This document shows positions 1 to 32,870 of a DNA stretch of 32,870 nt, in pieces; position 1 is the first letter of the stretch; each line of letters opens with the position of its first letter. This DNA comes from Actinobacteria bacterium HGW-Actinobacteria-6 (lineage in GTDB: Bacteria; Actinomycetota; Coriobacteriia; Anaerosomatales; Anaerosomataceae): assembly GCA_002841295.1 (NCBI GenBank), contig PHEU01000025.1, positions 1-32,870 on the forward strand, given 5' to 3'. Under the pieces are notes generated by a model that had not been told where the DNA came from, ran no database searches, and was given only the letters and a program-made list of their open reading frames with translations. Both the position numbers and the translations under genes were made by a program.

Positions 1-2578
1 GGGCCTGCGCGCTCTCGTCGGCCGGACCGGCGCTGATCGCGCTCGCCCAGGCGGCCGAATACGCGCCGGAGTCTTCGTCGACCGTGACGTCGGCGCCTGA
101 CGTGAAGCTCGGCGCGTCGTTGACGGCGTCAACGGTGATGGTGACTGTGGCAGGTGCCGAGTAGAGCGTGGAGAACGAGCCGGTACCGGAAACTCGATAC
201 GTGAAGGTATCGGTGCCGTTGAAGTCAGCGTCAGGCGTGTACGTCGCGGTACCGGACGACGAGATCGTCACGGCGCCGTTCGATGGCGGGCTCACCAGCT
301 CTGCGGCGAGTGGGTCGCCGTTGGGGTCCGAAGCACCAGCGAGCACGTCGATGATCGCCTTGTCGTCCTCGGGACACGATCCCACATTGTCGATAGCTGT
401 CGGCGGTCCGTCGACGGTCAGAACGAAGGCCTGGCCGACCGATTCGATGTCGTTTTCGGCCGTGAGCGTGACGGAATACGTCCCCGCAGACCCTACCGAA
501 GCCGTACCCGTGATCTCCGCGGATCCGTCGCCGCGATCGGTGAAGGTCACTCCGGATGGCAGCGCACCGGCGATGCTCACGCTCGGCACAGGATAGCCGC
601 TCACCGCAATCTCAAAGCCCTCGCTCACGCCCTCGACAAACCCGACCGAGTTGCCCGAGCTGAACCCGAGTGGCTCCGCGACCACGATGGCGAGGACCTG
701 GCTTGCAGGCGCCGTGACACCGTTGTCAGCTCGCAATCGCACCGAGTAGGCACCGCCCGAACCGACGGCCGGCGTCCCTGCAACCCGCGCAGTCCCGTCA
801 CCGTCATCAACAAGCGTGAGCCCGGCAGGCAACGCATCGAGCGCAGTTATCGTTGCTGTCGGGAACGCGCTGCTGGATATGTCGAATGTCTCGACTGTAC
901 CAACCGTGAACGTAGTAGAGGCGGCCGAGAGGAACTCCGGCGCTTCAAGCACGGTGATGGTCATCGGAGCCGAAGCGTCCGGCACCACGCCGTTGGTGGC
1001 GACAATGCTGACTGCGTAGCGACCGCCCGTGCCAGCGGCCGGCTTGCCGACGATGGCACCTGCGCTGCTCGTGGCACCCGTCGATCCCTGGAAGGCGAAT
1101 GACAGCCCGCTTGGCAGGGCGCCCTGCAGCGATAGAGTCGGAGCCGGATAGCCCTCCGCGGAGATGCCCTCGCTGCTCGTCGTCCCGACCGTGAACGTGG
1201 CTTCACTGGCCGCCATGATCGCCGGCGGGCTTGCTATCCCTACGCCGACCGTCGCGACAACGCCATCGTAGGTGGCGGAGATCACGGAGAGACCCGCTAC
1301 CTGCCCGGCGAAGAAAACACTGCCCGCTCGGCCCGACGCCAGTGAAACAGCAGTCGGAGACGCAGAACCGACCGGCGTCGCCGCAAACGTGACCAGCGTC
1401 CCATCATTGGGTGGCATGTGACCAGCGCTCAGCACCTGCGCAGACACCGACGTCGCGTCACCCGTTGTGAGAAGCGTCGCACCTGCGGTTACCGTTAGCC
1501 GCAGCCATGGATCGGCGTCGATGCCACCCGCAACCGCGACAGGTGCCGAAGTCGTGGGACTGCTGTTCGTCCCCCACCAGTTGTACTCGGCGTTGGGTGT
1601 GCGAAGGAATCCGAACGCGCCCGGAGCCTCGTCGGCCGTATTGTGCGAGATTCGGCAGTTCCAAATTGTGATGTCTCCACCGATGAAGAGGGCGCCGCCA
1701 CGGTCGAGTCCGGCAGTGCCATAGCTGGTGGCCACGTTGTTCGTGAACGTCGATGTCGCGACAGAGCTGCCGCGCCCATCGGCGACACGCGCGTAGACCG
1801 CGCCGCCCTGACCGGCCGAAGCGGACCGGCCGTCGGAGATGTTTGAATCGAAGGTGCAGCCGCCAACAGTCAGGCTGCCAAAACCGGAGTCGGCCACAAA
1901 CAGCGCTCCGCCTACCCCCTCCGCGTGATTGCCCAAGAAGGTGCAGTCGCGCAGCGTTACGTTTACGTTCCGCCCGATGCTAAGAGCCCCACCTGAACAT
2001 GCGGTCGTCGTGGCGGCCACCGAGTGGTTGCCGATGAGGGAACAACCGATGAGCGCGATTGTGGTGGGCGGCGCCGTGTCGGTGGTGCCGCCGGCGCGAA
2101 GCGCTCCGCCACCCACATCACCCTGGACCCAGCCCCGCGAAAGAGACGCATTGAACAACTGGAACGACACTCCGCCGAGCAGTGCAGGATCGATATCGAA
2201 GATGCGCGTGGCCGAAGGAACCTTCGGGGTGATCGTCGAGCCAGCGCCAAAGATACGAACGCTGGCCGCTACGTCGAGCGAACCGTTCTCAAGCACGTAC
2301 GTCCCGGTCGTGAGGATGATGTCAGTAGAAGACACTTCGCCGGCAGACGCGAGCACCGCTTCGCGAAGACTGACCAGATTGTCCGCTCCAGGAGCGAGCC
2401 TGAGCGCGGGCAGGTTGCTGGTGTCGCCGTCCACCACGTCGACTAGCGTTTTCACGATGATCTGATCGGCAAAAGCCGTACCCGGCAGTGCCAGCGCAAG
2501 CACGAGTGCGAACACGCACAGAGGTGCGGGGCCGCGTAGGCCGCTTGTCTTCCTCTGAATGATGTCACGTACTCGCAC
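1..2578 (-). CDS. Large secreted beta-helix / Ig-like repeat surface protein (C-terminus beyond window)
   Basis: The frame is open from a GTG at 2578 to the left edge: 859 codons are visible and no stop is reached. GGAAGGA lies 6 bases before the GTG and fixes the start. Residues 1-37 are a Sec signal peptide (basic start, then FALVLALALPGTAFA). The mature protein begins with a CSLREA-like segment (LVSLREAVLAS). A right-handed parallel beta-helix follows, with repeated turns such as CTFLGNH and CTFDSN, to about residue 330. Next come a filamin/Big-like domain, three putative-Ig (He_PIG) repeats with YPxPxxxxxGALPSG cores, and a tandem-95/cadherin-like repeat (DPNGDPLAAELVS, YTPDADFNGTDTFTYRV). 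Such proteins are usually surface adhesins or carbohydrate-binding proteins. Any anchor would lie outside the window. The gene starts 30 bases after the last collar gene on the same strand, so it is probably co-transcribed. The domain assignment is firm; the ligand is unknown. Confidence 0.88.
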   Translation of the reverse strand, partial: MRVRDIIQRKTSGLRGPAPLCVFALVLALALPGTAFADQIIVKTLVDVVDGDTSNLPALRLAPGADNLVSLREAVLASAGEVSSTDIILTTGTYVLENGSLDVAASVRIFGAGSTITPKVPSATRIFDIDPALLGGVSFQLFNASLSRGWVQGDVGGGALRAGGTTDTAPPTTIALIGCSLIGNHSVAATTTACSGGALSIGRNVNVTLRDCTFLGNHAEGVGGALFVADSGFGSLTVGGCTFDSNISDGRSASAGQGGAVYARVADGRGSSVATSTFTNNVATSYGTAGLDRGGALFIGGDITIWNCRISHNTADEAPGAFGFLRTPNAEYNWWGTNSSPTTSAPVAVAGGIDADPWLRLTVTAGATLLTTGDATSVSAQVLSAGHMPPNDGTLVTFAATPVGSASPTAVSLASGRAGSVFFAGQVAGLSVISATYDGVVATVGVGIASPPAIMAASEATFTVGTTSSEGISAEGYPAPTLSLQGALPSGLSFAFQGSTGATSSAGAIVGKPAAGTGGRYAVSIVATNGVVPDASAPMTITVLEAPEFLSAASTTFTVGTVETFDISSSAFPTATITALDALPAGLTLVDDGDGTARVAGTPAVGSGGAYSVRLRADNGVTAPASQVLAIVVAEPLGFSSGNSVGFVEGVSEGFEIAVSGYPVPSVSIAGALPSGVTFTDRGDGSAEITGTASVGSAGTYSVTLTAENDIESVGQAFVLTVDGPPTAIDNVGSCPEDDKAIIDVLAGASDPNGDPLAAELVSPPSNGAVTISSSGTATYTPDADFNGTDTFTYRVSGTGSFSTLYSAPATVTITVDAVNDAPSFTSGADVTVDEDSGAYSAAWASAISAGPADESAQA

Positions 2579-2608
2579 GTTTGGTCCTTCCCATCTGTGT
2601 CCGGGCGA

Positions 2609-3130
2609 CTACGACCGCGGAGGGTAGACTCCTTGCATCGCAATGCAGAAGTTCACGGTCAGATATGGCTGCATGTTGTTATGGGCCTGCGCCCCATTGG
2701 ACGAAAACGCATCCGCTATGACCCCGGGGGCAGCGGCAGCACCGCCGTACAGAGGCTGATCGGGCGTCGCCGTCGCAGCCGTCCATGCGGTGTTGACCGG
2801 TGACGCGCTGTCCGATTCCCCGCCCGATGCCAACGTGTGCGAGTGCGCCGGGACTTCTAACTCCGTGATCGTCACCGTCTCCGACCCACCGCGCTCACCA
2901 AGATCACGCAGTGAGAGCCCCGGACCCTGGCCGGGCTGCATGGGGGCGCGTCCCTGCAGGTTCGGCAGTGCGAAGTTTGACTTGCCGTCGCCGCCGTAGG
3001 TGGTCCCCACAAGCGAGAACAGCGCGATGTTCTGTGATATCGGCAAGATCTGGCCGTTGCACGCCGCCCAACCCCTCGGTGCGAAGTTGAACGGGAATAT
3101 GCGTATCTCGGCCACGAACGGATCCGCCAT
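2609..3130 (-). CDS. Phage tail collar domain protein (Mdp-like), paralogue 3
   Basis: 173 aa. The start is the ATG at 3130, because AAGGAGG lies about 9 bases upstream; the longer frame has no such site. Residues 5-60 carry the tail-collar signature: EIRIFPFNFAPRGWAACNGQ, then the GTTYGGDG loop and FALPNLQGR. A middle segment rich in Gly/Ala/Ser (about 95-145) differs among the three paralogues. The C-terminus ends NNMQPYLTVNFCIAMQGVYP, as in microcystin-dependent protein (Mdp) homologues. In phages the domain sits in short tail fibres; many bacteria carry free-standing copies of unclear role. No signal peptide is seen, so export, if any, would need another route. It is third in a tandem set with 14 bases to its upstream neighbour. 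The family call is secure; the function is not known. Confidence 0.9.
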   Translation of the reverse strand: MADPFVAEIRIFPFNFAPRGWAACNGQILPISQNIALFSLVGTTYGGDGKSNFALPNLQGRAPMQPGQGPGLSLRDLGERGGSETVTITELEVPAHSHTLASGGESDSASPVNTAWTAATATPDQPLYGGAAAAPGVIADAFSSNGAQAHNNMQPYLTVNFCIAMQGVYPPRS

Positions 3131-3144
3131 CGTTTCGCGCCTCC

Positions 3145-3639
3145 TTAGTATTGACTCGGAAAGATGCCCTGCAGGGCTATCGAGAAGTTGAGTGTTAGAA
3201 ACGGCTGCATGTTGAGGTGTGCTTGACTCCCGCCCACGGTCCCCACAAGCCCGCTCGCCATCGCGGAATTGGCCGAGTCGCCGTAGACTGCTGCGCTCGC
3301 GACCGCCCAAACGCTGTCGGTGGGTTCGGCCCGGTCGGCTCCGCTCGTACTCACAGTGGCGTCATGTGCGTGGTCGACCTCGGCAGCCGAGAGCGTGTGC
3401 GCCTGTTCACCGCTGCGTTCACCAAGCGTGTGTCCCGAGCCCATGTGGATTGGAGTACTGCCCTGCAGGTTCGGGAGGGCGAAGTTCACCCTGCCGTCGC
3501 CGCCGTAGGTGGTTCCCAGAAGCGAGTAGAGCGCCTGGTTCTGGTTGATGGGCAGTATCTGTCCGTTGCAAAACGCCCACCCTCTCGGCGCGAAGTTGAA
3601 GGACATAATGCGTATCTCACTGAGGAAGGGCTCGGTCAC
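3145..3639 (-). CDS. Phage tail collar domain protein (Mdp-like), paralogue 2
   Basis: 164 aa, starting at a GTG (3639) with AGGAGG upstream. It has the same architecture as its neighbours. The N-terminus shows SEIRIMSFNFAPRGWAFCNG, LPINQNQALYSLLGTTYGGDG and FALPNLQGSTPIHMG. The middle is short and variable, with a His/Asp/Ala stretch (VDHAHDATVS). The end is AHLNMQPFLTLNFSIALQGIFP. Of the three copies it is closest to paralogue 3 in the first 60 residues (both share NFAPRGWA.CNGQILPI), so these two look like the more recent duplication. The gaps to both neighbours are only 12-14 bases, so co-expression is likely. There is no signal peptide or membrane segment. It may co-assemble with the other two into a hetero-oligomer, which is inference only. 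Confidence 0.9.
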   Translation of the reverse strand: MTEPFLSEIRIMSFNFAPRGWAFCNGQILPINQNQALYSLLGTTYGGDGRVNFALPNLQGSTPIHMGSGHTLGERSGEQAHTLSAAEVDHAHDATVSTSGADRAEPTDSVWAVASAAVYGDSANSAMASGLVGTVGGSQAHLNMQPFLTLNFSIALQGIFPSQY

Positions 3640-3651
3640 CGGATACGCCTC

Positions 3652-4155
3652 CTATGTCTGACTCGGGTAGACGCCGAAAAGCGAGATGATGAAGCTCACG
3701 CACAAGTACGGCTGCACGTTGGAGTGTGACCGCGTCCCGCCGGCGGGCTTCACGGCCTCCGCAGCCATCGCCGGGCCGGTCGTGTCCGAGGAGTATCCTG
3801 CGGCGCCGGCAGAGTTCGCCCACACGTGCCCGACCGGGTCGGCGCTCGTCCCGGAGCGTGAATCCGCGGCCGGTACATGTTGGTGAATCGGCATCTGATT
3901 CGTGGTGAGCATGACCATCTCGGCGCCGCCGGTCTCGGCAAACCCGAAACCGTTGCCCTGGTGAATCGGCAGACGACCCTGGAGGTCGGGCAGTGCGAAC
4001 GTGCTCTGACCGTCACCGCCGTACGTCGTCCCGATCAGGCTGAACAGCGTCTCGTTCTCGCTGATAAGCATTATCTGGCCGCGGCAGAAGATCCAACCCG
4101 AAGGCTCAAAGTTGCCTGCGAACATGCGTATCTCTCCAACGTAGGGCTGCGCCAT
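3652..4155 (-). CDS. Phage tail collar domain protein (Mdp-like), paralogue 1
   Basis: 167 aa, ATG at 4155. The start directly abuts the stop of the DUF6916 gene (TAG then ATG), with GTGAGGG just upstream as ribosome binding site. The collar motif is slightly diverged: GEIRMFAGNFEPSGWIFCRG, MLISENETLFSLIGTTYGGDG, FALPDLQGRLPIHQG. The C-terminal block SHSNVQPYLCVSFIISLFGVYP aligns with the NMQP..NF..A.QG.YP block of the other two copies. The middle (about 85-140) differs strongly, including a His-containing segment (MPIHQHVP). It is the first collar gene after DUF6916, a neighbour often found beside such genes, which argues for one functional module and not a prophage remnant. No phage capsid, tail-tape or terminase gene is nearby. 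Confidence 0.9.
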   Translation of the reverse strand: MAQPYVGEIRMFAGNFEPSGWIFCRGQIMLISENETLFSLIGTTYGGDGQSTFALPDLQGRLPIHQGNGFGFAETGGAEMVMLTTNQMPIHQHVPAADSRSGTSADPVGHVWANSAGAAGYSSDTTGPAMAAEAVKPAGGTRSHSNVQPYLCVSFIISLFGVYPSQT

Positions 4156-4458
4156 CTAGCCCTCACTCTCCTTGGTCACATTGAACACAGCCTGGTAGCG
4201 CGTGACATCACCATCGGATGCGATGGGGACGAGGAAGATCTCGTGCGTGCCGAGAACCTCGTGCGCGAACGTATATGTGGCCTGCGGCAGCGGAGCGCCC
4301 GAACCCACCAGCTCCACCGAGTAGCTGCTGTACCCTCCCGAGCGGGTGCCCTCGATCGCCGCCACCAGCTCAAGCTCAACCGATTCCCCGCCGAACGTAG
4401 CCGAGCATCGGGTGCCAAGCTGCTCGGCGAACTCATCGCATGTGGGATAGACACTCAT
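4156..4458 (-). CDS. DUF6916-family protein
   Basis: 100 aa. The ATG at 4458 overlaps the GNAT stop in an ATGA, so the two are probably translationally coupled; an in-frame ATG five codons upstream lies inside the GNAT gene. The sequence is a single small beta-rich domain: VELELVAAIEG, a Tyr/Ser segment, LPQATYTFAHEVLGTHEIF, then LVPIASD and YQAVFN at the end. This LPQ.TY...H..LG...IFLVP......Y.AVFN pattern is what I recall for the DUF6916 family, which tends to sit beside tail-collar genes. No catalytic motif, signal peptide or membrane segment is visible. A role in assembling or capping the collar proteins is plausible from gene order alone. The family name is from memory and should be confirmed by a profile search. 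Confidence 0.75.
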   Translation of the reverse strand: MSVYPTCDEFAEQLGTRCSATFGGESVELELVAAIEGTRSGGYSSYSVELVGSGAPLPQATYTFAHEVLGTHEIFLVPIASDGDVTRYQAVFNVTKESEG

Positions 4459-4934
4459 GCCATCACCGCACATGGCAGGAACATCCGGCGATAGGCGCCC
4501 ACTTCACCGTCATCGATGAAGCCGAGACGCTCATACAGGCGCTTCGCAGGATTGAAAGACTCGACGTGCAGGACGACTGGCAGGCCGATGGTCTCGGCAC
4601 GCTCTACCACGGAGTTGACGAGTTCAGTGCCGACACCACGTCCGCGATACCCGGGCAGCAGCCCCATGTCCATGAGCCGCAGATCCTCATCGCGATGCTC
4701 AACTAGCAGGCGACCGATGTCCACGCCATCGAGCACGACGATGGAGTGCTCGGCGTGCGGGTAATGCTCGGTGTAATACGCGAGCTGTGCCTCGGATTGC
4801 TGGCGAAGGAACTCGGTCTTCTGTTCGGGAGTCCACGGCACCGGCGCAAGCTCCTCGGCTCGGCCACTGGCATACACCGTATGCATGAACTCGAGGTCGG
4901 CTTCGGTAGTCGGTCGAAGACTCAGTCCGTTCAT
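4455..4934 (-). CDS. GNAT-family N-acetyltransferase
   Basis: 159 aa, ATG at 4934, overlapping the stop of the solute-binding protein gene by 4 bases (ATGA). The GNAT fold is clear. The N-terminal LRPTTEADLEFMHTVY is motif C. The strand MDMGLLPGYRGRGVGTELV holds the acetyl-CoA pyrophosphate loop (Q/R-x-x-G-x-G). The C-terminal VESFNPAKRLYERLGF is motif B. The protein is cytosolic. The substrate cannot be read from the sequence. Its coupled position between the binding protein and the DUF6916/collar genes suggests that it modifies a product of this operon or a shared small ligand; GNAT genes beside collar genes have been noted elsewhere. The fold call is firm and the role is inference. Confidence 0.9.
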   Translation of the reverse strand: MNGLSLRPTTEADLEFMHTVYASGRAEELAPVPWTPEQKTEFLRQQSEAQLAYYTEHYPHAEHSIVVLDGVDIGRLLVEHRDEDLRLMDMGLLPGYRGRGVGTELVNSVVERAETIGLPVVLHVESFNPAKRLYERLGFIDDGEVGAYRRMFLPCAVMA

Positions 4935-6163
4935 AGAGCACTGCCATAGACGTCGAGCCAGCCGGAACGAACCTCCGGCACGATGTCGTCGGCGAAGGCC
5001 GAGGCCTGAGAGGTGTTCATCGCAACGCTCAGCGGCTCGAATGCGACGAATCCACCACTGGCGACCGCTGAGTGGATACCCACAGCGATGTCGGTGCGGC
5101 CGCTGGCTAGATCAAGCGTGATGTCGCCTCGCGCACCGGTGAACTCTGTCATACCCGAGGGAAGCGCCTTGCGGCCCCCTTCAACAGCGGCCGCGACAAG
5201 TGCGCCAACATCTTCACCAAGCATCGCGAATGCGCTCTTCTTGGCGGCAGGCCACGTGAGAGCCGTGAAGGCGGAAAGTCCGGGCGCCGAAACGAGCCTG
5301 TCTGCCGAGAGACCCGGGATAAGCAGTGGGATACGCGCCGCGCTCTTGTCGGCCGCGATCGCGCGCAAGATCTCGTCGGCTTCTGTGCCGCTGCATGCCG
5401 CAAAGATCGAGTCAGCGCCGGATACTACTGCTGCGTGAACGGCGCTCGCAACGTCGCCAGGCTGCACGTGGGTCACTGAGGTACCGATGACCGAGCCACC
5501 CGCCTGAGCGAGCCCGTGCTCAAATGCACCACACGTGTCGAAACCGCTCTCGTAGAGCGAGGAGATGATGTACGCACGCGGACCGACCGCATCTGCGGAC
5601 CACGAGCCGAGCGACCAAGCGCTCTGCCAGTGGCCGAGCGAGTGTGAGAGCACTCGTGGCTCAGTATCGGCGGAAGTCACGATATGTGCGCCTGGATCTA
5701 CGACGACCACGGGAACGCCGGTCTCGGCAGAAAGCGCGCCGAGAAGATCGGTGCGCGTGGGATTTGCATAGACGAGCACGATGTCGACCTTCTCGCGCTC
5801 TATGAGGTCGCGAGCCATGGCGGCAGCGCTGCTGGGCGCTGAGTTGGCGGCGAGCCGCGAGAATACGGGAGCGTCGACCTGCCCACCGACCGCCAGACCG
5901 GCGCGAACACCGGACTCAAGCTGACCCAGAAGATCAGGGTACCTAGCCGACGGAGGCGCGACAACGCCGACCGCAGGCTGGAAGACTCGCGTGAGTGAAG
6001 TGAGCAAGCCGCCCAGGAACGGTACGCCAGCAAGCGCAGCAGCACCTAATACGACACCCCCACCGATTACGACCTGACGGCGCGTTGGACCGCGGTGAGC
6101 ATCTCTGCTGCTGTCGGATCCCCGGGTGACGAACCCGCTGTCTTGAGAAGGCTTCTCAGCCAC
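4931..6163 (-). CDS. Tat-exported periplasmic-binding-protein-like solute-binding protein (orphan)
   Basis: 410 aa, GTG start at 6163 preceded by AAGGGGGAG. A twin-arginine signal lies at residues 27-50 (TRRQVVIGGG, then an Ala/Gly/Leu-rich core), so export is in the folded state. The mature part is a type I periplasmic-binding fold of the leucine/urea receptor kind: VGVVAPPSARYPDLLGQLESG at the start, DIVLVYANPTRTDLLGAL, a hinge near AYIISSLYESGFDTCGAFEHG, and SIFAACSGTEADEILRA. No permease or ATPase gene is adjacent. The gene heads a run of overlapping genes leading into the collar proteins, so it may serve as a sensor or surface ligand binder and not as part of a transporter. The ligand is unknown. 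Family confidence is good and the role is uncertain. Confidence 0.82.
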   Translation of the reverse strand: MAEKPSQDSGFVTRGSDSSRDAHRGPTRRQVVIGGGVVLGAAALAGVPFLGGLLTSLTRVFQPAVGVVAPPSARYPDLLGQLESGVRAGLAVGGQVDAPVFSRLAANSAPSSAAAMARDLIEREKVDIVLVYANPTRTDLLGALSAETGVPVVVVDPGAHIVTSADTEPRVLSHSLGHWQSAWSLGSWSADAVGPRAYIISSLYESGFDTCGAFEHGLAQAGGSVIGTSVTHVQPGDVASAVHAAVVSGADSIFAACSGTEADEILRAIAADKSAARIPLLIPGLSADRLVSAPGLSAFTALTWPAAKKSAFAMLGEDVGALVAAAVEGGRKALPSGMTEFTGARGDITLDLASGRTDIAVGIHSAVASGGFVAFEPLSVAMNTSQASAFADDIVPEVRSGWLDVYGSAL

Positions 6164-6340
6164 CGCTCCCCCTTGCCTAGTACGGCGAGGGAGCTGGTGT
6201 TCGTATGAACCCCTCTTTGCCCTTCGCTTGTAATCGACCTTAACACAAGTACAGATTCACGAGCATCCCAAATACTTGGAGCGGGACGGCCTGCAGGAGC
6301 ATACTCACAGAGTGCGCGTCTGGCAGCGGGAGGGGATCAC
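6164..6340. other. Divergent intergenic region
   Basis: These 177 bases separate the collar operon (minus) from the small membrane protein gene (plus) and must hold both promoters. I see no consensus -35/-10 pair with correct spacing on either strand. The only structure is GC-rich short repeats near 6170-6195 and a weak CTTGT/ACAAG inverted repeat around 6228-6250. No open frame with a ribosome binding site lies inside. Confidence 0.5.
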
Positions 6341-6718
6341 GTGGCGACCATGGCGTTCGGGGTTTTCTTGTTTCTGCACGGCTTGATCCACGTGGGCTGG
6401 GTCGCCCCCAAACCGGCTGATCCGAGCTACCCGTTCGTGACGTCGAGCTCGCAGCTGATGCCGCTGATACCCGAGAAGGTCCTCGGTCCGCTGGCCGTCG
6501 TGCTTGTGACGCTCATCGTCGTGTCGTTCACGCTCTCGGCCCTCGGTATGTTCGGCGTCCCGGTGCTCTCGCAAATCTGGCGGCTCCCCGCGACCATCGG
6601 CGCCGTACTCTCGCTCGTGATGTGCCTCGTCTTCTGGCACCCGTGGCTGGCCGTGGGGCCGGTACTCGATGCTGCAATTCTCGCCGCAGTCGTGACCGGC
6701 TGGCCGAAGATCGGGTAG
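6341..6718 (+). CDS. Small integral membrane protein, four TM segments
   Basis: 125 aa. The GTG at 6341 is preceded by GGAGGGGATCAC and is preferred; an ATG three codons on is possible. Four hydrophobic segments are visible: about 4-20 (FGVFLFLHGLIHVGWV), 45-70 (LGPLAVVLVTLIVVSFTLSALGMF), 78-100 (LPATIGAVLSLVMCLVFW) and 103-120 (WLAVGPVLDAAILAAVV). The HGLIHVGW motif in the first helix recalls small uncharacterised four-helix membrane proteins of Actinobacteria, but I cannot name the family. It is in the same direction as the phosphatase gene, 58 bases downstream, and may share its transcript. The role is unknown. Confidence 0.75.
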   Translation: MATMAFGVFLFLHGLIHVGWVAPKPADPSYPFVTSSSQLMPLIPEKVLGPLAVVLVTLIVVSFTLSALGMFGVPVLSQIWRLPATIGAVLSLVMCLVFWHPWLAVGPVLDAAILAAVVTGWPKIG

Positions 6719-6776
6719 GACTACCACCGAGAATCACGTGTGACCCCACTGCTCCATCTGCTGAAGGGAGAGTTGT

Positions 6777-7778
6777 ATGCGCCGCTGGAGACTCCCGCTC
6801 CTACTGACGAGCCTGCTCGCCGGCTCACTGTTGGTTCCTGGCTGCTCTGCGCGCCCACCGCAAGCTGCAACACCTGCGGTCACGACCGCTGCTCCCGTCG
6901 CGACGACCACGCCCGAAGCACCTGCCGAACTCGTCTTCGCTGTGATTGGTGACTACGGCATGGACGACGCAAACGAGGGCGCCGTTGCCGACCTCGTGGA
7001 TTCGTGGGATCCAGCCTTTGTGATTACTACCGGCGACGACTACTACAAACCCGCAGGTGGGACGGGTACAGGAAGATATGACGAGTCAACCGGTGCGTAT
7101 TACGGCAGGTGGCTGAAGGACATATCAACCACCGGAACCCGATTTCCCACTGGCTCGGCACCGATCAACGCGTTCTTTCCTGCGATGGGAAACCACGACT
7201 ACTCAGATGCAACGCCCTCGCCCGAGACGTACCTGACGTACTTCGATCTGCCTGGCAAGGACTTCACCAGCACGTCCGGCAACGAGCGCTACTACGACTT
7301 CATACAAGGACCTATCCACTTCTTCGTGCTGAACTCCAACACCAAAGAGCCGGACGGAACTGGGAGCACCTCAGCGCAGGCGCAATGGCTGAAGGCGCAG
7401 CTCGCAGCGTCCACTTCAACCTGGAACATCGTCTACGATCATCACCCGCCGTACTCCTCAGATGCCAAACACGGCTCTACCGACTACATGCAGTGGCCGT
7501 TCGCAGAATGGGGAACCGACGCGTTCATCTCAGGTCACGCGCACACATATGAGCGCATCATGCGCGACGGCATCCCCTACATGGTCAACGGGCTTGGGGG
7601 TGCAGCTCGCTACGACTTCAAGACTCCGGTGCCGGGCAGCGCCGTTCGCTACAACGCCGACTGGGGCGCTCAGAAGGTGACGGTCAGCGACACGGCGATG
7701 ACATTCGAGTTCTACGATGTGACAGGCACGCTGGTTGACAGCTACCTGATCCCGGCAACGGGTTCGGATGGTGAGTAG
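6777..7778 (+). CDS. Lipoprotein metallophosphoesterase, purple/tartrate-resistant acid phosphatase-like
   Basis: 333 aa, ATG with GGGAGAG upstream. Residues 1-23 are a lipoprotein signal (RRWR start, lipobox LVPGC with Cys23), followed by a low-complexity Ala/Thr/Pro linker to about 50. The catalytic domain carries the full set of dimetal ligands of the TRAP-type calcineurin-like family: GDYG (Asp59), GDDYY (Asp87 and Tyr90), GNHD (Asn139, His140), DHHPPY (His222/223) and SGHAHTYER (His254, His256). The Tyr ligand argues for a purple-acid-type phosphatase over a plain phosphodiesterase. The protein would be tethered outside the membrane and release phosphate from organic phosphomonoesters. 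An 11-bp hairpin just after the stop probably ends the transcript. Substrate specificity is not determinable. Confidence 0.9.
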   Translation: MRRWRLPLLLTSLLAGSLLVPGCSARPPQAATPAVTTAAPVATTTPEAPAELVFAVIGDYGMDDANEGAVADLVDSWDPAFVITTGDDYYKPAGGTGTGRYDESTGAYYGRWLKDISTTGTRFPTGSAPINAFFPAMGNHDYSDATPSPETYLTYFDLPGKDFTSTSGNERYYDFIQGPIHFFVLNSNTKEPDGTGSTSAQAQWLKAQLAASTSTWNIVYDHHPPYSSDAKHGSTDYMQWPFAEWGTDAFISGHAHTYERIMRDGIPYMVNGLGGAARYDFKTPVPGSAVRYNADWGAQKVTVSDTAMTFEFYDVTGTLVDSYLIPATGSDGE

Positions 7779-7782
7779 GCGC

Positions 7783-7818
7783 AGCTCCGCTACGCAGACA
7801 ACGTGCAGTAGCGGAGCT
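7783..7818 (+). terminator. Hairpin between convergent genes (terminator-like)
   Basis: A perfect 11-bp inverted repeat (AGCTCCGCTAC at 7783-7793, GTAGCGGAGCT at 7808-7818) encloses a 14-base loop. It starts 5 bases after the phosphatase stop and ends 20 bases before the parvulin stop. There is no U-tract on either strand, so it may act bidirectionally or protect mRNA 3' ends and need not be a classical intrinsic terminator. Confidence 0.55.
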
Positions 7819-7838
7819 ACGCGAAACGATTTCCGAGC

Positions 7839-8120
7839 CTAGACGTCGCGCTTGGTGACCTCGATAAGGTGATAGCCAAACTGCGTCTTCACGGGCCCGT
7901 GGACAACGCCAACGGCCTCGTTGAAGCACACGTCGTTGAACTCCTTGACCATCTGGCCGGGCGAGAACACGCCCAGGTCGCCACCATCGGCACCCGACGG
8001 GCACGACGAGTGTGTGCGGGCGATCTCGGCGAAGTCGGCGCCGTCTGCGATCTGCTGCTTGAGGTCGTTGGCCTTCTCCTCGGTGGATACGAGGATGTGG
8101 CGGGCTGCTGCGCGAGTCAT
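7839..8120 (-). CDS. ppiC: Single-domain parvulin peptidyl-prolyl cis-trans isomerase (PpiC-like)
   Basis: 93 aa from the ATG at 8120. An ATG two codons upstream touches the AGGAG box with no spacer, whereas 8120 lies at a normal 6-base distance, so the shorter form is preferred. The entire protein is one rotamase domain: AAARHILVST, DFAEIARTHSSCPSGADGGDLG, FSPGQMVKEF and GPVKTQFGYHLIEV. These are the conserved His, Cys/Ser, Met/Phe and His positions of parvulins. With no signal peptide it should be cytosolic, like E. coli PpiC (about 93 aa), and assists folding at prolyl bonds. It stands alone, divergent from the spermidine-synthase-like gene. Confidence 0.92.
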   Translation of the reverse strand: MTRAAARHILVSTEEKANDLKQQIADGADFAEIARTHSSCPSGADGGDLGVFSPGQMVKEFNDVCFNEAVGVVHGPVKTQFGYHLIEVTKRDV

Positions 8121-8210
8121 ATGCATCTCCTATCTCGGTTCAGTGACCTGGCGATTATGACCGCGTAGGCCGAGTCGCGCCACCGGTGTAACTCGTGCAA
8201 TGCTGTCGCT

Positions 8211-9071
8211 ATGCCAAACGACACCGACAGCAATCTGCCCGAGTCGATGACCCACGAGGTCGTCACGCACTCGCGTGTCTCGGCATATCACACGATTCGC
8301 GTGGTAGACATCGGGCAGCGGCGTATCCTGCAATTTGAGCGGACCCGCCAGTCGTCGATGTATCTCGACAACCCGTATGAGACCGACTTCGAGTACCCGG
8401 CGTTCTTCCACATCGGGCTCGCGATCCGTCCAGAGGCCGAGCGAACGCTCGTGATCGGCCTCGGCGGCGGCACGGCCGTGAAGCGCATGTGGCGCGACTA
8501 CCCGCAGATGCATATCGACGCCGTAGAGCTCGATCCCGATGTGGTCGAGATTGCGCGCGAGTACTTCGCGCTGCCAGAGGATCCGCGCATCCGTGTTATC
8601 GTCGACGACGGCCGGCATCACATCGAGACCGCGCCCGACATCTACGACATCGTGGTCGTCGACGCGTTCGACGATGACCGCATTCCCCTGCCGCTCACCA
8701 CCGAAGAGTTCCTGTGGGCGGTGCGAGCGCGTCTGGCCGAGGGCGGCGTGGTCACATACAACGTGATCGGCTCGGTTCTCGGCGATCACTCCAAGGCGTT
8801 TCGCAGCCTGCATAGGACGCTACGTAACACCTTCCGACGGGTGTGGGTCTTCAACGCCGATGAGGGCGTAGACGCGAAAGGGAACAACTTCGTGGTGCTT
8901 GCGAGCGACACCAGGCTCTCCACCGCCGGGCTGCTTGAGCGCATCGCGAACAGGGTCGATGGCCGCGTGAGCCTGCCAGCATTCGAGCACTTCGGCGAGA
9001 ACCTGTACGAAGGTCCGATTAGAACCGGCGACGTGCCCATCCTGACGGATCCGCCGGGCCGCAAACGCTAG
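8211..9071 (+). CDS. Spermidine synthase-like SAM-fold protein
   Basis: 286 aa, ATG at 8211; no strong ribosome binding site is visible, so a later ATG (for example Met13) is possible. The Rossmann nucleotide motif TLVIGLGGGTAVKRMW lies at about 78-95, followed by the acidic strand end DAVELDPDVVEIAREYF, DDGRHHIE and DIVVVDAFDDDRIPLPLTTEEF. This order matches spermidine/spermine synthase-like proteins, in which decarboxylated SAM or SAM binds the GGG loop. The N-terminal small beta domain (ISAYHTIRVVD-like, then RQSSMYLD) resembles that of true synthases. No polyamine gene is nearby, so the reaction is uncertain: aminopropyl transfer or methyl transfer. The stop overlaps the convergent GNAT stop in a shared CTAG. 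Confidence 0.85.
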   Translation: MPNDTDSNLPESMTHEVVTHSRVSAYHTIRVVDIGQRRILQFERTRQSSMYLDNPYETDFEYPAFFHIGLAIRPEAERTLVIGLGGGTAVKRMWRDYPQMHIDAVELDPDVVEIAREYFALPEDPRIRVIVDDGRHHIETAPDIYDIVVVDAFDDDRIPLPLTTEEFLWAVRARLAEGGVVTYNVIGSVLGDHSKAFRSLHRTLRNTFRRVWVFNADEGVDAKGNNFVVLASDTRLSTAGLLERIANRVDGRVSLPAFEHFGENLYEGPIRTGDVPILTDPPGRKR

Positions 9072-9643
9072 CCAGCCACCTGCTTGAGCACCACGGATGT
9101 CTCCACCTGACGCGCCGGGATTTCCCAGTAGGTGCGCAGGAGCCGCTCGGTCTCTTCTCGGCCCGTCGCCTCAAAGCCGTTGCGCTCGTAGAACGCGATC
9201 GCCCAGTGTGCATCCAACCATGTGCCGATTAGGACCGGCCGATCCACTTCGGCAAGCAGGCGCCGAAGCAGCCTGCCACCGATGCCCCCGCGCTGCGCGG
9301 CCGTGCGCACGTAAGCGTGGCGAATCAGCGTCACGTCGGCCACATCCTGAATGCCCATGACGCCGAGAAGCTCGCCGTCGACCTCGTAACCCCAGAAGCG
9401 CACGCCGGCTTGAAGCTCGCCCGCCAGGTACTCCTCGGACATGTACGGGTCGTGCCAGCGATCGCCGGGGATCACTCCTCGGTACGCCTCGGCAGCCTCG
9501 TTGATGATATCGAGTAGAACGCCGCTTTCGTCCTCTCGCAATCGACGGATCTCGCGACGGCCAGCTGTCTGTCCGCTGGCATCAGGTGGTGTTCCGAAAC
9601 CATGCCGTGCGGCCTCCGTACACTCACGCGCGTTGTCGCACAT
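9068..9643 (-). CDS. GNAT-family N-acetyltransferase
   Basis: 191 aa from the ATG at 9643, chosen because GGGAGG lies 7 bases upstream (inside the end of the marR-type gene) and the longer frame overlaps that gene by more than 50 bases. After about 30 poorly conserved residues come EIRRLREDESGVLLDIINEAA, the central strands GYEVDGELLGVMGIQDV and HAYVRTAAQRGGIGGRLLRRLL (acetyl-CoA loop Q-R-G-G-I-G), then AIAFYERNGFEATG. The end, YWEIPARQVETSVVL, resembles a subgroup of GNATs annotated as acting on small molecules. It is 2 bases downstream of the regulator gene and so in one operon with it. MarR-linked acetyltransferases often detoxify the regulator's ligand; that is inference here. Confidence 0.88.
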   Translation of the reverse strand: MCDNARECTEAARHGFGTPPDASGQTAGRREIRRLREDESGVLLDIINEAAEAYRGVIPGDRWHDPYMSEEYLAGELQAGVRFWGYEVDGELLGVMGIQDVADVTLIRHAYVRTAAQRGGIGGRLLRRLLAEVDRPVLIGTWLDAHWAIAFYERNGFEATGREETERLLRTYWEIPARQVETSVVLKQVAG

Positions 9644-9645
9644 CG

Positions 9646-10095
9646 CTACGCCTCCCATCCCGCCTGCGTACCCGCCACGTCGCGCATGACTGCCCGCCAT
9701 GCGGCTTCGCGGTCGGGTCCCTCGGCGGCGAAGATGCCCGCCATGCGCTCGCGCTGCGAGCCGCTCAGCTGGGCCTCAAGCGCTGAGCCATCGGCCGTCA
9801 GGCGCAGGTGACGTGCGCGGCGGTCGCTCTCGCCCACTGCATTCTCGACGAGCCTCTCGGCCATGAGACGACGAAGCGGTGCATTCAGCGCCTGCTTGCT
9901 TACGCCGAGGATGGAGAGCAACTCACCCACGGTGACACCAGGATTGCGACCAACGAAGTAGAGAATGCGGTGATGCACGCGCCCCAGCCCACGCTCTGCG
10001 AGGACGGCATCAGGGTATGCCGTGAACTCCCGATAGCCGAAGAAGAACAGCTCAAGGGCTTCATTCAGTTCCTGCTCGCGTGATGGGTCAATCAT
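9646..10095 (-). CDS. MarR-family transcriptional regulator
   Basis: 149 aa, ATG at 10095. A winged-helix domain spans about 40-110: LGRVHHRILYFVGRNPGVTVGELLSIL, then the recognition helix GVSKQALNAPLRRLMAERLV, then the wing ENAVGESDRRARHLRLTADG with the DxRxxxLxLT signature of MarR proteins. Flanking helices form the dimer interface. No clear ribosome binding site precedes the ATG, so expression may be leaderless or weak. A TATAGT -10-like box on this strand at 10121-10126 lies inside an inverted repeat, which fits autorepression. The downstream partner is a GNAT, and the divergent neighbours are an aminotransferase and an EamA exporter. It probably senses an amino-acid-like or aromatic ligand, which cannot be named. 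Confidence 0.9.
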   Translation of the reverse strand: MIDPSREQELNEALELFFFGYREFTAYPDAVLAERGLGRVHHRILYFVGRNPGVTVGELLSILGVSKQALNAPLRRLMAERLVENAVGESDRRARHLRLTADGSALEAQLSGSQRERMAGIFAAEGPDREAAWRAVMRDVAGTQAGWEA

Positions 10096-10096
10096 A

Positions 10097-10132
10097 TTGA
10101 CATATCCAATCGCGGACGCGACTATAGGTCAA
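10097..10132. promoter_or_regulatory. Probable MarR operator and divergent promoter region
   Basis: An imperfect inverted repeat spans the divergent gap: arms TTGACATAT (10097-10105) and ATAGGTCAA (10124-10132) match at 8 of 9 positions. An inner pair, AATCGCG and CGCGACT, lies around a GA centre. The plus strand reads a consensus TTGACA -35 hexamer at 10097. The minus strand has TATAGT at 10126-10121, a 5/6 match to the -10 consensus. Binding of the adjacent MarR protein here would cover both promoters. Confidence 0.55.
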
Positions 10133-10185
10133 CGCTCTTGTCATTCTACCGCGCGGTACGACCAGCTCGCCAGAAGGGGGCTCCT

Positions 10186-11340
10186 ATGTTCTCGGAGCGC
10201 ATCGACCGGCTCACCTCCTCGCTTGTCCGCGACATCCTCTCGGCTACTCAGCGACCGGGAATGATCTCGTTCGCGGGCGGCCTGCCCGCGCCGGATGAAC
10301 TTCCCGTGCCGGACTGGAGCGGGATTCCCGCCTCGGCAGCGCAATACGGGCAAAGCGAAGGTGAGCCCGCGCTTCGCGAGGCGATCGCCGAGCATGCGAG
10401 AAGCATGGGCATCGTGTGTGACGCGTCGCAGGTACTGGTGGTCTCCGGCTCGCAACAGGGAATCGACCTCGTCTCGAAGCTCTTCATCGACCCGGGCACC
10501 CCGATCATCACCGAGGCACCCACGTATCTGGCGGCGCTACAGTCCTTTGAGCTCTTCGGCGCTGTATGTCATGGCGTTTCGCTCGGCAAGGACGGCATCG
10601 ACGCCGACGCGCTGCGGACAGCGGCTTCGGCCACTGATGCGCGCCTGACGTACGTGATCCCTACCTTCCAGAACCCGAGTGGCACCTGTTACTCCGCCGA
10701 AACGCGCACCGCGGTAGCCGCGGCGGCCGACGACCTCGGACTGACGATCTTCGAGGACGACCCGTACCGGGAGCTCGTCTACGACGAGGTGGACCGCACC
10801 CCTATCTGCGCACACATCAACAGGGCGTCGTGGATCTACCAGAGCAGCTTCTCGAAGTCGTTCATGCCGGGCATCCGCGTGGGCTACCTCATCGCGTCGC
10901 CCGGCCTGATGCCGCACCTCGTGCGGCTGAAGCAGGCGACGGACCTGCACACCAACCGCTTCGGCCAGTGGCTCGCACACGGGCACCTGACCTCGCCAAT
11001 GCTGCCAGAGCGCCTCGCGCACCTGCGGAGCGCCTACTCGGCCAAGCGCGATGCGATGGAAGCCGCACTCCGCGAGCACTTCGGCGACCTTGCCGAGTGG
11101 ACAACCCCGCCCGGCGGCCTCTTCTTCTGGCTGCGGCTGCGCGTGCCCATCGACACCCGCGCGCTGCTCCCGGCCATGCTCGAACGAGGCGTCGCCTTCA
11201 TGCCCGGCGAGGTCTTCTTCCCGGCGACGGCGCCCTCTCTCGGCTACATGCGTCTTAACTTCTCGCACGCCGGCGAGGAGCAGATGCGCTCCGGAGTAGC
11301 GATGCTCGCCGAGGCAGTCCGCGACACACCAGCGTTGTAG
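10186..11340 (+). CDS. PLP-dependent aminotransferase, class I/II (2-aminoadipate/MocR-type)
   Basis: 384 aa. The start is the ATG at 10186, after GAAGGGGG; a TTG 16 codons upstream has no ribosome site. This is fold type I. It shows SFAGGLPAPDELP at the N-terminus, YGQSEGEPALREAIAEH, VSGSQQGIDLVSKLF, PTFQNPSGTCYS (Asn163), EDDPYREL (Asp191 region, Tyr194), and the Schiff-base lysine in SSFSKSFMPGIRVGY (Lys224). The C-terminal PPGGLFFWLRL and MRLNFS carry the substrate carboxylate-binding Arg. The closest relatives by motif are 2-aminoadipate/aromatic aminotransferases (LysN-like) and the catalytic part of MocR regulators, but there is no DNA-binding domain here. It is first in a run with an EamA exporter and a DinB protein, across from a MarR gene. 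Confidence 0.92.
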   Translation: MFSERIDRLTSSLVRDILSATQRPGMISFAGGLPAPDELPVPDWSGIPASAAQYGQSEGEPALREAIAEHARSMGIVCDASQVLVVSGSQQGIDLVSKLFIDPGTPIITEAPTYLAALQSFELFGAVCHGVSLGKDGIDADALRTAASATDARLTYVIPTFQNPSGTCYSAETRTAVAAAADDLGLTIFEDDPYRELVYDEVDRTPICAHINRASWIYQSSFSKSFMPGIRVGYLIASPGLMPHLVRLKQATDLHTNRFGQWLAHGHLTSPMLPERLAHLRSAYSAKRDAMEAALREHFGDLAEWTTPPGGLFFWLRLRVPIDTRALLPAMLERGVAFMPGEVFFPATAPSLGYMRLNFSHAGEEQMRSGVAMLAEAVRDTPAL

Positions 11341-11434
11341 CTGGCGCTTCGCCCGATGCACGCCTAAGCTGTCCTCTATGCCTCGTGCGATTCGCGCACC
11401 GGTACCTGTCCGTCGACCCGATCCGGAGCCCTTA

Positions 11435-12370
11435 GTGCAACCGTCCCGCGCAAGCCGCGTCATCCCCCTGCTCTGCCTCCTGAGCGCGGTCACCTTCTGG
11501 GGCACAAGCTTCGCGGCCACCAAGACGGCGCTCGACACGTTCCCGCCGATGACAGTCATCTGGCTGCGCATGGTGATCGCCACGCTCGTGTTCGCGCCGG
11601 TGTGGTTCTTCGTTCCAAAGCCGCAGTACCGCCGCGGCGATGTTCGCTGGCTCGCACTCGTCGTGCTCCTGCAGCCATGCATCTATTACCTTGCCGAGGG
11701 CTACGCCATCCAGCTCACGACGTCGAGCGCCGCCGGTGTAATCTCGGCGATCGTGCCGCTGCTGGTAGCGGCGGGCGCGTGGCTCTTTCTGCGCGAACAC
11801 CTCTCCGCACGATCCATGGTGGCTATCGCGATTTCGCTCGTCGGAGTCGCCATGCTCTCGGTGGGCGGACACTCGCAGGCGTCAGCACCCAACCCGATCC
11901 TCGGCAACGCGCTCGAGCTGCTCGCAATGATCAGCGCGGCCGGGGCGATGATCGCGATCAAGCACCTCTCGGCACGATACAACGCGTGGTTCCTGACAGG
12001 ACTGCAGGCGGCGACGGGTGCGGTCTTCTTCCTGCCGGGAGCGATAGCGGGCGGCACGACTGGCTGGGTCGCCGCGACTCCCATCGCCTGGGCAAGCGTG
12101 GTCTATCTCGGCACGTTCGTGTCCCTCGGCGCGTTCGGCCTCTACAACACGGCTGTCACGAAAATGCCGGCGAACCGCGCCGCGCTCTCGATCAACCTGG
12201 TGCCCGCCGTGGCGCTTTTGTCCGGCTGGCTGGTTCGCGGCGAGTCGCTATCGCTGCTCCAGCTGGCAGCCTGCGCTGTCATCGTCGGAGCGGTCGTGCT
12301 TTCCGAGACGGGCGCCGCACCACTTGAACCCTCAGAAGGAATCGCGGCGGCGGAGTTTCCGGCCGCGTAA
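11435..12370 (+). CDS. EamA/DMT-superfamily transporter
   Basis: 311 aa from the GTG at 11435, chosen because GGAG lies 6 bases upstream. An ATG at 11378 would add 19 residues (Pro/Arg-rich) but has no ribosome site. Ten hydrophobic segments form two EamA repeats. Repeat 1 begins VIPLLCLLSAVTFWGTSFAATK and contains FPPMTVIWLRMVIATLVF. Repeat 2 begins near NALELLAMISAAGAMIAIKHLS and ends LAACAVIVGAVVLSETG. The conserved P/W/GTSF, WLRM and ALSINLVPAVALLSGWLVRGE motifs are typical. These inner-membrane carriers usually export amino acids or related metabolites. Its place 95 bases after the aminotransferase gene (38 bases if the upstream ATG is used) suggests a shared transcript and a related substrate, regulated by the adjacent MarR protein. 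Confidence 0.9.
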   Translation: MQPSRASRVIPLLCLLSAVTFWGTSFAATKTALDTFPPMTVIWLRMVIATLVFAPVWFFVPKPQYRRGDVRWLALVVLLQPCIYYLAEGYAIQLTTSSAAGVISAIVPLLVAAGAWLFLREHLSARSMVAIAISLVGVAMLSVGGHSQASAPNPILGNALELLAMISAAGAMIAIKHLSARYNAWFLTGLQAATGAVFFLPGAIAGGTTGWVAATPIAWASVVYLGTFVSLGAFGLYNTAVTKMPANRAALSINLVPAVALLSGWLVRGESLSLLQLAACAVIVGAVVLSETGAAPLEPSEGIAAAEFPAA

Positions 12371-12414
12371 CGGTATCATCGACGCGAAGACATTCCGACT
12401 TTGAAGGAGCGCCC

Positions 12415-12890
12415 ATGTCCGAGACACTCTCCCCCGTCGAACTCGTCGTCGCCTACAAGCACGGTCCGGGCATCCTGCGCGAGGCACTCGCGGGTATGAC
12501 TGCCGAGGCGCTCCGCGCGCGACCAATCGAGGGCAAGCTGAGCTCGATGGAGGTCGCCTGCCACATCGTCGACTCCGACCAGTTCATGTGCGACCGCATC
12601 AAACGCACGCTCGCCACCGAGAAACCGCTGCTGATGGGCGTTGAGTCCGTCGACTACGTGGGCGCCCTGCGCTACCACGATCGCGACCTGGAACTCGACC
12701 TCCGCCTGCTGGAGATCCAGCGCGAGCAGATGGCGGCTGACCTCGAGCGCCTGCCTGCCGAGGCGTGGAGCCGCACCGCGATCCACTCGGAAAACGGGCT
12801 GCAGACGCTCGTGGACATCGTTGAGCACGCAGTCGAGCACCTCGAGGATCATGTAGCGCGCATCCACGAGAAGCGGGCAGCTCTCGGGCT

Positions 12891-12894
<4 letters not shown>
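12415..12894 (+). CDS. DinB-family metal-binding four-helix protein
   Basis: 159 aa, ATG with AAGGAG 6 bases upstream. This is a full-length DinB-like four-helix bundle. The metal triad is in place: His50 (MEVACHIVDSDQF) and the pair His138/His142 in VEHAVEHLEDH (HxxxH). The segment LSSMEVACHIVDSDQFMCDRI is characteristic. Family members include thiol-dependent S-transferases (bacillithiol or mycothiol dependent), and a stress or detoxification role is common. The cofactor thiol is not deducible here. It follows the EamA gene by 44 bases, so it may be the third gene of that transcript. Its stop overlaps that of purB on the other strand (CTAG). Confidence 0.88.
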
Positions 12895-14216
<1,322 letters not shown>

Positions 14217-14342
14217 GGCGAAGGCTCCTCGTGAATCGACGGATGTGCGCACATATTATCGCCGAGAAGCGGCCACGGTGCGAGATTCATAGGCTTCGGT
14301 TTTGCCGTATGCGGTACATTCCATTCGGGGAGAGGAGTCGAC

Positions 14343-15419
14343 ATGGACACGAACGTAATCGCTCAGGTTCCGCCCGAAACGATCGAGTGGCTTTGCGCCG
14401 AGGAGAACCCTGCCGTCGCGACTCTCACGCGGAGGGAGTTCCTCGGCTTGGCTGACGACGCTGCAACCACCGCCCTGTGGGAGCGACGCAACGAGTACGC
14501 GCCCGTGGCGACGATCCTTGAGCGCATGTCCCCGGATGGCTCGTGGGCCACCCCGGGCAAGGACTACCAGAAGTACGGCGGATCGCTCTGGCAGGTGCAC
14601 TTCCTCGGCGAGCTGTATGCCAGCGGCGATGATGAGCGCGTGCAGCAGGCGGCAGCGTACGCGTTCTCGCGGCAACTGGCAGACGGCTCCTGGAGCTGCA
14701 ATGGCCGGTCTTCTGCGGCTATCCCCTGCCTCACCGCGAACGTCGGGCGGGCGCTGGCGCGGCTCGGCTTCTCACGTGACGAGCGCATCATCGCGGCGCT
14801 CCGCTACTGCGTGGGGCTCTTCGACACCTTCGGGTGCCTCACCTGCGGCTCCGTGGACCCGAGCGTGAAGGCATGGGGAGCGCGAACAGACACACTCAAC
14901 GGCTACTGCCATATGCTCGCCCCTAAGCTGCTGCTCTTCCTCGACGAGGTACCGCGCAAGCTGTGGCCAGACGGCGCCGAGACACTTCGCGACGAGTGCG
15001 TGCGTGTCTTGCGCGAGAAGCAGATCACACGCTGCCTACCCGAGGAGGCCCGTGCGTTCGGTGAGGTGTTCTGGTCGACGCCAACCGGGCAGCGTGCAGG
15101 CGTCCGAGAGCGCTTCTTGGCCGAGCACGGCGACCTGCACTTCAAGGACAAGCCCGGCTGGCTGCGGTTCGGCTTCCCGCTGTCGTACAACTCGGACGCG
15201 CTAGAAGCCCTGCTCGCACTGGCACGCGTGGGCGAGCCTCGTCTCCCGGAGTACGAGCGCGCGATCTCGGTTGTGCGCGAACAGGCTGATGCCGCGTGGC
15301 GTTGGAAACTTCGCAACACGCTCAACGGCAAGATGCTCGCAGACATCGAGCGGAAGGGCGAACCCAGCCGCTGGGTAACACTACGTGCACTTGAGCTTCT
15401 CAGGCACTTCGGCGGCTGA
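14343..15419 (+). CDS. Alpha/alpha-toroid (prenyltransferase / terpenoid cyclase fold) protein
   Basis: 358 aa, ATG with GGGGAGAGGAG upstream. Repeated helix-pair motifs of the prenyltransferase/squalene-cyclase fold are visible: ATILERMSPDGSWATPG, YGGSLWQVHFLGELYASGDDERVQQAAAY, QLADGSWSCNG, CLTANVGRALARLGFSRDERIIAALRY and a C-terminal RWVTLRALELLRHFGG. Conserved Cys/His-rich parts (CNG, PCLTANV, CLTCGS, YCHMLAPK) could bind a metal. No DxDD or other cyclase catalytic motif is apparent, and there is no signal peptide or membrane segment, so true cyclase activity is unlikely. Database records sometimes give related proteins misleading names such as nitrogen-fixation protein. The start WLCAEENPAVATLTRREFLG is a conserved entry motif for this uncharacterised group. 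The function is unknown. Confidence 0.75.
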   Translation: MDTNVIAQVPPETIEWLCAEENPAVATLTRREFLGLADDAATTALWERRNEYAPVATILERMSPDGSWATPGKDYQKYGGSLWQVHFLGELYASGDDERVQQAAAYAFSRQLADGSWSCNGRSSAAIPCLTANVGRALARLGFSRDERIIAALRYCVGLFDTFGCLTCGSVDPSVKAWGARTDTLNGYCHMLAPKLLLFLDEVPRKLWPDGAETLRDECVRVLREKQITRCLPEEARAFGEVFWSTPTGQRAGVRERFLAEHGDLHFKDKPGWLRFGFPLSYNSDALEALLALARVGEPRLPEYERAISVVREQADAAWRWKLRNTLNGKMLADIERKGEPSRWVTLRALELLRHFGG

Positions 15420-15493
15420 CAGCGAGGAGTTCGTCGCCAACGGCACTGGAGCGTCGGAATATGGGGATACACCACAACGGGGTGGTGATTGTC

Positions 15494-15967
15494 ATGACAA
15501 TCCCTGAAATCAAGCAGAGTGTGGCCCAAACGGTTGTGTTCCTGGAGATGAGCGGTCCCTACTCGCAGACGCCTGAAGGATACGGGAAGCTCTACGGCTG
15601 GATCAGCCTGCACGGCCTCGTGCCGTCAGGCATGCCGCACGCGGTGTACCTGACGATGCCGCCTGAGACGCCCGAGGAAGAAGCGCTCTGGGAGCTTTGG
15701 GCCCCTGTCGCGGGCAACCCGCCAGAGCATGAGCCCGACGAAGATGGTGTCGGCGTGAAACACGTGGCGGCTATGACGGTAGTCTCGGCGATGCACCACG
15801 GACCGTATGAGACCGTCGCGCCCACGTACGACGAGATGTGGGCCTGGATCGGTGGCAACGGCTACCAGATTGCCGGTCCCCCGATGGAGATCTACTACTC
15901 GGACCCCAACAAGGTGCCTCCTGAGGAGTACCTGACCGAGATCCAGATACCGGTGGTGCACAGGTGA
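15494..15967 (+). CDS. GyrI-like / effector-binding domain protein
   Basis: 157 aa from the ATG at 15494; an upstream in-frame ATG at 15461 would add 11 residues with a weaker site. The sequence is a stand-alone GyrI-like (SOUL/AraC effector-binding) domain with two repeated beta-alpha-beta-beta halves. The first half is VVFLEMSGPYSQTPEGYGKLYGWI and the second VVSAMHHGPYETVAPTYDEMWAWI, each with the G-P-Y turn. The end, PPMEIYYSDPNKVPPEEYLTEIQIPV, matches the conserved family tail (E.Y..DP...p.e.lTEI..P). Such domains bind small hydrophobic or cationic ligands, and some are hydrolases. No DNA-binding domain is attached. The stop overlaps the next gene's GTG start (GTGA), so the two are coupled. 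Confidence 0.87.
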   Translation: MTIPEIKQSVAQTVVFLEMSGPYSQTPEGYGKLYGWISLHGLVPSGMPHAVYLTMPPETPEEEALWELWAPVAGNPPEHEPDEDGVGVKHVAAMTVVSAMHHGPYETVAPTYDEMWAWIGGNGYQIAGPPMEIYYSDPNKVPPEEYLTEIQIPVVHR

Positions 15968-17076
15968 GTGAACCGCGACGCGTTCACTACATCGATTGGC
16001 TCCGCGTCCTGGCCGTGTTGCTGTTGTTCCCATTCCACGTGTCACGCGTCTTCAACGCAGGCGATCCGTTCTATGTGAAGAGCCCGTACGTGTCCTCAGC
16101 GCTCACGGCTCTACTGGCCTTCATCTCTGAATGGCATATGCCATTACTGTTCTTGCTTGCCGGTGCCTCAAGCTACTTCGCGCTGCGCAAGCGAACAATC
16201 AACGCATACACGACCGAGCGCGTGAAACGGTTGCTGGTGCCGTTCGTCTTCGGGCTCTTTGTGCTGATACCGCCACAAACCTGGATCGGAGGTCGTTTCA
16301 ACAGCGGCTACACAGGCTCGTTCCTGCACTACCTCACCAGCACCGACTTCCTGGTGTTCAACATCCGCGACGGTGGCGACTACTACGGCGGATTCGGCAT
16401 CGGTCAACTCTGGTTCGTGCTCTGGCTGTTCATGATCTCGATGGTGGCACTGCCGCTTCTGGCCTGGGGTCGGAGCGAACGTGGCACAGCCGCATTGGGG
16501 CGTTTCGCCCGCCTGCTCGCCAAGCCACAGGGCTGGCTGCTAGCAGCGTTCATCATCCTGGTCGGAGAGGTGCTGCCCGATCCCGTGGGAATTCCGCCCT
16601 TCTACTACCTCGCGTTCTTTATGCTCGGCTACGCGATCATGTTCGACGCGTCAGTAATCCAAATCGCCGAGCGAATCCGGTGGCCCGCACTCATCACCGG
16701 TCTCGCAGTCGCCGCATGGTTCGCCCTCACATGGCAGTGGCGTGAGTCATTCCCCGACCCTTCAGCGCAACGTGCGGCTATCTCGATCGTGGCGAGCCTT
16801 GGACGCTGGCTCACGCTGCTCGGTATGCTTGGGCTCGGAAAGCGGTATCTCGACAAGCCCGGACCAGCGCTCGCGTATCTGGCTCCCGCATCGTACCCGC
16901 TCTACATCATCCATCAGACGGTGATCGTCTTGGCGGCGTACTTCATCGTCGATCTGGCGCTTCCTGGATCGGTGCAGTGGCTGCTGCTCTTTGTGGTCAC
17001 CGTAGCGGGAACGTTCGCCGTCTACGAGGCGGTTCGACGTGTTCCCTGGATACGCAAAGGCTTCGGTCTGCGCTAG
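15964..17076 (+). CDS. Acyltransferase-3 family integral membrane protein
   Basis: 370 aa, GTG at 15964 overlapping the preceding stop by 4 bases. The N-terminal hallmark RVHYIDWLRVLAVLLLFPFHVSRVF carries the family's Asp/Arg and catalytic-type His. About ten membrane helices follow, including LTALLAFISEWHMPLLFLLAGASSYFAL, VKRLLVPFVFGLFVLIPPQTW, GQLWFVLWLFMISMVALPLLAW, FYYLAFFMLGYAIMF and PLYIIHQTVIVLAAYFIV. The layout (HxxxD-like start, RRLLVP loop, FWFL-type LWF, terminal YIIHQ helix) fits the OpgC/MdoC-like branch of acyltransferase 3, which O-acylates glycans or lipids on the outer face of the membrane using a cytosolic acyl donor. The acceptor is unknown. The convergent stop is shared through CTAG. 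Confidence 0.88.
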   Translation: MSEPRRVHYIDWLRVLAVLLLFPFHVSRVFNAGDPFYVKSPYVSSALTALLAFISEWHMPLLFLLAGASSYFALRKRTINAYTTERVKRLLVPFVFGLFVLIPPQTWIGGRFNSGYTGSFLHYLTSTDFLVFNIRDGGDYYGGFGIGQLWFVLWLFMISMVALPLLAWGRSERGTAALGRFARLLAKPQGWLLAAFIILVGEVLPDPVGIPPFYYLAFFMLGYAIMFDASVIQIAERIRWPALITGLAVAAWFALTWQWRESFPDPSAQRAAISIVASLGRWLTLLGMLGLGKRYLDKPGPALAYLAPASYPLYIIHQTVIVLAAYFIVDLALPGSVQWLLLFVVTVAGTFAVYEAVRRVPWIRKGFGLR

Positions 17077-17633
17077 AGCGACGGCGGAACGCTCGACAGG
17101 TCGAGCGCGAGTTCGACACCAGCGCGCTGAGTTCGCATCCCGAGTTCGTGGATGAAGCGGTCCTCCTCGGCAGGGCTGATGCCGTAAGGGGTGCCCTCGG
17201 TCGTTCGTAGAACCAACACACCACGGGATGAACGAGTCGAGCACATCCTGATGACGCCCTCGCGTGCGTAGCGGACCTTCCAGAGCGCGAGGCCGGGAAG
17301 CCGCATGCTGGACTGCGCGCCCCACGCCAGGTTCTTGCGCTCAACGCCCACGAGCGCCGAGTACGGGATGCGATAGCTCAGCAACGACCCGTAGCTGATG
17401 ACGAGTTCCGTCTCGGCAAGGTCATAGCGCATAAGCGGGAAATAGGCAGCAATCGCCAGGAACCAGAGGCCCAACCCGACGGTTCCCGCAAAGATGAGGT
17501 CGGCCCACACCGGGACCTCTTCCGATGCGGGCAGGAAGAGCACTGGCGCCGCGCTTGCGACCATGATCGCTGCGAGCGCTATCCACCACGCCCATCCGGC
17601 AGACGGCTTCGGCTTGAACGACTCGACCGGCAT
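17073..17633 (-). CDS. Membrane protein with bacterial PH-like domain
   Basis: 186 aa from the ATG at 17633, with GGGAGG 5 bases upstream; the longer frame (to 17678) lacks a site. Two transmembrane helices lie near the N-terminus: about 12-35 (WAWWIALAAIMVASAAPVLFL) and 43-66 (ADLIFAGTVGLGLWFLAIAAYF). They are followed by a cytosolic beta-rich domain: MRYDLAETELVISYGSLLSYRIPYSALVGVER, then LALWKVRYAREGVIRMCS and GVLVLRTTEGTPYGISPAEEDRFIHEL. This pattern (electron-light loop, IPY.. I..V., then ISP.d...F...L) is that of the bacterial PH-domain family common in Firmicutes and Actinobacteria. It is thought to sense or scaffold at the membrane; the role here is unknown. Confidence 0.8.
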   Translation of the reverse strand: MPVESFKPKPSAGWAWWIALAAIMVASAAPVLFLPASEEVPVWADLIFAGTVGLGLWFLAIAAYFPLMRYDLAETELVISYGSLLSYRIPYSALVGVERKNLAWGAQSSMRLPGLALWKVRYAREGVIRMCSTRSSRGVLVLRTTEGTPYGISPAEEDRFIHELGMRTQRAGVELALDLSSVPPSL

Positions 17634-17696
17634 GCAGACCTCCCGAGACCATGGATGACGCGCCGATTCGCGCGCCATCCATCAGTCTAGCGCACG

Positions 17697-18425
17697 CTAC
17701 GCCTGGGTGACCTGGCGAGCCTCGCCAACGCGGGCGTCGGCAGCACGATCTATCGTTCCGCCGTACTCCACGAGGCCGATCTCACAGCCGGTCCCGATGC
17801 GCACGTTGTTCCCGCGCACGATCTTGGCGGTCGTATTCTCAAGCGTGACCTCATCGGCCTCGATGACGTCGACCGTCAGGCGCTTCTCGGTAAACAGGCC
17901 GAGGAACGAGGCGCCTACAAACCCGCGACCGAGCGTTACGATCACCGTGTCGCCGCCGATCTCGCGCGCCGAGGACAGCCCGTGGAGCGCGAACTCAAGC
18001 GAGCCCACGTTCACCATGCCATCGACCTTGAACGTTCCTTCGCCCGTGAACGTCTCGGCATCCAGGTTCGCCCCCACACGGATCTCGCCGCGCACGTCTG
18101 CGGTATTCGCAGCGACGCCACCCGCAGAGAGGCGGCCCTTCACCTTGAGGTCTCCAACGCCGAGTCCCTGCTTCACGGACGCGTCGCCTTTGACCGCCAT
18201 CTGCTTGGTCTCGACCTTGCCGCTGAACGTGCCGCTGCCGTTGATGTCGATCAGCATCGCGGCGACGTTACCATCGGTCGATCCCGCGCCGTTGATTCTG
18301 AACTCATTGCACGTCACGTCGCCGGTGACCCGACCTGCGCCGTTAATGGTCACATCTCCATAGGTGCCGCCGCCAACACTACCTTCGCCGGCGATTTTCA
18401 AGTTATTGGTACTGTTTTCCGTCAT
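17697..18425 (-). CDS. Bactofilin-like polymer-forming protein (YhbE/YhbF type)
   Basis: 242 aa, ATG with GGAGGG 7 bases upstream. Throughout, the sequence is short beta-strand repeats of G-x-[VI]-x-G-x-[VI] type: SVGGGTYGDVTINGAGRVTGDVTCNEFRINGAGSTDG, TFSGKVETKQMAVKGDASV, LKVKGRLSAGG. These would wind into a right-handed beta-helix as in bactofilins. Two such blocks flank a hydrophobic strand region (DTVIVTLGRGFVGASFLGLF). Bacillus subtilis YhbE and YhbF, bactofilins involved in flagellar assembly and motility, are encoded next to YhbD, and this gene is likewise next to a YhbD homologue (19 bases). A cytosolic scaffold role is likely. Confidence 0.82.
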   Translation of the reverse strand: MTENSTNNLKIAGEGSVGGGTYGDVTINGAGRVTGDVTCNEFRINGAGSTDGNVAAMLIDINGSGTFSGKVETKQMAVKGDASVKQGLGVGDLKVKGRLSAGGVAANTADVRGEIRVGANLDAETFTGEGTFKVDGMVNVGSLEFALHGLSSAREIGGDTVIVTLGRGFVGASFLGLFTEKRLTVDVIEADEVTLENTTAKIVRGNNVRIGTGCEIGLVEYGGTIDRAADARVGEARQVTQA

Positions 18426-18443
18426 CTTCGTTCCCTCCGTCTT

Positions 18444-19067
18444 CTACAGCCGGGCGCCGAGCGCCTCGACCGATTCCTGCAAGTTCATGCGCGCTACAAG
18501 CCGGGCTGAGGACTCCAGCCGAATCTCGGCCGTACTGCTTACAAGCGCGCACACCGTGACGCCCATCTTCCGCACGCACAAGAGATCGGCATCGCTGCCC
18601 TCGAAGGCACCGAACTGCTCCTCAAGCGTGCCGAGCACCGAACGGGCTTCCTCAAGCGAGACATCGCCCGTGCCGAGCAGCCTGTCCACCACGTAGAGCG
18701 AGACGAGCTCGCCGAACACGAGCGTCGTCGCGTCGGGGTGTGCCGAGCGGAACACGCCCACCGCAGCCTCGGACGCGATACTCCGCTCCGCCACCTCCGC
18801 AAGCGTCAGGCTGATGCCGCCAAGGTCCGGCGAGACCGCCTCGGCGATATCGTCGAGCGACGCGTCGCCGTCCTTCATGGAGAGGATGCGCTCCACGCGA
18901 GCGAGCATCTTGTCGCGTGGGAAGAACGTCTCCTGACCCGTGAAGGTCGACTTGCGGACGAACCACTCCTCAGGAATCAGGTTCTTGCGCTTCCAGCGGT
19001 AGAGCTGGCCGTAACTGATGCCGGCTTGCTGAAGCAGGTCTTTCTTAGAGATCATTCCGGGTTCCAT
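18444..19067 (-). CDS. yhbD: YhbD-like DUF4004 protein with MerR-like HTH
   Basis: 207 aa, ATG at 19067, AGGAGG 7 bases upstream. The first 55 residues are strongly characteristic: MISKKDLLQQAGISYGQLYRWKRKNLIPEEWFVRKSTFTGQETFFP, then KMLARVERI. This is a MerR-like winged helix with the LYRWKRK recognition helix that matches YhbD of Bacillus. The C-terminal two thirds (about 80-207) is a less conserved domain without recognised motifs (LVFGELVSLYVVDRLLG). It is paired with a bactofilin gene 19 bases downstream. A palindrome between the -35 and -10 boxes of its own promoter suggests that it controls the pair, as MerR-type proteins do. The effector is unknown. Confidence 0.85.
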   Translation of the reverse strand: MEPGMISKKDLLQQAGISYGQLYRWKRKNLIPEEWFVRKSTFTGQETFFPRDKMLARVERILSMKDGDASLDDIAEAVSPDLGGISLTLAEVAERSIASEAAVGVFRSAHPDATTLVFGELVSLYVVDRLLGTGDVSLEEARSVLGTLEEQFGAFEGSDADLLCVRKMGVTVCALVSSTAEIRLESSARLVARMNLQESVEALGARL

Positions 19068-19095
19068 TGCCGTGCCTCCTTACTGTCACAAGGTA

Positions 19096-19124
19096 GCGTA
19101 ACAAAACACTGTTACGCGTGTCAA
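19096..19124 (-). promoter_or_regulatory. Promoter with palindromic operator upstream of yhbD-like gene
   Basis: On the minus strand a consensus TTGACA (19124-19119) is followed by a perfect inverted repeat with 8-bp arms, GCGTAACA and TGTTACGC, separated by 6 bases (19096-19117 on the plus strand). A weak -10 (TACGCT) sits at 18-base spacing over the far arm. An operator between -35 and -10 is the arrangement used by MerR-like regulators, and the gene it precedes encodes a MerR-like HTH protein. Confidence 0.6.
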
Positions 19125-19157
19125 GCGTAGATGAGAAGCCCTCCGTCGAGATAAGGG

Positions 19158-19769
19158 CTACTCGCCCGAGTCCCCCACCGCACGCGACTTCAGGTGCGGT
19201 CGAACGATCTCGCGCATCAGGCGAACGCCACGGCGAAACTCATGCTGGTCGTTGCCGGCGCCGGTGGCTTCAAGCCACCCCACCCAGCTCTCGCCAAGGA
19301 CATATGTCGCCGTAGCAAGGTCGTCGCGCTGGTTCTCGTCCATCGGAGCGAGCACACCGGCCGCGACCCAACCGTCAACGAGGGCGCGCAAGAGCGCAAG
19401 CCGCTGCCGCTGGACGGTGCGATACCGCTCGGCAAGTCTGGGGTCCGCCTGCACCAGCGCCGGCGCCTCTCGTTGAAAGAAACGATAGCGCCACTCGACT
19501 TCGAATGTGCCCTCCATGAGTCCGAACATCGCTTCCGGTGAGGGCGCAGCGAGCCTCGCATCCACCCAGATCGCGTCGAAATCAACAAGCGCCTTCTCGT
19601 ACCCGGCCAGAATGATTTCCTCCTTGTTCCGGAAGTGGTAGTAGAGGTTACCGGGGCTGATTCCGAGCGCCTCGGCTATATGGTTCGTACTGACCGCGTG
19701 CGTTCCCCGCTCGTTGAAGAGCGCTATGGCGGTCTCTACGATTCGCTCGCGTGTGTTGCCTGTAGCCAA
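19158..19769 (-). CDS. TetR/AcrR-family transcriptional regulator
   Basis: 203 aa if it starts at the TTG at 19769 (AAAGGGG 5 bases upstream); a GTG seven codons earlier has no site. The N-terminal HTH is canonical: RERIVETAIALFNERGTHAVSTNHIAEALGISPGNLYYHFRNKEEIILAGYE. The C-terminal ligand domain contains WRYRFFQREAPALVQADPRLAERYRTVQRQRLALLRALV, the pattern of TetR proteins with a TetR_C fused to YxFFREQ-type helices. It lies downstream of the Acg-type nitroreductase gene on the same strand, with its own operator in the 74-base gap. The same 16-bp motif appears twice in front of the nitroreductase, so this protein most likely represses both genes. Confidence 0.9.
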   Translation of the reverse strand: MATGNTRERIVETAIALFNERGTHAVSTNHIAEALGISPGNLYYHFRNKEEIILAGYEKALVDFDAIWVDARLAAPSPEAMFGLMEGTFEVEWRYRFFQREAPALVQADPRLAERYRTVQRQRLALLRALVDGWVAAGVLAPMDENQRDDLATATYVLGESWVGWLEATGAGNDQHEFRRGVRLMREIVRPHLKSRAVGDSGE

Positions 19770-19806
19770 CGTCGCCCCTTTCAAGACCACTTCACATGCA
19801 CACCAT

Positions 19807-19822
19807 TAGAGTGCTAGCTCTA
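19807..19822. promoter_or_regulatory. TetR operator copy 1 (TAGAG-N6-CTCTA)
   Basis: A perfect dyad TAGAG-N6-CTCTA lies 37 bases before the chosen TetR start, in the gap after the nitroreductase stop. The identical arms and spacer length occur twice at 21007-21047. This makes it the probable autoregulatory site of the TetR gene. Confidence 0.7.
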
Positions 19823-19843
19823 GCCGCAGTCGTCAAACGGAAA

Positions 19844-20980
19844 TCAGATGCTGCTGTCCGCAAGTGCTCGACGAGGGCTGCGGGGCACGTCGGCTTTCGG
19901 ATAGCCGAGGCGAAACGCGAGGACCACCTCGCCGCCCTCGGCATACGAATCCAGCGCTTCGGCGAACGTGTTGCGCTCGCCGCGTGCCAGGTCGCGGTCC
20001 CGAACCGCAAGCGACTGTGAGAGCGGATGCGTGGCAATACCAAGACGCGTCGCCTCGAGTTGGATTCGCTGATAGGCCCTGCCGGCCGCAATCCATGCGG
20101 CATGGTCGCCAGCGGTACTTGCAACGAGGAGCCCGAACATCGGAGCCGTGGCGCAGTGAGTCTCACCCGTCACCTTTGCCCACTGCTCATCGAACGCATC
20201 AGGTGTAGGCGGGAACATCTTCAGGAATGTCGTGCCCACGATTCCGGCGGCCGCTCCATCGATTGTGATGCCATCCTGATATCGCTCGACCTCGGCCTGA
20301 GTCATGCGATACCACGCATGACTGTCGCGCTGCATCTCCGCATCCGCAACATGCACTTCCGTAGCAGCCACGGTGAGTGCCGAAAACGCACTCCGTTCCT
20401 CGGCCGAGGACAACAGCTTCAGCGATACACCGGCGGCACACGCACTGAGGGCGCTGAGCTCACGTGAGCCAGGTGCGCGGTCTGCGTCGTACGCACCACG
20501 ATTGGTGCTCCTAAGCGGGATCTGCTCGGCGAGTGCCGCGTATTCCTTGTCGATAAGACCGGGCTTGAAGGTCAGCCGCGCGAAGTGCCCGCTGCCACCA
20601 CGGACGATCTCAACGTCAGTCGCGAGTCCCTGAGCGGCGGCGGCAACTGCCATGTTCTCGATCGCGCAACCGAGCGAGATATGTAGCTCGCGCAACCGCG
20701 GATCAGCGGCTCCCATCAGACGCTTGCGGTCACCGAGCACGTCGATACCGTCGTCACTCACCCGGAAGGACCACGGCTGCGTGTTGTGGGAACTTGCCGC
20801 CAAGACGCCCGCGGCCGCGATGCCGCTCATTCCCTCAAGCGACTCATCCCAGGCAGCGAACCCGTCGCCCTCTCCTGCCGAGAAGAGTCCGTTTTGCGTC
20901 GCTTTGCCGATACCTCCACCGACGATCACAGCACTGCCGACACCGATGCTCCCAAATATGAATCCCCTGCGTGAAACCAT
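19844..20980 (-). CDS. Acg-type FMN-binding nitroreductase-family protein with Tat signal
   Basis: 378 aa, ATG with AGGAGG about 6 bases upstream. A twin-arginine signal begins MVSRRGFIFGSIGVGSAVIVGGGIG. The mature protein shows the Acg/Rv2032-like signature: AGVLAASSHNTQPWSFRV (FMN-phosphate region) near 60, then RLMGAADPRLRELHISLGCAIENMAVAAAAQGL, IPLRSTNRGAYD near 155, a central GETHCATAPMFGLLVAS, and the end FRLGYPKADVPRSPRRAL. The Acg group consists of two fused nitroreductase half-domains; some members bind FMN in a closed pocket and act as sequestration proteins, not enzymes. A Tat signal implies export with the cofactor already bound. Two TetR operators lie in its promoter. Confidence 0.88.
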   Translation of the reverse strand: MVSRRGFIFGSIGVGSAVIVGGGIGKATQNGLFSAGEGDGFAAWDESLEGMSGIAAAGVLAASSHNTQPWSFRVSDDGIDVLGDRKRLMGAADPRLRELHISLGCAIENMAVAAAAQGLATDVEIVRGGSGHFARLTFKPGLIDKEYAALAEQIPLRSTNRGAYDADRAPGSRELSALSACAAGVSLKLLSSAEERSAFSALTVAATEVHVADAEMQRDSHAWYRMTQAEVERYQDGITIDGAAAGIVGTTFLKMFPPTPDAFDEQWAKVTGETHCATAPMFGLLVASTAGDHAAWIAAGRAYQRIQLEATRLGIATHPLSQSLAVRDRDLARGERNTFAEALDSYAEGGEVVLAFRLGYPKADVPRSPRRALADSSI

Positions 20981-21006
20981 GACGCGCCTCCTGGCAATCG
21001 TGAATG

Positions 21007-21061
21007 TAGAGCATTTACTCTAACTGCAGACTAGAGTAATAGCTCTATTTATTGCTGTCAA
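21007..21061 (-). promoter_or_regulatory. Nitroreductase promoter with two tandem TetR operators
   Basis: Two perfect dyads of the form TAGAG-N6-CTCTA lie at 21007-21022 and 21032-21047, with centres 25 bp apart. A consensus TTGACA -35 on the minus strand is at 21061-21056. The first operator downstream of it occupies the -35/-10 spacer and the second lies at or just after the start of transcription. A -10 candidate (TATTAC or TACTCT) overlaps the first site. Occupation by the adjacent TetR protein would block transcription. Confidence 0.7.
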
Positions 21062-21074
21062 GAGGACGTCGGAC

Positions 21075-21118
21075 AGAATCGCCCGGGTCTCGACCGCCCT
21101 GGGCGCCTCGCCGATTCT
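21075..21118 (-). terminator. Imperfect GC-rich hairpin after CPBP-like gene
   Basis: Outer arms AGAATCG (21075-21081) and CGATTCT (21112-21118) pair perfectly, and inner GCCC/GGGC segments extend the stem with bulges. It starts just 9 bases past the stop of the upstream minus-strand gene and separates it from the nitroreductase promoter. No U-tract follows. A terminator role is plausible but unproven. Confidence 0.4.
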
Positions 21119-21126
21119 CCGGCTGT

Positions 21127-21921
21127 CTAGCGCGCGGCGGCCAACGAGGCCAGAAGCACGAAGACGGGGAGCTGGAAGTCGAGGAAGTAGTGCGCAATTG
21201 CGAGATACCGAAGCGACGTCGGGCGCCGGTCGAGCACCCACGCAAGCCACAACGCGAACGGCAGGAACATGAGCAGCCGCCACAGGAAGAAGCGCCAGTC
21301 CGGCAGAAGCGGCAAGAAGACGTGCTGCGTCGAGAGAACGAACGCACACACGAGCGCCGGCCAGACTCGGCGCCCTGAGAACGCCTGTAGTCTCGGCATG
21401 ACGTAGCCGTAGTAGGTCGGCAGCTCGGTCAACGCGTGGATCACCGGGAACACGAGGACGATCGCCCACGCTCCCGCCACCGGCAGCGGCCGGAACATCA
21501 GATCGGCCCCAACCTGCGCACTCCCCCACAGCCCGTTGCCGAGCAAGAGATTCGGCAGGAAGCCGAGCGGTCCGCTCACCGCGAGCGCAAGCACCATCCA
21601 CAGCGCATCGCGCTTGCCCTCCCCTCTTCGCACGCCGAGAAGATCGCGATACCGCAGACCCTCACGCTTAGAGAGCCGAAGCAGCAGCCACATGTTGATG
21701 AACTCGCCGAGCGCGAAGCTGCCGAGCCACCAGTCCGCTGCCGAGCGCCACGGGTCACCGGCACCGAGCAGCACGTAGGCAAGCGCGAACAGACACTGGA
21801 ACCCGAGTGCCAGAGCAGGGCGCAGGAGCAGCATCCCCCACACAGCACGGGAGCTGATGGCGCCCGAAGAAACACGCTCTTCAATCGCCTCTCGGCTATT
21901 CAACAACTGAGCTGCCTCCAC
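21127..21921 (-). CDS. CPBP/CAAX-protease-like integral membrane protein
   Basis: 264 aa, GTG at 21921 with GGAGGG 4 bases upstream. About seven to eight hydrophobic helices follow a 25-residue cytosolic start. Three segments match, in degenerate form, the CPBP (type II CAAX prenyl endopeptidase-like) motifs: motif 1 HALTELPTYYGYVMPRL (one Glu where EExxxR is usual), motif 2 LSTQHVFLPLLPDWRFFLW (His as in FxxxH), and motif 3 LAIAHYFLDFQLP (His and Asp as in HxxxN/D). The double Glu is reduced to Thr-Glu and the following Arg is shifted, so proteolysis is uncertain. The gene appears monocistronic, with a hairpin after it. The family call is moderate and the substrate is unknown. Confidence 0.7.
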   Translation of the reverse strand: MEAAQLLNSREAIEERVSSGAISSRAVWGMLLLRPALALGFQCLFALAYVLLGAGDPWRSAADWWLGSFALGEFINMWLLLRLSKREGLRYRDLLGVRRGEGKRDALWMVLALAVSGPLGFLPNLLLGNGLWGSAQVGADLMFRPLPVAGAWAIVLVFPVIHALTELPTYYGYVMPRLQAFSGRRVWPALVCAFVLSTQHVFLPLLPDWRFFLWRLLMFLPFALWLAWVLDRRPTSLRYLAIAHYFLDFQLPVFVLLASLAAAR

Positions 21922-21958
21922 TAAACCCTCCAGAACCCGCCGACGTCTCCTGCGTTCA

Positions 21959-22864
21959 CTAGCTGTCGGTATCCTCAGTCACATCGGTCTCATCCATCTC
22001 GGCAAGCGTCGGAGGTAATCCGCTCTCAGCTTCACGATTCTGTCGCACGAACTTCCACGGCCGACCGGGCGCCATCGTGAGGTGCACAGGCATCGGAGCC
22101 TGCCACCCACGCTTGACGGCGATGAGCCTGATCGTGAGCGTGACGAGCACGCTTGCCACGAGTGCGAGCGGCTTGACGATGTTCGCCCACGTCACGAGAA
22201 ACACGTAGAGCGATGAGCCGAGGACAGCAGCCGACGCCGAGAGTGTCCCGGGGCGCATGATCTGCGGCGTCTCGCTGCAGAGCACGTCGCGGATCATCCC
22301 ACCGCCAACGCTTGTGACCACACCCAGCAGAACCGCCGGGATCACGTTGAGCCCCGCACTGAGGGCTTTGTCGGCGCCTACGACGGCAAACAGGCCGAGC
22401 GAGAGCGCGTCGAGATACAGGAACGGGCGCTTGAGCTTCCGGTAGTTCGACGAGAAGAAGAAGCCGAACAGCGCGGCGGCGAGCGCCACGGCCAGAAGGC
22501 GCCAGTTGAGGAACGCGGCAATACCATGATTCTGAAGCAGCACGTCACGCAAGATACCGCCGCCAAGAGCGTTCACGATCGCAAGCACAACGATGCCCGA
22601 GATATCCATCCGACGTTCGTCGGCGTGCGTGGCTCCAGACAGCCCGCCAAAGAACGCGGCCGTAAGCTCGTAGAGGAGCGGCACTTTCACGATCGTCTCG
22701 GCTACCGGCGCGGTCGTGGTGGCTATAGACGGCAGCGCGCTTGCGATGATGCTCGGCACCACCGTTGAGATGATGCTCGCAAGATCCGTCGCCCCGACCG
22801 ACGCGGTTGCGGATATGGCAGATGAGGCCGCTACGCTGGCTGTGGCGACGATTGACGCATCCAT
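21959..22864 (-). CDS. TRIC-type / UPF0126 cation channel family protein
   Basis: 301 aa. The ATG at 22864 directly follows the stop of the peptidase gene (TAG-ATG), with GGAG 9 bases upstream, so it is co-transcribed. Two copies of the glycine-rich UPF0126 repeat are visible: LSGATHADERRMDISGIVVLAIVNALGGGILRDVLL (about 76-111), and DALSLGLFAVVGADKALSAG followed by VLLGVVTSVGGGMIRDVLC (about 150-200). The GGG(I/M)RDVL motif in each is the hallmark of bacterial TRIC channels, homotrimeric K+-permeable channels with seven helices. Usual length is 200-220 aa; here there is an extra 60-residue Ala/Ser/Thr-rich hydrophobic N-terminus and an acidic 40-residue C-terminal tail. A later start is possible. 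Confidence 0.88.
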   Translation of the reverse strand: MDASIVATASVAASSAISATASVGATDLASIISTVVPSIIASALPSIATTTAPVAETIVKVPLLYELTAAFFGGLSGATHADERRMDISGIVVLAIVNALGGGILRDVLLQNHGIAAFLNWRLLAVALAAALFGFFFSSNYRKLKRPFLYLDALSLGLFAVVGADKALSAGLNVIPAVLLGVVTSVGGGMIRDVLCSETPQIMRPGTLSASAAVLGSSLYVFLVTWANIVKPLALVASVLVTLTIRLIAVKRGWQAPMPVHLTMAPGRPWKFVRQNREAESGLPPTLAEMDETDVTEDTDS

Positions 22865-24691
22865 CTACCGCAGCTCCTTCAGCCCGGCATCATCCATGCC
22901 GAGAACCCAGCCGCGCAGCAGGCGTCCCGTCGCTCGGACGCGCGAGGGCTGCACGTGCGATGCCGTGTCGCGCGTCGTGTGGTAGACCGGATCCTCGCGC
23001 CACTCGAGCCAGGCAGCAGGGATACCCACTCGCTCGAAACCCTCATGGTCGCTCCAGCCGTAGCGGCCGGGGTCTTTCAGATACGGCAGCGACTGGCCTA
23101 CGTACCACGCGCGCCGCTTGAGCGATGTGACTGCGGTCTGCGGCCCCGTTCCCAGGCTCCGCACGTTGAATGTCGAGCCGTAGCCGACCATATCCACCGA
23201 GACCATCCCGTGGATGCGCGCCCGCTCTGCCGAGGAGAGCGAGGCCACGTATTGCCGGGAGCCGAAATGGTGGTCGTCTGCCGTATCGCCTGAGATCTCC
23301 TCGGCGGCGAACGCCATGAAGCGGACGGTCGGCCTCGACGTCGTCTGTGCCAGGACGCGCGCCAGTTCAAGCACGGTCGCCACGCCGGACGCGTTGTCGT
23401 TGCCGCCGGGCGACGGATACTTCGTGTCGATATGTCCGCCGAGCAGCAGCACATCAGTGCTGGTGCCGACCCGCTCGGCGATGACGTTATGCGAGGTCTT
23501 GCCGTCGGGCAGCATCACCGTCTGGGTGCGCACCGTATACCCCCAGCCCTCAAGCTGCGCTGCAACGTACTCGAGCGCTTTGCGCTCCGCCGAGCCACCC
23601 GCCGTGCGCGGCCCGAATGCCGTGATCGCACGAACGTGCGACATGGCGCGGTTGATGTCGAAGTAGAGTGCGACGAGCGCGTGCTGCGCCTCCTGTCGAA
23701 CGTGCGCCGGCACGGCAGAGGTACCCCCGAACACCGTGAACGTCGTCACGGTCGCTCGGCGAGAGTAGAGCGCGCTCGCGATTCGGTCGGGCAACCCCGC
23801 GCGTGGCGTCGGAAGAAGCGGCGCCTTACGCTTGCCAAGCAGCACGCCACCGGTGAGGCCGTCGGCGAAGTCGTCGCTGGTCGCGATGCCCGGACGGGCC
23901 CAGGTGAAGCCGGCGTTCGCCTCGGCGTAGGCGGCGACGGCGAGCGCGGTCGCAAATCGGTCCGGACCCGCCAGGCGCTCGCTCGAGCCGACGGTAGCCT
24001 CCACGTTCGCTGCAAGTGCCGTCGGGATCGTGGGCTCTCCGCCGAGGATGATCGCGCGCTTCACTCCGGATGCGCTGATAGCCGAGAGCACACGACGAGC
24101 TGCGGGAATCTCGTCGATGAGGAAGATCGGCCGCCCAAGCGCGACGGCAACAGGACCGGCCGCTTCAGCATCAGCGAATCCCCGCCCCGTCGCGATGAAC
24201 GCAGCGCCATCCCAGCCTGGACGCGCCGCAATCGTCGCCGAGGCAACAAGCGCTGCAGTGTCGTAGCGGTTCTCGCCGCCGAGACGGGTGATCGTTGCGG
24301 TGTCTGGCAGGCCGGCCGCAAGCGCGACGATCACGCTATCGCTCACAGCCAAGGAGCTCCCAAGCACGTAGACATCGTGTGCACCCAGCCGCTCGATTTC
24401 GGCAAGGACGCCGGGGGTGAGTCGCCACGACTCGGTCAGCAACACAGGTCCGTCGACCGCACCGGCAAGACCGGTGCCCGCGAGCGCGTCCGGCCAGTTC
24501 CGGCCGGTGGCGATCACAACGGCATCTGCGCCAGAAGGGAACGATGCCGCAGAGACGGCGATTGCGGTGGTGTAGCGGGAGTCACCTGCGAAGCTCTCAA
24601 GTGCCACGGCGTGTGCGGCAACTGGCGCGCTGAGCGCGAATACGCACGCAAGCATGAGAGCCCACGCGGTTCGATGCGCGGTTCGGTTCAA
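22865..24691 (-). CDS. Secreted M28 aminopeptidase with three cell-wall-binding repeat 2 domains
   Basis: 608 aa. The TTG at 24691 is preferred because GGAGG lies 7 bases upstream; a TTG 8 codons earlier precedes that box. A Sec signal ends near residue 28 (ALSAPVAAHA). Three CWBR2 domains follow at about 33-125, 133-225 and 238-330, each with a GxxRYxTA start (DSRYTTA, ENRYDTA, PDRFATA), an (I/V)ATG or ATSDDFADGL segment, and LGG/FGG near the end. CWBR2 binds anionic wall polymers such as PSII or teichoic acid. The C-terminal catalytic domain is M28: GGHIDT (His420), GGNDNASG (Asp432, bridging), FAAEEISG (Glu464/465), SVDMVGYG (Asp500) and VYHTTRDT (His571). All five zinc ligands are present, so it should be an active wall-anchored aminopeptidase. 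Confidence 0.93.
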   Translation of the reverse strand: MNRTAHRTAWALMLACVFALSAPVAAHAVALESFAGDSRYTTAIAVSAASFPSGADAVVIATGRNWPDALAGTGLAGAVDGPVLLTESWRLTPGVLAEIERLGAHDVYVLGSSLAVSDSVIVALAAGLPDTATITRLGGENRYDTAALVASATIAARPGWDGAAFIATGRGFADAEAAGPVAVALGRPIFLIDEIPAARRVLSAISASGVKRAIILGGEPTIPTALAANVEATVGSSERLAGPDRFATALAVAAYAEANAGFTWARPGIATSDDFADGLTGGVLLGKRKAPLLPTPRAGLPDRIASALYSRRATVTTFTVFGGTSAVPAHVRQEAQHALVALYFDINRAMSHVRAITAFGPRTAGGSAERKALEYVAAQLEGWGYTVRTQTVMLPDGKTSHNVIAERVGTSTDVLLLGGHIDTKYPSPGGNDNASGVATVLELARVLAQTTSRPTVRFMAFAAEEISGDTADDHHFGSRQYVASLSSAERARIHGMVSVDMVGYGSTFNVRSLGTGPQTAVTSLKRRAWYVGQSLPYLKDPGRYGWSDHEGFERVGIPAAWLEWREDPVYHTTRDTASHVQPSRVRATGRLLRGWVLGMDDAGLKELR

Positions 24692-24725
24692 GACAAGACC
24701 TCCGCTTCTCGGCAACGGGTCTAGT

Positions 24726-25901
24726 CTACTCCCCCCGCATCCGCAGGTACCCCGTCAGGTCTGCGCCGAGCACCGTGCGGAGCTCCGAGAGGTCCTCGGC
24801 GGGTACCGTCACGAAGGTGAACGCGAAGACCGGGTAGCGGTTGAAGTCGACCGGTCGCAACTCCAGCACATGCGAGAATCGCGATGCGAAACCGTCAAAG
24901 TCGACGGACTCAATCGCCGCAAGGTCGGTCGTGGACGGCACGTCCGCGATGACGAGCGCTGTCACCGTGCCTGCACGCTCGGCGACGACGCGCTTCCAAT
25001 CAGGCGTCTCGCCGCGTAGGTAGGTCGTGTACGGGTTGATACCGTACGCAAAATGCGCGAGGTCGGTCGAGCACCAGCCGCCAAAGCGCATCGGGTTGAT
25101 CTCTATCGGCGCGATGGTGCCGTCTACCGAGACACGCAGCTCGGCGTGTACCGGGAAGTCGTGCAGGTTCGCGCGCTTCCCGACCTCGACCAGAAACGCG
25201 GTGAACGGCTCGCGCCAGCGCTCGATGAGCTCCGTCGACGTGAAGTAGACGCGGTCGCTCACGTCTTCTGCCGAGGCGAACAGGTGGCTGTAGATGTTCA
25301 CGATGACCGGTGTGCCGTCGGCGTCATAGTATGCATCGATCGCGTACTCGTCGCCGTCAATGACCTCCTCGGCGATGAAGCGGCCGAAGTCGAGGACGGC
25401 TCCGGGGTAGAGCGTCGCGAAGGCGGCCGCATCACGCTCGATCGCATCGACGGCACGAGGCCACGCGGCTGCTGAGTCGATGATGTGGACACCCATGCTG
25501 AAGAACCCGACCGCCGGCTTCACCACGAAGGGAAAGCGCAGCGACGTCGGATCAAAGTCGCGCAACCCCGCCAGGTCGATGCCGCAGAAGCCGTAGCCGG
25601 GGTGGAGATCGGCCAGCAGTTCGCGGAAGACGACCTTGTCCTTGAAGAGCGCGATCTGCCGGGGAAGGTCGGTCTCGCTCAGGTGCTCCGAAATCCACCC
25701 GATTGCGTTCTCGGAGTTGGCGTAAAGGCGCATTCGCCCGTCTCGGCCATACGCAGCCGCGAAAGCCTCGTCGCCGAGCGGAACGACGCCCGTGCCCTCA
25801 AGCGCCATCCGCGCCATCGGCGTGTCGAGCACCGGTAGGCTGGTCTCGGCAACGGTGTCACGCAGCAAGGTCGAGACGTACGGCTCCTCAAGGATGAACA
25901 C
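24726..25901 (-). CDS. ATP-grasp domain enzyme of unknown substrate
   Basis: 391 aa from the GTG at 25901, with GGAG 6 bases upstream; a TTG two codons earlier has the box without a spacer. The ATP-grasp fold is visible. LFKDKVVFRELLADLHPGYGF begins the A subdomain, FPFVVKPAVGFFSMGVHIID carries the ATP-binding Lys and flexible loop, FIAEEVIDGDEYAIDAYY provides the adenine-contacting Glu, and HAELRVSVDGTIAPIEINPMRFGGW carries the Mg-binding Glu and Asn (EIN). The C-terminal part lacks a named domain. Such enzymes join a carboxylate to an amine or thiol via an acyl-phosphate. No substrate can be inferred from the neighbouring peptidase gene, which begins 34 bases downstream and could be on the same transcript. 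Confidence 0.87.
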   Translation of the reverse strand: MFILEEPYVSTLLRDTVAETSLPVLDTPMARMALEGTGVVPLGDEAFAAAYGRDGRMRLYANSENAIGWISEHLSETDLPRQIALFKDKVVFRELLADLHPGYGFCGIDLAGLRDFDPTSLRFPFVVKPAVGFFSMGVHIIDSAAAWPRAVDAIERDAAAFATLYPGAVLDFGRFIAEEVIDGDEYAIDAYYDADGTPVIVNIYSHLFASAEDVSDRVYFTSTELIERWREPFTAFLVEVGKRANLHDFPVHAELRVSVDGTIAPIEINPMRFGGWCSTDLAHFAYGINPYTTYLRGETPDWKRVVAERAGTVTALVIADVPSTTDLAAIESVDFDGFASRFSHVLELRPVDFNRYPVFAFTFVTVPAEDLSELRTVLGADLTGYLRMRGE

Positions 25902-25940
25902 GGGCAACTCCAGACGGTCGCAGACGCAGTGAGAGCGATT

Positions 25941-26813
25941 CTACACGGTTCGCGCGCTGCGCAGAATCCGCCATGCAAGCGCGCCCGATGCGAGCGCAAC
26001 CGCCGCGAACATCACGAACGGCACGACCTCGAGTGAACCTTCGACAAGCGCCGCCGAGACGAGCATCGCGCAGATAGCACCCGCCATCGTGACGCCCTTG
26101 ACCGCGAACACCGGTGCGAGCAGATACCCCCACGGCTTGGAGCGGAACAGCAGCACCGCAGTCGCGATCGCAAGAGGCACGACCATCCCGAGGTCCATCG
26201 CCTGCACGGTGAGCGTCGGCATCCCGAAGAGTGCGGCCCCGGCGAGGTCGCCCGAGAGCCCGGTCGCGATGCGCTGTGACCACATCACGAGCAGCATGAG
26301 CGCCACGAGCACGCTGAAGACCGCCATCCCTTTACGTGGGAACCCTGCCGAGAACCGCGCGGGCAGCCCCTCGACGTCGATTGTCGAGACGATCCACACG
26401 ATCGCGCACGCCGCTGCGGCGTAGAGCACGATGAAGACAGGGAAGAGCGGCCCGAGCGCCCAGAACATCGCGTACATCATGTACTGGTAGAAGAAGTACG
26501 CGAGAATTCCCACCGTGAACAGCCGTCCGCCGAGCGACCCGCGCCGCAACGCCGGCAGCGCCAAGAGCAGCGCCGGCACCGCGAACAGGAGTGTCACGAC
26601 GTCCCAGCCCACACCTTCGGCCACCACACGCTCGGGATTGAACGCGTAGATGCCGTCGGTCGCGTAGTCAAACCGCTCGCCACGGATGCTCACCGCCGAG
26701 GCGGTCTCCCCGCTGCCCCGATCGAACACCCCGATCGCTGCCGTCACGCCCGCGACAAGCGCAAGCGCAAGGCAGAGAGCCGCGATGCCGTTGAATGTCC
26801 GACCGGTGCTCAC
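25941..26813 (-). CDS. Eight-helix membrane protein, partner of flavodoxin gene
   Basis: 290 aa. The start is the GTG at 26813, whose GTGA overlaps the stop of the flavodoxin gene and which has GGGG 7 bases upstream; an ATG at 26849 would lie inside that gene. About eight hydrophobic helices are seen: FNGIAALCLALALVAGVTAA, WDVVTLLFAVPALLLALP, TVGILAYFFYQYMMYAMFW, VFIVLYAAAACAIVWIV, GMAVFSVLVALMLLVMW, GMVVPLAIATAVLLF, APVFAVKGVTMAGAICAMLV and VPFVMFAAVALASGALAW. A 40-residue loop with acidic and aromatic residues lies between helices 1 and 2. I do not recognise the family and see no Cys pairs or His pairs typical of haem b or quinone sites. Coupled translation suggests a functional partnership with the flavodoxin. 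Confidence 0.75.
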   Translation of the reverse strand: MSTGRTFNGIAALCLALALVAGVTAAIGVFDRGSGETASAVSIRGERFDYATDGIYAFNPERVVAEGVGWDVVTLLFAVPALLLALPALRRGSLGGRLFTVGILAYFFYQYMMYAMFWALGPLFPVFIVLYAAAACAIVWIVSTIDVEGLPARFSAGFPRKGMAVFSVLVALMLLVMWSQRIATGLSGDLAGAALFGMPTLTVQAMDLGMVVPLAIATAVLLFRSKPWGYLLAPVFAVKGVTMAGAICAMLVSAALVEGSLEVVPFVMFAAVALASGALAWRILRSARTV

Positions 26814-27466
26814 GACAGCCCCAACAGCGGTGCGGTCTCGTTTGCCCATGCCTTCACGGCCTCGAAGTCGCGGAAGTCGCCCTCGGGGGCTTTCATCATC
26901 TTCAGGATCAGCCGCTCCGGCAGCGAGAACTTCTTCGGCTCGTTCATGCCGGCGAAGAGGCCGAGCGCAACGGGATTCACGCCGGTCTCGGCGATCAGCG
27001 GGTCGGTGTACGCGCGCACCTCGTCGACCTTCTCGGGATTCGTCCCCATCGTGAGACACGCGGTGTAGAAGGCGGTCGGGGTGCTCTTGAGGGCGTCCGC
27101 ATTCGCCGAGGTCCACTCCTTCACGGCGCCGTGCCAGTTGCTCGCGCGGATGCCGCTCCCGACCACGACTGCGTCGTAGCCGACGGGGTTCGGCTTGTCC
27201 TCGGCAGGCTTCACGTCCACTGTGGCACCGCGCGCCGCAAGCGTCTCGCCGATCTTCTCGGCGATGCCCGAGGTGCATCCCGTCTTGGTCCCATAGACGA
27301 CCAGTACCTTGCTCATGCCATCTCCTATCGTCTCGCGGAGGAGTCCATCCGCCGCTTCTTCGGGCGCCCAGTTGGCGGCCACATAGCCTGCCCCGCCGAG
27401 CGCGACCGCGCCGGTGACGGCTGCGCCGCCCAGGACGAACTGTCGCCTCGAGATGCTGCTTGCCAT
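26810..27466 (-). CDS. Flavodoxin-domain protein (HemG-like) with N-terminal Tat signal
   Basis: 218 aa from the ATG at 27466, which overlaps the TetR stop (TGATG) with AAGGAG 8 bases upstream; a GTG one codon earlier is also possible. Residues 1-35 form a twin-arginine signal (SISRRQFVLGGAAVTGAVALGGAGYVAA-type). From about residue 50 a flavodoxin domain starts: KVLVVYGTKTGCTSGIAEKIGETL is the FMN phosphate loop, followed by YDAVVVGSGIRASNWHGAVKEW (50s-type loop) and FYTACLTMGTNPEKVDEV. It resembles the menaquinone-dependent protoporphyrinogen oxidase HemG type more than small electron-carrier flavodoxins. A second start with a good ribosome site lies just before the domain and would give a 168-aa cytosolic form. 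It sits between TetR and an 8-TM protein. Confidence 0.85.
   Translation of the reverse strand: MASSISRRQFVLGGAAVTGAVALGGAGYVAANWAPEEAADGLLRETIGDGMSKVLVVYGTKTGCTSGIAEKIGETLAARGATVDVKPAEDKPNPVGYDAVVVGSGIRASNWHGAVKEWTSANADALKSTPTAFYTACLTMGTNPEKVDEVRAYTDPLIAETGVNPVALGLFAGMNEPKKFSLPERLILKMMKAPEGDFRDFEAVKAWANETAPLLGLS
27314..27326 (-). promoter_or_regulatory. Internal ribosome binding site and second start in flavodoxin gene
   Basis: AGGAG (27326-27322) lies 5 bases before an in-frame ATG (27316-27314) that begins exactly at the flavodoxin domain (MSKVLVVYG). Translation from here would skip the Tat signal and give a normal-length 168-aa HemG-like flavodoxin. It may be a true second start, or the true sole start if the upstream part is misassigned. 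Confidence 0.5.
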
Positions 27467-28074
27467 CACCCACGCTCCTTCTTTGGCGCGGCGCCCGACC
27501 AGAACAGGTCGAACAGCTGCGCGATTCCGTCATCAGTGCTCACGTCTGCGGGCATTGGCGCAACGCCCATGACGATTCGGTACATCACATAGCTCGAGGT
27601 CAGCCCGAAGAATGCCTCGGCCATGACATTGGCGTCGATGTCGTCGCGAAGCTCGCCGGTAGCCTGATGCTCGGCAATATACCCGGCGAGTCCCGCCGCG
27701 TTGTTCGGGATACCTTCGCCGAGCAGCTCCGCGACCTCCGGAACTGACTTCGCATCAAAGGCCAGACGTATCGCGAGCGCGCCGCCGGCCATGGTAGCTT
27801 CGATCTCCATGCGCGCAAGCCGAAGGAGCGTGTCCCTGACCGACTCCGATTCGGGTGCTGCAGCGACCGCGAAGCCCGCCTGCTGCTGCTGGATCTTCAG
27901 GCCGAGCGCCTTCAAGATGCCAACCTTGTTCTCAAAACGGCGGAAGAGGGTCACTTCGTTCACACCGGCAGCCTCGGCGATGGCGCGCGTCGTCGTGCCG
28001 GCATAGCCGTGAACGGCGAACAGGCTCGCGGCCGCGTCGAGAATCCGCTCGCTGGTATCGTGTGCTGCGCTCAT
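27466..28074 (-). CDS. TetR/AcrR-family transcriptional regulator
   Basis: 202 aa, ATG at 28074 with GGAG 5 bases upstream. The HTH is SERILDAAASLFAVHGYAGTTTRAIAEAAGVNEVTLFRRFENKVGIL, with the LFRRF in place of the usual LYYHF. The remaining helices include a possible C-terminal ligand domain (MAEAFFGLTSSYVMYRIVMG). It is first in a three-gene operon with the flavodoxin and 8-TM protein, which overlap in sequence. Palindromes flank its promoter, suggesting autoregulation. The ligand is likely related to redox or haem/quinone stress given the partners, but this is inferred. Confidence 0.9.
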   Translation of the reverse strand: MSAAHDTSERILDAAASLFAVHGYAGTTTRAIAEAAGVNEVTLFRRFENKVGILKALGLKIQQQQAGFAVAAAPESESVRDTLLRLARMEIEATMAGGALAIRLAFDAKSVPEVAELLGEGIPNNAAGLAGYIAEHQATGELRDDIDANVMAEAFFGLTSSYVMYRIVMGVAPMPADVSTDDGIAQLFDLFWSGAAPKKERG

Positions 28075-28100
28075 GGAAGCTCCAATCCGTAGTGCATGTA

Positions 28101-28155
28101 AGTGCCTGCTTGCACTCTACAGCGCGTCGACCGGAGATGTCAAGCAAGTACTTGC
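28101..28155 (-). promoter_or_regulatory. Promoter with two dyads upstream of TetR-flavodoxin operon
   Basis: On the minus strand TTGACA (28143-28138) is followed at 18 bases by TAGAGT, a 4/6 match to the -10. A perfect 12-bp palindrome GCAAGTACTTGC (28144-28155) abuts the -35 on the upstream side. A second dyad, AGTGC-N6-GCACT (28101-28116), overlaps the probable transcription start. These are candidate sites for the TetR protein or, for the first, an unknown activator. Confidence 0.5.
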
Positions 28156-28222
28156 ATTCTTCTCGAAGAGAAAGAGCGACCCGCCGAGGCGAGCCGCTCA
28201 CGTTTGAACCTGTGTGATCGCC

Positions 28223-29026
28223 CTACGCCTCCAGCAGCACCACTGCGTCGACGAAAAGCTCGTAATCGTTGTCCTCGTCCAGGTCGTGGATGCGCACCTT
28301 CTCGACCTCACCCTCGCCGAGCACCGAAAGCAGCCGTGCCTGGTAGAGCACCTTCACGTCCGAGCGCTTGATCTCTCCCGAGAGATCCTCGGGAAGCCCG
28401 AGCGTGTCGAGCTCGGTCAGGAACACCACACGCGGCGTCACCTTCGTGAGCTCAAGCGCCAGCTTCGCCGAGGCGGGCCCGCGATCGAGCACGAGCGTGC
28501 GCTTCTCGGAAAGGTCGTTGATATCGTCTACCTGCCTGAACAGTCCCTTGCCGAGATAGTCATCGGCGTTCGCAATCACGGTTACCGCCGGGACCGCGCA
28601 ACCGGAGCCGACACCCGCGACCTCCTCGGCGGTGAGCGGGTTGAGCTTCTTGCCGGAGCGCCAGTTCTTGATGGCATCGTGCAGCGCGTCAGCCGCCAGG
28701 TTGGAACAGTGCATCTTCACCGGCGGCAGCCCATCAAGCGCATCGGCAACGTTGCCGCGCGTCACGCCAAGCGCCTCGTCGAGCGTCATGCCCTTCACGA
28801 GCTCGGTCGTCATCGAGGAAGTCGCCACCGCCGAGCCGCATCCGAACGTCTGGAAGCGAATATCGGCGATGCGGTCATCGACGACTTGGATGTACATCTC
28901 CATGAGGTCGCCGCAAACCGGGTTGCCCACGCGCCCGATCGCGACGTCGTCGCCCTCGAGCGTGCCAACGTTGCGCGGGTTGCGGAAATGATCGAGCGTC
29001 TTCTCGGAATACTGGGTGGATTTCAT
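28223..29026 (-). CDS. iscU: IscU-type Fe-S scaffold fused to a degenerate thioredoxin-reductase-like domain
   Basis: 267 aa, ATG at 29026 with AGGAG 7 bases upstream, overlapping the preceding stop. Residues 1-125 are a complete IscU: NPRNVG, GNPVCGD (Cys38, Asp40), FGCGSA (Cys63) and MHCSNLA (Cys107), i.e. all three cluster ligands and the Asp. A further Cys143 (GSGCAVP) lies in the linker. From about 158 the sequence follows the NADPH domain of thioredoxin reductase: GKGLF, KRTLVLDRGPASAKLALELTK, RVVFLTELDTL, VKVLYQARLLSVLGEGEVEKVRIHDLD, ELFVDAVVLLEA. However, the CxxC is absent, GGG is DRG, and the NADPH-binding HRR is TEL, so the domain is probably structural or regulatory. IscU builds clusters with its desulfurase partner, encoded directly upstream. 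Confidence 0.9.
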   Translation of the reverse strand: MKSTQYSEKTLDHFRNPRNVGTLEGDDVAIGRVGNPVCGDLMEMYIQVVDDRIADIRFQTFGCGSAVATSSMTTELVKGMTLDEALGVTRGNVADALDGLPPVKMHCSNLAADALHDAIKNWRSGKKLNPLTAEEVAGVGSGCAVPAVTVIANADDYLGKGLFRQVDDINDLSEKRTLVLDRGPASAKLALELTKVTPRVVFLTELDTLGLPEDLSGEIKRSDVKVLYQARLLSVLGEGEVEKVRIHDLDEDNDYELFVDAVVLLEA

Positions 29027-29036
29027 AGGGAGTCTC

Positions 29037-30203
29037 CTAGTCCGTCTTGTACAGCGGCGACATGCGGCGCAGCCTGAGCACGATACCCGGCAGCACCTCC
29101 ATCACGCGGTCGATCTCGCTGTCCTGGCTGAAGCGCCCGAAGGTGAATTCGAGCGAACCGTGCGCTTCCTCGTGGAGAAGTCCGCACGAAATGAGCGTGT
29201 GACTCGGCTCAAGCGTCTTGCTCGAGCATGCCGAGCCGGTTGAAACCGCGATGCCCTCGTCGCGCATTGAGAGCAAGAGCGACTCGCCTTCGATGCCCTC
29301 GAAGCGGAAATGCGCGTTGTTGGGGAGCCGCCCGGTCGGGTGTCCGTTCAGGTGCGAGTCCGGGATCGTCGAAAGCACTGCCGAGACCAGCCTGTCGCGC
29401 ATCGCAGCGATTCGCGGGACCTCGGTCGCCATCTCGGCGGCAGCGATATCGGCCGCCTCGGCCATTCCGACGATGAGCGCGAGTGGTTCGGTGCCCGATC
29501 GAAGCCCGCGCTCCTGCCCGCCGCCCATCATGATCGGGCCGAGCTTCACGCCTTTGCGGATGTAGAGCGCGCCGAGACCGGGGGGTCCGTAGATGTCGTT
29601 GCTCGAGAGCGAGAGCAAGTCGACAGGCACCGCGCGCATGTCGATCGGCAGCAGGCCTTCGGCCGCCACCGCGTCCACGTGCAGCGCGACGCCGGTGCCT
29701 TTGAGCATCTCGGCAATCTCGGCGATGGGCTGCACGGTGCCGATTTCGTTGCTCGCCCAGCCTACCGAGACCAGGATCGTGTCGTCGGTGATGCGCGCGC
29801 GCAGCTTGGCGGGGTTGATGCGACCGAACTGGTCCGGCGGCACCTTGCTCACGCGGAAGCCCGCCTTCTCCAGGTACTTCCCGATGTTGAGCATCGAGAT
29901 GTGATCCACTTCCGAAATGATGATGTGGTCGCCCGCGCGTTTGTTGCGGTTCGCATAGCCGATGAGCGCGAGGTTGTTCGACTCGGTCGCTCCTGAAGTG
30001 AAGATCACCTCGTCGGGCTCGGCGCCGATGAATGCCGCTACCCGCGCGCGGCTCGCTTCGAGCGCCTCGGTCGCGCGGTCGCCCACGCTGTGCAGCGATG
30101 CGGCGTTGCCGAAGCTCTCGGTGAAGTACGGCAGCATCGCCTCGACGACCCGCGGGTCGACGGGCTTTGCCGACTGGTAGTCTAGGTAGACCTCTTCAGG
30201 CAT
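29037..30203 (-). CDS. iscS: IscS/NifS-like cysteine desulfurase homologue lacking the PLP-binding lysine
   Basis: 388 aa, ATG at 30203 with AGGTGG 6 bases upstream. The overall fold and motifs are IscS-like: YLDYQSAKP, FTSGATESNNLAL, SEVDHISML (His101), ASNEIGTVQ, HVDAVAAEG (Asp177), GGGQERGLRSGT, and the mobile-loop cysteine in STGSACSSKT (Cys326). The PLP Schiff-base motif, usually SAHKIYGPKG, reads SSNDIYGPPG here: the lysine position is Asp203, encoded by GAC at 29597-29595. The PLP-stacking Gln is Ala180. The same Lys to Asp change is known in Archaeoglobus fulgidus IscS, which still binds IscU and whose Cys contacts the cluster but which lacks desulfurase activity. It is likely a scaffold or persulfide acceptor, not a normal desulfurase. 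Confidence 0.93.
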   Translation of the reverse strand: MPEEVYLDYQSAKPVDPRVVEAMLPYFTESFGNAASLHSVGDRATEALEASRARVAAFIGAEPDEVIFTSGATESNNLALIGYANRNKRAGDHIIISEVDHISMLNIGKYLEKAGFRVSKVPPDQFGRINPAKLRARITDDTILVSVGWASNEIGTVQPIAEIAEMLKGTGVALHVDAVAAEGLLPIDMRAVPVDLLSLSSNDIYGPPGLGALYIRKGVKLGPIMMGGGQERGLRSGTEPLALIVGMAEAADIAAAEMATEVPRIAAMRDRLVSAVLSTIPDSHLNGHPTGRLPNNAHFRFEGIEGESLLLSMRDEGIAVSTGSACSSKTLEPSHTLISCGLLHEEAHGSLEFTFGRFSQDSEIDRVMEVLPGIVLRLRRMSPLYKTD

Positions 30204-30213
30204 CGCACACCAC

Positions 30214-30576
30214 CTAGAACCACATGGTGGCGCCGGCATCAAGCGCAAGGTCGTTCAGCGTCGCGGCGCCAACGATCTTCACGCCGTCGATGAGTTCAAC
30301 ACTCTCCCAGCCGAGCATCTGTTTGGACGCCTCGCACACCAGTACGGGGATACCCATGTCGATCGTCTTGCGCAGCATCTCGGCCACCGTCGGGAACGAC
30401 CCAGCCTTCATCTCCTCGGCCACACCCGGCTTCAGAACCTTGAGTCCCATGCCGAGGTAGTAAACCGTCGGGTTCAGGTTCATTGCCTTCGCGGTCTGCG
30501 CGAGAACGAGCGGCGAATACTGTCGCATTGGATCATCTGTCGTCTGTACGTAAAGGATCGCGTTCTCGTCTTTCAT
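30214..30576 (-). CDS. DsrE/DsrF-like sulfur relay protein
   Basis: 120 aa from the ATG at 30576 (AGGAGG 6 bases upstream); a longer in-frame extension overlaps tusA and lacks a site. This is a DsrE-fold protein: AILYVQTTDDPMRQYSPLVLAQTAKAMNLNPTVYYLGMGLKVLK, then FPTVAEMLRKTIDMGIPVLVCEASKQMLGW with Cys81 at the conserved persulfide position. The end, IVGAATLNDLALDAGATMWF, fits this family. Members carry sulfane sulfur between TusA and downstream acceptors in DsrEFH/TusBCD or related relays. It is cytosolic. It lies between tusA and the lysine-less IscS gene in one operon. Confidence 0.88.
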   Translation of the reverse strand: MKDENAILYVQTTDDPMRQYSPLVLAQTAKAMNLNPTVYYLGMGLKVLKPGVAEEMKAGSFPTVAEMLRKTIDMGIPVLVCEASKQMLGWESVELIDGVKIVGAATLNDLALDAGATMWF

Positions 30577-30586
30577 GATCGGCCTC

Positions 30587-30829
30587 CTACTCGCCCTTGC
30601 GGATAAGGAATCGCTTATGGTCGCCCAGGTCCTCGACGGACACGACCTCGTGCCCGGCCCGCTTCGCAAAGCGGGTGAGGTCCTCCTCGGCAGCGGGATC
30701 GTCGGCGAAGACCTCAAGGACCCCGCCAACCTCTATCTCATCCATCCCCGCGCGTGTCTGGAAGAGCGGCTCCGGACAATACAGCCCGATGCAGTCCAGC
30801 GTCTCGGAGACAGGATCGGTGTGACTCAT
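30587..30829 (-). CDS. tusA: TusA-family sulfur carrier
   Basis: 80 aa, ATG at 30829 with GAGGTG upstream. The signature of TusA/SirA proteins is complete: LDCIGLYCPEPLFQTR, with the CPxP motif Cys18 (active persulfide cysteine) and Cys13 nearby. The rest is the two-layer alpha/beta fold: GGVLEVFADDPAAEEDLTRFAKRAGHEVVSV. TusA takes a persulfide from a desulfurase or sulfurtransferase and passes it on. Here it opens the tusA-dsrE-iscS-iscU operon, whose promoter lies over a perfect palindrome. Confidence 0.92.
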   Translation of the reverse strand: MSHTDPVSETLDCIGLYCPEPLFQTRAGMDEIEVGGVLEVFADDPAAEEDLTRFAKRAGHEVVSVEDLGDHKRFLIRKGE

Positions 30830-30869
30830 GGTTCACCTCGCAACTCGTGCGTCTTCTATGCCGAGGTGA

Positions 30870-30896
30870 GTATTCCCACTTGTATAGTGGGAATAC
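30870..30896. promoter_or_regulatory. Perfect 11-bp-arm palindrome in divergent gap (operator)
   Basis: Arms GTATTCCCACT (30870-30880) and AGTGGGAATAC (30886-30896) are perfectly complementary around a 5-base TGTAT centre, giving a 27-bp operator candidate. It lies 41 bases before the tusA start and 73 bases before the lipoprotein start. TATAGT (30883-30888, plus) and TATACA (minus) -10-like boxes lie inside it, so one repressor could control both directions. The dyad type fits a dimeric or tetrameric regulator of sulfur or metal responses; no regulator gene is adjacent. Confidence 0.7.
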
Positions 30897-30968
30897 CCTG
30901 AATGAAGAACCTTGCCGCATCTTCATGCGTCGAAGTGATGTAAGTACAACGATTCAGGGAGGTCAACG

Positions 30969-31415
30969 ATGCTGAAAAGAATCCTCGCCGTGCTCGCTGC
31001 GGGCATTCTGGCGATTGCACTTGTTGGATGTGCTTCGAATCCGCTGGCGAATCCAGGCGAAGGCATCACGCCGCCGCCGGTCGATGGCGGCGCGGCGGCC
31101 GGTTCGCGCCTCGCACCTGGCCTCTATGATCTTGAGGGTGGCACCGTTCAGGCGCTCGGAACGCTCGAGTACCGCGACCTCGAGGGCGGACTGTGGGCCA
31201 TCATCGGCGGCACTGAGGCTGATGGGAATCTGGGCGAGGTCGTTGCAGTCGTCGCGAATCCTGACGACTTCAGCGCTCAGCTCAACGCTCTTTCGGGCGG
31301 AACGGTCATGTTGACTGGGACGCGCAGTGAAGGCACCTCGATTCGCATGGCGGGACCGGAGATCGTGGTGACCGCAATCGAAGAGATCAGCGACACCCCG
31401 GGTCCTGCGGAGTAG
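30969..31415 (+). CDS. Small lipoprotein of unknown function
   Basis: 148 aa, ATG with GGGAGG upstream. A clear lipoprotein signal is present: MLKRILAVLAAGILAIALVGC, lipobox ALVGC with Cys21. A 25-residue Pro/Gly-rich linker follows (ITPPPVDGGAAAGSR), then a beta-rich domain: GTVQALGTLEYRDLEGGLWAIIGG, VVAVVANPDDFSAQLNALSGGTVMLTGTR and GPEIVVTAIEEI. The domain's alternating hydrophobic pattern resembles an OB or small beta-barrel fold (NlpE- or YgiW-like), but I cannot assign it. It is divergent from the sulfur operon across a shared palindrome, suggesting co-regulation. Confidence 0.8.
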   Translation: MLKRILAVLAAGILAIALVGCASNPLANPGEGITPPPVDGGAAAGSRLAPGLYDLEGGTVQALGTLEYRDLEGGLWAIIGGTEADGNLGEVVAVVANPDDFSAQLNALSGGTVMLTGTRSEGTSIRMAGPEIVVTAIEEISDTPGPAE

Positions 31416-31497
31416 CCCGCACCATCGTCTTCTCGGCGGATAACAAACACCGACTTGCGGGGTACGTACTTCTCACCCGGACAATCGAGGAGGCACC

Positions 31498-31836
31498 ATG
31501 TACCCGGCATACGTACTGGGAGGCGCTGCGCACGAACACTACCGCTTCAACCTGAAAGCGGGCAACGGGCAGGTCATCCTAACAAGCGAAGCGTACTCCT
31601 CAAAGGAGGCCGCCAAGCACGGGATCGATTCCGTTCGCGTGAATTCTGCACTCGATGAGCGCTACGACCGCTGCACGGCTAAAGACGGCCGACCATACTT
31701 CGTGCTCAAGGCCGCCAACACGCAGATCATCGGCCAGAGCCAGATGTACTCCTCGGCGACGGCGATGGAACACGGCATCGAGTCGGTCAAGACGAACGGG
31801 CCCGAATCGCCGATCATCGAAGAGACCTCCGACTAG
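31498..31836 (+). CDS. YegP-family DUF1508 protein (two repeats)
   Basis: 112 aa, ATG with GAGGAGG upstream. Two copies of the DUF1508 repeat are clear: HYRFNLKAGNGQVILTSEAYSSKEAAKHGIDSVRVN, and PYFVLKAANTQIIGQSQMYSSATAMEHGIESVKTN. Each has F.LKA.N.Q.I..S..Y.S...A..GI.SV. E. coli YegP has the same two-repeat length (110 aa). The function of the family is poorly known. A GC-rich hairpin lies 24 bases after the stop. Confidence 0.9.
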   Translation: MYPAYVLGGAAHEHYRFNLKAGNGQVILTSEAYSSKEAAKHGIDSVRVNSALDERYDRCTAKDGRPYFVLKAANTQIIGQSQMYSSATAMEHGIESVKTNGPESPIIEETSD

Positions 31837-31860
31837 GGATCCACGGAGCATGGTCGTCAC

Positions 31861-31879
31861 CGAGCCGTAATGCGGCTCG
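31861..31879 (+). terminator. Short hairpin after YegP-like gene
   Basis: Arms CGAGCCG (31861-31867) and CGGCTCG (31873-31879) pair perfectly across a 5-base loop, 24 bases past the stop. The sequence after it is not T-rich, so it is only a candidate terminator between this gene and the SulP gene. Confidence 0.4.
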
Positions 31880-31944
31880 ACTCGCTTGACGCGCGTTCTG
31901 CTGGTAGTGTGGTGAGCTATCGTCCCCTGACAGAGCCTTGGATT

Positions 31945-32870
31945 ATGGCTGCCATACTTGAAGCGTGGCGCGCGGGTCTTCTCCGGCGCGACAACTGGAT
32001 ACCGAACATCACCGCCGGCATTGTTGTCGGGGTGGTTTCGATACCGCTCTCGATGGCCTTTGCCATCGCCTCCGGCGCCAAGCCCGAGCAAGGTCTGTAC
32101 ACCGCGATCGTTGCGGCACTGGCGGTTTCTCTCTTCGGCGGAACGCGAGTGCAGATCGCCGGACCAACCGGCGCGTTCGCAGTGCTGCTGTTCGGTGTGA
32201 CCGCGAAGTATGGCATCGCCGGGCTGCAGGTCGCGACCATTCTTGCCGGCATCATGCTGCTGCTCTTTGGACTCACAAAACTCGGCGGGGTCATCCGCTT
32301 CATCCCCGAGCCGGTCATCCTCGGCTTCACCGCCGGCGTCGCGGTCCTCATCTGGGTTGGCCAGTGGCAGAGCTTCTTCGGCCTACCAAAAGCTGCGGGC
32401 GAGCACTTCCACGAGAAACTGCTGGCGCTTCTCGGCGCGCTGCCGCATATGCACGTGGCAACCGCCCTCATCGGCCTGGCAAGCATGGCGATCATCGTGC
32501 TCTGGCCGAGGCTGCCGTTCGTGGGCAAGGTGCCGGGCCCGCTCGTCGCGCTCGTGGCGGCAACGGTACTCCAGTCGGCACTGCGCATCGACGGCGTCGC
32601 GACGATCGGCACCGCGTTCGGTGGGATTCCGCAGGGGCTGCCCGCATTCCGGGTGCCGCTGCTTCCGCTCGGCACGGTGCTTGAATTGTTGAGGCCCGCT
32701 TTCGCTGTCGCGCTTCTCGGCGCGGTCGAGTCGCTGCTCTCGGCAACGGTCGTAGACGGCATGACGGGTTACCGACACGACTCCAACCAGGAGCTCGTCG
32801 GTCAGGGCATCGCCAACATGGCGGCCGCGCTCTTCGGCGGGTTCGCAGCGACCGGCGCAATCGCCCGCAC
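31945..32870 (+). CDS. SulP-family anion transporter (C-terminus beyond window)
   Basis: 308 codons are visible to the right edge with no stop. The start is taken as the ATG at 31945; a GTG at 31912 would add 11 residues, and neither has a strong ribosome site. The SulP core is evident: ITAGIVVGVVSIPLSMAFAIASGAKPEQGLYTAIV, GGTRVQIAGPTGAFAVLLF (the sulfate-transporter signature region), IPEPVILGFTAGVAVLIWVGQ, LPFVGKVPGPLVALVAA and FAVALLGAVESLLSATVVDGMTGYRHDSNQELVGQGIANMAAALFGGF. SulP proteins are proton- or sodium-coupled carriers of sulfate, bicarbonate or other anions and end with a STAS domain, not reached here. The substrate is not determinable. Confidence 0.93.
   Translation, partial: MAAILEAWRAGLLRRDNWIPNITAGIVVGVVSIPLSMAFAIASGAKPEQGLYTAIVAALAVSLFGGTRVQIAGPTGAFAVLLFGVTAKYGIAGLQVATILAGIMLLLFGLTKLGGVIRFIPEPVILGFTAGVAVLIWVGQWQSFFGLPKAAGEHFHEKLLALLGALPHMHVATALIGLASMAIIVLWPRLPFVGKVPGPLVALVAATVLQSALRIDGVATIGTAFGGIPQGLPAFRVPLLPLGTVLELLRPAFAVALLGAVESLLSATVVDGMTGYRHDSNQELVGQGIANMAAALFGGFAATGAIAR

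Follow-up and report, generated by a model that had tools for sequence, protein, structure and literature searches.

The IscS protein of Archaeoglobus fulgidus has served as a structural model for iron-sulfur cluster assembly despite its missing catalytic lysine. Lysine-less IscS itself is already known: the A. fulgidus protein was reported, in work cited in PMC7585200, to be without desulfurase activity and to give a cysteine ligand to the cluster on IscU, and Methanosarcina acetivorans IscS1, also reported without the catalytic lysine, has been suggested to act like it (PMC7585200). In E. coli, TusA receives sulfur from IscS (PMC2854127). How sulfur is obtained for Fe-S clusters without a cysteine desulfurase in anaerobic archaea and bacteria is an open question, one that has been posed for M. 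jannaschii (PMC12192291).

The window, by which we mean the whole 32,870-nucleotide stretch of DNA analysed, carries on its minus strand a gene for a lysine-less IscS homologue (29037..30203), here iscS(Asp), whose reading frame translates without interruption from 30203 to 29037 into 388 amino acids. The product belongs to the fold-type I, aminotransferase class V family (Pfam Aminotran_5, PF00266, 245.6 bits); among proteins of solved structure it is closest to A. fulgidus IscS (4eb5; about 55% identical, 464 bits), with E. coli IscS (1p3w) scoring lower at 340 bits. Alignment with these two references places Asp203 in the column of the PLP lysine, Ala180 in that of the PLP-contacting Gln and Asn202 in that of the His preceding the lysine, with the catalytic mobile-loop cysteine intact as Cys326 and with His101, Asp177 and Ser200 retained. 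The preliminary description was thus right in assigning Asp203, Ala180 and Cys326, and no other lysine falls in the PLP position in the alignment that it had proposed as a check. A substitute lysine elsewhere in the PLP pocket was considered and rejected, none being conserved. The Schiff-base lysine expected of a catalytic IscS or NifS is accordingly absent and the mobile-loop cysteine present, and the protein falls under the NCBIfam equivalog cut-offs for both IscS (398.5 vs 643.2 bits) and NifS (459.3 vs 530.75 bits). With Asp, Asn and Ala at these positions and the loop cysteine kept, iscS(Asp) is of the A. fulgidus lysine-less type. Chance or sequencing error behind Asp203 is ruled out by congeners bearing SSND[IL]YGP at that position and by the occurrence of the Asp substitution in more than 110 loci of other species.

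The gene is the third of four on the minus strand, tusA, dsrE, iscS(Asp) and iscU, which are separated by gaps of about 10 bp and carry ribosome-binding-like sequences. The tusA gene (30587..30829; Pfam TusA, 79 bits) encodes a sulfur carrier with a TusA domain and a CPxP motif containing Cys18, and dsrE (30214..30576, ATG at 30576; Pfam DrsE_2 and DsrE above cut-off) encodes a 120-aa DsrE/DsrF-like carrier whose single cysteine lies within VCEASK. The iscU gene spans 29026 to 28223; its N-terminal scaffold domain (28652..29026; Pfam NifU_N, 151 bits) has the three cysteines and one aspartate of an IscU (Cys38, Asp40, Cys63 and Cys107) and a fold that matches IscU structures. Its C-terminal module (28223..28579, boundary approximate) is, by comparison with flavoproteins, a degenerate NAD(P)H lobe resembling that of thioredoxin reductase and ferredoxin-NADP reductase, without an FAD lobe, a CxxC or an intact glycine motif. 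A perfect 11-5-11 inverted repeat (30870..30896), approximately 41 bp upstream of the tusA ATG, is a possible operator and the sole copy in the genome even when 2 mismatches are allowed; as a conserved operator it was rejected, since it was found neither in congeners, searched with a related pattern, nor in more distant relatives.

To place this gene among its relatives, the DNA pattern S-x-D-[ILVMF]-Y-G-P-x-G-x-G-A was run over 84,980 species genomes, yielding at least 118 stretches; among the matches listed, lysine-less IscS accounts for at least 114 sequences, counting that of the window. Asp at the PLP lysine is fixed by the pattern itself, and positions 180, 202 and 326 were left free. 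Among these same matches, Asn202 is found in 113 of 114 Asp-type sequences, Gln never occurs at 180, and the Cys326 column is Cys in all 108 sequences with data; in a larger set the loop cysteine is present in 120 of 121, the single exception being a gap. The hosts among the matches listed are archaea (Bathyarchaeota, Lokiarchaeota and other Asgard groups, Methanosarcinales/ANME, Thermoplasmatota) and bacteria (Rokubacteria, Thermodesulfobacteriota, Actinomycetota, Bacillota and others), almost all of them metagenome-assembled genomes (MAGs) whose individual taxon labels need caution. In a tree built without the active-site columns, 120 of 120 Asp-types lie on one side of a branch with support of 0.95-0.99, and their clade has an SH-aLRT support of 100 in a mixture-model tree computed from a thinned set; in both trees A. 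fulgidus IscS falls inside this clade together with the window sequence. The Asp-type family is large and ancient, has a single-clade origin and extends over many archaeal and bacterial phyla. The likeness to A. fulgidus IscS drawn earlier therefore holds as common descent, but the bacterial occurrence that it remarked on is not exceptional, being shared by MAGs of Rokubacteria, Thermodesulfobacteriota, Bacillota, Actinomycetota and other bacteria. Six further sequences from Actinomycetota MAGs and one euryarchaeotal sequence group with the window IscS, the wider set around them also including Lokiarchaeota, a bathyarchaeon and a Stahlbacteria MAG, and this mixed grouping suggests that the gene has moved between domains.

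The link to TusA and DsrE that had been pointed out for the window holds there and proves to be a rule across the clade, not a local accident, once neighbours are tabulated. Among the matches listed, TusA lies upstream in 83 of the 95 Asp-type loci with 700 bp of upstream flank (it was not found in the remaining 12) and DsrE in 48 of these 95, while IscU lies downstream in 65 of the 93 loci with 500 bp of downstream flank. The CPxP cysteine of TusA (Cys18) is found in 84/84 aligned cassette homologues, the VCEASK cysteine of DsrE in 51/51, and the three Cys and one Asp ligands of IscU in 68-69 of 69-70, again among the matches listed. The sulfur-bearing cysteines along the TusA-DsrE-IscS-IscU chain are practically invariant.

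The cassette varies in its extent. A Geoglobus MAG carries tusA-iscS(Asp)-iscU, and in Lokiarchaea a fusion of a CoA-disulfide-reductase-like protein, a rhodanese and TusA comes after the cassette. In Rokubacteria (L046, L049, L053, L056 and other loci) tusA-iscS(Asp) stands without an iscU next to it, and position 180 is Gly; in four Thermoplasmata loci (L072, L082, L119, L134) the place of iscU after the cassette is taken by genes for an 800-aa macroglobulin-like protein and a UDP-glucose/GDP-mannose dehydrogenase. ANME/Methanosarcinales and Asgard MAGs (L062, L105, L123, L139, L154) encode IscU as a fusion with a complete thioredoxin-reductase-like flavoprotein that lacks CxxC, possibly a built-in electron supply for persulfide reduction; compared with the whole flavoprotein in L062, L105 and L123, what is left in the window IscU is the NAD(P)H lobe alone, its glycine motif degraded. 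In a Sifarchaeum MAG (L135:1584-3170, minus strand), a LAGLIDADG intein (Pfam Intein_splicing, LAGLIDADG_3) interrupts the cassette IscU at its ligand Cys38.

Lysine loss also occurs outside the Asp clade. A second lysine-less group, from Actinomycetota, has QHQ, ANQ, ADL, ADM or ADG at residues 180/202/203 and is nested among Lys types with 99-100 support; TusA, mostly with DsrE and IscU as well, lies downstream of it, in a gene order unlike that of the Asp clade. TusA also adjoins a third lysine-less case, L197 (LHL), and L256 (HHT) has the order TusA-DsrE-IscS-IscU. When flanks of about 1 kb are considered, TusA accompanies 72/83 Asp-types, 25/33 other lysine-less types and 2/49 Lys types, and DsrE accompanies 46/83, 25/33 and 0/49, respectively. 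No TusA was found within such flanks for the LKR, YHR, SHR, HYT and AAT lysine-less types, nor near several lysine-less lineages of the G339 phylum. An independent-pairs test of TusA against lysine loss yielded 5 pairs, too few to reach significance, so the association, though its counts are strong and it recurs in separate lineages, is suggestive and not proven against phylogeny. Lysine-less IscS beside TusA and DsrE appears to have arisen more than once. The sisters of L197, namely L246, L247 and L248 (LHK), have lost the Gln, retain the Lys and adjoin TusA, and look like an intermediate step toward Lys loss. Among the LKR, SHR, YHR, HYT and AAT types (L259, L262, L263, L264, L266, L267, L274), several have the stacking His replaced too, and the loop cysteine is kept.

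The conserved chain of carrier cysteines beside iscS(Asp) suggests that persulfide enters via TusA and DsrE, and the account we modestly favor makes the lysine-less IscS the middle carrier of a persulfide relay running from TusA/DsrE through Cys326 to IscU. Sulfane sulfur would be loaded onto TusA Cys18, probably with the involvement of DsrE, and handed to Cys326 on the mobile loop; the lysine-less IscS would then dock IscU and deliver the sulfur to it, with Cys326 possibly serving as a transient cluster ligand too, as in A. fulgidus. Because the lysine is missing, no internal aldimine could form, and iscS(Asp) would carry out no cysteine desulfuration. The direction of flow from TusA towards IscS, the place of DsrE and the want of desulfurase activity are our inferences from the genes and their order, and the ultimate source would be sulfide, polysulfide or another persulfide. 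Since E. coli TusA takes sulfur from IscS, TusA could instead be on the receiving side in this operon; residues W45/E49/D52/D65, which contact TusA in E. coli, do not separate Asp- from Lys-types. The Asp-type loci and other lysine-less lineages without TusA, and the Rokubacteria loci without a neighbouring iscU, also speak against the relay. The preliminary description had foreseen a persulfide-acceptor or cluster-holding role and a source of sulfur that is not cysteine. Common descent with A. fulgidus IscS and the clade-wide operon link support that role in part, and chemistry that does without a Schiff base could still be at work.

It is also conceivable, if unlikely, that iscS(Asp) is only a docking platform that contributes the fourth ligand to the IscU cluster, with sulfur arriving as free sulfide and TusA and DsrE serving another purpose or acting as downstream acceptors. 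An IscS cysteine is indeed bound to the [2Fe-2S] cluster in the A. fulgidus IscS-IscU structure, as described in PMC7585200 and PMC9769115, and no desulfurase is needed for the SMS system to use sulfide (PMC12192291). What such a platform leaves unexplained is why TusA and DsrE, with their invariant cysteines, are so tightly linked to lysine-less IscS and hardly ever to the Lys type.

The state of the cofactor pocket raises a further alternative. All Asp-types (121/121) keep the PLP-stacking His, the Thr of the phosphate site and the pyridine Asp, and across the clade the four pocket residues His, Asp, Thr and Ser vary little if at all; Asp- and Lys-types are told apart best by columns 72, 76, 103, 180, 202 and 203, of which 180, 202 and 203 are direct PLP contacts. 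These changes look like remodelling and not decay. Since the pocket residues are kept, a non-covalently bound cofactor is plausible, and PLP or PMP might be held without a covalent lysine in a pocket, remodelled at A180, N202 and D203, that acts on a sulfur compound in another way or more slowly; PLP is marked in the A. fulgidus protein by a figure legend for 4EB5. We nevertheless judge such an enzyme quite improbable: A. fulgidus IscS was reported, in the work cited above, to be inactive as a desulfurase, and the independent lysine-less lines place the unrelated residues L, M, Q, T and R at the site, which argues against one new chemistry.

The relay must also be set against what else the hosts encode. 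The window host genome (2.35 Mb, 69 contigs, 95% complete) has a complete canonical iscR-iscS(Lys)-iscU set on another contig (C39), and a Lys-type gene with the strict motif is present in at least 23 of 50 surveyed Asp-type hosts. In such cells iscS(Asp) might be an accessory pseudoenzyme of the canonical system, taking persulfide from the Lys-type IscS or competing with it so as to buffer or redirect sulfur. We hold this to be less probable still, as the cassette brings its own IscU and, in about 14 of the 50 hosts (all counted from MAGs), the Asp-type is the only type-I homologue: four, one of them a Geoglobus, have no other desulfurase homologue at E 1e-15, and in about 10 further hosts the remaining homologue is type II only. 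Judging by these hosts, a canonical IscS is probably dispensable for the cassette, though MAG incompleteness weakens this support.

The gene is under purifying selection, with a dN/dS of 0.16-0.29 against order-level relatives, and the order relatives of the Asp type with a readable motif all carry SSND. It is conserved within its genus (4/5 genomes) and patchy beyond (7/34 genomes in other families of the order). The second desulfurase that had been anticipated as part of an alternative explanation does exist, but its other half, that iscS(Asp) is a pseudogene or decaying duplicate left by the loss of a catalytic residue beside an apparently intact paralogue, is refuted by the intact frame, a dN/dS of 0.07-0.12 against congeners and membership in one ancient clade with fixed substitutions.

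Returning to the relay, these data suggest that cells may build iron-sulfur clusters with sulfur delivered by carriers rather than derived from cysteine. The relay offers a testable direction of flow, and the second lysine-less lineage is a natural replicate. We extend it only tentatively, with rather more doubt than confidence, to a widespread desulfurase-independent mode of Fe-S assembly, conserved in archaeal and bacterial phyla, in which TusA and DsrE would feed inorganic sulfane sulfur via lysine-less IscS to IscU, the pairing of lysine-less IscS with TusA and DsrE having evolved repeatedly. No description of the tusA-dsrE-iscS(Asp)-iscU cassette or of repeated lysine loss was found in the literature searched, which covered few subscription journals, so that a prior description is possible.

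Among known systems, sulfur trafficking by DsrE/DsrEFH and TusA shares Pfam families and conserved carrier cysteines with the window operon, which differs in that its DsrE stands alone, genes for DsrF/H and for dissimilatory sulfite reductase are missing from it, and the carriers are coupled to an Fe-S scaffold. The minimal ISC system (MIS, MisS-MisU) has the same two-protein IscS-IscU core but is described with a cysteine desulfurase plus scaffold, whereas the window operon has the scaffold without the desulfurase lysine and adds operonic sulfur carriers. The proteins are homologous to those of the E. coli hub, where IscS binds TusA and IscU at different sites (PMC2854127); there IscS makes persulfide from cysteine and TusA is the acceptor, while in the window the lysine is lost and TusA is the proposed donor. 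M. acetivorans IscS1 is set beside iscS(Asp) by description only, the text of PMC7585200 mentioning neither TusA nor DsrE. The closest match is A. fulgidus IscS (PDB 4EB5, 4HVK; in 4R5F a Lys replaces the Asp), which shares the Asp, Ala and Asn residues, the kept loop cysteine, an IscU partner and the same clade. The window differs in the extra flavoprotein-derived C-terminal lobe of its IscU and in a bacterial host that has a canonical ISC set besides. Its operon also includes TusA and DsrE; linkage to TusA is seen in a Geoglobus relative as well. A. fulgidus IscS now stands within a large clade whose conserved operon names TusA and DsrE as candidate sulfur donors.
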